Assembly (NCBI GenBank): GCA_002840405.1
Contig: PHAR01000006.1
Coordinates: 62,001-126,000 of the forward strand
DNA length: 64,000 nt
Source of the DNA: Deltaproteobacteria bacterium HGW-Deltaproteobacteria-8
GTDB taxonomy: Bacteria > Desulfobacterota > Desulfovibrionia > Desulfovibrionales > Desulfovibrionaceae
Direction of reading: 5' to 3'
Part shown: positions 1-64,000 of the stretch, piece after piece
Layout of the letters: each line of letters opens with the position of its first letter
Position numbering within the stretch: position 1 is the first letter of the stretch
Notes under the pieces: model-generated
What the model was told of the DNA's origin: nothing
Databases searched by the model: none
Seen by the model: only the letters and a program-made list of their open reading frames with translations
Made by a program: the position numbers and the translations under genes

Positions 1-200
1 TGGGAGGCGTGGACGATGTCGATGGGCAGGCCGGACGGGGCGTTTAAGCGCGCGAGTTCTCCGCGCAAAGCCTCCGCATCTCCCACCAGGGTGATGCGGA
101 TGCCTTCGCGGGCGGCCTGGATGGCCGCAGCCACGTTGATGCGGGGGCCAATGTCTCCCCCCATGGCATCAACGGCGATGCGGGGCGGGATCTCAGGCAT
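1..200 (-). CDS. plsX: Phosphate acyltransferase PlsX (N-terminal part, cut by window edge)
   Basis: PlsX makes acyl-phosphate from acyl-ACP at the start of phospholipid synthesis, at the cytoplasmic membrane. Only about 66 N-terminal residues are in the window. They read [19 protein letters not shown], which contains the hallmark VDAMGGD motif near the start, and then a region resembling the family's AIQAA...LVGD segment. The ATG overlaps the rpmF stop in an ATGCCTGA arrangement (8 bases), so the two are probably translationally coupled. The YceD-rpmF-plsX order is a classic bacterial operon linking ribosomal protein L32 with fatty-acid and phospholipid synthesis. The identity is strong despite the truncation. 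Confidence 0.93.
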
Positions 201-372
201 TCGCGGTGCTGACGGCCTGGCGGTCCTTGTAGTTGCCGCAGGCGGAGCAGGCGCGGTGCGAGAGCACGGGCTCGCCGCATTTGCAAAGCACAACGTTGGG
301 GGTGGCCACGTGGTCGTGGGAACGGCGCATGTTCTTGCGGGACTTGGAGGTCTTTTTCTTCGGTAAGGCCAT
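193..372 (-). CDS. rpmF: 50S ribosomal protein L32
   Basis: A 59-residue basic protein beginning [20 protein letters not shown], the invariant L32 N-terminus. It binds 23S rRNA in the large subunit. The C-terminal half carries a Cys-rich motif, CKCGEP followed by ACSACGNYK, so it resembles the zinc-binding form of L32. The first pair is spaced C-x-C here rather than the usual C-x2-C. It is preceded by a GGAGAGCC-type ribosome binding site, lies 57 bases downstream of the DUF177 gene, and overlaps plsX by 8 bases. Confidence 0.97.
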
Positions 373-429
373 GAGGCTCTCCTTATTAATCAGGCCGCGC
401 GGTGGGGAGGGACTCCTCCGGCGTGCGGG

Positions 430-951
430 CTATGATAGCTTCAAGTTGCGCAGGACTGCAAGCCTTGGATCGCCCTCGGTCTGGGCGCAGGCGCAAGATT
501 CCTGGTTGCGGTTCACGCCGCAGTTGGGGCACAGGCCCTTGCACTCCTCGTCACACAAAAGATTCACCGGCAGGGCCAGCATGAACTGCTCCCAAAGGTA
601 GCCCGCCACATCAAGGTCAAGGACGTTCTTGCCACGCCTGATCCGGCACACTTCCAGGCTGTCGTCGTCCTTGGCGCGGGGCTCCTCAAAGCTCTCGAAG
701 TCTCCGGACACGGGGAGATCAAGCTCTTTCAGGCAGCGGTCGCAGGGCAGGATGACCGAGCCGGAGAAGCTCCCGACTACGAGAAACCCTTCGTCCTGCG
801 GGGTGACGAACATGCGGGCCTCGAAGTCCTTTCCGGGCTTGGCCTGAACGCCATACTCATCCATCGGGCCGGTCCATAAGGACTGGTCCGTGAAATGAAA
901 TTCCCGGCCCTCGGCCGGGATGTCCTTCAGCGCGATCCAGAGTTCAAACAT
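430..951 (-). CDS. YceD/DUF177 family protein
   Basis: A 173-residue protein of the DUF177 (YceD) family. The family is nearly always encoded just upstream of rpmF, as here, and has been linked to 23S rRNA accumulation in plants and bacteria. Visible landmarks are the central [14 protein letters not shown] segment, a D/E-rich middle, and a C-terminal Cys cluster ([13 protein letters not shown], then CAC) that could bind a metal. The start has a GAGG ribosome binding site and lies about 20 bases downstream of a good sigma-70 -10 element. It is the first gene of the yceD-rpmF-plsX operon. The family assignment is firm and the biochemical role is not established. Confidence 0.9.
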
Positions 952-971
952 GTCGCCTCGCAGGCCGCATC

Positions 972-999
972 TCTATACGGATGGCTTTTTGTTTGTCAA
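972..999 (-). promoter_or_regulatory. Sigma-70-type promoter of the yceD-rpmF-plsX operon
   Basis: On the minus strand a perfect -35 TTGACA is followed after 16 bases by TATAGA as -10. The -10 lies about 20 bases upstream of the DUF177 start codon. The local sequence is AT-rich compared with the surroundings. Confidence 0.7.
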
Positions 1000-1010
1000 G
1001 AAAAAAGCAC

Positions 1011-1039
1011 TTGCGTTTTTCTCCGCCTGGGGCTACAAG
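1011..1039 (+). promoter_or_regulatory. Candidate sigma-70 promoter for rpmB
   Basis: TTGCGT and TACAAG are separated by 17 bases in the region divergent from the yceD promoter, about 94 bases upstream of rpmB. Each hexamer keeps 4 of 6 consensus positions, so the call is modest. Confidence 0.3.
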
Positions 1040-1132
1040 TCCTCTTCCTTGATGCCGGGGAGCCCGGTTTCATGGCCCAGCGCGGCGTTTTCGCGCAATG
1101 ATAGTGACAGTTCCTTTCAGGAGGTTTCCCAT

Positions 1133-1348
1133 ATGTCCCAGACGTGCGAGATCTGCGGTAAGCACCCCAGCTCCGGCAACAATGTCAGCCATGCCAACAA
1201 CCGCACCCGGCGCCGTTTTCTGCCGAACCTGCAGCGCGTCCGCGCCCTGCTGCCTTCCGGCGAAGTGCGCGCCCTGCGCGCCTGCACCCGTTGCATCCGC
1301 AGCGGTGCGGTGATCAAGCCCCCCGTGCGCGTGATTCCCGCCGCTTAA
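1133..1348 (+). CDS. rpmB: 50S ribosomal protein L28
   Basis: A 71-residue basic protein starting [20 protein letters not shown], the L28 signature. It continues with [16 protein letters not shown] and ends in a basic tail. It is a structural component of the 50S subunit. CEIC near the N-terminus and CTRC near residue 55 form two Cys pairs, so this is the zinc-binding version of L28. The start is fixed by AGGAGG 8 bases upstream. It is a single-gene unit, divergent from yceD-rpmF and closed by an intrinsic terminator. Confidence 0.97.
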
Positions 1349-1380
1349 GCATCAATTGATCTGGCCTTTGGCCTGCGAAA

Positions 1381-1415
1381 GGGCCCTGGAGAAATCCGGG
1401 GCTCTTTTCGTTTTT
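1381..1415 (+). terminator. Intrinsic terminator of rpmB
   Basis: A 9-bp stem, GGGCCCTGG pairing with CCGGGGCTC including two G-U pairs, has the loop AGAAAT. It is followed by TTTTCGTTTTT, 33 bases after the rpmB stop. Confidence 0.85.
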
Positions 1416-1559
1416 GCGCCAACCAAGCATCAGGATATCTGAACGGCCCCTTCGGCACAAGCCATTGGACCTCGGCCCGCGCCTCTGGCATGAAGGAAGC
1501 GTCGGGCTGTTCCAGCGGCCAAGCCCCGCTTCGCCAGCCCTATGCCAGGAGGGTCGTTC

Positions 1560-2693
1560 ATGTCGAGCAGGGAATATTTCGCCCAGGTCGCCGGTGACTG
1601 GGACCGGCTGCGCGCCGGGTTCTTTTCCGAGGCCGTGCGCGAGGCCGCGCTCAAGCTCGCCGGGGTGCGCCCCGGACCGGGTTTGGGCCAGACCGCCGCC
1701 GACCTTGGCGCTGGCACGGGCTTCGTCACCGAGGCGCTGCTGGCCGCCGGTCTGTCCGTGGCCTGCGTGGACCAGTCGCCGCAGATGCTGGGCCGGCTGC
1801 GCGCCAAATATGCCGCAAGCGGCCGCCTCACCACCCATGAGGGCGCGGCCGAGGCCCTGCCCCTGCCCGCCGCGTCGGTGGATTTCGTCTTTGCCAACAT
1901 GTTCCTGCACCATGTGGACGACCCGGCCCGGGCCATCGCCGAGATGGCGCGCATCGTCCGTCCAGGCGGGAAGGTTGTCGTGACCGACCTGGACAGCCAC
2001 AGCCATGACTTCCTGCTCACCGAGCACCACGACCGCTGGCCCGGTTTCCCCCGCGAGGACGTCAAGTCCTGGCTTCAGGCCGCCGGGCTCCAGGCCGTGC
2101 GGGTGGAGTGCGTGGGGCAGAACTGCTGTGCGGAGTCCTGCAGCGGCTCGGAAAAGGCCCAGGTGTCGATCTTTGCCGCCCATGCCCGTCGGCCGCTGTG
2201 CGCCATCCCGGCCAGCCAGGCCGATCCCCTGGCCGTGGGCAAACTGGCGCGCGGCTTTTGGGAAGCGGAAAGGCCGCTTCTCTGTGCCGAGTCCGTGCTC
2301 CTGGCCGTAAGTTCGGGGCTGGGCGTTGCTTCGCCGTTGATCCCGCGCCTGGCCACGGGCTTTTGCAGCGGCTTGTCCCGCACCTGCGGGCCCTGCGGCG
2401 CCTTCTCCGCCGGGGTCATGGCCCTGGGGCTCGTCCTTGGGCGCGACATCGGCCGGGATGACCTGGACGAAACCTTCGGGCCTGCGCAGGAGTTCCGGGA
2501 GTATTTTCTGGAGCGTTTCGGGTCCCTGAACTGCCGGGACCTCACCGGGCATGACCTCGGCTCGCCGGAGGGGCTCCAGGCCTATCGCCAGCAGGAGCTG
2601 AAGCGCACCCTCTGCGGGCCGCTGCTGGAGGACGCCGCGGCCCAGCTGGTGCGCATCCTGGCGGAACACCAGATTTCCGGGCAGAAGGGCTAG
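1560..2693 (+). CDS. SAM-dependent methyltransferase fused to a C_GCAxxG_C_C redox domain
   Basis: A 377-residue fusion. Residues 1-180 form a class I methyltransferase: motif I is ADLGAGTGFVTEALLAAG, the acidic ribose-binding position lies in CVDQSPQML, and FANMFLHHVDDP matches the post-motif II region. Residues 215-377 match the C_GCAxxG_C_C family of putative redox-active Cys proteins (CSGLSRTCGPCGAFSAG, then NCRDLTGHDL and a last Cys). A linker Cys cluster (CVGQNCCAESC) joins the halves. The start at 1560 is preferred over 1542 because AGGAGG sits 7 bases before it. It is 3 bases from the following pabBC gene, so they are almost certainly co-transcribed. The substrate is unknown; metalloid or sulfur-compound methylation is conceivable but not shown. 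Confidence 0.85.
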   Translation: MSSREYFAQVAGDWDRLRAGFFSEAVREAALKLAGVRPGPGLGQTAADLGAGTGFVTEALLAAGLSVACVDQSPQMLGRLRAKYAASGRLTTHEGAAEALPLPAASVDFVFANMFLHHVDDPARAIAEMARIVRPGGKVVVTDLDSHSHDFLLTEHHDRWPGFPREDVKSWLQAAGLQAVRVECVGQNCCAESCSGSEKAQVSIFAAHARRPLCAIPASQADPLAVGKLARGFWEAERPLLCAESVLLAVSSGLGVASPLIPRLATGFCSGLSRTCGPCGAFSAGVMALGLVLGRDIGRDDLDETFGPAQEFREYFLERFGSLNCRDLTGHDLGSPEGLQAYRQQELKRTLCGPLLEDAAAQLVRILAEHQISGQKG

Positions 2694-2696
2694 GGC

Positions 2697-4589
2697 ATGG
2701 AAGGCCGCGCCATATTCCTCGACGCTTCCCCGGACGGCAGCGGCTGGGGCCTGAGCCTGGAGTTCGGCGCGCCTGTGGCCGTGCGCCGGGCCGAGACCGT
2801 GGACGGGGTGCTCGGGGTGGTGGACTGGGCCGAACAGCAGTGTCGCGCGGGCCGCTGGGTGGTGCTGGCCCTGGCTTACGAGGCCGCACCGGCCTTTGAC
2901 TCCGCCCTTGCCGCACATCCGCCGGAGCCGGGCGCGCCTTTGGCCTGGGCCGCCAGCCACGAACGGCCGTGGCCCCTGCCGGAGTTGCCTCCCGGCCGGA
3001 ACAAGGGGGCCGGCGCCTATGCCGTCTCCCCCTGGCGGGCGCTGGTCCCGCCCCAGAGCTATGCGGAGAATTTCGTCCGGCTGAAGGAGGAGATCGCCAG
3101 CGGCGAGACCTACCAGGCCAACTACACCGTGCCCTTTGAGTGCGGCTTCGCACCCGCCCCGGACCGGATCACAGAGGACCCCGACCGCGCCTGGTTCGCC
3201 GAGCTTGCCCGCGCCCAGGCCGGGGGCTTCTGCGCCTGGCTGGACATGGGCAGGCACCGCGCGCTGTCGCTGTCGCCGGAGCTGTTCTTCCACCTGCACG
3301 GGCGCGAGGTTCTGACCCGGCCCATGAAGGGCACCGCCCCGCGCGGGGCCACGCCCGAAGAGGACGCCACCCTGCGCGAGGCCCTGGCCCAAAGCCCCAA
3401 GGACCGCGCCGAAAACATCATGATCGTGGACCTGTTGCGCAGCGACCTGGGCCGCGTGGCCGTGCCGGGCAGCGTGGGCACGCCCCGGCTCTTCCATGTG
3501 GAGGAGTATCCCACCCTGTTTCAGATGACCTCGGACGTGCGCGCCACCCTGCTCCCGGGCGTGGGCCTGGCCGAAGTGCTCTGTGCGCTGTTCCCCTGCG
3601 GGTCGGTCACCGGCGCGCCCAAGGTGCGCACCATGGAGATCCTGCGCGAGGTCGAGCCGCACCCGCGCGGACTCTACTGCGGGGCCGTCGGCCTGCTGGA
3701 GCCCGGCGGCTCGTCAGCGGGCGGGCGGATGGTCTTCAGCGTGCCCATCCGCACCATTGTGCTGGACCGCGACACCGGCCTGGCGCGCTTCGGCGTGGGC
3801 GGCGGCGTGACGCATGATTCCGGGTTGGACGCGGAGTACGCTGAGTGCCTGACCAAGATGAGCTTTCTGACCCCTGCTGGGCAGGACTTCGAACTGCTGG
3901 AGTCCCTGCTGCTGTTGCGCGGGCGCTATCCGCTGCTGGAGCTGCACTTGGCGCGGCTGGCGCGCTCGGCCGCGCATTTCGGCTTCGTTCTGGATGAGGA
4001 GGCGGTACGCAAGACCCTGGCGGCCGTGGCCCGGAGGCATGCGCCCATTGGTGCACAAGAGGGGCCGCCCGCTGGTTCGGCGGGAGATTCGCCCGGTGGC
4101 CCGCCAGAGGGCTTGGCTGCGGTTGGGCGCTACAAGGTCCGGCTGCTGGTTGGGCGCGACGGCTCCCTGCGGGCCGAGGCCGTGCCCCTTGTCCGCAGCC
4201 GGGGCGGCGGGAGCAGGGGGGGCCTGCTCCTGGGCTTTGCCCGCGAGGCCGTGGACTCCTTAGACGATTTTCTGCGGCACAAGACCACGCGCCGGGCGCT
4301 GTACGAGCGCGCCCTTGCGTCCTGCCCCGGCTGCGACGACGTGCTTTTGGTCAACGAGCGCGGCGAGGTCACGGAGTCCACGCGGGCCAACCTGGTGCTG
4401 CGGCTGGGGGGCGAGCTGGTGACGCCGCCGCTTGCCAGCGGGCTTTTGCCGGGCGTGTTCCGGGAGCTTCTGCTGCAAAGCGGCAAGGTGCGGGAGCAGG
4501 TGCTGTTCCCCTCTGACGTGCTGCGGGCGGAAAAGGTCTGGCTGGTGAACTCGGTGCGCTGGTGGATGGCGGCCGATATGGGGGGCTAG
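2697..4589 (+). CDS. pabBC: Bifunctional aminodeoxychorismate synthase component I / 4-amino-4-deoxychorismate lyase
   Basis: A 630-residue fusion making p-aminobenzoate for folate. Residues ~100-375 are a chorismate-binding (PabB/TrpE) domain, with SGETYQANYTVPF, the GSVTGAPKVRTMEILREVE block, and the closing EYAECLTKMSFL. Residues ~390-625 are a class IV aminotransferase (PabC), with the likely PLP lysine in LRHKTTRRALYE, then DDVLLVNERGEVTESTRANL and LASGLLPGVFRE. A Gly/Pro-rich insert near residue 460 may be a loop. The glutamine amidotransferase PabA is not in the window. It follows the methyltransferase fusion by 3 bases and converges on the GGDEF gene with only 13 bases between. Confidence 0.94.
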   Translation: MEGRAIFLDASPDGSGWGLSLEFGAPVAVRRAETVDGVLGVVDWAEQQCRAGRWVVLALAYEAAPAFDSALAAHPPEPGAPLAWAASHERPWPLPELPPGRNKGAGAYAVSPWRALVPPQSYAENFVRLKEEIASGETYQANYTVPFECGFAPAPDRITEDPDRAWFAELARAQAGGFCAWLDMGRHRALSLSPELFFHLHGREVLTRPMKGTAPRGATPEEDATLREALAQSPKDRAENIMIVDLLRSDLGRVAVPGSVGTPRLFHVEEYPTLFQMTSDVRATLLPGVGLAEVLCALFPCGSVTGAPKVRTMEILREVEPHPRGLYCGAVGLLEPGGSSAGGRMVFSVPIRTIVLDRDTGLARFGVGGGVTHDSGLDAEYAECLTKMSFLTPAGQDFELLESLLLLRGRYPLLELHLARLARSAAHFGFVLDEEAVRKTLAAVARRHAPIGAQEGPPAGSAGDSPGGPPEGLAAVGRYKVRLLVGRDGSLRAEAVPLVRSRGGGSRGGLLLGFAREAVDSLDDFLRHKTTRRALYERALASCPGCDDVLLVNERGEVTESTRANLVLRLGGELVTPPLASGLLPGVFRELLLQSGKVREQVLFPSDVLRAEKVWLVNSVRWWMAADMGG

Positions 4590-4602
4590 GGACGGGCGGC
4601 TT

Positions 4603-6072
4603 TCAGCCCATCCGCACGCAGTTTCTTCCGGCCTGCTTGGCCTCGTACATGGCCGCGTCGGCCCGGCCCAACAGGGTGTCCACGGGCTCCCGGGGCCGTA
4701 GTTCGGCCACGCCCAGGCTTATCGTCACCAGCCCTGCGGCCATCTCGGCCAGGGCCAGGTCGCCGGCAGTGGCCGTGCGCAGCTTCTCGGCCAGCAGCAG
4801 GGCCGCACTCGAGTCGCAGTCCTGCACGATGATCAGGAATTCCTCCCCGCCCCAGCGGAACACCGTGTCCGACTCGCGCAGGTGCTCGCGCAGGTTCAAG
4901 GCCACGCGCCGGAGCACCTCGTCGCCCACCAGATGGCCGTGCTGGTCGTTGACGGCCTTGAAGTTGTCCACATCCGCCAGGATGACGCTGAGCGGCGAGC
5001 CCGCGCGGTGGGAGCGCGTCATGGCCTGGTGGAGGAGCAGGTCCAGGGCCTGGCGGTTCAAGAGCCCGGTGAGCTTGTCCGTGGTGGCCAGCTCCTCCAT
5101 GCGCTCCTGGTAGCGGCTGAGCGCCAGGCCGGTGATGCTCAGCACCAGGAGGGTCACGAAGGCGCACACGCCCAGGTTCACGTACAGCGTGCGGCGGATG
5201 CCCGCCAGGGCCGCTTCCTCGGTCTTGTCCACGAACAGGTACCACTTGAGTTCCGGGATGTAGCGCACGTTCAGGAGGTGCGTCCCGCCATCCGCCGTGT
5301 ACTGGTATGAGCCCGCGCCTTCGGTCAAAATCTTTTTGGCCAGGTCGCGCAGCCCGTCCACCTCGCTGATGTTTTGGGGCTTCATGTCGCTGCCGTCGCC
5401 GTAGAGCACGATGCGGCCCGTGGTGTCCACAAAGCTGATGCTGCGGCTGAAGCGTTTCTGGTAGTCCCGGAGCGCGCTGCGCACGGAGTCAATGGTCAGG
5501 CCCACCCCGGCGGAGCCCAGGAAGTTCCCCTTGTAGTCCCGCACGTTGTAGTTGACGAAGATGGTCAAGAGGTTGCGGTTGGCCAGGTCCGGGTCCACGT
5601 TGATCTCGTAGGGCTCCACGATTCGGCGCACGCGGAAGTACCAGTCGTCGAGCGGGTTGTCCTGGCGAACGGTCTTGAGGATGCCCGAGGGATGGTAGTA
5701 GATGCGCGTCTTTTCGGACACGAAGAAGCTGGTGAAGGCCCCGTAGCGGGTCATGATCTCCTTCAGGTAGCGTATCACCTCCGAGGAGTCGCGCTCGCCG
5801 CGCAGGGTCCAGTCGCGCAGGAAGGTGTCGCTGGCCATCATGGAGGAGATGAACACCGGGCGCACCAGGTCTTTCAAAATCTCGGAGTAGATGTTGTCCG
5901 AGGTCAGCGGCAGTTCCTGGGTCAGGATGGATTCCCGGATGGAGCTGCGCGAGACGTAGTAGCTGATGAGCGTGGTGCTGAAGAAGCCGACGCACAAAAG
6001 AAGGCTCAGGCCCACGAGCAGTCTGTTTTTTTGGGGGATGGCCGTTTGCTCGGGGCGCGTGGTCGTGATCAC
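4603..6072 (-). CDS. Membrane-bound diguanylate cyclase with periplasmic Cache domain
   Basis: A 489-residue cyclic-di-GMP synthase. A TM helix at about 17-40 is followed by a periplasmic double-Cache sensor region (~45-285, with FFVSEKTRIYYHPSG and WYFRVRR typical of dCache). A second TM lies at about 293-315 and a GGDEF domain at 330-487. The active site reads GGEEF, with the usual DVDNFKAVNDQHGHLVGDEVL block upstream. No RxxD inhibitory site is evident just before GGEEF (ESDTVFRW). The start is GTG, supported by AGGAG 6 bases upstream. It is the last gene of a kinase-rdgB-glmS-cyclase run, 22 bases after glmS. The ligand is unknown. Confidence 0.93.
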   Translation of the reverse strand: MITTTRPEQTAIPQKNRLLVGLSLLLCVGFFSTTLISYYVSRSSIRESILTQELPLTSDNIYSEILKDLVRPVFISSMMASDTFLRDWTLRGERDSSEVIRYLKEIMTRYGAFTSFFVSEKTRIYYHPSGILKTVRQDNPLDDWYFRVRRIVEPYEINVDPDLANRNLLTIFVNYNVRDYKGNFLGSAGVGLTIDSVRSALRDYQKRFSRSISFVDTTGRIVLYGDGSDMKPQNISEVDGLRDLAKKILTEGAGSYQYTADGGTHLLNVRYIPELKWYLFVDKTEEAALAGIRRTLYVNLGVCAFVTLLVLSITGLALSRYQERMEELATTDKLTGLLNRQALDLLLHQAMTRSHRAGSPLSVILADVDNFKAVNDQHGHLVGDEVLRRVALNLREHLRESDTVFRWGGEEFLIIVQDCDSSAALLLAEKLRTATAGDLALAEMAAGLVTISLGVAELRPREPVDTLLGRADAAMYEAKQAGRNCVRMG

Positions 6073-6094
6073 TCTGGTCTCCTGCCTGCGTCGA

Positions 6095-7921
<1,827 letters not shown>

Positions 7922-7942
7922 TATTTTGCTCCGTCTTTTCGT

Positions 7943-8575
7943 TTAGGCTTGGGCCTTGGCCCAGAAGGCGGGCCAGTCATGCAAAAGGGCGCGCAGGGCT
8001 TGTCCCCGGTGGGAGCGCGCGTTCTTTTCCGCAGGGGTGAGCTCGGCCGCGGCCCGGCCCAGCTCCAGGTCCAGGAACAGCGGGTCGTAGCCGAAGCCGC
8101 CTTGGCCGCGCGGGCTTGTAAGCACGCGGCCCTCCCAGCGGCCTTCGGCCAGAATCTCCGTCCCGTTCGGCGCAACGGCCGCCACCACGCTGTGGAAGCG
8201 GCAGCCGCGTGCATTCTCGGGTACGTCCTTCAGGGCGTCGAGCAGCTTGGCGTTGTTGGTGGCGTCGGTGGCGTTCTCGCCGCTGTAGCGGGCGGAATAC
8301 ACGCCGGGCGCGCCAAGGAGCGCGTCCACGGCCAGGCCGGAGTCGTCGGCCAGGGCCAGGAGCCCGGTGGCCTGGGCCACGGTGCGGGCCTTGAGGGCCG
8401 CATTCTCGGCAAAGGTGGCGCCGGTCTCCTCGATCTCGCCAAGGTCCGGGAAGGACTCCAGGCCGAGGACATGCAGGCCGTACCCGGACAGCAGGGCCTC
8501 AAGCTCGGCGATCTTGCCCTTGTTCCGGGTGGCCAGGACAACGGTGCTTTTTTTGGGGGGGGTCGCGTCTGGCAT
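7943..8575 (-). CDS. rdgB: RdgB/HAM1 non-canonical purine NTP pyrophosphatase
   Basis: A 210-residue house-cleaning enzyme that hydrolyses dITP, ITP and XTP to monophosphates, keeping deaminated purines out of DNA. Family motifs are present: VLATRNKGKIAEL at the N-terminus, DDSGLAVDALLGAPGVYSARYSG, NNAKLL, and the late FGYDPLF. The length is normal. It sits 9 bases after the upstream kinase gene and 21 before glmS, so the three are likely one transcript. The ribosome binding site (CAGGA almost touching the ATG) is weak, which may mean coupling to the kinase stop. Confidence 0.96.
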   Translation of the reverse strand: MPDATPPKKSTVVLATRNKGKIAELEALLSGYGLHVLGLESFPDLGEIEETGATFAENAALKARTVAQATGLLALADDSGLAVDALLGAPGVYSARYSGENATDATNNAKLLDALKDVPENARGCRFHSVVAAVAPNGTEILAEGRWEGRVLTSPRGQGGFGYDPLFLDLELGRAAAELTPAEKNARSHRGQALRALLHDWPAFWAKAQA

Positions 8576-8584
8576 TCCTGAAGT

Positions 8585-10081
8585 TTACCCGGTTGCCCCC
8601 GGTTTCGCAACCGCCAGGTGCGGGGGCAGAAGCAGGGTCACGCGGGTGCCTTCGCCGGGGATGCTGGTCAGGTCCACGGTTCCGCCCAGGTCGTCCAGGA
8701 TCTTTTTGATCATGGCCAGGCCCAGGCCCGAGCCCTTGCCCTTGGTGCTGAAGAAGGGGCTGAAGACCTTGTCGCGCGTTTCCGGGAGGATGCCGATGCC
8801 GGTGTCCTCCACCTCAAGCGACACATGGGACGGGGCCAGGCCCGTGCGCACGGTCAGAAGCCCGCCCTCAGGCATGGCCTCCACCGCGTTCTTGACCAGG
8901 TTGATGAGGCACTGCTTGATGAGCTCCGGGTCGGCCTTGACCAGCGGGATGTCCGTGGTCAGGGCCAGGATGGGCTCAATGCCCTGGTTCTCGCAGGCCA
9001 TGCCCATGAGGTTCATGGTGCCGCGCACGATGCTGTTCACGTCGGCCAGGCCCGGCGCGGACTCCGCAGGCCGCGCAAAGGTCAGGATGCTCTTCAGGAT
9101 GCCGTCGAGCCTGCGCGACTCGGCCACGATGATGCCCAGCTTCTCCCTGGTCTTTTCGTCCTGGGCCTCGCGCAGGAGCTGGTTGGCAAAGCCGCTGATG
9201 GCGAAGAGCGGGTTTCTGATCTCGTGCGCGATGTAGGTGCTCATCTCGCCGATGGAGGCCAGCCGCTCGGACTGCTGCAGGCGCCGCTCCATCTGGGTGC
9301 GGCTGGTGATGTCGCGGCGGATGCACAAGAGGCTCGTCACCACGGCCGAGTCGTCCAGGATGGGGTAGATGTACTCGCGCACGTAGTGCATGCGTCCGTC
9401 CTGGTCCACCTGGGGCATGGTGGCCTCGGCGGTCTGGTGTGTGGTCAGGGCCTTTTCCAGGGGCGAAATGCCGCCGCCCTCGCTGGTGCCCTCGCCCTCG
9501 TTGAGGGGCGTCTCGGGCAGGAGGAAGAAATTGCGCAGGTGCCGTTCCGCCACCTCGGCCTTGGGCACGCCCAGGCGCCCCAGAAGCGCCCTGTTGCAGT
9601 CCAGCACCAGGCCGTCCTTGTCGGTGAGGACGATCTCCTCCTTGAGCTGGTCTATGACGTTCTTGAGCAGCGTCTGGGTCTGCATCAGGTCCACCTTGCA
9701 GGCCACCCACATCTGGTCCGAGGACAAGAGGCGCAAAAAGAAACTGGCCGCAGCGCGCTCCACAAGGGCCACCTCGGGGGGCAGGCCCAGGCGCAGGTCA
9801 TGGATCAGGGCCTGCTGGCCGGTGGTCTCGATGACCATGCCGATCTCCGGGTGGGCCGTGATCATCTCGCCCCAGGTGGCGTGCACGGGCAGGTCCAGGG
9901 CCGCAGAAAAGACCTCCCCGGCCGGGGCCTTGTCGTGCAGGGCCAGGGCCACCAGGCCCAGCTGGCCGAGAACGCGCTCGTTGCCCAGGTTGGCGAACAG
10001 CTCCCAGAAAGGCACCAGGGACGACTTGTCGCCGACGATGCCTATGCGGTATGGCTTCTCTGCCCGCAGGGATTCGATCAT
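8585..10081 (-). CDS. NtrB-like PAS sensor histidine kinase with Rossmann-like N-terminal domain
   Basis: A soluble kinase of 498 residues from the preferred start. Residues ~5-135 resemble an NAD(P)-binding fold (PYRIGIVGDKSSLVPFWELF, MVIETTG, VALVERAAASFF), followed by a PAS domain at ~150-275. The transmitter has the H-box AHEIRNPLFAISGFA, N-box LVKNAVEAMPEGG, DTGIGI and GSGLGLAMIKK. No membrane helix is seen. The open frame extends up to 10183, but only the ATG at 10081 has a good site (GAGGAG, 9 bases upstream). It heads the rdgB-glmS-cyclase run. The partner regulator is not adjacent. NAD or nucleotide sensing is my inference from the N-terminal fold only. Confidence 0.85.
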   Translation of the reverse strand: MIESLRAEKPYRIGIVGDKSSLVPFWELFANLGNERVLGQLGLVALALHDKAPAGEVFSAALDLPVHATWGEMITAHPEIGMVIETTGQQALIHDLRLGLPPEVALVERAAASFFLRLLSSDQMWVACKVDLMQTQTLLKNVIDQLKEEIVLTDKDGLVLDCNRALLGRLGVPKAEVAERHLRNFFLLPETPLNEGEGTSEGGGISPLEKALTTHQTAEATMPQVDQDGRMHYVREYIYPILDDSAVVTSLLCIRRDITSRTQMERRLQQSERLASIGEMSTYIAHEIRNPLFAISGFANQLLREAQDEKTREKLGIIVAESRRLDGILKSILTFARPAESAPGLADVNSIVRGTMNLMGMACENQGIEPILALTTDIPLVKADPELIKQCLINLVKNAVEAMPEGGLLTVRTGLAPSHVSLEVEDTGIGILPETRDKVFSPFFSTKGKGSGLGLAMIKKILDDLGGTVDLTSIPGEGTRVTLLLPPHLAVAKPGATG

Positions 10082-10233
10082 GGCCTTTGGCTCCTCTTCC
10101 GCCGGGGTTGCGGCCAGTGCGTGGTCTGGCCGCAAAGACATGCCTGCATCGTACATGAGTTTTCGCAAAGCGCAACACTTCACGCGAAGCCAGTTGAAAA
10201 CACCGTAATATCATGATGGAAAAAGGTTTCATA

Positions 10234-11550
10234 ATGTCCAAAGTCCGTGTGCACACCATCAGTCTGGGCTGCCCCAAGAACCGCGTGGACACCGAGCGCC
10301 TGCTTGGCGCGCTGGGCCGCAATTTTGCCCCGGCCGACAGCGTGGCCGCCTCCGACCTCGTGCTCATCAACACCTGCGGGTTCATCCGCCCGGCTGTGGA
10401 GGAATCCATCGAGACCATCCTCGCGGCCATCCGCGAAGCCGCCGAGGCCGACCCCCGCCCGGTGCTGGCCGTGGCCGGATGCCTGGTCTCGCGCTACGGG
10501 CAGGCCGACCTGGCGGCGGACCTGCCCGAGGTGAACCTCTGGCTCTCCACGCGTGAATTGGAAACCTGGCCCGCCCTGGTGGGCGCGGCCCTGGGCAGGA
10601 AAAACCTCGAAGCCCTGGGCCCGCGCCGCCTGAGCACCGGCCCGGCCTACGCCTACCTCAAGGTCAGCGAGGGCTGCTCGCACAAGTGCGCCTTCTGCAC
10701 CATTCCCTCCATCCGGGGCAGGCATGTTGTAAGCCGCCCCCTGGACGAGCTGGAGCGCGAGGCGCGCCTGCTGGTTACGCAGGGCGGCGTGTCCGAGCTG
10801 GTCATCGTGGGCCAGGACGTGACCTCCTATGGCCGCGACCTGGGCCTCAAGGACGGGCTCAAGCACCTGCTGGACAGGCTCCTGCCCATCAAGGGCCTCA
10901 AGTGGCTGCGGCTCATGTACCTGTACCCGGCCGGCCTCACCGACGGGCTGCTCAAGCACATGGCGAGCCTGACTGGTCCGGGCCTGCCTCTTCTGCCGTA
11001 TTTCGACATCCCGCTGCAGCACGCCCACCCGGACATCCTGGCGGCCATGGGCCGGCCCTTTGCCCGCGACCCCTCGCTGGTCATCGACCGCGTGCGCAAG
11101 CACTTCCCGGACGCGGCCCTGCGCACCAGCCTCATCGTGGGCTATCCCGGCGAAACCGATGCGCACTTCAAGGCCCTCAAGGCCTTTGTGCAGCGCACGC
11201 GGTTCGCGCACCTGGGCGTGTTCCCCTACCACCAGGAGGAGGGCACCCCGGCGGCCAGCCTGCCGGGCCAGGTGCCCCAGGGCGTCAAGACCCGGCGCAA
11301 GAACGCGCTCATGAAGCTCCAGGAAGGCATCAGCCGCGAGCATCTGTCCGGCCTCGTGGGGCAGCGCCTGGAGGTGCTGGTGGAGGAGCCGAGCCCGGAA
11401 TGGCCCGGACTGCACGTGGGCCGGGTGTGGTTCCAGGCCCCGGAGGTGGACGGCGTGACCTATGTCAGCGGCCCCAAGGTGCGCCCCGGCAAGATCGTCC
11501 TCGCCGACATCGAGCAGGCCCAGAGCTACGACCTGGTGGCCCTGGCCTAG
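10234..11550 (+). CDS. rimO: Ribosomal protein S12 methylthiotransferase
   Basis: A radical-SAM enzyme that methylthiolates the conserved Asp of ribosomal protein S12. Three domains are visible. The UPF0004 domain (VHTISLGCPKNRVDTERLLG, NTCGFI, AGCLVSRYG) binds the auxiliary 4Fe-4S cluster through Cys in CPKN, NTCG and AGCL. The radical-SAM core carries CSHKCAFCTIP (CxxxCxxC). A C-terminal TRAM-like region ends the protein. The CPKNRVD signature separates RimO from MiaB. The ATG at 10234 (438 residues) is preferred over 10213 because GGAAAAAGG lies 7 bases upstream. It is transcribed divergently from the kinase. Confidence 0.96.
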   Translation: MSKVRVHTISLGCPKNRVDTERLLGALGRNFAPADSVAASDLVLINTCGFIRPAVEESIETILAAIREAAEADPRPVLAVAGCLVSRYGQADLAADLPEVNLWLSTRELETWPALVGAALGRKNLEALGPRRLSTGPAYAYLKVSEGCSHKCAFCTIPSIRGRHVVSRPLDELEREARLLVTQGGVSELVIVGQDVTSYGRDLGLKDGLKHLLDRLLPIKGLKWLRLMYLYPAGLTDGLLKHMASLTGPGLPLLPYFDIPLQHAHPDILAAMGRPFARDPSLVIDRVRKHFPDAALRTSLIVGYPGETDAHFKALKAFVQRTRFAHLGVFPYHQEEGTPAASLPGQVPQGVKTRRKNALMKLQEGISREHLSGLVGQRLEVLVEEPSPEWPGLHVGRVWFQAPEVDGVTYVSGPKVRPGKIVLADIEQAQSYDLVALA

Positions 11551-11614
11551 CACCGCATCAACCGTCGCACGCGTGAAACGGGCGGAGACGCCGCCCAAGC
11601 AGGAGAGTCTGAAC

Positions 11615-12115
11615 ATGCCCAGGCGCAGAAGTCCAGGTCCGGCGGCTGGATATACCCACCGCACGCACGTCATCGTCAACGTCAACCAGGAGTTCCGGGG
11701 CCGGCTGACCACCGGGCAGCGGGTGGCCGACGCCGTGGCGCGCATCGTGGGCGGCTGGCCGTTCATCATCTGCCAGAGCGTGCTGATCCTGGCCTGGGTG
11801 GTCGCCAATGGCTTCCTCTTTTACCAGGCCGCGGCCAACCCCGGCTATTTCAAGGCCTGGGACCCCTACCCGTTCATCCTGCTCAACCTGGTGCTGAGCT
11901 TCCAGGCCGCCTACACCGGCCCCATCGTCATGATGAGCCAGAACCGCCAGGCCGAGAAAGACCGGCTCATGGCCGAGCAGGACTATCAGGTGAACGTCAC
12001 GGCCGAGGAGGAGATCAAGGTCATCATGGAGCATCTGGTGCACCAGGATGAGCTGATTCTGGAGCTCATGGCCCGGCTGGACAAGCTGACCCAGGCCCCG
12101 GACAGCGAGGAGTAG
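11615..12115 (+). CDS. DUF1003 family membrane protein
   Basis: A 166-residue DUF1003 protein. Residues ~60-85 (WPFIICQSVLILAWVVANGF) and ~95-118 (YPFILLNLVLSFQAAYTG) are the two membrane helices. The family hallmark SQNRQAEKDR follows, and then a charged C-terminal helix likely to be cytoplasmic. AGGAGAG precedes the ATG. It lies 64 bases after rimO and could be its second cistron. No biochemical function is established for the family. Confidence 0.88.
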   Translation: MPRRRSPGPAAGYTHRTHVIVNVNQEFRGRLTTGQRVADAVARIVGGWPFIICQSVLILAWVVANGFLFYQAAANPGYFKAWDPYPFILLNLVLSFQAAYTGPIVMMSQNRQAEKDRLMAEQDYQVNVTAEEEIKVIMEHLVHQDELILELMARLDKLTQAPDSEE

Positions 12116-12154
12116 GGCTGCCGGAGAATTTTGGGATGCGGCGGCGCTGAAAGA

Positions 12155-12193
12155 GAAGCGGGCACAGGGGCAGCCGCTCCCGATGCCCGCTTC
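12155..12193. terminator. Bidirectional terminator between the DUF1003 gene and the chemoreceptor gene
   Basis: A perfect 10-bp stem, GAAGCGGGCA/TGCCCGCTTC, with a 19-base loop lies between two convergent genes. Pyrimidine-rich tails occur on both strands (GTGCTTTGTCTTTG on plus, TCTTTC on minus). Confidence 0.7.
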
Positions 12194-12217
12194 GTGCTTT
12201 GTCTTTGTTGCCTGGGA

Positions 12218-14170
12218 CTACTGGCGCAAGGTCTTGCGCTGGGCCGCCTGCATTGGCTTCTTCCTGCCCGCTCCGGCTCCTCCCGAAGCGGGAGCCGTCT
12301 TGCCCGTGCCGTTGCCGTTGCCATTCCCCTTGGCTGCGGACACGGCGAGATCGCGCCGGTGGTGTTCGCTCTTGAAATAATCGCACTTGGCGCACTGGGC
12401 GATCTTTGAGGCGTAGTCGCCCTGGACGATCCCGCCGCATAGGGTCCCCTGGACAATGGCGCAGTCCTTGCCGTGCTCCGGCCAGGCCGGGCAGATGCCC
12501 ATCTCGGCGGCCTTGGCTCCGCCTTTTTCCCTGCCGCAACGCTTGAATTCCCAGCACTCCTGTGAGGCTTCCGCTCCCAGCGCAGTCAGGTCCCGGGAGC
12601 TGGCATCGTCCGTGATGCCTTCGATCAGGCGCCGCAGGTCGCTGGCCCGGCCGGACATCGCAAGGATCGACAAGGCGGCGTTGCTCATGGAGGCTGTGGT
12701 GTGCACGGCGATGTTGTTGGTCTCCTCCACCGTCCGGTTGATCTGCGAGACGGCGGCGGACTGCTCCTCGGCCGCTGCGGCGATGGCATGGACCTGACCG
12801 CTGGTCTGCTCCGCCAGGTCCAGGATCCCGGTCAGGGACGAGCCGGAGACGCTGGCCTGTTCGGTGACCTCGCTGATGCCCTTGGAGACCTCTTCCATTT
12901 CTGCGGCGGCGGATTTGACGCTCTCCTGGATGCCCGAGATGACCGAGCCCACCTCTCCGGTGGCGCTCATGGTCTTTTCGGCCAGCTTGCGCACCTCGTC
13001 GGCCACCACGGCAAAGCCGCGCCCGGCGTCGCCCGCGCGGGCGGCCTCGATGGCGGCGTTGAGCGCCAGGAGGTTGGTCTGGTCGGCGATGTCGTTGATG
13101 ACGTAAATGATCTTGCCGATGTCGTCGGCCTGGGAGTCGAGCTTGTGCACCCGGGCCTTGAGGTCGCCGATGACCGCGTCCACGGCCGCGATGCGCGCGA
13201 CCAGGCTCTCGAGGGTCTGCGTGCCTTCCGTGGCCTTGTCGCTGGCGCCCTTGGCCATGGACGCCGCCTCCGTGGAGTTGCGCGCCACCTCCAGCACCGT
13301 GGAGTTCATCTCCTCCATGGCCGTGGCCGACTCGCCAGCATACTCCAGGAGGCGCTTGGCGTCGTCGTTGGCGCCGGTGATGCGCACGGCCAGCTCTTCC
13401 GAGGCCATGGTCACCTCGGCGGAGATGCCCAGAGACTCCTGGACCAGCTGTTTGGTGGTCTGGGCATGGCTGGCCAGGGCCTCCTCCTGCGCCCTGATCT
13501 GGGTCAGGTCGAAGTAGATGGTCATGGAGCCAAGCACCTGGCCGTCATTGTCGCGAAGCGGGTTGGCGCTGACCCGCAAGATCCTCTTGTTGTTCTTGAC
13601 CGTCGTGAGCTTGGTCTCGCGCTCGATCTTCTTGTTCTGTTTGAGGGCCTCCAGCGAGGTGGTGGACCGGTTGGCGTCATGGAAAAACACCTCGCCCGGG
13701 GTCTTGCCGGCGAAATCGGTTTCATTGCCGTCCAGGTCCAGCAGGCTGATCAGTATGGGGCTCATGTGGGAGATGTGGCCTGTGGCGTCCAGGGCAAGGT
13801 AGGGGTACGACTCGGACAGGCAGCCCAGGACGCCCTCGGCAAAGCCCAGGGTCTTTTTGAGCTCGGCGGCCATGGCGTTCAGCGTGCGGCCAAGGGGAGC
13901 CATGTCCGCGGGCAGGTCCTCGCCGACAACCGCGTCCAGGTCTCCCCCCCCCAGGCGCCGGGCAAAGGCGGTCATCCGGGCGGTCGCATCCGTCAGCAGC
14001 CCGCGCGAGGCAGCCCAGACGGCGGCTCCCGTCGCAAGCGACAGGGCCAAGGCAGTCACCCAGGCAAGCCAGGGCCAGGCGGCGTGGGAGGCCCAAAGCG
14101 AGGCTGCGGCTGTCAGAACGGCTCCAGCCAGGGCAACGCAAAAGAGCCGTGCACTCAAGGAAGGTTTCAT
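12218..14170 (-). CDS. Methyl-accepting chemotaxis protein with PAS sensor and Cys-rich C-terminal motif
   Basis: A 650-residue chemoreceptor. Two nearly adjacent TM helices (~8-30 and ~33-56) leave no room for a periplasmic ligand domain. A HAMP-like segment and a PAS domain (~115-230) follow, then a signalling hairpin with the invariant [18 protein letters not shown] tip. So the signal is probably sensed inside the cell. After the hairpin comes a Cys module (~553-617: [36 protein letters not shown]) known from deltaproteobacterial signalling proteins, probably binding metal or a cluster. A Gly-Asn linker and a basic tail finish the protein. The PAS may hold a cofactor, but no diagnostic residue settles this. 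Confidence 0.92.
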
Positions 14171-14246
14171 CGGGGGCCTCCAGAAAGGTGCTGTGTGCCG
14201 CTCACGGCCGAGGTGCGGACCAGGGATCGTTGCGGGGGATCACAGG

Positions 14247-14275
14247 GCAATAGAAGGATATGTAATACAGGTCAA
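14247..14275 (-). promoter_or_regulatory. Candidate sigma-70 promoter of the chemoreceptor gene
   Basis: On the minus strand TTGACC is followed after exactly 17 bases by TATTGC, in a locally AT-rich patch about 77 bases upstream of the start codon. No sigma-28 or sigma-54 element was found here. Confidence 0.4.
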
Positions 14276-14440
14276 GGGGGTGCGATACTTGGAAGACCTG
14301 TCTCCAGCTGCCGGTCCGACCCGCAGCTGAAGGGGGCAAGCTGGGCATGGAGGAAACAGGTCGGGGTGGAGCAGCCGTGGCCCAAAGTGTGTTGCAGACG
14401 GCCCTGCTGCGTGCCGCGGCGTTCTTCCAGGCAGAACGGA

Positions 14441-14480
14441 AAAGGCTCCTTCCGGCGGCTTGGTGCTGGAAGGAGCCTTT
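14441..14480 (-). terminator. Terminator of the DUF2892 gene
   Basis: A perfect 13-bp stem, AAAGGCTCCTTCC/GGAAGGAGCCTTT, with a 14-base loop, 17 bases beyond the stop codon. The minus-strand tail is TTTTCC. The A/T ends make it potentially bidirectional. Confidence 0.85.
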
Positions 14481-14497
14481 CTCGCAACGGGGAACGG

Positions 14498-14698
14498 TCA
14501 GCGCGTGGGGCAGGTGTTGATGCCGAGCAGGGTGTACAGCATGCAGTAGCCCATGAGTCCCGTGCCCAGCGGGATGATGCCAAGGAGCCCCCACCACCAC
14601 AGCGCGTCTCCGCTTTTCAGGAAGTAGACCAGGGAGAGCAGCACGAGCCCGCCCACAATGCGCAAAACTTTGTCGATGCCGCCAACGTTCGCTTTCAT
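14498..14698 (-). CDS. DUF2892 (YgaP-like) small membrane protein
   Basis: A 66-residue protein matching DUF2892, the membrane part of YgaP-type proteins. It opens MKANVGGIDKVLRIVGGLVL, with the family's N-V-G-x-x-D-R/K-x-x-R-I-x-x-G pattern. Helices at ~13-28 and ~33-55 follow, and it ends GINTCPTR. The C-terminal TLLGINTCP is characteristic. No rhodanese domain is attached. It lies between the RND pump and the chemoreceptor, transcribed in the same direction, with its own terminator. Its function is unknown; sulfur-related roles are suggested only by fusion partners in other species. Confidence 0.85.
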   Translation of the reverse strand: MKANVGGIDKVLRIVGGLVLLSLVYFLKSGDALWWWGLLGIIPLGTGLMGYCMLYTLLGINTCPTR

Positions 14699-14781
14699 GC
14701 TTGCCTCCAGTGGTTAGAGGGTTGGGAGCACGCTTTGGCCTCAGGTTTTCCACCCGCCCCCCTCTCCCAAAGGGGCCAACC

Positions 14782-14823
14782 GCGTTCGGATTTTCGAGGG
14801 TCCCCCCTCGAAAATCCGAACGC
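14782..14823. repeat. Perfect 19-bp inverted repeat with a 4-base loop
   Basis: The arm GCGTTCGGATTTTCGAGGG (14782-14800) pairs perfectly with 14805-14823 around TCCC. It lies 76 bases beyond the stop of the RND permease and upstream of the DUF2892 gene on the same strand. There is no U-run after it, so it is not a standard intrinsic terminator. RNA stabilisation, attenuation or a palindromic element are possible. Confidence 0.85.
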
Positions 14824-14898
14824 ATTGCCTGAGCCAGCCCAGCCAGCGCCTCTGCCCTGGCCGCCCCGGCCCAGGCCCTGCGGGGATTCTAAAGGGCC

Positions 14899-17800
14899 TC
14901 AGGCCCTTTGGCCGCCGGAGGCATCTTTTCCCGCCTCGGCCTGCTCGTGCCTGCGCTGGTCCAGGTAGTACATCACCGGCACCACCATGCGCGAGAACAG
15001 CGTGGCCGCGACCTCTCCGGCCAAAAGCGATATGGCCAGGCCCTGGAAGATGGGGTCGAAGAGGATGACGAACGCCCCTGCCACCACGGCCAGGGCGGTG
15101 AGCAGCATGGGCCGGAAGCGCACGGCCCCGGCCTCGATGACCGAGTCCTCCAGGCTGTGGCCCTCGGCCCGGCGCAGGTTGATGAAGTCCACCAGGATGA
15201 TGGAGTTGCGCACCACGATGCCCGCCCCGGCGATGAAGCCGATCATGCTGGTGGCCGTGAAGAACGAGCCCGAGAGCGCGTGCGCCGGGATGATGCCGAT
15301 GAGCGAGAGCGGGATGGGCGACATGATGGCGATGGGCGTGGTGTAGGAGCCGAACCAGCCCACCACCAGGATGTAGATGAGGATCATGACCACGCCGAAG
15401 GCCAGGCCCATGTCGCGGAAGACCTCATAGGTGATCTGCCACTCGCCGTCCCATTTCATGCTGTAGTCGTTGCTGGAGAAGGGCAGGTGGGTGCGCAGGC
15501 GCGGCAGCTCCCTCTTGTCGGATGATGACGACTGCCACGCGCCCTGGCCCTTGCCCGCGAGCTTGTCCAGCGCCGCGTCGATGCGGGCCATGCCGTAGAC
15601 CGGGCTTTCCTCGCGCCCGGCCATGTCGCCGGTGACATAGACCACGGGCAGCATGTTCTTGTGGTAGATGGCCGGGGGCGTGACGGCCTGCTCAAGCGTG
15701 GCCAGCTGCCCCAGGGACACCACGTGGCCGCCGGAGGCGTCCGTGCCGCGCACCGGGATGGCCGAAAGCTCCGCCACCGAGGCCCGGCGCGACACGGGCA
15801 GGCGCACCACGATGGGCACGTCCTCGCGCGAGTTCACGTCGTGCAGCAGCCCGGCCTTGTCCCCGCCCACGGAGGCCGCGACGACGCGCCTGGCGCGCTC
15901 CGGGTCCACGCCGTTCTTGAGCGCCTTGTCGGTCTCCACGTTGATGCGCGTCTCGGTTTTGGGGTCGTTCACCAGCCAGTCCACGTCGACAACGCTCTCG
16001 GTGCTGGCGAAGACCTCCTTGATCTGCCGGGCCACGCGCACGCGGCCCTCAAGGCTGGGGCCGTAGATTTCGGCCACCAGGGTCTGCAAAACGGGCGGGC
16101 CGGGCGGCACCTCCACCACCTTGATGCGCGCCCCGAGCTTTTTGGCGATGGGCAGCATGGCCTGGCGGGTGCGCCCGGCGATCTGGTGGCTGGAGGCGCT
16201 GCGATCGCCGCGCGGGGTCAGGTTGACCTGGATCTCGGCCACGTTCGGTCCCTGGCGCAGGTAGTAGTGGCGCACCAGGCCGTTGAAGGAGAAGGGTGCT
16301 GCGGTGCCGGTGTAGAGCTCGGCGTCGGTGACCTCGGGCTGGTCCAGGACCACGCGGGAGAGCTGCTCGGCCGCGCTGGCCGTGGCCTCAAGCGGCGTGC
16401 CGTCGGGCATGTCGATGACCACCTCGAACTCGCCCTTGTTGTCAAAGGGCAGCATCTTCACCAGCACGGCCTTGAGCGGGAACAGCGAGATGGCGGCCGC
16501 GAGCAGGCCAGCCACGCCCAGCAGGAAATGCCTGCGGTACCTGGGCTCGTTGATGAGCCGGCCCATGACCTTGCGGTAGAGCTGGGTGGCGCGGTCGTCG
16601 TGCTTCTCGTGTTCGTCTTTCTTCGCGGGCTTGAGCAGGCGCAGCGAGGTCCAGGGCGTGATGATGAAGGCCACGGCCATGGACAAGAGCATGGCCACGG
16701 AGGCGCCCACGGGCATGGGCCGCATGTACGGCCCCATGAGTCCGCCCACGAAGCCCATGGGCATGATGGCCGCGATGACCGTGAAGGTGGCCAGCACCAG
16801 CGGCGCGCGCACCTCGTTCACGGCCTCGATGATGATGCGCACGAAGGGGCGCCCCTGGGAGCCGGGCAGGCGCACGTGGCGCACGATGTTCTCCACGTCC
16901 ACGATGGGGTCGTCCACCAGGATGCCGATGCAGAAAATGAGCGCGAAGAGCGTCACGCGGTTCAGCGTGTAGCCAAGGAACCAGTAGGTGGCCAGCGTCA
17001 CGGCCAGGGTCACCGGCACGGCCACCATGACCACAAAACTGGCGCGCAGGCCCAGGAACAGCGCCACGATGCAGCCCACGGAGATGGCTGCGATGAAGAG
17101 GTGCTGCAAAAGCTCGTCGCTCTTGTCCTTGGCCGTCTTGCCGTAGTCGCGCACCACGGTGGTGTGCAATCCGGCCGGGATGACGCTGCCGCGCAGGGTG
17201 TCGATCTTCTTTAGCGCGTCCTCGCAGAGGGTGGTGGCGTTGACCCCGGCGCGCTTGGCCACGCTCAAGGTCACCGAGGGCAGCACGCGGCCTGGCGACT
17301 CCTTGATGCCCTTGGCCGCGGCCTTGGCCCCGGGCGCGAAGAACACATAGTCCGTGGGCTCCTCAAAGCCGTCGCGCACGCTGGCCACGTCGCCCAGGTA
17401 CACGGGGCGTCCCTGGTGCATGGCCACCACAACGCGGCCCACATCGCCGGGGGTCTTGAGGAAGCTGTCCAGGCGCACCCCGAAGCGCTCACCATTGGTG
17501 GTGAATCCCCCGCTCTGGGCGGCCTGGTTCTGGGCGCGCAGGGCATCGGCCACGTCCAGGGCGTCGAGGCCCAGCGCCCGCAGCCGGTCCGGATCCACGT
17601 CCACGGTGATGCTGCGGGTGCGGCCGCCGGTGAGGGTCACCTCGCTCACTCCGGGGAGCGTGCGCACGACTTCCGCCGCCTCCGCCGCCACCTGGCGCAA
17701 GCTGCGGCCGTCAAAGCCGTCGCCGTGGAAGCTCACGGCCAGCACCGGCACGTCGTCGATGCTGCGGGGCTTCAAGATGGGCTGGGAGCAGCCGGGCGGA

Positions 17801-18330
17801 ATCCAGTCCAGGTGCTGGTAGAGCTTGGCGTAGGTCTTGACCACGCTCTTCTCGGTGTCCTGGCCCACGAGAAAGCGGACGGTGGTCAGCGCGCGACCGT
17901 CCTCGGCCGTGGAATACACGTACTCCACGCCGGGAATCTCCCACAGTATCTTCTCCATGGGGCCGATGACGCGGGTCTCGATCTCCCTGGGGGTGGCGCC
18001 GGGCATCTCGACCATGACGTCGATCATGGGCACGAGGATCTGCGGCTCCTCCTCGCTCGGGGTGCGCAGCACGGCGAACACGCCGAGCAAGAGCGAGCCC
18101 AGGATGATCAGCGGCACCAGCTTGGAATTGACGAAGCTCGCGGTGATGCGCGACATGAGCGCATGATCGCGCGGTCCCCCTTCGGGGGATCTATGGGTGT
18201 TGTTGCCCTCTGCCGGGATGCTCGGCTCCGGGCTGCCGGGGCCTGAGGCCTCGGACACGGGTTCCTTGGATACGGGCGTTTCGGATTTGTTGGCTTCCGG
18301 GCCGCCGGGGGTCTGGGGCGTGTCGCTCAT
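14899..18330 (-). CDS. RND-family efflux permease
   Basis: A 1143-residue inner-membrane proton/drug antiporter of the AcrB/HAE1-like RND family. A Pro/Ser/Glu-rich N-terminal extension (~1-65) precedes TM1, then a porter domain with IPGVEYVYSTAEDGR and a helix block (~400-580). TM4 keeps the Asp pair of the proton relay (GILVDDPIVDVEN). A second porter domain and a last block with GAGIVVRNSIILVDF follow, where the position near AcrB Lys940 appears as Arg. It lies 9 bases after its adaptor gene in one operon. No TolC-like outer-membrane gene is in the window. A GGCCCTTT-type hairpin overlaps the stop codon. The substrate is unknown. Confidence 0.93.
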   Translation of the reverse strand: MSDTPQTPGGPEANKSETPVSKEPVSEASGPGSPEPSIPAEGNNTHRSPEGGPRDHALMSRITASFVNSKLVPLIILGSLLLGVFAVLRTPSEEEPQILVPMIDVMVEMPGATPREIETRVIGPMEKILWEIPGVEYVYSTAEDGRALTTVRFLVGQDTEKSVVKTYAKLYQHLDWIPPGCSQPILKPRSIDDVPVLAVSFHGDGFDGRSLRQVAAEAAEVVRTLPGVSEVTLTGGRTRSITVDVDPDRLRALGLDALDVADALRAQNQAAQSGGFTTNGERFGVRLDSFLKTPGDVGRVVVAMHQGRPVYLGDVASVRDGFEEPTDYVFFAPGAKAAAKGIKESPGRVLPSVTLSVAKRAGVNATTLCEDALKKIDTLRGSVIPAGLHTTVVRDYGKTAKDKSDELLQHLFIAAISVGCIVALFLGLRASFVVMVAVPVTLAVTLATYWFLGYTLNRVTLFALIFCIGILVDDPIVDVENIVRHVRLPGSQGRPFVRIIIEAVNEVRAPLVLATFTVIAAIMPMGFVGGLMGPYMRPMPVGASVAMLLSMAVAFIITPWTSLRLLKPAKKDEHEKHDDRATQLYRKVMGRLINEPRYRRHFLLGVAGLLAAAISLFPLKAVLVKMLPFDNKGEFEVVIDMPDGTPLEATASAAEQLSRVVLDQPEVTDAELYTGTAAPFSFNGLVRHYYLRQGPNVAEIQVNLTPRGDRSASSHQIAGRTRQAMLPIAKKLGARIKVVEVPPGPPVLQTLVAEIYGPSLEGRVRVARQIKEVFASTESVVDVDWLVNDPKTETRINVETDKALKNGVDPERARRVVAASVGGDKAGLLHDVNSREDVPIVVRLPVSRRASVAELSAIPVRGTDASGGHVVSLGQLATLEQAVTPPAIYHKNMLPVVYVTGDMAGREESPVYGMARIDAALDKLAGKGQGAWQSSSSDKRELPRLRTHLPFSSNDYSMKWDGEWQITYEVFRDMGLAFGVVMILIYILVVGWFGSYTTPIAIMSPIPLSLIGIIPAHALSGSFFTATSMIGFIAGAGIVVRNSIILVDFINLRRAEGHSLEDSVIEAGAVRFRPMLLTALAVVAGAFVILFDPIFQGLAISLLAGEVAATLFSRMVVPVMYYLDQRRHEQAEAGKDASGGQRA

Positions 18331-18339
18331 GGCCCCTGC

Positions 18340-19674
18340 CTACGGCTTCACCGCGAGGCGGTCGCCCTCGCGCAGGGTTTCCGGGCCGCCGTTGACCACG
18401 GTCTCGCCCTCGGTGAGGCCGGAGAGCACCTCCAGCAGGACGCCGGGCTCGGTCAGGGCCTCGGTCTGGGCCTGGACGATGTAGCTCTGGCCGTCCAGCT
18501 CGGCCTTGAGAAAGGCCCCGCCGACCTTGACCAGGCGCAGGCGCAGCACGCCCTTCTCGTCCACCACCAGGGCCGTGGTCAGCTCGCCGCGCTGGCGGAT
18601 GGCGCTGGCCGGGATGAGCAGCTTCCGGGTCTTGGCCACGGGCACGCAGACTTTCCCGAACATGCCCGCGCGGGGGCGGTTGGCGTGCGCGCTGGCCTGG
18701 GTGGCGTTGTCCTGGCGGGAAGGCTGGCCGGGGGGCTGCTCGGCTGTCTGGGTCGCGTTGGCCTGAAGCGCCGGGGCCTTGTAGTCGGCCCGGACCTTGA
18801 AAGTGCGCGTGGCCGGGTCCACGCGTCCAACCACGGTGGTCAGGCGCGTGATGAAAGGCGCGGGCGAGAGCGAGGGCACCAGCCCGAGTACCTGCATGCC
18901 CACGCCGACCAGCGGCAGAAGGCTCTCGTCGGCCTGGGCCTCCAGCTCGTAGCCGCCCTGCGCATCGCCTCCGGGGGCCATTTCATCCACGGAGGCCAGG
19001 GGCGCGCCCGCGTTGACAAAGGCCCCCTGGTCTACGAAGCGGCGCGAGAGCACGCCCCGGAAGGGCGCGGTGACGAGGCTGTAGCCCAAGAGTGAGCGTG
19101 CCTCGGCCCCCTGGTGCCCGGCGGAGGCGGCGCTGGCGGCCATGGCCTGCTCCTGCTTTTTCAGGGTCTGAAATTCCGTGCGCGCGCGGTCCAGCTCGTC
19201 CTGGCTGATGGCCTGCTGGGCGTAGAGCTTCTGCATGCGTTCCATGTTGACCTTGGCCAGGGCCGAGCGCGCGGTGAGGGCCTGGCGCTCCAGCCCGGCC
19301 TGCTGGGCCGTGGACTGGACGGCCTGCATGCGCTGCCTGAGCTCGCTGTCGTCGATGCGCAGAATGCTTTGTCCCTTTTCCACCACGTCGCCTTCAGCGG
19401 CCATGACCTCGACCACGGTGCCGGAGATCTTGCTGGCGAGCACCACGCTGTTGCGGGAGCGCACCTCGGCGGGCAGGCTGCGGCATTCGCGGGCGTCGAA
19501 CATGGCGGCGCGCACCGTGGGCGCGCTGACGCTCTTGGCCTGGGGGGCCTTGTCGCCGCCGCCGCAGGCGGAAACGAGCAGCCCCGCCGCCAGCACAAGG
19601 GGCAGGAGCGGGGCCGGGCGGCAGGGGATTTTGGCCTGGGCCTGGGCCTGTGGCAGGGACTGGGGCTGGGGCAT
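18340..19674 (-). CDS. RND efflux periplasmic adaptor (membrane fusion lipoprotein)
   Basis: A 444-residue HlyD/AcrA-type adaptor. The signal segment LLPLVLAAGLLVSACGGG ends in a lipobox (LVSAC), predicting a lipid-anchored periplasmic protein. The biotinyl-lipoyl half-motif SKISGTVVEVMAAEGDVVEKGQ, an alpha-hairpin (~110-190) and a barrel region follow. An Ala/Asn/Gln/Pro-rich low-complexity stretch near residue 310 is unusual. The ATG at 19674 has AGGAGGG 6 bases upstream; the open frame reaches 19728 but that start lacks such a site. It is the first gene of the two-gene RND operon. Confidence 0.93.
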   Translation of the reverse strand: MPQPQSLPQAQAQAKIPCRPAPLLPLVLAAGLLVSACGGGDKAPQAKSVSAPTVRAAMFDARECRSLPAEVRSRNSVVLASKISGTVVEVMAAEGDVVEKGQSILRIDDSELRQRMQAVQSTAQQAGLERQALTARSALAKVNMERMQKLYAQQAISQDELDRARTEFQTLKKQEQAMAASAASAGHQGAEARSLLGYSLVTAPFRGVLSRRFVDQGAFVNAGAPLASVDEMAPGGDAQGGYELEAQADESLLPLVGVGMQVLGLVPSLSPAPFITRLTTVVGRVDPATRTFKVRADYKAPALQANATQTAEQPPGQPSRQDNATQASAHANRPRAGMFGKVCVPVAKTRKLLIPASAIRQRGELTTALVVDEKGVLRLRLVKVGGAFLKAELDGQSYIVQAQTEALTEPGVLLEVLSGLTEGETVVNGGPETLREGDRLAVKP

Positions 19675-19743
19675 GGGCCCTCCTGGCTTCGTGTTCGACG
19701 AAAAGCGGAAGCCGCAACAAGGGGACATTGCGGACCTTATAGA

Positions 19744-19772
19744 TTTCTACTCAGCCTGGGTGTGTCCGTCAA
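19744..19772 (-). promoter_or_regulatory. Candidate sigma-70 promoter of the RND operon
   Basis: On the minus strand TTGACG and TAGAAA are separated by 17 bases, about 70 bases upstream of the adaptor start codon. The -35 is nearly perfect and the -10 keeps 4 of 6 positions. Confidence 0.45.
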
Positions 19773-19901
19773 GGTGGCGGGAAAGATTGGCGGTTTCGAA
19801 GCGTTGGCGGCCAGAACGGTGCGGGTGTCAATGCGGCAAGAAACCCCCGGACCGCCACCCGTGTTGTGCGGATGCGCGGCCCGGGGGAGCAGGTTGTGAG
19901 G

Positions 19902-21404
19902 CTAGATCATGAACCAGGTGGCCACGAGCCCGGCCAGGGTCATGGTGATGGTGTAGGGCAGGGCCAGCATCACCATGCGTCCGTAGGACAGCCGGATCAC
20001 CGGGGCCAGGCCCGAGGTCAGGAGGAACAGGAAGGCCGCCTGACCGTTGGGCGTTGCCACGCTGGGGATGTTGGTGCCGGTGTTGATGGCCACGGCGAGC
20101 AGCTCGAACTGCTCGCGGGTCATGCCGGCGAGCCCGGCGTCGAAGACCTTCTTGGTCTCGGAGATGTACACCGTGGCCACGAACACGTTGTCGCTGATGG
20201 AGGAGAGCAGGCCGTTGGCCAGGTAGTAGGCCGCCAGCTGCTCGCGGCCCTTCAGCGCCAGCACCATGTCGATGATGGGCTTGAACAGGTGCTGCTCGTG
20301 GATCACGGCCACGACCCCGAAGAACACCACCAACAGCGCGGTGAAGGGCAGGGCCTCCTTGAAGGCGTTGCCGATGCGGTGCTCGTCGACCACGCCGTTC
20401 ACCGCCGTGAGCAGGATGATGACCGACAGGCCGATGAGCCCCACCTCGGCCAGGTGGAAGCCCAGGGCCACCACCAGCCAGATGCCGGCCACGGCCTGCA
20501 CCAGCAGGCTGAGGCGCCCGCGCGCGTCCATGCTCTCCTCGCGCTTGCGGGCCTCGTCCACCAGCACCACGCGCACGGAGAGCGGCATCTCAATGCCGTA
20601 GCCGAAGAGCTTGAAGCGCTCCACCACCACGCAGGTGGTCAGGCCCACCACCAGCACCGGCAGGGACACCGGGGCCACGTGCAGGAAGAACTGGGCGAAG
20701 CTCCAGCCCATCTCGCTGCCCACCAGCAGGTTCTGGGGCTCGCCCACAAGGGTGCAGACCCCGCCCAGCGCCGTGCCCACGGCGCCGTGCATCATGATGT
20801 TGCGCAGGAAGCCCCGGAAGTTCATGAGCTCGTCGCGAGCCGACTGGTTGAAGGCCGCCTCCTCCAGCAGGTCGCGCTTCTCGGTCGCGCCGGAGACGTG
20901 GCGGTGGTACAGGTCATAGAACCCGTAGGCCACGGTGATGATCACCGCGACCACGGTGAGCGCGTCGAGGAAGGCCGAGAGCACGGCCCCGGCCACGCAG
21001 AACATGAGCGAGATGAGGACCTTGGAGCGCATGCGCACCAGGATCTTGGTGAACACGTAGCGCAGCATGTCCTGCATGAAATAGATGCCCGCCACCATGA
21101 ACATCAAGAGCAGGATGACCGGAAAGTTGTGCAGGGTCTCGTTGTACACGGCCTGCGGGCTGGCCATGCCCAGGGCCACGGCCTCCAGGGTCAGCAGGCC
21201 GCCTGCGGGCAGGGGGTAGCACTTGAGCGCCATGGCCAGGGTGAAGATGAATTCAACGATCAGCGCCCAGCCCGCGATGAAAGGGCCGGCAGTGTGGAGC
21301 AGTATCGGGTTTAGGACGAGGAAGGCGAGGATCGAGAGTTTGTACCAGCGTGGGGCGTTGCCCAGCAGGTTGGCCTGAAAGGCCTGGGCCATGGTCCGTT
21401 GCAT
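19902..21404 (-). CDS. nhaB: Na+/H+ antiporter NhaB
   Basis: A 500-residue polytopic inner-membrane antiporter of the NhaB family, with about 12 hydrophobic helices. Recognisable segments are [22 protein letters not shown] at the N-terminus, [20 protein letters not shown], the [19 protein letters not shown] block and the late [17 protein letters not shown] motif. NhaB exports sodium, matching its neighbours, an osmotic-stress operon on the same strand 112 bases upstream. An independent promoter was not identified in that gap, so read-through from the trehalose operon is possible. Confidence 0.95.
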
Positions 21405-21480
21405 TGTTGAATCTCCGGGGTGTTCGGGGTGGATGGGGAATCCCGCCAGGGAGCGACCCTGTCAGGCGGCCTGTGGTCTG

Positions 21481-21498
21481 CCGGGCGCTTGCGCCCGG
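21481..21498. repeat. Short GC-rich hairpin after the trehalose operon
   Basis: CCGGGCGC-TT-GCGCCCGG, an 8-bp perfect stem, lies 18 bases beyond the stop of the last trehalose gene. There is no U-run, so it is at best a weak or Rho-assisted 3' end. Confidence 0.4.
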
Positions 21499-21516
21499 AG
21501 CTCACGTACATGGATG

Positions 21517-23873
21517 TCAGCATGTCGGGGCAAGGGGCTCCTTCTCGTGGAACTGCACGGTCTCCTGGGGCATGAAGTCCTCCAGATGCCGGGAGAAGGC
21601 GGCACCCAGGAAGGAGTCGACCCAGACGGAGATGTTGTTGCGCCGAACGTTCTCGCGCAGCTTGTGCATGCGCATCTTGCGTGCGGAAAGCGGCAGCTGG
21701 CAAGCGGCATTCAGCGCATCGGCCACCTCGTCGATGTCGTAGGGGTTCACCAGAAACGCGCCCAGGCGCTGGAACTGCGCCGCAGCCCCGGCGAATTCGC
21801 TTAAGATCAGCGCGCCGGTCTCGGCCACGTTGCTGGCGCAATACTCCTTGGCCACGAGGTTCATGCCGTCGCGCAGGGAGGTGACCATGGCGATGTCCGC
21901 GGCGAGGTAGTTGGCCACCAGCTCGGCCCGGGGCAGGTTGCGGTAGAGGTGGTGGATGGGGACCCAGCCCGGCACCGTGAACTCCCCGTTGATCTGGGTC
22001 ACCAGCTGCTCGATCTCGTTCTTCAAATCCTGGTATTCGCCCACGCCCTCGCGGCTGGGCACCAGGACTTGAATGAAGCTGACCCGCCCGCGCAGCTCCG
22101 GGTAGCGGATGAGCGCGCGCCGGAAGGCCGCCAGCCGCTGGGGGATGCCCTTGGAATAGTCCAGCCGGTCCACGCCGAGCACGATCTTGCGCTGGGGAAA
22201 GGCCGCACGGATGGCGTCCGCGGCCACGGCTGTCTCGCGCCTGGCGGCCAGCCGGGCAAAGGACGCGTAGTCGATGCTGATGGGGAAGCAGCCGATGCGC
22301 ACGCTGCGGCCCTCGACCCCGGCGGTGACCACGGAGCCCCGGCCCCAGACCTCGGTGCGCGGGAAGAGCACCTGCAGGCAGCGCACGAAGTTGCGGCGGT
22401 CGGCCAGGGTCTGGAAGCCCACGAGCTCGAACTCCAGCAGGGCCAGGAGCACCTCCTTGCGCCAGGGCAGCTTGAGGAAGATGTCCGGCGCGGGGAAGGG
22501 GATGTGCAGGAAGAAGCCGCAGCGCCTGTGGGACTCCTGCTCCTTGAGGAACTGGGCTACGTGCATGAGGTGGTAGTCCTGGACCCAGACGTAGTCGTCC
22601 GGGCGCGAGTTTTCGGCCACGGTGCGGGCGAACTTCTGGTTCACGTCGAGGTAGTTGGTCCAGTAGTCGGGCTGGAAGTTGCAGCGTGACTGGAAGTCGT
22701 GGAACAGGGGCCAGATGATCTCGTTGGAGAAGCCCTCGTAGTAGTTGCGGTGCTCGGCCTCGGAAAGCTCGATGGGCAAAAGGTCGTAGCCGGCCTCCTT
22801 GGAGAACCGGGCGAAGCTGGCTGTGGGGTCGCCCTCGCCCGTCTGGCCGGAGGAGCCCACCCACAGGCCGCCGCGATCGCGCAGCACCGGGGCCAGGGCC
22901 GTGATCAGCCCGCCCGTCCCGGCCTTGACGGTCCAGCAGTCGCCCTCGCGCTTGAGGGTAACGGGCAGGCGGTTGGAGACCACGATGAGGCGTCCGCGCA
23001 GCTGGTGCGAGCCTTCCTCCTCGCCGCCGCCGTCCTTGCCGCCGTCCTTGCCATCGTGCAGGGGGCTGCCCACGCCCTGGGGCGGGCCGCTGGAGATGAG
23101 GGCCGAGTGCAGGAACTCCAGCAGGTCGCCGGGCGGCCTGAGCTGGTACCGGGCCAGGCTCGTCTTGCGCTTGCGCGACACAAGAAGCGACAGTCCGGCG
23201 CTGCCCAAGGCCCGGAAGGCGTCCTCGTCGGTCAGGTCGTCGCCCAGGTAGGCCGAGGTGAAGGCGCTGCCATGGGCCTTGGTCTCCTCGGCCAGCAGGC
23301 GTTCCACAACCTTGCCCTTGTTGAAGGCGCCGGAGCGCATCTCCACCCCGCCGTCGAAGAGCAGAACCTCCGCACCGGCCGTGTTGGCGATGAGCCCGAA
23401 GGCGTGGCCGGCCTTGGCCAGGACCTCGGCCGCGCGCGGAGGCGGCATGCCGCGCACGTGCAGCGCCAGGCAGCCGTGCTTGTCCTCCAGGTGTTCACCC
23501 AGGCCGTTGGCCTCGGCCCAGAAGCGGGCGTCGGCCAGGGCCTTTTTCAGCCCGGGCTCAAGGCCCGTGCGCGCCAGCAGGCCCGCAGGGTTGAGCCGCT
23601 CGCCGCCGTGGCTGCCGAAGATCTCCACGCCCTGCTCAAGGCCGAGCAGCGCGGCCACGTCGGCCGTGGGCCGGCCGGAGACGATGACCACGCGCCAGCC
23701 GGGGTTCTGGCAGAGCCCGCTCAGCAGCTTGCGCACGCCGGGGTAGGGGAAGGCCTTGTTGCGGTCTGCGGTGAAGGCGGCCAGGGTGCCATCGTAGTCG
23801 AGCATCAACAGCTTGTGCCTGGCGGCGAGAAAGGTCCTCAGTTCAAGGGACCTGAGTAGTTGCGTCCAGTCCT

Positions 23874-23877
<4 letters not shown>
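21517..23877 (-). CDS. otsBA: Trehalose-6-phosphate phosphatase / synthase fusion (phosphatase first)
   Basis: A 786-residue bifunctional enzyme making trehalose from UDP-glucose and glucose-6-phosphate. Residues ~1-255 are the OtsB HAD phosphatase ([13 protein letters not shown] nucleophile motif, [23 protein letters not shown]). Residues ~305-760 are the OtsA GT20 synthase ([50 protein letters not shown]). All key motifs look intact. Most known bifunctional proteins have synthase first, so this order is unusual. The ATG at 23877 overlaps the treS stop (ATGA) and has GGAGG upstream, so the longer frame to 23925 is rejected. It is the last gene of the mscS-treS-otsBA operon. Confidence 0.94.
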
Positions 23878-27324
<3,447 letters not shown>

Positions 27325-27332
<8 letters not shown>

Positions 27333-28443
27333 GTTCCAGTTCCTTGGGGTCTTGCAGCTCCGGCTTGTCGAGGGAGATTCGCGTCAGGGGCAGGATGTCG
27401 GGGTGCTTTTCCTGAATGTAGCACACCAAACGCTCGCGCACCAGACAGCGCAGATCCCAATTGCGTGACGAACCGGCCGAGCTGACCAGGGCGCGCAGGG
27501 TCAGCGTTGCAGGCCCGGAATCTGTGACCTGCAGGCCGCAGACCCTGCCGTCCCAGAGCTCTCCGGCTTCTTCATGGCAGAGCCGCTCCAACTCCGTGCG
27601 CAGCTCCGCCACCGGGGCGCGGTAGTCCACGCTGAGGAACACGCTGCCCAGGATCTCGGCTGAGGAACGCGTCCAGTTCTGGATGGGTTTTTCCAGGAAG
27701 TACAGCACCGGCACCACCAGGCGGCGCTGGTCCCAGATGCGCACCACCACATAGGTCAGGGTGATCTCCTCCACGCGGCCCCATTCACCCTCCACCACCA
27801 CCACGTCGTCCAGGCGGATGGGCTGGGTGATGGCGATCTGCATCCCGGCGAAGATGGTGGACAGAAACTTCTGGGCCGACAGGCCGGCCACGGCCCCGGC
27901 GATGCCGGCCGAGGCCAGGACGCTGGCGCCGATGTTGCGCGTGACGTCAAAGACCATGAGCGTCGCGGCCAGGGCCACCACGGCCACGATGACCGAGAAG
28001 ACCCGGCGGAACATGCGCACCTGGGTCATGATCTTGCGCGCGCGCAGGTTGTCCTCGGAGAGGAGGTCGTTGGAGTGCTGCAGCCACTGCGCCAGGATGC
28101 CGCCGCAGGCCAGCATGGCCCAGGCGAAGGCTGCGATCCAGCACAGGGCGTGGAGCTTGTGGGCCAGGTCGGCCAGGGTGCCGGGCAGGTCCAGGCCTTG
28201 GGCGGAGAGCCCGGCCAGGGCCAGGTCCAGGCCCAGCAGCGCGGCCATCAGGCGGGTGGGACCCTTGACCAGGTCCAGGACCAGGCTCCAGAACTCCTCG
28301 CCCTGGCGTCTGGCCATGAGCCGCAAGGCGCGCAGGGCCAGGGCGTGGACGACGAGCCCGGCCAGGGCCAGGCCCGTGGTCAGGCCGAGGGTCAAGGCCC
28401 AGGCGCGCAGGAGTGCAAGGGCCGGATCGGAAAGCATGGACAT
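27325..28443 (-). CDS. MscS-family mechanosensitive channel
   Basis: A 372-residue membrane protein with helices at about 12-35, 55-80, 95-115 and 150-170. The pore-lining MscS signature helix follows (ASVLASAGIAGAVAGLSAQKFL), then the beta domain segment IRLDDVVVVEGEWGRVEEITLTYVVVRIWDQRRLVVP. This is the standard MscS core with an N-terminal extension. MscS channels open on hypo-osmotic shock to release solutes. It is the first gene of a compact operon with two trehalose-making enzymes: its stop overlaps the treS start by 8 bases. GAGGAGGG lies 6 bases before the ATG. The palindrome at 28545 lies about 100 bases upstream. Confidence 0.93.
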
Positions 28444-28544
28444 TGAGAACCCTCCTCAGGGGGGCGGCGGCCCGGTTTGAGCAGGGAGAAACGCCGACCA
28501 AAATGTCGCCGGACTCCTGAAGATGTGGCAAAGTGCTCTATTTT

Positions 28545-28565
28545 TTGTGCACAGTCTGTGCACAA
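28545..28565. promoter_or_regulatory. Candidate operator of the mscS-treS-otsBA operon
   Basis: A perfect 21-bp dyad, TTGTGCACA-N3-TGTGCACAA, next to an A/T-run, about 100 bases upstream of mscS and just inside the upstream operon's terminator. The symmetry, half-site length and position fit a dimeric repressor or activator site. The regulator is not identified. Confidence 0.65.
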
Positions 28566-28578
28566 TGCCGCTTTGTGT

Positions 28579-28625
28579 GGAAAACCGCTGGCGCGCAGCC
28601 GATTTCGCTGGCTGCGCGCCAGCGG
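28579..28625 (-). terminator. Terminator of the histidine kinase - SUMF1-like operon
   Basis: A perfect 16-bp stem, CCGCTGGCGCGCAGCC pairing with GGCTGCGCGCCAGCGG around a 9-base loop, is followed on the minus strand by TTTTCC. It is 40 bases beyond the SUMF1-like stop codon. Confidence 0.88.
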
Positions 28626-28664
28626 CGGGGGATGAGGCAACCGCTCGTGCCGGCGGGCGGAACC

Positions 28665-29738
28665 TCAACGATGGGAGATTTTGGCCGGGCCGTCCTTGGA
28701 TTCCGCCCTTGGGCGCAGCAGGCGCAGGCCATAGAAGGCCGTGTGCAGGTCGGGCCAGCCCCGGCTGCGGTTGGCCGAGCGCAGGGTCGAGGCCTTGGTC
28801 ACCCAGGAACCGCCGCGCAGCACGCGTGACACGCCCTCGCTCGCGTTCTGCGGGTTCTCCCGCGGGGAGCGGTCGTAGTAGTGCGCGTCGTACACGTCCT
28901 CGCACCACTCCCAGAGATTGCCGTGCATGTCGTGCAGGCCGAAGGCGTTGGGCTGGAAGCTGGCCACAACGTTTGTGTGCATGTTGGGCCAGGTCCGGAC
29001 CTTTGGCCTGGCCGTCTTGCGGCGCGACTTGCGCGACTTGCGCTTGGACACGGTCCGCTCCGCAGGCAGGCTGTAGCGCTTCTCGAAGCTGGCCTGGTCC
29101 TGGCTGATGGCGTCGCCGAAGGCGTAGGGGGTCAGGGTGCCCGCCCGTGCGGCGTATTCCCACTCGGCCTCGGTGGGCAGGCGGAAGGTCTGGCCGCTCT
29201 TCTTGCCCAGGGCCTTTGCGTAGGCCTTGGCCATGTCCCAGGAGATCATGTCCACGGGGTAGTCGTCGCCATTGGCGATGAGCGAGGGGTTCTTGCCCAG
29301 CACGGCCTTCCACTGGCCCTGGGTGACCTCGGTTGCGCCCAGCCAGAAGCCGGAGACGCAGACTTCGTGCTGCGGGCCTTCGTCCGGGTTGCGGCCGGGC
29401 TCGTCCGCGGGGCTGCCCATGATGAAGCAGCCTGGCGGCACCCAGTTGAAGACCATGCCGGTCTTGGGCTCGGTCCAGGTGGCTCCGGCAGGCGGATCGC
29501 CCGGCTTGGGCAGGAACTCCGGGGGGGTGGCCTTGTGGGCCACGGCGCTCGCCTGCGTGGCGTTGGCCTGCGTGGCGTTCGCCTCGCTTCTCGCGTCCTC
29601 GGCCGAAACCTGGGCCAAGGCAGGAGCCACCAGGCACAGGGTTAGCAGCAGGGCCAAGAGCATGGCCTGCGGCTGAGCGCGCAGCAGAGGTCTTTGCGGC
29701 GCGGACTTCCGGCGCGCCATGGAGCAGGCTGTCCCCAT
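28665..29738 (-). CDS. Secreted SUMF1/FGE-fold protein
   Basis: A 357-residue protein with a signal peptide (AMLLALLLTLCLVAPALA, cleavage near residue 42) and an Asn/Ala/Thr/Gln-rich linker. A formylglycine-generating-enzyme-type domain (~85-345) has FIMGS, EVTQGQWKAVLG, PVDMISWDMAKAYAKAL, FRLPTEAEWEYAARAG, GNLWEWCEDVYD and VLRGGSW. The C-terminal region (LRSANRSRGWPDLHTAFYGLRL) lacks the Cys pair that binds copper in true FGE, so sulfatase activation is unlikely. A KR-rich insert (~233-250) is unusual. Its start overlaps the stop of the histidine kinase gene by one base (TGATG), implying coupling. A structural or ligand-binding role in the periplasm is my inference. Confidence 0.85.
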   Translation of the reverse strand: MGTACSMARRKSAPQRPLLRAQPQAMLLALLLTLCLVAPALAQVSAEDARSEANATQANATQASAVAHKATPPEFLPKPGDPPAGATWTEPKTGMVFNWVPPGCFIMGSPADEPGRNPDEGPQHEVCVSGFWLGATEVTQGQWKAVLGKNPSLIANGDDYPVDMISWDMAKAYAKALGKKSGQTFRLPTEAEWEYAARAGTLTPYAFGDAISQDQASFEKRYSLPAERTVSKRKSRKSRRKTARPKVRTWPNMHTNVVASFQPNAFGLHDMHGNLWEWCEDVYDAHYYDRSPRENPQNASEGVSRVLRGGSWVTKASTLRSANRSRGWPDLHTAFYGLRLLRPRAESKDGPAKISHR

Positions 29739-31954
29739 CAGCGCCCGGCCTTGACTGGCGGGGTCTTGGGCAGCAGCACGGCCACGGTTGTCTGGCCGGG
29801 CACGGAGGCGTCCAGGCGGATATGTCCGCCGTGGAACTCGGCGATGCGCCGGGCCGAATAGGTGCCCAGGCCGGTGCCATTGGCCTTGTCGGCGGTGACG
29901 TACTTTTCGAAGAAACGATCGCGGATGGACAGAGGCACCTCGCCTTTGTTGCGCACGGTTATGCGTGCCTGATGGCCCAGGTCCTCCAGATCAACCTCAA
30001 CAACGCCGCCCTTGGGCGAGGCCTCCAGGGCGTTCTTCAAGAGATTGGAGAGCATGGTGGAGCAAAGGGTCTCCTCGCAGGAGATGACCAGCCCCGGAAT
30101 GGGCGCCGGGGGCGCCCCGTTCAGCGTCAGCCGCACGTGCTTGTCCTTCAGGGACGGGAGCAGCGCCAGGCTTTCGCGGGCGTCCTGCACCAGGGCCACA
30201 AGGTCGGCCTGGACCGGCTCAAGGGTGAGGTTGCCGCGCTCGATGCGCGAGAGCTTCAGGTAGGCGTCGAGGATGCGCAGCATGTTCCCGGCCGAGACCC
30301 CCAGCCGGGCGACCCAGCCGCGTTGCTCGTCGGTGAGGTTCGGTTCGCGCAGGAGCAGCTGCGGCAGGCTGGCGAAGCCCACCAGGGGGCTGCGCAGGTC
30401 GTGGCGCATGATGTGCTCCACGCTGTCCCTGGCCTGCTCGCGCTGGGTGCGTTCGGTGATGTCCTCGATGACGACCATGACCGCGCGCAAGGCCTGGTCC
30501 TCGTCGCGGATGGGGATGGCCGCGCAGTGGACCACGGCATGCCCGGCCGCGCCTGGGGTCTCGATGTCGAGCACCTGGACGGGCGCGGGGTCTTCCCCGG
30601 CGATGGCCCTGGCCAGGACGAAGTCTTCGGGGCGCAGGGCCTCTCCGCTGTCGTGCCGCCAGGCCCGGAAGCCCGCGCCCAGGTCCGGCGAGCTCTCCGT
30701 CGACTCGCCCGCCGGTCCCCAGATCTGGCGGCTGGCCTGGTTGGCGTAGAGGATGCGGCCGCTCGGGTCGGACATCCACACGCCCACGGGCAGGGCCTCC
30801 ATGATCATGCGCAGCAGGGCCTCGCTCTTGCGCACCTCCACCTCTGCGGCTTCCCGCGCGGTGATGTCCTCGGACAGGGCCTCGGCCATGTCGTCGAGCG
30901 TCTTGGCCAACAGCGCCAGCTCGCCGAACTCCTCGGGCGCGCCGCTGCGCGCGTCCAGGTCGCCGCTGCCCAGGCGCCGGGCCACGGCGGCCAGGCGCTC
31001 CACCGGGCGGCTGATGACGATGCCGCCCACCACCCAGGCCACGAGGATGGCCAAAAACGCCGCTCCGGCCAGGAACGACAGGTCGCGGTACAGGGTGTTG
31101 ATGGCCCCGGTCAGGGCCTGCTGCTCCGGGATGCCGATGGAGATGTAGAGGTAGGGCTCGGCCTCGGGACGCAGGCGCAGCTGGGTGTAGGCCACGATGC
31201 GGCGCACGCCGTCGGCGAAGGTCACCGTGGCCGTGCCCAGGGTGTTCGGCCCGCTGACCTCGTTCCACAGGTCCATGGCGATCTTCTGGCCCGTGGGGCT
31301 GGTCTCCGTCGCTGCGGGAAAGCGGAAGATGCGCTTGCCCGAGTGGTCGGCGATGGACAGGACCGACCCCGGCGGCAGGGAGGCCACGTTGAAGATGCGC
31401 TCGTAGCGGTCGGGCCGCAGCGCCGTGGCGAGCAGGCCCAGGGCCTGGCCGTCGTTTCCGGTGATGGGGTAGGCGAAGTGCAGAAGCGGCGCGGACGTGG
31501 TGCCGGGCAGGCCCAGGTTGAAGTCGCCCACGGTGAACTCACCGCTTTGCAGGGCCGTGTCGAAGTGCTGCCCGGCCTTGAGCCGCACTGGGCGGTCGAG
31601 GTGCAGGGCCGAGCCGAAGATCTGGCCTTGCGCGTCCGTAGCCACGATGTTGGTGAAGACGAAACTCTGGGTGCGCAGCCTGCGCAGGATGGTGCTGGTG
31701 GCCTGGGCGTCCAGGGCCTTGACCTGGGGCATCTGGGCCAGAAGCGAGAGCAGCTGCTCCGCGCGCATGGTGATGAGCTGCTGCTCGCTGGCCAGGAACT
31801 GGGCCACGCGCAAGGCCTCGGCCTGGGCGTCCTTGATGTCCCGTTCGCGGTTCTCCAGGCTCGAGTGCAGGATGACCCCCAGTGCAGGCAGCACTGCGAG
31901 GAGCACCAGCGTGAGCAGGCTGTTGCGCAGTGAGCTGAAGAAGAGGTTTTTCAT
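29738..31954 (-). CDS. Cache-HAMP-PAS sensor histidine kinase
   Basis: A 738-residue membrane kinase. TM1 at ~10-30, a periplasmic Cache-type sensor (~35-290) and TM2 at ~295-318 precede HAMP (VISRPVERLAAVARRLGSGDLDARSG). A PAS domain (~385-510) with YANQASRQIWGP follows, and then a transmitter. The H-box is of the HDLRSP type (IMRHDLRSPLVGF). NLLKNALEASP is the N-box, and the later RNKGEVP...GTGLGTYSARRIAE region is the variant ATP lid seen in this kinase group. It is co-transcribed with the SUMF1-like gene (1-base overlap) and follows the sigma-54 regulator gene on the same strand, so they may form a pair. Confidence 0.93.
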   Translation of the reverse strand: MKNLFFSSLRNSLLTLVLLAVLPALGVILHSSLENRERDIKDAQAEALRVAQFLASEQQLITMRAEQLLSLLAQMPQVKALDAQATSTILRRLRTQSFVFTNIVATDAQGQIFGSALHLDRPVRLKAGQHFDTALQSGEFTVGDFNLGLPGTTSAPLLHFAYPITGNDGQALGLLATALRPDRYERIFNVASLPPGSVLSIADHSGKRIFRFPAATETSPTGQKIAMDLWNEVSGPNTLGTATVTFADGVRRIVAYTQLRLRPEAEPYLYISIGIPEQQALTGAINTLYRDLSFLAGAAFLAILVAWVVGGIVISRPVERLAAVARRLGSGDLDARSGAPEEFGELALLAKTLDDMAEALSEDITAREAAEVEVRKSEALLRMIMEALPVGVWMSDPSGRILYANQASRQIWGPAGESTESSPDLGAGFRAWRHDSGEALRPEDFVLARAIAGEDPAPVQVLDIETPGAAGHAVVHCAAIPIRDEDQALRAVMVVIEDITERTQREQARDSVEHIMRHDLRSPLVGFASLPQLLLREPNLTDEQRGWVARLGVSAGNMLRILDAYLKLSRIERGNLTLEPVQADLVALVQDARESLALLPSLKDKHVRLTLNGAPPAPIPGLVISCEETLCSTMLSNLLKNALEASPKGGVVEVDLEDLGHQARITVRNKGEVPLSIRDRFFEKYVTADKANGTGLGTYSARRIAEFHGGHIRLDASVPGQTTVAVLLPKTPPVKAGR

Positions 31955-32032
31955 GGTCGCATCCTGAACCTGTGCCTGGGGCTCTGTCTTAATTCATTGT
32001 CCGGGCCATTGTCCGTGTTCGAGATTTTTGTG

Positions 32033-32064
32033 GGAGGCCACAGGGCGTGTGCCCTGTGGCCTCC
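32033..32064. repeat. Perfect 14-bp inverted repeat between the sigma-54 regulator and the kinase
   Basis: GGAGGCCACAGGGC-GTGT-GCCCTGTGGCCTCC lies in the 246-base gap between the response regulator stop and the kinase start. The U-run on its plus-strand side comes before the stem, so on the transcribed minus strand the hairpin is followed by A residues and is not a normal intrinsic terminator. Confidence 0.8.
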
Positions 32065-32200
32065 GGTCGATGATGGCGCCCTGCAAGCAGGATGGGCCTG
32101 CGAGAGGGTCGGGGAAGTCACCACACCTCCCCCTGCCTCTGGCCGGGCGCTCTTGGTCACCGTCCGAGTGAGATTTTCCCGTCGCGATCGCCGCTGGTCA

Positions 32201-33718
<1,518 letters not shown>

Positions 33719-33746
33719 ACCCAAGGCTCCTGATTCAAGCAAATCG

Positions 33747-34109
33747 TTACTGCGCATTGGCTTCATAGCCCATGCTGCGCAGTTTTTCGAAGATCCAGCC
33801 CAGGACGAGGGAGAGCCGCTCGTGGGCGTGCCCGCCCGAGGGCAGGTCGCCCTGTTCGCCTGCGGCGTAGATCTCCCTGGCGTACGAAGCCAGCGCCTGC
33901 ACCGGCAACAGCCCGGTCAGGCTGGCCAGGGAATGGGCGGCGTCCATGACTGCTGCCGCGTTCCCAGCGGCCATGGCCTGATCCAGCTCGCGCAGGCGCT
34001 GCTCGCCGGCGGCCAGGAACAGCGCGCCCACCTTGGCGGGCAGGCGCAGGGCGGCCTTGTCGAAGTCCACTCCCCGGCATTCCGCAGGCACAGAGTCCAA
34101 TCCCGGCAT
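33747..34109 (-). CDS. HPt-domain-like phosphotransfer protein
   Basis: A small all-helical protein (120 residues from the chosen ATG). The segment AAGNAAAVMDAAHSLASLTGLLPVQALASYAREIY matches the phosphotransfer helix of HPt proteins, with His59 as candidate phospho-acceptor. The usual His-x-Leu-Lys-Gly is His-Ser-Leu-Ala-Ser here, so the Lys and Gly are missing. ATG codons occur at 34115 and 34109; the second has GAGGAG at 9 bases and is preferred. It lies between a PAS protein and a sigma-54 regulator, the position expected for a relay protein. Assignment rests on the helix pattern and context, so it is moderate. Confidence 0.65.
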   Translation of the reverse strand: MPGLDSVPAECRGVDFDKAALRLPAKVGALFLAAGEQRLRELDQAMAAGNAAAVMDAAHSLASLTGLLPVQALASYAREIYAAGEQGDLPSGGHAHERLSLVLGWIFEKLRSMGYEANAQ

Positions 34110-34122
34110 GATCATGCGCTCC

Positions 34123-34599
34123 TCACTGCTCTGCGGCGCGCGTTTTTGCGCCGGGGTCGTCGGGGAAAAATTCCAGCACCAGCCCACGGACCTGGCCCTC
34201 TGGGCCACGCAGGGGGGACAGGGTCCACCAGCGGTAGTCCTGGCCGTCCGGCCCTTCCAGCGCGTCTGGCAGGGGCAGGCCCAAGGCCTGGCCGCCGGAC
34301 ACGGCCTCGTGCAGCAGCGCCAGATCGTCCGTTGGCTGGGCCAGGGTCTTGACCGCCAGGCGGTGGACCCGCGAGTACTCCTTGCCCACAAAAGCGGCCG
34401 GGGGCAGCTGCAACAGGCGTGCGTAGGGCTTGTTGGCCGCGAGGTAGACCAGGCCCGAGTCCAGCAGGGCTGCGGGGAACGGACGCTCCTCGGCCTGCAC
34501 CAGCCAGGACGCGGCTGCGTCCTGCACCGGCACACCCTGGGCCAGGGCCTCGGCCGCCAGTTCCGGCAGGCTGCGGGGGAGATCGTTGGGAACAGTCAT
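34123..34599 (-). CDS. Stand-alone PAS-domain protein
   Basis: A 158-residue soluble protein consisting of little more than one PAS domain: an N-terminal helical cap (LPELAAEALAQGVPVQDAAASWLV), LDSGLVYLAANKPYARLLQLPPAAFVGK, and the C-terminal strands YRWWTLSPLRGPEGQVRGLVLEFF. There is no transmitter or DNA-binding domain. AGGAGGGGG just before the ATG at 34599 fixes the start. It is the first gene of a PAS-HPt-NtrC run, with 13 bases to the next start, so it may supply sensory input in trans. A bound ligand cannot be predicted. Confidence 0.75.
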   Translation of the reverse strand: MTVPNDLPRSLPELAAEALAQGVPVQDAAASWLVQAEERPFPAALLDSGLVYLAANKPYARLLQLPPAAFVGKEYSRVHRLAVKTLAQPTDDLALLHEAVSGGQALGLPLPDALEGPDGQDYRWWTLSPLRGPEGQVRGLVLEFFPDDPGAKTRAAEQ

Positions 34600-34878
34600 G
34601 CCCCCTCCTATCAAGAACCCTGCCAACTGGCCCGAAAGTACAACTGACTGAAATTGCATTGAATGTTATATTGAGGGCGGGACAGCAGCGCGGTATTCCT
34701 ATGTAGTAGGAGCTGGCGCGCAGGAGTTTCCGGGATCCCAGGTCTCGGCAGTGGCAAATCGGAAGGTGTGAGGGCGGAAGGCGAAGTCGGCGGTGGGGGG
34801 GGAAAGCGGACGGGCGGGGCGCGGCCGGGTGTTCCGGTCACGCCCCGCTCGGCTGGCGGAGACTGGGGAAAAGGCGTG

Positions 34879-36156
34879 CTACGCGAGCGTGATCTTCTCC
34901 AGCCCCTTCATGTACGGCCGCAGGGCCTCGGGCAGGACCACGGAGCCGTCGGCCTGCTGGCCGTTTTCCAGCACGGCCACCAGCGCCCGGCCCACGGCCA
35001 GGGCCGAGCCGTTGAGCGTGTGGAGGTGCTCGGACTTCTTCGCGCCCTTGGCCTTGAAGCGGATGTTTGCGCGCCGGGCCTGGAAGTCCAGGAAGTTGGA
35101 GCAGCTGGAGATCTCCCGGTACTTGTTCTGGCCCGGCAGCCAGACCTCGATGTCGTAGGTCTTGGCCGAGGAAAAGCCCAGGTCGCCGCCGCAAAGCGCG
35201 ATGACGCGGTAGTGCAGGCCCAGGCGGCGCAGAATCTCCTCGGCGTGGCCGGTCAAGAGCTCCAGGTCGGCCATGGACTTTTCGGGGTGGCTGAAGCGCA
35301 CCAGCTCGACCTTGTGGAACTGGTGCTGGCGGATGAGGCCCTTGGTGTCCTTGCCGTAGCTCCCGGCCTCGGACCGGAAGCAGGGGGTCAGCGCGCAGTA
35401 GCCCAGGGGCAGCTGGTCTTCCTCCAAGACTTCGCCGGAGTGCAGGTTGGTCACCGGCACCTCGGCTGTGGGGATGAGGTAGTATTCCTGGCCCTCGATC
35501 TTGAACAGGTCCTCGGCGAACTTGGGCAGCTGGCCCGTGCCGGTCATGGCCTGCTTGTTGACCATGAAGGGGGTGAGCACCTCGGTGTAGCCGTGCTCGG
35601 CCGCGATATCGAGCATGAAAGCGCCCAGCGCCCGCTCCAGCTTGGCCGCCCAGCCGAAGCTGACGCAGAAGCGCGAGCCGGTGATTTTCCCCGCGCGCTC
35701 GAAGTCCAGGCCGCCCAGGGCCTGGCCCAGCTCCCAGTGTTCCTTGGGCTGGAAATCCAACACGGGCTTCGCGCCCCAGGTGCGGATCACCGGGTTGTCA
35801 TTCTCGGTGCAGCCGCCAGGGGTGGACTCGTGGGGGATGTTTGGCACTTTGAGGAGCCAATCGGACTCTTGCTCTTCTATGACGGCCAGCTCGGCGTCCA
35901 GCTCCTTCACGCGCTCGCCCATCTTGGACATGGCGGCCATGAGCTCTGCCGCGTCCTGGCCCGCGCGCTTGAGCTTGGCCACCTCGGCCGAGCCCTGGTT
36001 GCGCTCGGCCTTGAGGGCCTCGGCTTCGCGGATAAGTGCGATGCGGGCCTCGTCCAGGCGGGCGAACTCGGCCACGTCGGGCTCGGTCTTGCAACGTTTC
36101 TTGAGGCCCTGGCTCACGGCGTCCAGGTTCTTCTGCACGAACTTCAGGTCAAGCAT
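34879..36156 (-). CDS. serS: Serine--tRNA ligase
   Basis: SerRS (425 residues) charges tRNA-Ser and tRNA-Sec. The N-terminal coiled-coil arm (~1-110) begins [21 protein letters not shown]. The class II core carries motif 2 ([28 protein letters not shown]) and [18 protein letters not shown]. Motif 3 is [17 protein letters not shown]. The length and all motifs are normal. GAGGAGA precedes the ATG. It appears to be a single-gene unit. The flanking gap (34600-34878) shows no other gene, and no T-box or other leader was seen. Confidence 0.98.
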
Positions 36157-36272
36157 GGTCGTCTCCTCGAAATATGGACGAACGGGAAGCTGTCCCCGTG
36201 TGGCGTCGGTGGATGCTCGGCCTGGGGTTTAGCGCGACTGTCGTCACTTGACAACCCTCGACCAGCCCCCCC

Positions 36273-36731
36273 CTACGGCTCGATGCCGTCCTCGCGGTTC
36301 TTGCGGCGGATGTGCAGCAGGTAGGCGGCCATGACGACCAGGCCCACAGGGGCGAAGTCCTGCTGCCACAGGAACCAGGCAGCGATGGGCGCGCCCAGGC
36401 CCAGGAAAACCAGCTGCCGCTTCTTGCGGCGGTCCAGGGGCCCCGCCAGCCAGGCGCACTCCAGGCCGATGAGCCGCTCCAGCCCGGGCAGGAAGCGCTT
36501 CATATCCGTGTGTTCCATGGGGGGCAGGGGCAGGTCCAGGCAGCCGGCCGCCAGCCCGATGGCGGCCAGGGCAAGCAGGGCCGGGCTGTGCAGCACGAGG
36601 CCAAAGGGCAGGATGCCCAGGCTGGCTGTCTGCAGGCACCAGTTCCAGGGCATGCGGCGGCGCAGGCGCAATTTCTGCGCGATGTTCTTGGCCCGCTCGC
36701 GCAGGCCGGAGGGGAAGTGGCCGGTATCCAT
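36273..36731 (-). CDS. Hypothetical membrane protein
   Basis: About 152 residues that I do not recognise. Hydrophobic stretches at ~36-50 and ~52-65 ([21 protein letters not shown]) and near ~110-140 ([29 protein letters not shown]) suggest three or four membrane helices. The N-terminus is basic, as in cytoplasmic anchors ([16 protein letters not shown]). The last residues are charged ([11 protein letters not shown]). The ATG at 36731 lies 66 bases from the divergent pncC start and has only a weak upstream GTGGG. The coding-frame base composition resembles its neighbours. Confidence 0.6.
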
Positions 36732-36797
36732 GACCCACAATTGCCACGCGCGGCCCCATCCTGTAAACAGCTGGAAACACGTGGCGGAGGTTCTGGC

Positions 36798-37343
36798 ATG
36801 AGAAAGGTGAATTTCCAGGGCCTGCTGGAGCAGGAGGGGCAGGAGCGGCTGGGCGCCATGGCTTCCGAGGCCGCGCGGCACGTGTCCGGCCAGGGCTGGC
36901 TTCTGGCCACGGCCGAGTCCTGCACCGGCGGGCTCTTGGCCCACACCCTGACCAACATGGACGGCAGCTCGGCCTGGTTCCACGGCGGGGTGGTCAGCTA
37001 CTCCAACGACCTCAAGACCGGGCTGCTTGGCGTGGATCCGGCGCTATTGGCTGAACACGGTGCCGTGAGCGAGGCCGTGGTGCTGGCCATGGCCCAGGGC
37101 GCGCTCAGGCTGCCGGGCATGCCCGAGGGGCGCGGCGTGGCCGTGGCCATTTCGGGCATCGCCGGCCCCACCGGCGGCACGCGGGAGAAGCCCGTGGGCA
37201 CGGTCTGGATGGCCTGGGCCTGGCCGGGCGGGGAGCGCGCCGAGAAGTTTCTGTTCCGGGGCTCGCGCACGGCGGTGAAGTCCCAGAGCGTGGCCGGGGC
37301 GCTGTTCGGCCTGTCCGCTTTTGTCAGACAGGGCGTCCGGTAG
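36798..37343 (+). CDS. pncC: CinA C-terminal-type nicotinamide-nucleotide amidase
   Basis: A 181-residue CinA_C domain protein, without the N-terminal MoaB-like COG1058 domain of full CinA. Such enzymes deamidate NMN to nicotinic acid mononucleotide in pyridine-nucleotide recycling. The family signatures are [17 protein letters not shown] (with the Ser-Cys-Thr-Gly-Gly active region), [37 protein letters not shown] and a closing helix. GGAGG 7 bases upstream fixes the ATG. It is 30 bases upstream of thpR, so the pair is likely co-transcribed. Confidence 0.9.
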
Positions 37344-37373
37344 GGCGCCGGTCAGGACGCCGGGAAGGCTGTC

Positions 37374-37976
37374 ATGGCTGGCTTGCGCCGACCCCTTCGC
37401 TGCTTCATCGGGCTGCCCCTGCCGGAGAGCTGGCAGGCTGGTTTTGGGCGCGTCATCCAGCAGTTTTCCGGTGCCTTTGCCTCGCGCATCGTCTGGACCC
37501 GGCCCAGCAACGGGCATCTGACCCTGAAATTTCTTGGCAACGTGGCCGAGACGCAGCTCCCGGAGTTGACCCAGGCCCTGGCTGGCGTCGACTTTGCGCC
37601 CTTTGCCCTGGCCGTGGGCCGTGCGGGATTCTTTCCGCCAGCCGGGCGCGGCAGCCCCAGGGCGCTTTGGGCCGGGCTCACGCAGGGCGAGGCTTCGAGC
37701 GCCCGGCTGGCCGCCCGGATTGACAAGGCGCTCGTTCCCCTGGGCTTCGCGCCCGAGGCCCGGCCCTTCACCGCGCACCTGACCCTGGGCCGGGTGAAGG
37801 ACGCGGCAGCGGGCGACGACTGGGCGCTGGTGGAGCGCGCCGTGGCCGGGGAGTCCTGGCCCGTGGCCGTGGCCGGCTGCTTCGTGCTCTGGCAAAGCGT
37901 GCTCTTCGCCACCGGCCCGCAGTATTCCCGGCTGGCGGAATTTCCGGCCTGCCCGGACAGAGGCTTGGCCCCCTAG
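37374..37976 (+). CDS. thpR: RNA 2',3'-cyclic phosphodiesterase (2'-5' RNA ligase family)
   Basis: A 200-residue 2H phosphoesterase. The two catalytic H-x-T-x motifs are HLTLKFLG (near residue 45) and HLTLGRVK (near residue 138), and RCFIGLPLPESW is the typical first strand. It acts on 2',3'-cyclic phosphate RNA ends and ligates tRNA halves in vitro; its cellular role is not settled. GGAAGG sits before the ATG. It follows pncC closely, a pairing also common in other bacteria. Confidence 0.93.
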   Translation: MAGLRRPLRCFIGLPLPESWQAGFGRVIQQFSGAFASRIVWTRPSNGHLTLKFLGNVAETQLPELTQALAGVDFAPFALAVGRAGFFPPAGRGSPRALWAGLTQGEASSARLAARIDKALVPLGFAPEARPFTAHLTLGRVKDAAAGDDWALVERAVAGESWPVAVAGCFVLWQSVLFATGPQYSRLAEFPACPDRGLAP

Positions 37977-38369
37977 GACCTTGGAAATGGTGTTCAGACC
38001 GATGCTCTCCCAGTGAAATTCTGCTCTGCCTGAGCCCTTGCTTAAGGCCTCTTCACCTCCACCAGCAAATACTCCGGTGTTCATCAGCGGTACGAGGTAT
38101 CCGTGTTCCTGATAGACTCTTGAACGTTTTACTTAGTAAATACGTATGGATATTTTACGCAACAGGATACGGATTCCAAGAGCTCGTGTCTCCTCTCCTC
38201 TATGTCGCATTGTTGTTCACGCGTTGCGTCTGTGCAATCTGCATTGCAAGACTAATGTCTTGTGCAACTCTCGCCGATAATGCTATGTTAGCACCATATA
38301 TAAGCATATTGGCGGCGGCACTGAAGTGAGTGTGCCAGGGTTTATAAAAGACTACGTATGGGAGGCCAT
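37977..38369. other. AT-rich intergenic region before the chemoreceptor
   Basis: About 390 bases without a convincing gene. From ~38100 to 38345 the sequence is markedly AT-rich compared with both neighbours. It holds the sigma-28 promoter at 38253-38280, the short palindrome TTACTTAGTAA near 38130, and a poorly supported 69-codon reading frame (38120-38329) without a ribosome binding site. Confidence 0.6.
38253..38280 (+). promoter_or_regulatory. Sigma-28 (FliA) promoter of the chemoreceptor gene
   Basis: TAATGTCT (6 of 8 to TAAAGTTT) is followed after 12 bases by an exact GCCGATAA. The core is 90 bases upstream of the chemoreceptor start. A motility-regulon promoter is expected for this gene class. 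Confidence 0.75.
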
Positions 38370-40685
38370 ATGTTCAAGAAAAGCATCAGCAGCGTGCTCA
38401 TCGCATCCGTGACCCTAGCGGTCGTCCTGGCTGTGGGCGCCATTATCTTGTATGTCACCAGCTCTTCCAGCAGCATGACGCTGAAACTGCAGCAGCAGGG
38501 CATGAACCAGGTCTCCACGGCCACCCAGGCAGCCCTGGACGGCTACATGGGCAACACGAAGATGCTTGTGGAGACCCTGGCCGTGCAGAAGGCCATTCTG
38601 GAGGCCTTCGAGGGCGAACCCAAGCGGGCCAAAGAGCGTCTGCAGGATTACATCAAGGCTAACAAGGACTACTGGGCCATCTTTCTGTTCGACGCCAAGG
38701 GCACCATCATTGCCGGGTACAACGCCTTGGGGGCCGACATGACCGGCCAGAGCCGTGCTGACCGTGACTACGTCAAGGCTGTGGTCGGCGGGCAGGACCT
38801 GTTCGTGGGCAAGACCATCCTCAAGGCCAAGAGCGGCGAGGGCGACCTGTTCATCTTCGCCCTTGCCAAGGCCATCAAGGACAAGGACGGCAAGCTGCTG
38901 GGCGGCGTGGGCGCTTTCCCCAGGTGGGAGACCTTCACCAAGGCCTTCATCGATCCGCCGCGTTTCGGCGCGCGCGGCTACGGCTTCATGCTCGATGCCA
39001 AGGGGCGTATCATCGCCCACGCTATGGACAAGTCCCTGATGCTCCAGGACCTGAGTGAGCATGAATTCATCCGCAAGGCCCTGGAGCTGAAGAACGGCGC
39101 CATGTTTTATGACTGGAAGGGCGAAAAGAAGTTTCTCACCGTGTCCACGGACCCGGATACCGGCTGGGCCGTGTGCATGAGCGCATATTTTTCCGAAATG
39201 ACGGAAGTCTCGACCATGCAGCGCAATATCCTGCTTGGCATCGGCCTCGTGGCGGTTCTGCTCCTGGTGCTTGTCATCAGCCTCATCATCAAGCGCCTGG
39301 TGGTCCAGCCCATCACCGACATCGAGGCCTTCACCCACCGCATCGCCCAGGGAGACTTCAAAGCTGAGCTGCGCGCCGGGTTCAAGTTCGAGCTGGCCAG
39401 CCTGGCCGACAACATCCGCAGCATGGTGGCCGAGATAAAGAACAAGCTTGGCTTCAGCCAGGGCGTGCTCATGGGCATTCCCACCCCGTGCGGCATCGTG
39501 GGGCCGGACTTCAAGATGCTCTGGGCCAACCAGCAGGTCTGCGACCTGCTGGAGAAGAAGGGGCCGCCCTCGGACTTCATCGGCCAGCAGTCGGGCGAGT
39601 TCTACTGGGGCGACCCCAACCGCGAGACCATGTCCGACAAGGCCATCCGCGCCAACTCCGCGCAGTCGGGCAAGTCCATCTGGACCGGCAAGAGCGGCAG
39701 GGAGGTGCACGTGGATGTCTCCACCACGCCATTCTATGACCTGGACGGCGCGCCCCTTGGCTCCATCTCCTTCTGGTCGGACATCACCGAGATCATGGAG
39801 AACCAGAAGCGCATCGAGGGCCAGAACGAGAAGATCGCCCGCGCCGCAGAGGCCGCCACGGCCATCTCCGACCAGGTTGCTTCGGCCTCTGAGGAACTCT
39901 CGGCCCAGATCGAGCAGTCCAGCCGTGGCACCGAGGAGCAGCGCGCCCGCACCGGCGAGGCCGCCACGGCCATGGAGGAGATGAACGCCACGGTCATGGA
40001 GGTGGCCAAGAGCGCCTCCGGCGCGGCGGAAATGGCCGAGCAGGCCAAGAAAAAGGCCCAGGAGGGCGCGCAGCTCGTGGACGATGTCGTGTCCAACATC
40101 AACCAGATCAACACCCGGGCCGAGGCCCTGAAGGTGGACATGGGCGAGTTGGGCAAGCAGGCCGAGGGCATCGGGGCCATCATGAACGTCATCTCCGACA
40201 TCGCCGACCAGACCAACCTCCTGGCGCTGAACGCGGCCATCGAGGCGGCGCGCGCGGGTGACGCCGGGCGCGGCTTCGCCGTTGTGGCCGACGAGGTGCG
40301 CAAGCTGGCCGAGAAGACCATGACCGCCACCAACGAGGTGGGCGCGTACATCAAGGCCGTGCAGGACAGCGCGAAAAAGAACATAGAGGGCACCGAGGCC
40401 ACCACCAGGGCCATCGTGGCCAGTACCACCACGGCGGGCAAGTCCGGCGAGGCCCTGCGTGAGATCGTGGGCATGGTGGACCGCACGGCGGACCAGGTGC
40501 GCTCCATCGCCACGGCCTCGGAGGAGCAGTCCGCCGCCAGCGAGGAGATCAGCCACACCACCGAGGACATCAACCGCATTGCCGCCGAGACCGCCCAGGC
40601 CATGAACGAATCGGCTGCGGCCGTGTCCGACCTGTCGCGCCTGGCCCAGGAGCTCAAGCGCATCATCAGCAACATGCAGAACTAG
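38370..40685 (+). CDS. Methyl-accepting chemotaxis protein with Cache sensor, HAMP and PAS
   Basis: A 771-residue transmembrane chemoreceptor. TM1 (~8-27), a periplasmic Cache region (~30-275, with [26 protein letters not shown]), and TM2 (~285-308) lead into HAMP ([24 protein letters not shown]). A cytoplasmic PAS domain (~365-480) follows, and then a long signalling hairpin with [44 protein letters not shown] 4 bases upstream selects the ATG at 38370 over the one at 38358. It is likely under FliA control (promoter at 38253). No CheR-docking pentapeptide is seen at the end (ISNMQN). The ligand is unknown; its PAS resembles that of the 12.2 kb receptor ([13 protein letters not shown] versus [13 protein letters not shown]). 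Confidence 0.95.
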
Positions 40686-40712
40686 CCGCCGCCCCGCACA
40701 GGGGCTGGCGCA

Positions 40713-40757
40713 AAAAATGACACGGGGCAGGAAGCGATTCCTGCCCCGTATCATTTT
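40713..40757. terminator. Bidirectional terminator after the chemoreceptor gene
   Basis: ACGGGGCAGGAA-GCGA-TTCCTGCCCCGT, a perfect 12-bp stem, is extended by AAAATGA/TCATTTT arms across one mismatch. U-runs are available on both strands between convergent genes. Confidence 0.9.
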
Positions 40758-40781
40758 AGGGGTTGAGGTTTGCGGCGGGGC

Positions 40782-41279
40782 CTACGAGAAGTAGTCCCCA
40801 CGGTTGAACTTGATGCGTTCCGTCACCGCCATGACCTCCAGTTCCTTCACCACGCCTTGCAGGGCCGGGTGCTGTTCTGCAAGGTTCGGGTTCTCGCCCT
40901 TGATCTGCTGCACGGTCCCGTCGATGTCCTCGAGAACGCCATAGGCCTTCTTGAGATCCACCGCGCCGGACCCGTCTTGCAGGTTCTGGGCGTACTGGTC
41001 CCACTTGTCGAGCAGGTTTTCCACCTTTTCCATGATCGCATTCTCCGCCGTGGTTGCCGGGGCCACAGACTCGACATTGCTGACGCCCATAAGGGCGCTC
41101 AGGGTGCCGAGCCCGCCCGGCGGGGGCAGGGGTGCGCTGGTCTTGGTGGTCTGCGTGCCCGACTTGGTGACTTCCTGGTTCAGGAGATCGCCAAAAGCGG
41201 TGCTGGGCGGCTTGACCCTGTTCGTCTGCGGCGTGCTGTCCGGACGAACTCCTTCCAATTGGTCAGGATGGATCTTCAT
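40782..41279 (-). CDS. Uncharacterised small protein
   Basis: 165 residues, no recognised domain. The N-terminal half is Pro/Ser/Thr-rich and looks disordered (RPDSTPQTNRVKPPSTAFGDLL, APLPPPGG). Residues ~78-150 are predicted helical, with coiled-coil-like spacing (IMEKVENLLDKWDQYAQNLQDG, KKAYGVLEDIDGTVQQIKG). No signal peptide or membrane helix. GAGGAG precedes the ATG by 7 bases. The opening MKIHPDQLEG...FGDLLNQEV resembles the disordered starts of flagellar export substrates, and it sits beside a FliA-type chemoreceptor gene, so a motility link is plausible but unproven. It is convergent with the chemoreceptor across a shared terminator. Confidence 0.8.
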   Translation of the reverse strand: MKIHPDQLEGVRPDSTPQTNRVKPPSTAFGDLLNQEVTKSGTQTTKTSAPLPPPGGLGTLSALMGVSNVESVAPATTAENAIMEKVENLLDKWDQYAQNLQDGSGAVDLKKAYGVLEDIDGTVQQIKGENPNLAEQHPALQGVVKELEVMAVTERIKFNRGDYFS

Positions 41280-41609
41280 GGTTGCTCCTCATCCTGTGGT
41301 TTCTCTCTATCGTGCAGAGACCATGCCAACCAGGCGTGCATATAACATTCTGTTATCATAGTTGATTTAAGCAACAGCCCAGGGGGAAAATCTTGCCTGT
41401 CTCCGGCCCGGGGCGGATTATTGCCCCGCCTCTCGGATATCCCATGGCCGTGGGCTTGTCCATCGGGCCGGGGAACGTCACCGTTCAAGTGCCTATTCGG
41501 CGTGTTTTATCCTTGCGTTAATGGACGCCGGTGATTATTTTCACATTGTTTCCCTCATTCCCCTTTTCACCGAAGGGGCAACCGAAGACGATTCCTGAGG
41601 AGGAGAGCC
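41280..41609. other. Intergenic region between divergent small gene and universal stress gene
   Basis: 330 bases without a gene. It holds the inverted repeat ATAACA-TTC-TGTTAT (41342-41356) in an AT-rich patch upstream of the minus-strand gene, a possible operator, and the small hairpin CCCCTT-TTCACCG-AAGGGG near 41562-41580 in the leader of the plus-strand gene. No confident promoter was assigned. Confidence 0.5.
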
Positions 41610-42053
41610 ATGGTCCAGATCAAGAAGATCCTTTGTGCAGTGGATTTTTCCGAGCACAGCCCGGCAGTGGCCGAGTACGCCCGGATCATGGCCCAGGGAC
41701 TAGGGGCCAGCATCGACTGCCTGTATGTCGCGCCTTCGCTCAGCCAGTACGTTGGGTTCCACGTGCCGCCAAGCTCCATTGAAAACTTCGTGGGCGAGAT
41801 CGTCACCGGGGCCGAGGCCACCATGGGCGCCTTTCTGAACGAGAACTTCCAGGGCGTGCAGGCCGTGGGGCATGTGGTCACCGGCTACGCGGCCGAGGAG
41901 ATCTTCGGCATGGCCCTCAAGGAGAACGTGGACCTCATCATCATGGGCACGCACGGCCGCAAGGGCATCGACCGCATCCTGTTCGGCTCCGTGGCCGAGA
42001 AGGTCGTCAAGGGCGCCCGCTGCCCGGTGCTGACCATCAGACCGTCCAAGTAG
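41610..42053 (+). CDS. Universal stress protein (UspA family)
   Basis: A 147-residue single-domain cytoplasmic USP. It starts VQIKKILCAVDFSEHSPAVAEYA with the conserved first-strand Asp. It ends with the ATP-binding signature IIMGTHGRKGIDRILFGSVAEKVVKGARCPVLTIRP (Gly-x2-Gly-x9-Gly-Ser), so it is probably a nucleotide-binding type. GAGGAGGAGA before the ATG is a strong ribosome binding site. It appears monocistronic. Its specific role is unknown. Confidence 0.93.
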   Translation: MVQIKKILCAVDFSEHSPAVAEYARIMAQGLGASIDCLYVAPSLSQYVGFHVPPSSIENFVGEIVTGAEATMGAFLNENFQGVQAVGHVVTGYAAEEIFGMALKENVDLIIMGTHGRKGIDRILFGSVAEKVVKGARCPVLTIRPSK

Positions 42054-42077
42054 ACTGCCGGGCGCAGCACAGGGCGG

Positions 42078-42117
42078 CCGATCACGTCGCCGACCGATCA
42101 CGTAGGCGGCCGATCAC
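42078..42117. repeat. Three CCGATCAC direct repeats at 16-base spacing
   Basis: CCGATCAC occurs at 42078, 42094 and 42110, so the copies start exactly 16 bases apart; the first two extend to CCGATCACGT. They lie just after the universal stress gene and about 135 bases before hisC. They may be an iterated regulator site or a small repeat expansion. Confidence 0.7.
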
Positions 42118-42250
42118 CTGGGTTGTTGGGCATGCTGTCAGTTGCGCCAGGCCTGAAGTAGAGCTATAGGCATGGCATATGCCGGACCATAGGGGGCGAC
42201 CAAGGGTTGTCCTCTATGATTTTGCGTCCAGTTCAAGAGAGGGGTGTGCC

Positions 42251-43351
42251 ATGCCTAGCCAGCGAGTTCGGCCGGAGATTCTCACGTTCACGCCGTATGT
42301 TCCCGGCCTGTCCATAGACGAAATCAAGGACAGGTACGGCCTGTCCACGGTCATCAAGCTGGCCAGCAATGAGAACCCGCTTGGCACCTCGCCCGTGGTG
42401 CAGCAGGTATTGTCACACGCCGTGGACCAGGTTTTCCGCTACCCCCAGAACCATAGCCCGCGCTTGTGCCAGGCCATCGCCAAGTCCATGGGCGTGCCTG
42501 CGGAGATGGTGGTGGCGGGCAACGGCTCGGACGAGATCATCGACCTGCTCATGCGCGTGGTGGCCCGGCCTGGGCTGGATAACGTGGTCTGCTACGAGCA
42601 CTCCTTCAGCATGTACTCCATGATGGCGCATCTGTGCGGGGTGCAGTACCGCGAGGTGCCGCGCGGCGAGGAGTTCCGCCTGCCGCTGGAGTCCCTGGCC
42701 GAGGCCGTGGACCACAACACCGCGCTCGTCTTCGTCACCAGCCCGGACAACCCCACGGGCCTGGCCGCGCGCTCCGAGGAGCTTCAAGTCCTCTCCGGCG
42801 TGCTGCCCCGGGGCGCGCTTCTGGTGGTGGACGAGGCCTACATCGATTTCTCCTGGCCGCCGGAAGAGTATTCCATGGTGAACCTCGCGGCGGAGCTGGG
42901 CAACGTCGTGGTCCTGCGCACCTTTTCCAAGGCCTACGGCCTGGCCGGGCTGCGCCTGGGCTACGGGGTCATGCCCCAGTGGCTGGCCGACAACCTGCGC
43001 CGCGCCCGGCCGCCCTTCACCGTGAACCTCCTGGCCGAGGAGGCGGGCATCGCCGCCCTGGACGACGACGCCTTCTACAGCGCCACCCTGGAGGTCGTCT
43101 TCAAGGGCCGCGAGCTTTTGCTCAAGCGCCTGCCCGAGCTTGGGTGCGCGGTCTGGCCCTCCCAGGCCAACTTCGTCATGTTCCGCCCGCCGCTTCCGGC
43201 AGGCCTGGTCTGCGAGGAGCTTTTAAAGCGCGGCATCATCGTGCGCCACCTGAAAAGCTTCGGCCTGCCCGCCAATATCCGCGTCAACGTGGGCACAGGC
43301 CCGGAAACCGAGGCCTTTCTCAAGGCCCTGGAGGAGATCCTGAATGCCTAG
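42251..43351 (+). CDS. hisC: Histidinol-phosphate aminotransferase
   Basis: A PLP enzyme (366 residues) converting imidazole-acetol phosphate to histidinol phosphate, step 7 of histidine synthesis. Class I/II aminotransferase marks are clear: KLASNENPLGTSP, the PDNPTG block, DEAYIDF, and the PLP-lysine motif FSKAYGLAGLRLGYG. The ATG at 42251 has GAGAGGGG upstream, so the longer frame from 42179 is not used. Its stop overlaps the cmk start by 8 bases (ATGCCTAG), and the two are surely co-translated. No other histidine genes are in the window. Confidence 0.94.
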   Translation: MPSQRVRPEILTFTPYVPGLSIDEIKDRYGLSTVIKLASNENPLGTSPVVQQVLSHAVDQVFRYPQNHSPRLCQAIAKSMGVPAEMVVAGNGSDEIIDLLMRVVARPGLDNVVCYEHSFSMYSMMAHLCGVQYREVPRGEEFRLPLESLAEAVDHNTALVFVTSPDNPTGLAARSEELQVLSGVLPRGALLVVDEAYIDFSWPPEEYSMVNLAAELGNVVVLRTFSKAYGLAGLRLGYGVMPQWLADNLRRARPPFTVNLLAEEAGIAALDDDAFYSATLEVVFKGRELLLKRLPELGCAVWPSQANFVMFRPPLPAGLVCEELLKRGIIVRHLKSFGLPANIRVNVGTGPETEAFLKALEEILNA

Positions 43352-44042
43352 CGCCCGTCGCACCGCCACCCCTCCCGCCGTCCCGCTCATCATCACCCTG
43401 GACGGACCAGCCGGGGTGGGCAAAAGCTCCATCGCCGCGCGGCTGGCCGGGGAGCTGGGCGTCGCCTTCCTGGACACCGGGGCCATGTTCCGCGCCGCAG
43501 CCTTCACCCTGGGCGAAGGCGCCTGGGACTGGACCCAGGGCATCCTGCAGCAGAAGCTGGGCGATTTCGAGTTCACCCTGCGCGGCAGCGGCAAGGACAC
43601 CGTGCTTTTGCTGAACGGACAGCCCCTGCCCGAGGACATCCGCTCCGAGCAGACCGGCTTGTGGGCCTCGCAGCTGGCCGTGGTGCCCTCGGTGCGCGCG
43701 TACATGAAGATGGCCCAGATCTTTCTTGGCCAGACCACCTCGCTGGTGGCCGAGGGCCGCGACATGGGCTCCGTGGTCTTCCCCGGCGCGCAGTTCAAGT
43801 TCTTCCTCGACGCCGATCCGGAGGAGCGCGCGCGCAGGCGCTGCCGCCAGCTGGAAGCCCAGGGCAAGCCCGCCGACCTGAGCGCCATCCTGACCAGCAT
43901 CAACCAGCGCGACCACCAGGACCGCAACCGCAGCATCGCGCCCATGAAGCCCGCCGAGGGCGCCGTGGTGGTCGATACCACCCACATCACGGAAAACGAG
44001 GTGCTGGAGAAGGTCCTGGCCGTGGTCTGCAGCAAGAGGTAG
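43344..44042 (+). CDS. cmk: Cytidylate kinase
   Basis: CMP/dCMP kinase (232 residues, normal length). P-loop GPAGVGKSS, the CMP-binding DTGAMFRAAAF, GRDMGSVVFPGAQFKFFLDADPEERARRR, and the lid region DHQDRNRSIAPMKPAEGAVVVDTT are in order. The N-terminus carries about 15 extra basic residues before the first strand. It overlaps hisC by 8 bases and ends at a strong terminator. The hisC-cmk pairing is known from related bacteria. Confidence 0.95.
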   Translation: MPSARRTATPPAVPLIITLDGPAGVGKSSIAARLAGELGVAFLDTGAMFRAAAFTLGEGAWDWTQGILQQKLGDFEFTLRGSGKDTVLLLNGQPLPEDIRSEQTGLWASQLAVVPSVRAYMKMAQIFLGQTTSLVAEGRDMGSVVFPGAQFKFFLDADPEERARRRCRQLEAQGKPADLSAILTSINQRDHQDRNRSIAPMKPAEGAVVVDTTHITENEVLEKVLAVVCSKR

Positions 44043-44071
44043 CGCCTCCCCATCTACAGGGCGACGTGAAG

Positions 44072-44127
44072 ACGCCCGCCCCGGCCACCCAATGGGTTTG
44101 GCCGGAGCGGGCGTTTCGCTTTTCTTG
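44072..44127 (+). terminator. Terminator of hisC-cmk
   Basis: A 15-bp stem with one mismatch (ACGCCCGCCCCGGCC against GGCCGGAGCGGGCGT) and a 13-base loop is followed by TTCGCTTTTCTTG. It lies between convergent cmk and cobT. Confidence 0.85.
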
Positions 44128-44143
44128 TCCGGGGCGGGCCGGA

Positions 44144-45235
44144 CTACTCGACTGTGCTGACCCCGGCCGAGGCGAAGGAGGCCATCTCGTTGTAGATGGC
44201 CGCAGCCGAGCGCAGCAGGAACATGGCGATGGCCGCGCCGGTGCCCTCGCCCAGGCGCAGGCCCAGGTGCAGCAGCGGGGCCTTGCCCATCTTCTCCAGC
44301 GCGAGCTTGTGGCCCGGCTCGGCCGAGGCGTGGGCCAGCACGGTGTAGTCGGCCGTGGCCGGACAGAGCTTCCAGGCCGCCACGCAGGCCGCCGTGGAGA
44401 TGAAGCCGTCCACGCAGACCAGCTGGCGGTTCTTGGCCCCGCCCAATATCAGGCCCGCCAGGCAGGCGATCTCATACCCGCCCAGGGCCGCCAGGATCTT
44501 GAGCGCCCCATCGGGACCGGTGGCGGAGGAGACCGCCGCGGCGTTGGCCGCAAGGCCCCGCTTGATGACTTCCACCTTGTGGCTCACGCCCGCCTTGTCC
44601 AGGCCGGTGCCCGGGCCGGTCATGCTGTCCGGGTCCAGGCCCAGGTAGGCGCAGTAGAGCGCGGTGGAGGGCGTGGTGTTGCCGATGCCCATGTCGCCGG
44701 TGCCCAGCACGCGCACGCCTGCGGCCAGGGCGCGGTCGGCCAGGTCCACGCCAAGGAGCACGGCCTTGGTGCACTGCTCGATGGTCATGGCCGGGCCCAG
44801 TGCCAGATTGGCCGTGCCCGGGGCCACTTTCCCCTGGATGAGGTTCGGGTGCTCGTCAAAGGGTCCGCCCAGGCAGCCCGCGTCGACCACGAAGAGTTCG
44901 GCTCCGGCCGTGCGCGCCAGCACGTTGATGCCCGCGCCGCCGGTGACGAAGTTCATGACCATCTGGCGGGTGACCTCCTGGGGGAACAGGCTCACGCCCT
45001 CGGCCACCACGCCGTGGTCCCCGGCCACGGTGTATACGCGGCAGAGGTCGGCCTTGGGCTTGGCCCCGCCCTGGACCATGTAGAGCTGCAGGGCCAGCTC
45101 CTCCAGGCGGCCCAGGCTGCCCTGGGGTTTTGTCAGACTGTCCAGGTGGGCCTGGCCAGGGGCGGCCAGGGCGCGGTCCACAGGCTTGATCGTGTCGATA
45201 ACGGCGGCCAGGGCGGCGTGAAGGGAAGGGTTCAT
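44144..45235 (-). CDS. cobT: Nicotinate-nucleotide--dimethylbenzimidazole phosphoribosyltransferase
   Basis: CobT (363 residues) makes alpha-ribazole phosphate for the lower ligand of cobalamin. It shows LTKPQGSLGRLEELALQL, VYTVAGDHGVVAEGVSLFPQEVTRQMVMNF, the GDMGIGNTTPSTAL loop and the C-terminal catalytic Glu in LRLGEGTGAA. The ATG at 45235 has AAGGAGA upstream; the open frame extends through the riboswitch but is not coding there. Expression is predicted to be switched off by adenosylcobalamin through the leader riboswitch and its terminator. Confidence 0.97.
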   Translation of the reverse strand: MNPSLHAALAAVIDTIKPVDRALAAPGQAHLDSLTKPQGSLGRLEELALQLYMVQGGAKPKADLCRVYTVAGDHGVVAEGVSLFPQEVTRQMVMNFVTGGAGINVLARTAGAELFVVDAGCLGGPFDEHPNLIQGKVAPGTANLALGPAMTIEQCTKAVLLGVDLADRALAAGVRVLGTGDMGIGNTTPSTALYCAYLGLDPDSMTGPGTGLDKAGVSHKVEVIKRGLAANAAAVSSATGPDGALKILAALGGYEIACLAGLILGGAKNRQLVCVDGFISTAACVAAWKLCPATADYTVLAHASAEPGHKLALEKMGKAPLLHLGLRLGEGTGAAIAMFLLRSAAAIYNEMASFASAGVSTVE

Positions 45236-45286
45236 CGGGTCTCCTTTTGGAAGCGGCTTGGCGCGAGGTCCGTGCCTCGCGGGGGC

Positions 45287-45331
45287 AAAAAAGGGTTCCG
45301 GCGGACGCACCAACGCCCGCCGGAACCCTTT
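45287..45331 (-). terminator. Riboswitch expression-platform terminator before cobT
   Basis: On the minus strand AAAGGGTTCCGGCGG pairs with CCGCCGGAACCCTTT around a 12-base loop and is followed by a run of U. It lies between the cobalamin riboswitch and cobT, 52 bases before the start codon. Confidence 0.88.
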
Positions 45332-45357
45332 GCCATCAAGTTCCTGAGTCATGCCGG

Positions 45358-45535
45358 CGCGGACAGGTCTTCCGGCTTCCGGATCAGCCGGGGGGAGACG
45401 GCCTTCCCGCCGGGGTCAAGCCCCGACAGTGGCCGGGCCAAATGGCCCGAAGTCTCTCCCCGTCCCCGGTTACGGCGGCGGAACCGCCACGGATTCGCAC
45501 CGTGTTCCGAGATGTCCGCTCGGTGTGGGGTTAGA
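45358..45535 (-). ncRNA. Cobalamin (B12) riboswitch upstream of cobT
   Basis: The minus strand carries the conserved elements in order. GGTGCGAATCC and GGCGGTTCCGCC fall at ~45470-45501, GCCACTGT at 45426-45433, and the B12 box GCCGGAAGACCTG near 45363-45376. Paired arms lie between them. It lies in the leader of cobT with a strong terminator directly downstream, so ligand binding probably stops transcription. Boundaries are approximate. Confidence 0.93.
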
Positions 45536-45636
45536 GGTAGCCGAATCAGGGGGGCATTTCAAGGGCCAGGCGTGGGCCTGCGGCCTGTGCCGCGTTCGTC
45601 CGGTCGCTCCGGCACGGGCATTGCAATGCCTCCGGC

Positions 45637-46467
45637 GTGAACAAGCGCACCGCCATTCTGCACGCCAACTGCCAGGGCCGGCCCCTGGCCGCACGGCTCC
45701 TTGCCAGCACGGAGTTCGCCCGAAATTTTTCCCCGCGCGTGTACCTGAACTACACCCGCGAGGAGATCCCCGAGGCCGAGATCTCGGCCTGCGGCCTGTT
45801 CCTGTACCAGTTTCTGGGGCCCGAATGGGGGGGGCTCTCCTCGGCCGCGCTCTTGTCCAGGCTGCCTGCGGACTGCGTGAGCCTGTGCATCCCCAATATG
45901 TTCTTCCGGGGGCCGTGGCCCCTGTGGTCCGGCGCGCCGGGCTTCGACTACCGCGACGTCCTCCTGGACCAGCTTCTCGACATGGGCCTGCCAAGACGGG
46001 ACATCCTGCACGTGTATCTGTCTACCCCGCTTGCGCGCAAATTCGACCTGGACGCCCTGCTGGCCGAGACCGTGGCCCGGGAGACCGAGCGCCAGTCCCA
46101 CACCCCGGTCCGGTACCTGGACTTCGTGCTGGAGCATTGGCGAAAGCGTCCGCTGTTCCTCTCCGTCAACCACCCTGGCCCGGAGCTGCTGCAACTGGCC
46201 GCTGCGGGCATCCTGCGCCAGCTGGGCCTGGCCCCGCCAGCACCGGAGCTGTTGCCCGAAGCAGGGGCGCTGGGCGAGGGCTACGCGGACTTCGAGCTGC
46301 CCGTGCATCCGCAGGCCGCGGCCTTTTACGGGTTGACCTACGGCGGCGATGGCAGCGCGTTCAACGTCTACGGCAAGGCCAGGATCGCTGCCCAGTATGC
46401 GGCGGCCTACGTGGACTGCCGCCTGGCGGGCGAAAACGACTTCATCAGCTACCTGCACCTGGTGTGA
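45637..46467 (+). CDS. WcbI-like polysaccharide biosynthesis protein
   Basis: A 276-residue protein opening TAILHANCQGRPLAARLL, which matches the N-terminal strand and Asn-Cys-Gln motif of WcbI-type capsule/acyl-transfer proteins. Other conserved-looking segments are SLCIPNMFFRGPWP, HVYLSTPLARKFDLDALL and LFLSVNHPGPELL. No signal peptide or TM helix. The start is GTG without a clear ribosome binding site, so it is tentative. It is 8 bases from a CgeB-like glycosyltransferase gene, supporting a role in surface-glycan modification. Confidence 0.72.
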   Translation: MNKRTAILHANCQGRPLAARLLASTEFARNFSPRVYLNYTREEIPEAEISACGLFLYQFLGPEWGGLSSAALLSRLPADCVSLCIPNMFFRGPWPLWSGAPGFDYRDVLLDQLLDMGLPRRDILHVYLSTPLARKFDLDALLAETVARETERQSHTPVRYLDFVLEHWRKRPLFLSVNHPGPELLQLAAAGILRQLGLAPPAPELLPEAGALGEGYADFELPVHPQAAAFYGLTYGGDGSAFNVYGKARIAAQYAAAYVDCRLAGENDFISYLHLV

Positions 46468-46475
46468 GGGAATTC

Positions 46476-47486
46476 ATGGGAGCAGACTTAAAACTTCTGG
46501 CCTGGGTGGGCGGCGAGTTCTTCATGCACCACATGGAGGCCGAGGGCTTCCGCGTGGTGCGCCTGCCGCTGACCAAGCCCGGCGCCTTCAGCTGGGAGGA
46601 GCTCTGCGCGGCCTGCGGCGCGGCCCCGGACGCCGTGGTCTACACCGACCGCAGCCTGCCCCCGCCGCTGCTCGGCCTGGAGCGTTACCCGTGTCTCACG
46701 GCCTTCTACTGCATCGACTCGCACATCCACGGCTGGTACCCGCTCTATGCCGGGGCCTTCGACCTCTGCGCCGTGAGCCTGAAGGGCGACGTGGCGCGCT
46801 TCGCGGCCGAGCTTGCGCCTGGCCGCGTGCTCTGGCTGCCGCCCTTTGCCGAAGACCGCTACCAGCCCCGCAGGGCTGACAAGGACTTCGACCTGCTCTT
46901 TGTGGGCAGCGTGGACCCGGAGACCACGCCGCAGCGGCACGACTTCCTGCGCCGCCTGGGCCGTGTCTTTCCCGGTCTGGCCGTGCGCCGTGGCGATTTC
47001 GCCGAGCTTTTGCCGCGCACCCATGTGGCGTTGAACATCGCCGAGCGCGGCGACCTGAATTTCCGCGTCTTCGAGGCGCTCGCTTGCGGGGCCTGCCTGC
47101 TCACGCCCAGGATAGAAAACGGCCAGGACGAGCTGTTCGAGGACGGGGTGCACTTCGTGACCTTTGAGCCCGACGACGAGCACGACGCAGCGGACAAGAC
47201 CCGCTCGCTCCTGGCCGATGGCCCCCGGCGCGAGGCATGCAGCCGGGCCGGATTCGCCCGGGTGGATGCGGCCCACCGGCCCCGGCACCGGGCCGCAGCC
47301 CTGGCCGCGCTCCTGCGCCAAGGATTTGACGTGGACCTGCCGGGGCAGCGCCTGGCCAGCCCGGACCGCGCCCGAAGCGCGGCCTTGCGCCTGCTGTTTT
47401 TGCACTGGGCCGACACCTGCGGGGACGCCGACCTGGCCGCGCGCTACCTGGCTGAGGCCCGCAGGCTGGCCCTCGCTGCGGGCTGA
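46476..47486 (+). CDS. CgeB-like glycosyltransferase
   Basis: A 336-residue protein with the layout of CgeB/GT4-like spore-coat glycosyltransferases. The N-terminal Rossmann half contains AFYCIDSHIHGWYPLYAGAFDLCAV. FDLLFVGSVDPETTPQRHDFLRRL begins the second half. The sugar-nucleotide end is HVALNIAERGDLNFRVFEALACGACLLTPRIENG followed by DELFEDGVHFVTFEPDDE. The ATG at 46476 is used because it starts 8 bases after the WcbI-like stop; the reading frame stays open far upstream by chance. It probably adds a sugar to a surface polymer or protein. The acceptor and donor are unknown. Confidence 0.8.
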   Translation: MGADLKLLAWVGGEFFMHHMEAEGFRVVRLPLTKPGAFSWEELCAACGAAPDAVVYTDRSLPPPLLGLERYPCLTAFYCIDSHIHGWYPLYAGAFDLCAVSLKGDVARFAAELAPGRVLWLPPFAEDRYQPRRADKDFDLLFVGSVDPETTPQRHDFLRRLGRVFPGLAVRRGDFAELLPRTHVALNIAERGDLNFRVFEALACGACLLTPRIENGQDELFEDGVHFVTFEPDDEHDAADKTRSLLADGPRREACSRAGFARVDAAHRPRHRAAALAALLRQGFDVDLPGQRLASPDRARSAALRLLFLHWADTCGDADLAARYLAEARRLALAAG

Positions 47487-47530
47487 GGCCAGCCCGATCA
47501 AGCTCTATCCAGTCAACTTGACCCGGCCCT

Positions 47531-47546
47531 TGGCACGGCACATGCT
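47531..47546 (+). promoter_or_regulatory. Candidate sigma-54 promoter of the lytic transglycosylase gene
   Basis: TGGCACG-GCAC-ATGCT matches the TGGCACG-N4-TTGCW consensus at every fixed position but one, with GG at -24 and GC at -12 properly spaced. It lies 178 bases upstream of the MltC-like gene in a 237-base gap with no other recognised feature. Confidence 0.5.
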
Positions 47547-47723
47547 GGTGAACACGTACCCTGGATCAAAGGTGCGAGCCGCAGCGGCAGCGGGCATCGA
47601 CTCCGAAGGTGGTGCAGGGCAGCGTCCAAGACGCCAAGGTCCAGCTCCACTGCCCATGCTCAACCGGGGTTTCCCCCAAGCCCGGCGTCCGGCTGAGAGG
47701 CCCAAGACGCAAGGAGGCCGTCC

Positions 47724-48971
47724 ATGTTCAGATTCACGCCCAGAACCCCCCTGAAGTTTTTGCTCCGATGCAGGAGTCGGCGTCAGCTTCGGCGCACATT
47801 CCGGTTGCCTGCGGCCGCGCACTTGCTCTCCCTGCTCGCCCTGGCGTTTTTCTGCGCTTCCTGCTCGGTAAGCGACGCCGTGAGCATCGCCCGCGTGGCT
47901 TCCGGCGACACCAGCGCGGCCGTTGGCCTGGCGCGCAACAAGGCCATCCACTACGCCACCCACCCCAGCGCCATCGAGGCTGACTTTAAGCGCTTCCGGA
48001 GCCTGGTGGCGAGCTTCCGCCGCGCTGTGGGCGGCACCTGGGGCTCCCGCGACGTGCGCGAGCCAGAGCCCAAGCAGTACGTCAAGTACACCCAGAACTA
48101 CCTGTCCCGCGCCAGCGTGGACTTCGAGCGCGGCCAGATTCTTGTGGAGACCCTGGACCAGGACACCCCGCACGCCAGCCTGCGCGCGGCCGTGGCCACC
48201 ATGCTCTTGACCCCGTACGATCCGCGCGCCGTGGACCTGTACTCGGCCGGGCCGGTACGCCTTGGCGGCAAGCCCTTCCTCTTGGGCGAGGTCAAGGACG
48301 GGCAGGGCCGCGACATCCGCACCGAGGCCCAGGCCGAGGAGTTCGCCCGCCAGGTGGTGGCGTCGAGCGTGCAGGAGCGGCCAGCCGAAGTGTCCGGAAA
48401 GACCGTGCGCTACGTGGTCATCCCCATGATCCAGGACCACATGCAGGTGCGCGCGGCCAAGTTCCTCCCGCTGGTGGAGCAGGCCGCGGCACGCTTCCAC
48501 GTCAGCCGCAACCTCATCTACGCCATCATCCGCGTGGAGAGCGACTTCAACCCCTACGCCATCAACTCCGTGCCCGCCGTGGGACTCATGCAGGTTGTGC
48601 CCCAGACCGCCGGAGCCGACGTCCAGGCCTACCTCACCGGCAAGGCCGGCGAACCCACCAAGGCCTATCTCTTCGAGCCCGCGCACAACATCATGTATGG
48701 CACGGCGTATCTGCACCTGCTGGCCACGCGCTTTCTCTCCGGCGTGGGCGAAGGGCTCTCGCGCGAGTACTGCGTCATCGCCTCGTACAACGGCGGCGCA
48801 GGCGCGCTGCTCAAGACCTTTGGCCGCGACAAGGGCCGCGCCGTGAAGGCCATCAACAGCCGCCCGCCCATGGCCGTGTATGAGACCATCGTGGAGCGCC
48901 ACGCCGCCCAGGAGACGCGCGACTACCTGAAGAAGGTGTTGTCCGCCAAGAAGGAGTTCGTGGGCATGTAG
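47724..48971 (+). CDS. mltC: MltC-like membrane-bound lytic murein transglycosylase
   Basis: A 415-residue peptidoglycan-cleaving lipoprotein. A basic N-terminus leads to a signal helix with lipobox-like CASC (LLALAFFCASC), then a DUF3393-type region (~80-225). The Slt catalytic domain (~245-400) has the catalytic Glu in YAIIRVESDFNPYAINSVPAVGLMQVVPQTAG and later YCVIASYNGGAGALLKTF. Motif order and length match MltC. AAGGAGG precedes the ATG. The N-terminal basic segment (residues 1-28) is longer than usual, so a start further inside is conceivable. Confidence 0.88.
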   Translation: MFRFTPRTPLKFLLRCRSRRQLRRTFRLPAAAHLLSLLALAFFCASCSVSDAVSIARVASGDTSAAVGLARNKAIHYATHPSAIEADFKRFRSLVASFRRAVGGTWGSRDVREPEPKQYVKYTQNYLSRASVDFERGQILVETLDQDTPHASLRAAVATMLLTPYDPRAVDLYSAGPVRLGGKPFLLGEVKDGQGRDIRTEAQAEEFARQVVASSVQERPAEVSGKTVRYVVIPMIQDHMQVRAAKFLPLVEQAAARFHVSRNLIYAIIRVESDFNPYAINSVPAVGLMQVVPQTAGADVQAYLTGKAGEPTKAYLFEPAHNIMYGTAYLHLLATRFLSGVGEGLSREYCVIASYNGGAGALLKTFGRDKGRAVKAINSRPPMAVYETIVERHAAQETRDYLKKVLSAKKEFVGM

Positions 48972-48992
48972 GCTGGGCGAGGCCAGAGCCGG

Positions 48993-50111
48993 TTAATCCC
49001 GCCACTCAGCCCCGCTCATGAGCTTCCAGGCGTTCTTGTAGGCGATGCGCTCGGCTGTGGCCTTGCTCAGCCGCGCCAGCACCAGCCGCCGGAAGGTCTG
49101 GATGACCTGGGTGTAGTTGTCGAAGCGCCCGGTGTTCACGTCCGTGCCGATGACGAAGCGTTCCGGAAACTCCTCCAGAAGCTCCTGCCACTTGGCGTTC
49201 AGCTTGGCGTCCGGCTGGTTGTCCCCGCCCTTGCTCGGGTCTGTGTCGTACAGCACTGCGTCCACCTGGTTCGTGCCCCGGTGCCTGCTGCCGGGCTTGG
49301 CCTGGTTCAGGTCGAAGGACAGGTTCGGATACTTGAGCAAGAACTCCCGCACCCCGTCCGGGGTGGGCAGTCTGGTCCAGGTGCTGCGGTTGCGGTTGCG
49401 CCCCACGTGGCACCAGATGACATGCGCCTTGGGGTGGGCCGTGAGCATGCGCTCCAGTTCTGGCAAAAGCGCGTCCTCGGCCTCGTGGTGCAGGAGCATG
49501 GGCAGGCCGGTCTGCTCGGCGATGGTGAACACCGCCTCGAAGCTCGGCGAGTCCACGGGCAGGTGCACGTCGCGGTTGTTGGTGCTGGACACGTAGTGCC
49601 GCGCCTCGAACTCGCCCAGGGCGAAGTAGCGGCCGCTCTTGGCGTCTGAGGCCAGCTCGTCCAGCAAGTTCATGTCCCTGCCGTGCCAGCGCGGGCCGTC
49701 GCCGTGGATGGTGGTGGGCACAAGGCGGGTGGGGAATTTCGCCGCCTCGACCAGGGCGTGGGCGCTGCCGCGCTTCTCGTTCTGCCCCAGCCAGGTCAGG
49801 GCCACGCTGTTTTTATCCATCTTCTCGGTGAGTTCCGAGACCGACAGCTTGCCGCCCCAGTGGTGCTCCACATCGATGATGGGCAACTCGCCTGCGGCCA
49901 GCGCGCGCCGGATCTCCGCAGCATACCCGGCCAGCAGGGCCGCGCGCGAAGCACCAGAAGCAGAAGCGTGGACCCCGGCGGGTGCGGCCTCGGAGGCCGC
50001 TGCGGCGTGAGCCATCGCCGGAGGGAGCAGGAGCAGCGCCAAAAGGCAGGCGGCAAGGGCGCGGTGTCGGCTGGGCTTGGAGAGACTTCTGAGCATGCGC
50101 AGACCGATCAT
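48993..50111 (-). CDS. Secreted amidohydrolase-family protein
   Basis: A 372-residue protein with a signal peptide (ALAACLLALLLLPPAMAHA) and a metal-dependent TIM-barrel of the amidohydrolase-2 type. Segments such as IIDVEHHWGG, YFALGEFEARHY, GLPMLLHHEAEDALLPELERML, HVIWCHVGRNRN and ERFVIGTDVNTGRFDNY place His and Asp residues at expected strand ends. The usual first His-x-His is altered to EHHW, so metal binding may differ. The ATG at 50111 has AGGAGG 7 bases upstream. The substrate is unknown. It converges on mltC. Confidence 0.8.
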   Translation of the reverse strand: MIGLRMLRSLSKPSRHRALAACLLALLLLPPAMAHAAAASEAAPAGVHASASGASRAALLAGYAAEIRRALAAGELPIIDVEHHWGGKLSVSELTEKMDKNSVALTWLGQNEKRGSAHALVEAAKFPTRLVPTTIHGDGPRWHGRDMNLLDELASDAKSGRYFALGEFEARHYVSSTNNRDVHLPVDSPSFEAVFTIAEQTGLPMLLHHEAEDALLPELERMLTAHPKAHVIWCHVGRNRNRSTWTRLPTPDGVREFLLKYPNLSFDLNQAKPGSRHRGTNQVDAVLYDTDPSKGGDNQPDAKLNAKWQELLEEFPERFVIGTDVNTGRFDNYTQVIQTFRRLVLARLSKATAERIAYKNAWKLMSGAEWRD

Positions 50112-50186
50112 CACGCCACCTCCTGTCCCAAGGGGACGCCAAAGGTTCACGCCAGCATGGCCGCAGCAGTCCGGAAGGCTGGCGGG

Positions 50187-50681
50187 TCAGTCTTCCGGGT
50201 TCACGTCAACAAAGGTGCAGGTCAGTCCGCCGTCGTCGGCCACGTCGATGAGGGCCAGGGAGCCCTCGGCCAGGCTGCCGGGGTTGAGCAGGTACGAGCC
50301 CTGGTGCTCGGTCCAGAGGCGGCGGTGGGTGTGGCCGAAGCAGACCAGGTCATGTCCGGGGAAGAGTTCGGCCACGCGCTGCCAGACAGTGGAGCGTTCG
50401 CCCCAGCCGTGGGCCATGCCGATGCGCACAACGCGGCCCGAGTCCAGGCTCAACTCCGCGCTGCGGGTTTGCGGCAGGTCGTGGTCCAGCACGAAGTGGT
50501 CGCAGTTGCCGCGCACGGCGATGAAGCGCGGGTGGCGGCAGAAGCTGTGGTAGAGGGCAGCGCTGACCATGTCGCCGCAATGCAGGAGCGCGTCTGCGCC
50601 GGCGAGATGCCGGTCGTAGACGCGCTCGAAATGGTCGTCGGGTATGGACAGGTGCGAGTCGGAAATGACGGCCAGTCGCAT
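50187..50681 (-). CDS. YfcE/MJ0936-type metallophosphodiesterase
   Basis: A 164-residue calcineurin-like phosphoesterase with the full set of metal motifs: AVISDSHL, LLHCGDMV, AVRGNCDH, MAHGW and FGHTHR. Such single-domain enzymes hydrolyse phosphodiesters in vitro and have no settled physiological substrate. It lies 25 bases after mlaA on the same strand and may be its last co-transcribed neighbour. Confidence 0.92.
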   Translation of the reverse strand: MRLAVISDSHLSIPDDHFERVYDRHLAGADALLHCGDMVSAALYHSFCRHPRFIAVRGNCDHFVLDHDLPQTRSAELSLDSGRVVRIGMAHGWGERSTVWQRVAELFPGHDLVCFGHTHRRLWTEHQGSYLLNPGSLAEGSLALIDVADDGGLTCTFVDVNPED

Positions 50682-50706
50682 GACGAAGCTCTGGCCGCCA
50701 GGCGTC

Positions 50707-51585
50707 CTAGTCGTTGATCTTCTTGTAGCGGTTGCGCAGGTAGGCGTCGCGCACGGCCTCGTACGGGTCGACGGACGCTTCCTTCAGGCTCTCGTAGTCG
50801 CCGATGCGCATGGAGACCTCGTTGATCTTGTCGTAGCCCTTGGTGGCGACGGACCAGTACCAGGGGTGGATGTAGCTGATCGGGGTCAGGAAATAGTCTC
50901 CCGCGTAGCCCACGGTGTCACGCGCGGAGGAGGGACCGATGAAGGGCCACACCAGGTACATGCCGTTGTCCATGCCCCAGTAGCCGAAGGTCAGGCCCAG
51001 GTCCTTCTCGGTGGAGCCGATGGGCTTGTAGGGCTTGCTGTCAGCGGTGATGTCGGCGAAGCCGCCCAGGCCGAAGGCCGTGTTGCCGATGAAGCGCGAG
51101 GTCTCCACAGCGGCGGCGTCGGGCTTGCCCTGGAGCATGAGGCTGACGAAGCGCACGGGGAACATGAGGTTGTGGAAGAAGTTGCCGACCCAGATGCGCG
51201 GGCGCTCGGGGATCACGGCGCTGTAACCCTGGGCAACGGGCTTCATGGCCCAGAAATAGAGCTTGTCGTTGAAGCCGAACCACATGCGGTTCCAGCCTTC
51301 CAGGGGATCCGGTGTGGCGGCTGCGGCATCAGACATGGTCATCTTCTCGCCCTTGGCGGGCTTCTTGATGATCTGGCCGGTCTCGTCCCAGATGTCCACG
51401 TCGCCGTAGGCCAGCAGCAAGCTGGGCGCCTCGGGCTTCTGGGCCACGCTGGCTGGCGCGGCTGTGGTTGTCTGGGCGGCACCTGTAGCCAGGGCCACGC
51501 TCGAGCAGAGCAAAGTCAACGCCAGGGTCGCCAGGAGGCTCCGGGACAGGATGTGCATGGGAGTCGCCTTCTCGTGTGACATCAT
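50707..51585 (-). CDS. mlaA: MlaA/VacJ-family outer-membrane phospholipid transport protein
   Basis: A 292-residue MlaA. In E. coli it sits in the outer membrane with porins and removes mislocalised phospholipids from the outer leaflet. MlaA landmarks include DPLEGWNRMWFGFNDKLYFWAMKPVAQGY, NFFHNLMFPVRFVSLMLQG, RFIGNTAFGLGGFADI and the SSARDTVGYAGDYFLTP block. The leader (HILSRSLLATLALTLLCSSVALA) looks like signal peptidase I type rather than a lipoprotein signal. Starts at 51585 (GGAG at 6 bases) or 51558 (GAAGG at 8) are both possible. It is the last gene of the mlaEFDCA set. Confidence 0.93.
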   Translation of the reverse strand: MMSHEKATPMHILSRSLLATLALTLLCSSVALATGAAQTTTAAPASVAQKPEAPSLLLAYGDVDIWDETGQIIKKPAKGEKMTMSDAAAATPDPLEGWNRMWFGFNDKLYFWAMKPVAQGYSAVIPERPRIWVGNFFHNLMFPVRFVSLMLQGKPDAAAVETSRFIGNTAFGLGGFADITADSKPYKPIGSTEKDLGLTFGYWGMDNGMYLVWPFIGPSSARDTVGYAGDYFLTPISYIHPWYWSVATKGYDKINEVSMRIGDYESLKEASVDPYEAVRDAYLRNRYKKIND

Positions 51586-51598
51586 TGTTGTCTCCGTC

Positions 51599-52222
51599 CT
51601 AGCTTGCCACGTCATCGACGTTCTTGCCGGCGTCCAGGGACTTGATCTTGTCCTTGATGCGCAAAATGAGCGCATCCGGTGTTTCCCTCGACAAAATTTT
51701 CGCAAACTGGGTGCGGTAATTCTTGACCAGGCTCACGCCCTCCACCACCACGTCGTAAACCATCCACTGGCTGTGCTTGATCATGACGTAGTTGATGGGG
51801 ATGGTCTTGTCCTTCAAGGCCACTTGGGTCTTGAGGAAGGCCTGGTTGTCGGCGATCTGCTCACCCAGGTATTCGACCTTTTCGTTGTTGTACTTCTCAA
51901 GCTTGCGCACGTACGTCTTCTGCAAAAGCTCCGAGAAGCTGGCCACGAAGTCGTCCTGCTGCTTGGGCGTGAACTTTTTCCAGCCCTCGGCTGCGGCGCG
52001 GCGGGACAGCTCGCGCCAGTCGAAGAAGCCGTCGGCCACGGCGCGCAATTTCTGCTGGCGCACGTCCCTCTTCGCCGGCCCCTTCAGGGAGGCGTCGGCC
52101 AAAATATTGATGACATTTTCGATGCCGACCTTCAAACGGTCTTGGGCCTCCCCCGCCAGGGCGGTGGAGCAGAGACAGACCGTCAAGATCAACGTGCCGA
52201 GAACTATGGAGAATTTCTTCAT
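51599..52222 (-). CDS. mlaC: Periplasmic phospholipid-binding protein MlaC
   Basis: A 207-residue MlaC/Ttg2D. The signal peptide KKFSIVLGTLILTVCLCSTALAGE is cleaved near residue 22. The mature part has the family's FFDWRELSRRAAAEGWKKFTPKQQDDFVASFSELLQKTYVRKLEKY and IPINYVMIKHSQWMVYDVVVEGVSLVKNYRTQFAKI. It shuttles lipid between MlaA and the MlaFED complex. The ATG at 52222 begins the signal peptide, and the longer frame is not needed. It lies 37 bases after mlaD and 13 before mlaA. Confidence 0.95.
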   Translation of the reverse strand: MKKFSIVLGTLILTVCLCSTALAGEAQDRLKVGIENVINILADASLKGPAKRDVRQQKLRAVADGFFDWRELSRRAAAEGWKKFTPKQQDDFVASFSELLQKTYVRKLEKYNNEKVEYLGEQIADNQAFLKTQVALKDKTIPINYVMIKHSQWMVYDVVVEGVSLVKNYRTQFAKILSRETPDALILRIKDKIKSLDAGKNVDDVAS

Positions 52223-52259
52223 CTTCAAGCGTACCGCCAATGTATGATGAGCCGCGCTT

Positions 52260-52703
52260 TTACACGCCGCCAAACACATATTTACTGATTAACTCTTCAA
52301 GGTCAATAGACGATTCCGTGTCGCGCAATACTGCACCGGCCTTGATGGGGTCGCCGCCGCCGCGCGAGAGTTTGATGTACTTGTCGCCGATGAGGCCGCT
52401 GGTCTTCACCGAGGCGATGGTGTCGTCAGTGAGCTTGATGTCTTTGCGGATGCGCAGGGTGACCGAGGACATGCCCGTGTCCAGGTCGATGCCGATATTT
52501 TCCACGAACCCCATCTCCACGCCGTACATCTGTACCGGGGCGTTCAGCTTGAGCCCCGTTACGTCGTTGAACTTGGCGACGATGGGGTAGAAGTTGTCGG
52601 AGAACAGGTGCACGTTCCCGAGCTTGATGCTCATGTAGGCGATGGCAAAAAATCCCAGCAGCACGAAGATGCCCACCTGGGTTTCCTTGGAATACTTTTT
52701 CAT
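52260..52703 (-). CDS. mlaD: MlaD, MCE-domain lipid transport protein
   Basis: A 147-residue MlaD: one N-terminal TM helix (GIFVLLGFFAIAYMSIKLG) followed by a single MCE domain (FYPIVAKFNDVTGLKLNAPVQMYGVEMGFVENIGID...SGLIGDKYIKLSRGG). It forms the hexameric ring on the periplasmic side of the MlaFE transporter. GGGAGG 5 bases before the ATG at 52703 fixes the start. The length is slightly shorter than the E. coli protein (183), mostly at the C-terminus. Confidence 0.95.
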   Translation of the reverse strand: MKKYSKETQVGIFVLLGFFAIAYMSIKLGNVHLFSDNFYPIVAKFNDVTGLKLNAPVQMYGVEMGFVENIGIDLDTGMSSVTLRIRKDIKLTDDTIASVKTSGLIGDKYIKLSRGGGDPIKAGAVLRDTESSIDLEELISKYVFGGV

Positions 52704-52767
52704 TTGCACCTCCCATGGACTGGACGCAGGGTCCAACTGTAGCCCTCGACCTCGCCCAGATACCGCA

Positions 52768-53601
52768 CTAAACCTCTCCCAAATATTTGGAACAGTCGCG
52801 TTTCATGACATTAAAATCAAGCGCCGGCATAGTCAGCCGGGGGCTCGTGCGTGCGGCTGCCTGGCGGTCCAGGAAGCGCCGCAGGTAGTCGTCCGTGGTG
52901 GCCTCAAGCTCGTCGCGCAGGCCGTTGAAGAGCACACGGCCGTCGCCCAGCACCACCACATGGTCGGCGATGGCGCGCATGCTGTCCAGGTCGTGGCTGA
53001 CCACGACCATGGTCATGTCGAAGCTCTTTTTCAGTTCCAGCAGCAGCTGGTCCAGCTCTGCGGCTGTCACCGGGTCGAGCCCGCTTGTGGGCTCGTCGCA
53101 GAACAAAAGCGGCGGGTCCATGACCATGCCCCGGGCCAGCCCGGCGCGCTTGCGCATGCCGCCGGAGAGCTCGTTCGGGTAGTAGTCGTAAAATTCATCC
53201 AGCCCCACCAGGGCCAACTTGTCCAGCACGCGCTCGCGGATGGTCTTCTCGTCCATCCGGGTGTGTTCGCGCAGGGGCAGGGCCACGTTGTCGCCAAGGG
53301 AGAGCGAGCCGAGCAGGGCGCCGTCCTGGAACAGGACCCCCATGCGCTGGCGCAGGCAGTGCTTGCCCCGGCGGTCAAGCTTGTTCAGGTCGTGGCTGCC
53401 GATCATGATGCGCCCGGCCAGGGGCGGATGGAGCATGAGGATGTGCTTGAGCAGGGTGGACTTGCCGCAGCCAGAGCCGCCCAGGATCACCGAGATCTTG
53501 CCACCGGGCAGGACCGCGTCGATGCCGCTGACCACGGCAGTCTTGCCGTAGCCGACAGTCAGGCCTTCGAGGAGGATGTCCGGTGTTTTGTCTCGCGCCA
53601 T
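52768..53601 (-). CDS. mlaF: MlaF, ABC transporter ATP-binding protein
   Basis: A 277-residue ATPase of the Mla lipid transporter. Walker A is GGSGCGKST, the Q-loop is [18 protein letters not shown], the signature is [14 protein letters not shown], Walker B with the catalytic Glu is [13 protein letters not shown], and the H-loop is [12 protein letters not shown]-terminal extension (~245-277) resembles the MlaF tail that contacts MlaE/MlaB partners. It follows mlaE by 10 bases. No mlaB (STAS) gene is present, as is common in deltaproteobacteria. Confidence 0.96.
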
Positions 53602-53611
53602 GCCAGCTTTC

Positions 53612-54418
53612 CTAGAACAACAGGGAGGTCAGGATGTAGTCGGCCAGAAGGATCAGGATGCAGGAGGTCACCACCCCGGCGGTGGTGGCCTGGCTCACGG
53701 CCTCCGGACCCACGGCGTCGCGCCGGGTGTGCGTGTAGTAGCCCATGAAGCAGGACACGGTGCAGACCACCACGGCGAAGACCAGGGACTTGATGAAGCC
53801 GCCGGAGACGTCGCTCATCTTCATGTAGGCCTGGATGCGGTAGAAGTAGACTCCCTCGTTGCCGCCCAGGAGCAGCACGCCCGTCAGGTAGCCTCCGGCC
53901 ATGCCCACCAGGTCGAAGAAGGCCGTGAGGATGGGGAAGCAGATGATGCTGGCCGCCAGCTTGGGGCTGACCAGATAGCCGATGGGGTTGATGTCCATGA
54001 CGCGCAGGGCGTCGACCTGCTCGGTGATGCGCATGACGCCGATCTCGGCGGTCATGGACGAACCGGCCCGGCCGGTGATCATGATGGCCGTGAGCACGGG
54101 CCCGAGCTCGCGCACGAGCGACAGGGCCACGGCCGCACCCAAAAAGCCCTCGGCCCCGAACTTGGACAGGGCGTAGTGCATCTGCAGGCCGATGACCATG
54201 CCCGTGAACAGGCCGATGAGGGTGATGACGCTGATGCTTTTGACGCCGATGAAGTAGACTTGGCGCACCATCTTGTGGAATTGGCCAAGGGACGAGAAGA
54301 TGCGCACGCTGGCTTCCGCCAGGAACAGGAACATGGCCCCTGTGTCGCCCACAAAGCGCAAGGTCGCCTCGCCCAGGTGGGCGATGGGCGAAAACTGTGA
54401 GCGCCTGCCATGGATCAT
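53612..54418 (-). CDS. mlaE: MlaE, ABC transporter permease
   Basis: A 268-residue integral membrane permease of the MlaE/YrbE family with about five to six helices. Family landmarks are FIGVKSISVITLIGLFTGMVIGLQMHYALSKFGAEGFLGAAVALSLVRELGPVLTAIMITGRAGSSMTAEIGVMRITEQVDAL, DPRYLV-type ISPK (here YLVSPKLAASIICFPILTAF) and the final helix. A charged N-terminal segment (RRSQFSPIAHLGEATLRFVGDTGAM) precedes the first helix. It is the first gene of the mlaEFDCA operon. A 188-base gap upstream has no gene. Confidence 0.95.
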   Translation of the reverse strand: MIHGRRSQFSPIAHLGEATLRFVGDTGAMFLFLAEASVRIFSSLGQFHKMVRQVYFIGVKSISVITLIGLFTGMVIGLQMHYALSKFGAEGFLGAAVALSLVRELGPVLTAIMITGRAGSSMTAEIGVMRITEQVDALRVMDINPIGYLVSPKLAASIICFPILTAFFDLVGMAGGYLTGVLLLGGNEGVYFYRIQAYMKMSDVSGGFIKSLVFAVVVCTVSCFMGYYTHTRRDAVGPEAVSQATTAGVVTSCILILLADYILTSLLF

Positions 54419-54606
54419 GCTGCGGAATTCCCCCTCTTAAGCCAAGTCAGACCGATGCCGCCAAGGCTCCCCTCGTGTCCGCAAAATGAAGCAGCCGGGC
54501 GCACGTTGCGTTCCCAGCGACTCCACCGGACTAGCACAAGGCCAAGCCGCGTGCAATCCCTTGCAGCCTGAAGCCCGGCATTTAAAACAAAAATGTAACT
54601 CCGGGA

Positions 54607-55278
54607 TTATTGGCCGTCCTCGTTCCCGCCCTCGTCTCCATCCGCTGCGTCCGGCACAGGGATCTTCGGGGTCTTGCGCGAGCCGTTCTTCTTCTCCCAC
54701 CACGAGGCGTCCGGCCCGAGAAACCACCAGTCCGTGTGGTCCGTCTCCATGATGGTGCTGGCCAGCTCCTTGCCCTCTGGCGTGCGGAAGCGCTGCATCG
54801 CTGCCGCCAGCCACTTCTCGGCGTACTTGTTGCCCAGGTCCGACTGCTCCTTCAGGTTCAGGATCAGGTCGATCTGGTCGGCGTCCTGGGCCAGGCGCGA
54901 CTCCAGGCTCTCGGTCTCCTCCAGCTCCTTCCACAGGGGCATGAGGTCGCCCTCCAGCCCGGTGCCGGAAAGCGCATCGTCCAGGGCGCGGGTGCGCTGG
55001 CTCGAATTGTAGATATGGGCCACGTAGTTGAAGTCGCCGGTGCGCGCCTCGTGCAGGTCGTGGAACAGGCACATCATGGCCGTGCGCTCCTTGTCGGCCC
55101 CGGCCATCTTGGCCAGCACAAAGCCGACGACCGCCGTGCGGAAGCTGTGCTCGGCCACGTTCTCCGCGCCGGTGCCCAGGAACTGGTAGCCGGTGCGCGG
55201 GGTCTTGCGCAGCATGCCGCACTCGAAGAGGAAATCAGCCAGGCGCGTCAGGCGCGAACGTTTTTTGAGTCTGGACAT
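54607..55278 (-). CDS. HD-domain protein (YfbR-like 5'-nucleotidase family)
   Basis: A 223-residue HD phosphohydrolase. The metal motif residues are clear: AEHSFRTAVVGFVLAKM (His), FHDLHEARTGDF (His-Asp) and AQDADQIDLILN (Asp). The arrangement matches the YfbR/HDDC2 group of 5'-deoxynucleotidases. The C-terminal ~30 residues are acidic and Gly-rich, probably disordered. It may keep dNMP pools in check. It is transcribed alone between the mla operon and argJ; the 205-base gap to argJ shows no gene. Confidence 0.88.
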   Translation of the reverse strand: MSRLKKRSRLTRLADFLFECGMLRKTPRTGYQFLGTGAENVAEHSFRTAVVGFVLAKMAGADKERTAMMCLFHDLHEARTGDFNYVAHIYNSSQRTRALDDALSGTGLEGDLMPLWKELEETESLESRLAQDADQIDLILNLKEQSDLGNKYAEKWLAAAMQRFRTPEGKELASTIMETDHTDWWFLGPDASWWEKKNGSRKTPKIPVPDAADGDEGGNEDGQ

Positions 55279-55483
55279 GGGGAAGTTTGCCTCCGGCGGC
55301 CAGGAAAGAGCCTTGCCCCTTTCTGGGCCATCCCAGCCGGGGCCCCCTTCGGGGTTTCGTTGCCCCCCCCGTCATGAGGGGCGTGGGGGCAAACGTTTTG
55401 ATCGGGTGCGCTACCGCTCCGGACTGAAACCGGCTCCCGGCAGGGACAGGGGATGCCTTTGGGGTCAGCCCCTCGTTTCTCTC

Positions 55484-56668
55484 CTACGTCCGGTAGTCCG
55501 CGTTGATCTCCACGTAGCGCTTGGTCAAATCCGAGGCGAGCAGCGTGAAGGCGCCCTTGCCCTGGCCGATCACAAGCTCGATGTGCACGTCCTGGTGGCG
55601 CATGGCTGGCGCGAGCAGGGCGTCCAGGTCCTCGGGCGAGGGCTGGCCCTTCTCGAACACGAGAATCCCGCCGATGGTCAGCACCACCTCGTCCGGCTCG
55701 AACTCCGCGCCGCTGCGGCCCAGCGCCGCCACGATGCGCCCCCAGTTGGGATCGCAGCCGAAGAGCGCGGTCTTGACCAGGGGCGAGTTGCCGATGGCCC
55801 GGGCGGCCAGCTCGGCCTGGGGGTGGCTCTTGGCCCCGCGCACCGTGATGTGCGCCACCTTGGTGCCGCCCTCGGCGTCCTGCACGATGCGGTAGGAGAG
55901 CTCCTGGCAGACCTCGAGCAGGCACTGGCGCAGCAGTTCCAGGTCGTCCTTGCCCTCGGCCCGCACGCGCGAGGCGCCGTTGGCCAGGGCCATGACCGTG
56001 TCGTTGGTGCTGGTGTCGCCGTCAACGGTGAGCGCGTTGAAGGAGCGGTCCGCGCAGAAGGTGAGCATCTCGCGCCAGGCCTTGGGCTCCACGTCCACGT
56101 CGCAGATGACGAAGCCGAGCATGGTGGCCATGGTCGGGCAGATCATGCCCGCGCCCTTGCACATGCCGAGCACGCGCACCTCGCCGCCGGAGAGCTGTAT
56201 GCCTTTGGCCACGAGCTTGGGGAACGAGTCCGTGGTCATCATGGCCTTGGCCACGTCCATGGGCGTTGCGCGGCCGAGGCTCCCGGCGAGCTTGAGCGCG
56301 GCGGCCTCCCACAGGTCCATCTTGAGCTGCGCGCCGATGACCCCGGTGGAGGCCGGGAGCACCTCCTCGGGCTGCACGCGGGCGGTGCGGGCGATGATCT
56401 CCTGGGTGGCGCGGCAGTTGGCCAAGCCCTCGTCGCCGGTGCAGGCGTTGGCCTGGCCGGAGTTGACCACGATGGCGCGGGCCACGGGGCTGCCGGTCAG
56501 GACTTCCTTGCATATGAGCACGGGCGCGGCCTGGAAGCGGTTGGTGGTGAACACGCCAGCGGTCACGGCCGGGCCGACGCTCAGGATGAGCCCGAGGTCG
56601 TTGCGGTCTGCCTTTTTAAACCCGGCGGCGGCCACGGCGAAACGGTAGCCTTTGGGCACGGTGGTCAT
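55484..56668 (-). CDS. argJ: Bifunctional glutamate N-acetyltransferase / ornithine acetyltransferase
   Basis: ArgJ (394 residues) recycles the acetyl group between N-acetylornithine and glutamate in arginine synthesis. It begins with the family's PKGYRFAVAAAGFKK and GVFTTNRFQAAPV. The self-cleavage site lies in MICPTMATMLGFVICD, with Thr of ATML as the nucleophile that starts the beta chain. GNSPLVKTALFGCDPNWGRIVAALGRSG and the final Thr-Lys-Arg-Tyr-Val-Glu-Ile-Asn-Ala-Asp-Tyr-Arg-Thr complete it. GAGGTG precedes the ATG. It is monocistronic here. Confidence 0.97.
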   Translation of the reverse strand: MTTVPKGYRFAVAAAGFKKADRNDLGLILSVGPAVTAGVFTTNRFQAAPVLICKEVLTGSPVARAIVVNSGQANACTGDEGLANCRATQEIIARTARVQPEEVLPASTGVIGAQLKMDLWEAAALKLAGSLGRATPMDVAKAMMTTDSFPKLVAKGIQLSGGEVRVLGMCKGAGMICPTMATMLGFVICDVDVEPKAWREMLTFCADRSFNALTVDGDTSTNDTVMALANGASRVRAEGKDDLELLRQCLLEVCQELSYRIVQDAEGGTKVAHITVRGAKSHPQAELAARAIGNSPLVKTALFGCDPNWGRIVAALGRSGAEFEPDEVVLTIGGILVFEKGQPSPEDLDALLAPAMRHQDVHIELVIGQGKGAFTLLASDLTKRYVEINADYRT

Positions 56669-56809
56669 GGGCGCACCTCGCGAAACATCGTCGCGGCCAG
56701 GGCTAACGCCCTGGAGAACCGCGCAGGAAAATACTTAGCACAGGCCGTGCCGGGATTCAAAGGGGGATTTGGGGGGCGGGGTTGCCGAGTGGATACTGTA
56801 TGCACAGCT

Positions 56810-57154
56810 CTAGAAAGCCAAATCTGATCTCATCGCCTTAAGCAATTCATCCACTGCATTGCGAGGCGAGTTGGGTGGGGACTTTGAAACAATTTCGAGT
56901 AGGCGCACAACCTCAAGGTTGCCGCATAACCTGACCCGCTCTATTGCCGCTGTTCTTGCCCAAAGAGACTCTTTGCCCGGCATCGTCTGGGATGTGGCCG
57001 CAACGTTGAGATAATTGACGTAGGCGTCACGTTTTTCTTCAAAAACCCTCTGTTTCAACATCCGCCTGTTATCAACATAGTCTTTAACCAACGTTGTGAT
57101 CACACCACCGACCCCAAATCCACCAAGAAAAGCTGAAAAAGTTGAAATATCCAT
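56810..57154 (-). CDS. AT-rich ORF encoding a small membrane-anchored protein
   Basis: 114 residues, not recognised. One N-terminal helix (FSAFLGGFGVGGVITTLV) is followed by a charged, mostly helical cytoplasmic part (KDYVDNRRMLKQRVFEEKRDAYVNYLN...). Its base composition is far more AT-rich and its codon use differs from neighbours (many AAA, GAA, ATA-type codons), which suggests recent transfer. The ATG at 57154 has GGGAG 6 bases upstream, so translation is credible. The helix-then-FEEKRDAY layout is shared by small orphan proteins in many accessory regions, but I cannot name a function. Confidence 0.7.
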   Translation of the reverse strand: MDISTFSAFLGGFGVGGVITTLVKDYVDNRRMLKQRVFEEKRDAYVNYLNVAATSQTMPGKESLWARTAAIERVRLCGNLEVVRLLEIVSKSPPNSPRNAVDELLKAMRSDLAF

Positions 57155-57290
57155 TTGCTTCTCCCACTGTTGAAGCAAGCATAATTCAGCAGATCTGACT
57201 TGCGACGAAGGCACAACGCCAACACCCACGGTACACGACCTTGCCGCCGCTTTCAATGAGCCGCTATCGCCTAAGCGTAGCAGCGCGCAA

Positions 57291-57323
57291 CAAAAAAGCC
57301 CCCGGCGCTTCCGCCAGGGGCTT
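57291..57323 (-). terminator. Terminator of the REC-REC-GGDEF gene
   Basis: On the minus strand AAGCCCCTGGCG-GAAG-CGCCGGGGGCTT (one mismatch) is followed by a U-run, 30 bases past the stop codon. Confidence 0.88.
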
Positions 57324-57352
57324 GGTCATTTTGCTGCGTGCGGGCGCTACAT

Positions 57353-58597
57353 CTAGGCCACGGTCACGCGGTTGCGGCCGTCGTTCTTGGACACGTACAG
57401 CGCATCGTCCGCGGCCTTGATCATGGCCTCCAGGCCGTCCAGCGGGCTGGTGCACAGGCCGATGCTCACGGTGTAGCGGATGCTCTTGTCGCCGAAGCTC
57501 ACCGGGCTCGTCTCAAAGCAATGCCGCAGGTCCTCGAAGATCCCGCCCGCGTCTGCCGGGTTCATGTCGGTCGCCAGCACGCAGAACTCCTCGCCGCCGA
57601 AGCGCGAGACAATGTCCGAGACCCGGAAGCGCGCGGCCAGAAGCGCGGCCATCTGCCGCAGCACGGCGTCGCCCGCGGCGTGGCCATGGGTGTCGTTGAT
57701 GTTCTTGAAGTGGTCCACGTCGATCATGGCCAGCACCACGCCCTGGCCCCGGCGCGTCTGGGTGGCCATGAGCTTCGGCCCGGCAGAGAAGACATAGCGG
57801 CGGTTGTAGAGCCTGGTCAGGTAGTCCTTTTCGGCCAGTTCCTTGATCTGCGCGATGTACTCCAGAAGCTCGATGTTCTGGGTCACCCGGGTGTAGAACT
57901 CCTCGGTCAAGAAGGGCATGTGCAGAAAGTCGTTGGCCCCGCTCTTGATGAACTTGACCGTGAGCCCCGCGTCACCCGTGCCAGAGAGGCCGATGATGGC
58001 CAGCTGGTCCTTGGCGTGGTCGTGGCGGATGGTCCGCACGAGTTCGGCACCGTCCATGCCCGGCATGTTGTAGTCCACGATGACCAGGCGCGTATCCGGA
58101 TGTTTCGCCAGCACGGCCAGGGCCTCCTGCCCGCTTCCGGCCTCCAGCACCTGGTAGCGATGGGCGCGCAGCAGTTCCCCCACCACGTAGCGGGTGTTTT
58201 TAGAGTCGTCGACCACGAGGACCTTGATGGCGGGGTTTCTGTGCAGGCGCTCCACCAGGGAGAGCATGTAGGCCACGTTGTCCATGTTCTGCTTGAGGAT
58301 GTAGTCCACGATGTGCTTGGCCCAGAACTGGTCGCGCAGCTTGTCGTCCATCTCGCCGGTGAAGACGATGGAGGGGATGCTGTGCGCGAGCACCATATCC
58401 ACCACCTCGCCGTTCGGCGCATCGGGCAGGTTCAGATCCAGCAGGGCCACAAAAAAGTTGGTGCCCTCGGCCAGAATCTTTTTCGCGGTGGCCTTGGAAT
58501 TGGCAACCACGACCTCGTGCCCCATTTCTTCGGTGATGCGCCTGGAGAGCAGGGAGGAAAAGGTGCGGCTGTCTTCGACCACGAGTACGCGGGACAT
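57353..58597 (-). CDS. Response regulator with two receiver domains and a GGDEF cyclase domain
   Basis: A 414-residue soluble PleD-like protein. Receiver 1 (~2-118) has VLVVEDSRTFSSLL and the Asp in ALLDLNLPDAPNG. Receiver 2 (~125-245) has VLVVDDSKNTRYVV, the Asp in VIVDYNMPGMDG, and GANDFLHMPF (Pro-like ending instead of KPF). The GGDEF domain (~255-412) has DVDHFKNINDTHGHAAGDAVL and the active site GGEEF, so it probably makes cyclic-di-GMP. The I-site RxxD appears as RVSD just before it. GAGGAG 5 bases before the ATG at 58597 fixes the start. A partner kinase is not adjacent. Confidence 0.95.
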   Translation of the reverse strand: MSRVLVVEDSRTFSSLLSRRITEEMGHEVVVANSKATAKKILAEGTNFFVALLDLNLPDAPNGEVVDMVLAHSIPSIVFTGEMDDKLRDQFWAKHIVDYILKQNMDNVAYMLSLVERLHRNPAIKVLVVDDSKNTRYVVGELLRAHRYQVLEAGSGQEALAVLAKHPDTRLVIVDYNMPGMDGAELVRTIRHDHAKDQLAIIGLSGTGDAGLTVKFIKSGANDFLHMPFLTEEFYTRVTQNIELLEYIAQIKELAEKDYLTRLYNRRYVFSAGPKLMATQTRRGQGVVLAMIDVDHFKNINDTHGHAAGDAVLRQMAALLAARFRVSDIVSRFGGEEFCVLATDMNPADAGGIFEDLRHCFETSPVSFGDKSIRYTVSIGLCTSPLDGLEAMIKAADDALYVSKNDGRNRVTVA

Positions 58598-58739
58598 AAA
58601 AGCTCCTCTGTGTTTACTGCTTGTGGACACAGCCGGAATGCGGCCGCCCAAGCCCTTGAGGCTGGTCTGGTGCCAGCTCTTCAGCCCTTTGCGAGGTGGG
58701 CGGAGCTGGCTCCAGCTGCCGGGCGCCCCCGCAAAAGCG

Positions 58740-58780
58740 AGGGCGGGGCGGTGAGATTTCACTCTACCATGCCCCGCCCT
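58740..58780 (-). terminator. Terminator of secA
   Basis: On the minus strand AGGGCGGGGC and GCCCCGCCCT enclose a 21-base loop and are followed by CGCTTTTGC. It lies 45 bases past the secA stop and before the REC-REC-GGDEF gene. Confidence 0.65.
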
Positions 58781-58824
58781 TTGCGGCAAGATCGTTGGTG
58801 CGTATGGTTTGATGCTCCGCCGGG

Positions 58825-61374
<2,550 letters not shown>

Positions 61375-61616
61375 GGGCGAAAGCTCCTCAAGCTGGTTTG
61401 GGATCAATGTCCCGGCCAGCGGTATTGCAACGTGTCGGTGCGGGCGGCCGGAAGTCTTGCTCCAGGCGGCCCGGCGGTTTTTCGGCGCTCCGGCGCTCTC
61501 GCGGGCAGGGTCGCCCCAGGCGCGCGCAGCGCTCTTCTCGGACATTTCCGGGGCCGCGTCAAATCCCCGTGGGGGAGATAACGCCTGCTGGCCGTTCGTC
61601 AAGGCGCAGGGGGGCT

Positions 61617-62879
61617 TTAATCCGTTTTGACGATCTCCAGCCAGTGGCCGACCTGGGCCTGTTCGGGCGCGGTGGCGGCCAGCTGCATGACGCAGCCGGA
61701 GCAGCCGGTGAGGACGAACGCGCCCACTACCTCCGGCGCGGCGGAAAAGCCCAGCGCGCCATCCAGGGCCTCCCAGCAGGCTGCGCCCACCTTGGTGGAG
61801 AGTTCTGGCGCGGAGAGCTGCATGATGCCGCCGAAGCCGCAGCAGTTGGCCTTGGCCGGGGCGCGCAGCCTGGTGCCGAGCAGGCTGGACACAAGCTTGA
61901 AATCCGAGTCCTGCGGGTCGACATGGCAGCTTCTGTGCCAGCCGACAATCGTGGGCGCGCCGCGCCCGACCTTGGCCTGCGCGCCGGTAAGCAGGGCGGA
62001 AAGCGGCGCCACGGCTTCGGCCCAGGTTTTTTCCTCGTCCGCATCGGCGAACAGCCCCGCGCCCACATAATCGGCCAGGCCTTTGCGGCAGGTGGCGCAG
62101 GAGGTGGCGAGGAGCGGCCGTCCGGCCTTGCGCCAGGCGTCAACGTTGGCCCGCCGCGCCCGGTCCTGATCTTCCGGCAGCCCGGCCACGCCCAGGGTCG
62201 ACCCGCAGCAGGAGAATGCCGCTTCGGCAAGGTTCGCGCCAAGCCCGCGCAACAGGAAGCGCGCGGTGTGGGCCCAGACCTTGCGCGGGCCGCTGCCCAC
62301 GCAGCCGTCGAACAGGACCACCGGGCGGTCGCCGTATTGCTGGCGAAAGGCCTCGGCCGGAAATTTCGTGACCGTCAGCCAGGGACGAAGCCCGTTACCC
62401 GGGCGAAGCCCGCGCAGGCCCTTGAGCGCCAGGCCGAGCCCGGCCGGGGCCAGCATGTCCGGAACCAAGACCGCGCCACGGGCCGCCAGGGACCAGAACG
62501 GCGCGAGCCGGGTGATCCACTGTTGCCAGAGCCACTGGCGGAAGTCCGGGTGCTTGGCGCGTAGCGCGGCCACGAGCTTGGGCACGCTGACGCCCTGGGG
62601 GCAGAGCTTCTCGCACTTGCCGCAGGCCAGGCACAGGCTGGCCAGCTCGGCCACGGCGTTCTCGTCCAAAGTGGCGGCGGAGAACTTGGATGGCCCGGCC
62701 AAGAGCGCCTTGGCGCGCGGGGAGAGCTCCTCCCGGCCGGTGGCCGCGAACAGGGGGCACAGCTCCATGCAGCAGCCGCAGAGCACGCAATCGTGAGCTA
62801 TGGCGCGCTCCGGCTTGGCGCAGGCCTTGTCGTTGGCCTTGTCGGCGGGCGTGGCGTCGGGCTTCACGTGGGTCTTCAT
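61617..62879 (-). CDS. GlcF-like iron-sulfur subunit of a 2-hydroxy acid oxidase
   Basis: A 420-residue Fe-S protein. Two 4Fe-4S sites are seen near residues 31-42 ([12 protein letters not shown]) and 83-94 ([12 protein letters not shown]). Two CCG domains follow, with [29 protein letters not shown] and TGCSGC. It passes electrons from the FAD subunit encoded immediately upstream (9-base gap) to a membrane acceptor. In sulfate reducers such pairs oxidise lactate or glycolate; the exact substrate cannot be told from sequence. A Lys/Ala-rich N-terminal ~25 residues is extra. Confidence 0.9.
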
Positions 62880-62888
62880 GCCGGGCGC

Positions 62889-64000
62889 CTACACCCAGCC
62901 CTTGCCGGGGTTCAGGATGCCCGAGGGGTCGAACACGTTCTTGATGCCAGCCATGAGCTCGCGCTCGGTCTCGGAGAGCTGCCAGGACACGTACGGCCCC
63001 TTGGTGATGCCCGTGCCGTGCTCGCCGGAAATGGTCCCGCCTAGGGACAGGGTCAGCCGGAACACGGCCTCCTTGCAGGCCTTGGCCCGGGCCCGCTGGT
63101 CCTCGTCCTTGGCGTCATAGATGATGTTCACGTGGGTGTTGCCGTCGCCCAGGTGGCCGTAGCAGGCCACGTGCACGCCGTTCTCCTTGCCAATGGCCTG
63201 GAAGCCTTCCACGGCCTCCACGGTCCGCCCGCGCGGCACGGCCACGTCCTCGCCCAGCTTGTCCGGCCCCAGCTGGAAGCTGGCCGGGCTGACCAGGCGG
63301 CGGATTTCCCACAGCGGCTCTTCTTCCTTCGGCCCCAGGCCTTTCAAGAGGCACGAGGGGTTGGCCTGGGAAAGCGCACGCTCCAGCCGGTCAAGCTCGT
63401 AGGCCAGGGCGCTGGCCGAGCCGTCGACCTTGAGCAGCAGCACGGCCTGGGTGGATTCCCTGGGCCAGGGCACGTCCTTGATCTGGCCGATGCCCTGGCA
63501 GGCCGTGTGGTCCATGAACTCCATGGCCGTGGGCAGGATGCCCGCCCGGAACACGCCGCGCGCGCCTTCCAGCGCGTTGTGCAGGCTGGGGAAGGCCGCC
63601 AGCACCGTGGCCGAGGACTCGGGCAGGGGCAAAAGCTTGAGGATGAGCTTGGTGAAGATGCCGAGCGTGCCGCAGGAGCCCACGAACAGGCGCGTCAGGT
63701 CCAGGCCGACGACGTTCTTGTGGGCGCGGCCCCCGGCGTCGCAGATCCTCCCGCCCGGCAGCACGGCGCGCACGCCGAGCACGTAGTCCCGCGTGACGCC
63801 GTACTTCACCGCGCGCATGCCGCCCGCGCAGGTGGAGACGTTGCCGCCCAGGGTGGAAATCTTGAGGCTGGCCGGGTCTGGCGGGTAGAAGAGCTTCTGC
63901 TTCTGCGTCAGCGCCTGGAACTCGCTGGTGATCACGCCGGGCTCGACCTCGGCGCAGAAGTCGTCGGCGTTGATGTCGATGACGCGGTTCAGCCAGAGCG
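62889..64000 (-). CDS. FAD-linked oxidase (GlcD/lactate dehydrogenase type), 5' end outside window
   Basis: The C-terminal 370 codons of a GlcD/DLD-like flavoprotein. The FAD-binding domain shows VEPGVITSEFQALTQKQKLFYPPDPASLKISTLGGNVSTCAGGMRAVKYG and FVGSCGTLGIFTK. The FAD-oxidase C-terminal domain has VHVACYGHLGDGNTHVNIIYD with the metal-binding His pair and TISGEHGTGITKG. It oxidises a 2-hydroxy acid such as lactate or glycolate and hands electrons to the GlcF-like subunit downstream. The start lies beyond base 64000. Confidence 0.93.
   Translation of the reverse strand, partial: LWLNRVIDINADDFCAEVEPGVITSEFQALTQKQKLFYPPDPASLKISTLGGNVSTCAGGMRAVKYGVTRDYVLGVRAVLPGGRICDAGGRAHKNVVGLDLTRLFVGSCGTLGIFTKLILKLLPLPESSATVLAAFPSLHNALEGARGVFRAGILPTAMEFMDHTACQGIGQIKDVPWPRESTQAVLLLKVDGSASALAYELDRLERALSQANPSCLLKGLGPKEEEPLWEIRRLVSPASFQLGPDKLGEDVAVPRGRTVEAVEGFQAIGKENGVHVACYGHLGDGNTHVNIIYDAKDEDQRARAKACKEAVFRLTLSLGGTISGEHGTGITKGPYVSWQLSETERELMAGIKNVFDPSGILNPGKGWV

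Follow-up and report, generated by a model that had tools for sequence, protein, structure and literature searches.

The window analysed here (the whole stretch of DNA, 64,000 nucleotides long) contains a minus-strand operon, mscS-treS-otsBA, in which a gene for an MscS-type mechanosensitive channel (27325–28443) is followed by a trehalose synthase/maltokinase fusion (23874–27332) and a trehalose-phosphatase/trehalose-phosphate synthase fusion (21517–23925). The N-terminal part of the treS fusion scored above the NCBIfam cut-off, and the maltokinase part scored 295 bits, under its cut-off of 375. A gap of 221 bp separates mscS from an upstream gene for a SUMF1/FGE-sulfatase-domain protein (28665–29738). 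Further upstream, and also on the minus strand, are genes for a sensor histidine kinase with HAMP, PAS, HisKA and HATPase domains (29738–31954) and for a sigma-54-activating response regulator containing GAFTGA (32201–33766), which was not one of the genome's 24 HTH_8 matches, as well as a frame with an Hpt-domain match (33747–34535).

After the SUMF1 gene, a strong terminator-like hairpin with 16-bp arms and a 9-nt loop, followed by TTTT on the minus strand, was found at 28585–28625 (RNA fold −40.2 kcal/mol). The terminator scan, with a loop limit of 8, made no call at this hairpin, and neither sigma-70 promoters nor terminators were called within 28400–28700. Within the gap, GG-N10-GC elements occur only inside the hairpin, which also contains a degenerate sigma-54-like element, TGGCGCGCAGCCAGCG (28606–28621, minus strand; 9/12), that is not significant alone (186/500 shuffles equal it). 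No match to phage records was found for 28440–28700.

Between this hairpin and mscS, the sequence TTGTGCACAGTCTGTGCACAA at 28545–28565 forms a perfect dyad with a symmetry of 10+1+10 bp, located 102–122 bp before the start codon of mscS (28443). An earlier note on this DNA had described a perfect palindrome that is not part of the neighbouring terminator; its sequence and symmetry were confirmed exactly at this position, and the hairpin was shown to be a separate element. The dyad, which has no strand, includes TTGTGCA-N7-TGCACAA and can also be viewed as a repeat of the self-palindrome TGTGCACA, with the two copies spaced 11 bp apart. From here to mscS, no sigma-54 −24/−12 element was found (at most two mismatches; GG-N10-GC also scanned).

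The same note held the symmetry to be far above chance, which is true of the gap and not of the window. Dinucleotide shuffling of the 221-bp gap gave such a dyad in just 6/3000 cases, and shuffling of its hairpin-free part of 141 bp in 3/3000, which speaks against a functionless chance palindrome. In the window, on the other hand, a mean of 0.7 perfect dyads with arms of at least 10 bp and a gap of at most 6 was expected per 64 kb (20 dinucleotide shuffles) and five were found, TTGTGCACAGTCTGTGCACAA included; such an expectation speaks for a chance origin, which is on balance rather unlikely. Other perfect dyads of the window, at 14782–14823, 32033–32064 and 40722–40749 (arms of 19, 14 and 12 bp, respectively), are perhaps terminators.

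As RNA, either strand of the dyad folds into a 9-bp stem with a 3-nt loop (−11.5 kcal/mol, z −2.4), a fold equalled by 5/200 and 2/200 shuffles for the two strands. Such a fold would suit a role in the operon mRNA as a leader hairpin, as would the sigma-54 elements that three relatives carry upstream of the dyad's position (see below). Against this, a T-run after the dyad is absent on both strands and the sequence differs at this place in relatives, and a leader hairpin is considered very unlikely. The missing T-run also sets the dyad apart from an intrinsic terminator, in which a T-run follows a GC-rich stem.

The genus set consisted of 15 genomes, including that of the window (G000). High-score trehalose synthase matches (E = 0) were found in nine (G000, G003, G004, G005, G007, G008, G009, G013, and G014), and the matches in G001 and G006 were weak only. 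No mscS match was found in G007 within the stretch read, and the mscS-treS pair was compared between the own genome and seven relatives. Conservation upstream of orthologous operons, whose absence the earlier note had named as refuting its prediction, was not observed: the dyad was present in 0/7 orthologous regions, and TTGTGCA pairs within 250 bp before mscS were found in none of the seven relatives. Only a single TGCACAA at −162 before mscS was seen in G004, and the few TTGTGCA-N7-TGCACAA sites with three mismatches in the fetched loci were all located more than 5 kb from mscS. The absence from all seven regions is as a chance palindrome would have it. At up to two mismatches, the 21-mer was found in 4/59 genomes (the own genome, G013, G037, and G042), and the site in G013 was on a different contig from its operon, inside a 675-aa open frame.

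Other motifs were found before mscS in the relatives. Sigma-54 elements with 12/12 consensus positions were present in G004 (TGGCACGTCCCCTGCA) and G008 (TGGCACGCGCCCTGCA), 174 and 164 bp before mscS, and one with 11/12 in G005, so that the three span 164–174 bp before mscS; 0/500 shuffles equalled the former two and 4/500 the latter, numbers that overstate the motif, as it was spotted by eye on the same sequences before counting. The best score in G014 was 9/12 (82/500 shuffles), and G003, G009, and G013 scored 7–8. The degenerate element within the hairpin of the own gap occupies the aligned position of the 12/12 elements in G004 and G008. Besides, exact TTCCnGGAA was found at −105 to −71 before mscS in 3/7 relatives (G004, G005, and G014; shuffle mean 0.041, with three reached in 0/2000) and in 4/7 at up to one mismatch (5/2000 shuffles), again with numbers that overstate a motif first noticed by eye in these sequences; it was not found in the own gap. 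The statement that only this gap can hold the operon promoter does not apply genus-wide, as mscS of G013 lies about 93 bp after the SUMF1 gene and the dyad is absent there.

In the own genome, no second site for the 21-mer was found at up to two mismatches, which again suits a chance palindrome. At three mismatches, two sites were found besides the dyad (one in the backward control; about one per genome expected by chance), one inside an 803-aa frame (C7:12395) and the other in the probable enhancer of a ZraP-like gene (C3:339179). Neither precedes a recognisable osmolyte gene, and the suggestion that the motif might mark other such genes thus found no support. TTGTGCA-N7-TGCACAA occurs once exactly in this genome, as the dyad, once with one mismatch, at C3:339179, and at 10 sites with up to two mismatches compared to two in the backward control. 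Exact inverted pairs (TTGTGCA and TGCACAA) with a spacer of 3–33 bp were found only at zraP, at C4:3007 and at the dyad (control 0). The pair at C4:3007–3048 has a 28-bp spacer and is located between divergent genes, of which those on the plus strand are apparently dsrM-like.

The C3:339179 site is one of four TTGTGCA half-sites clustered within 3021 bp (0.36 expected; four reached in 0/200 shuffles). From this site, the gene order is a sigma-54 element, the ZraP-like gene (Pfam Metal_resist), a histidine kinase gene and a gene for an NtrC-family response regulator with GAFTGA and HTH_8. The region C3:339179–339300, in which TTGTGCA half-sites and the sigma-54 element precede the ZraP-like gene, is likely the enhancer of the ZraR-like regulator. 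The names ZraP-like and ZraR-like were given by context because both proteins scored under the NCBIfam cut-offs (ZraP, 35.6 with a cut-off of 200; ZraR, 392 with a cut-off of 760, other NtrC-family models scoring higher).

This arrangement is conserved within the genus. From the 15 genomes, 13 zraP-like upstream regions, one per genome, were compared, G006 (contig end) and G011 (weak match) having been excluded before counting. A sigma-54 element 93–108 bp before the zraP-like start was present in 13/13, ending in ATGCT in 12 and in CTGCT in G013, and all 13 regions contained at least two exact TTGTGCA half-sites, in total 34 in 1911 bp compared to 2.0 expected (maximum of 8 in 500 shuffles). 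In at least 10/13 genomes, a match to a sigma-54 regulator followed on the same strand at a distance of 2.2–2.5 kb; for G002, G005, and G014 none near the zraP-like gene was seen among the matches listed. The conserved inner pair has a spacer of 6 bp, and a 7-bp spacer was found only for the outer pair of G000 and G012 (2/13). At a second ZraP-similar locus, G006 has a sigma-54 element preceded by one TTGTGCA-N7-like site, but G004 and G008 lack an exact half-site there, and the locus was set aside. Across the 59 genomes, TTGTGCA-N7-TGCACAA at up to one mismatch was found in 16, own included. Among 15 such loci read (some further sites in the 16 genomes lie outside this set), a sigma-54-like element is within 250 bp in only two, L147 (zraP of G012) and L146 (G006), and 11, L147 included, are inside an open frame of at least 80 aa; outside zraP the pattern is therefore mostly background.

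The half-site of the dyad is identical to that of this conserved enhancer in the same genome, which is the main point for our tentative reading of the dyad as a species-specific site for the ZraR-like NtrC-family regulator, or for a paralogue that shares its TTGTGCA half-site. That the arms match an independently conserved half-site also argues against a chance palindrome. The main points against the ZraR-type reading are the lack of a downstream sigma-54 promoter, the spacing, the non-conservation and a search-driven discovery, the link to ZraR having been reached by searching outward from the dyad. If the reading is correct, a site for a dimeric regulator would have been acquired in this lineage, and its likeliest binder would be the ZraR-like response regulator encoded on contig C3 or a TTGTGCA-reading paralogue, each subunit reading TTGTGCA in half-sites that face each other over 7 bp. 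Bound upstream of mscS-treS-otsBA, such a regulator could couple the channel and trehalose genes, in a direction that may be either positive or negative, to a two-component signal that by analogy would be envelope or metal stress. A dimeric regulator of the osmotic operon had been predicted in the earlier note; the dimer-operator form and the conserved TTGTGCA in the arms make a dimeric regulator plausible, whereas control of the osmotic operon by it is conjectural, with the dyad in 0/7 orthologous regions.

Compared to known systems, the dyad resembles the ZraR/DVU3381-type enhancer in its inverted TTGTGCA half-sites, as at the own zraP-like enhancer. It differs in that it is a single pair rather than an array, has a 7-bp spacer compared to the 6 bp of the conserved inner zraP pair, is without a downstream sigma-54 promoter, lies before a channel/trehalose operon, and is not conserved at the orthologous genes. 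The inner TGCAC/GTGCA inverted repeat is common to the dyad and the NtrC-type site (TGCAC...GTGCA), and the spacing appears to differ from the NtrC consensus. MetJ boxes are tandem 8-bp palindromes with a spacing of 8; the dyad is similar in that it has two self-palindromes of 8 bp offset by about one helical turn, at a spacing of 11, not 8. DVU3384 of D. vulgaris is a zraP gene. The sites of sigma-54 response regulators in D. vulgaris are mostly palindromes with arms of 4–6 bp, 3–8 bp apart (PMC3333781). In passages of PMC4641369, DVU3381 is classed under envelope stress, with DVU3382-DVU3381 and DVU3384 as targets, and the TGT/ACA motifs of several sigma-54 activators resemble one another, at 9, 11 or 12 bp; on this scale, the inner zraP pair is at 12 and the dyad at 13. 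A TTGTGCA half-site thus need not mean ZraR, because several activators have such similar motifs and because DVU3384 is also listed, in a passage of PMC3333781, as a target of a second regulator, DVU0621. The words 'trehalose' and 'mechanosensitive' do not occur in the main text of PMC4641369. Literature titles on TTGTGCA and sigma54 included none on Desulfovibrio, and titles and the beginnings of abstracts on ZraP or on trehalose, osmotic or mechanosensitive topics in Desulfovibrio contained nothing about an mscS-treS-otsBA operon.

The single-copy operator would also suit a local regulator, and the dyad could be the site of another dimeric regulator with the operon as its sole target, for example the neighbouring response regulator (32201–33766) or a non-sigma-54 repressor. 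The neighbour's GAFTGA is in line with this, and the genes for the response regulator and the kinase are next to the operon in 4/8 mscS-treS genomes (G000, G005, G013, and G014), three of these four with a SUMF1 match. In G003, G004, G007, and G008, however, regulator and operon are on separate contigs. Furthermore, no TTGTGCA-N7-TGCACAA site at up to three mismatches was found in 10 loci around the neighbouring regulator and its orthologues (own included) or in the gene clusters of the three relatives where regulator and operon are linked, and an alignment of the gap between regulator and kinase genes in these three and the own genome showed no common dyad evident by eye. Such a regulator is rather unlikely.

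Taken further, the ZraR-type reading would imply regulatory rewiring between sister species: the species of the window would have lost the sigma-54 promoter and TTCCnGGAA elements still found before mscS-treS-otsBA in some relatives and gained a perfect ZraR-type site, so that osmolyte synthesis and the pressure-relief channel would answer to a two-component system for envelope/metal stress, perhaps via a non-sigma-54 promoter. We regard this scenario as improbable. If true, it would be a concrete, testable case of operator turnover, with the control elements of a single operon apparently differing, within a stretch of about 200 bp, among eight genomes of one genus, and a stress two-component system would be linked to the control of trehalose and MscS; otherwise, the dyad would be an ordinary single palindrome.

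A scan of public DNA with the dyad as a pattern of 18 specified bases gave 26 stretches in genome_contigs, where about four were expected by chance assuming even base use, and two in viral_contigs. Five matches from Actinoplanes/Paractinoplanes had flanking DNA common to all, and 3/5 were inside one reading frame, presumably amylase-like; these are probably a coincidence of coding. Several other matches appeared by eye to be longer hairpins. By title, none of the matches was from a Desulfovibrio-group organism and one was from an 'uncultured proteobacterium', in a collection from which records near the own genome were possibly excluded. No operator context common to these matches was seen, and they were set aside as relatives of the operator. 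Elsewhere in the window, TGGCACGGCACATGCT at 47531–47546 (plus strand) has exactly the sequence of the sigma-54 element in the zraP-like promoter of G004.
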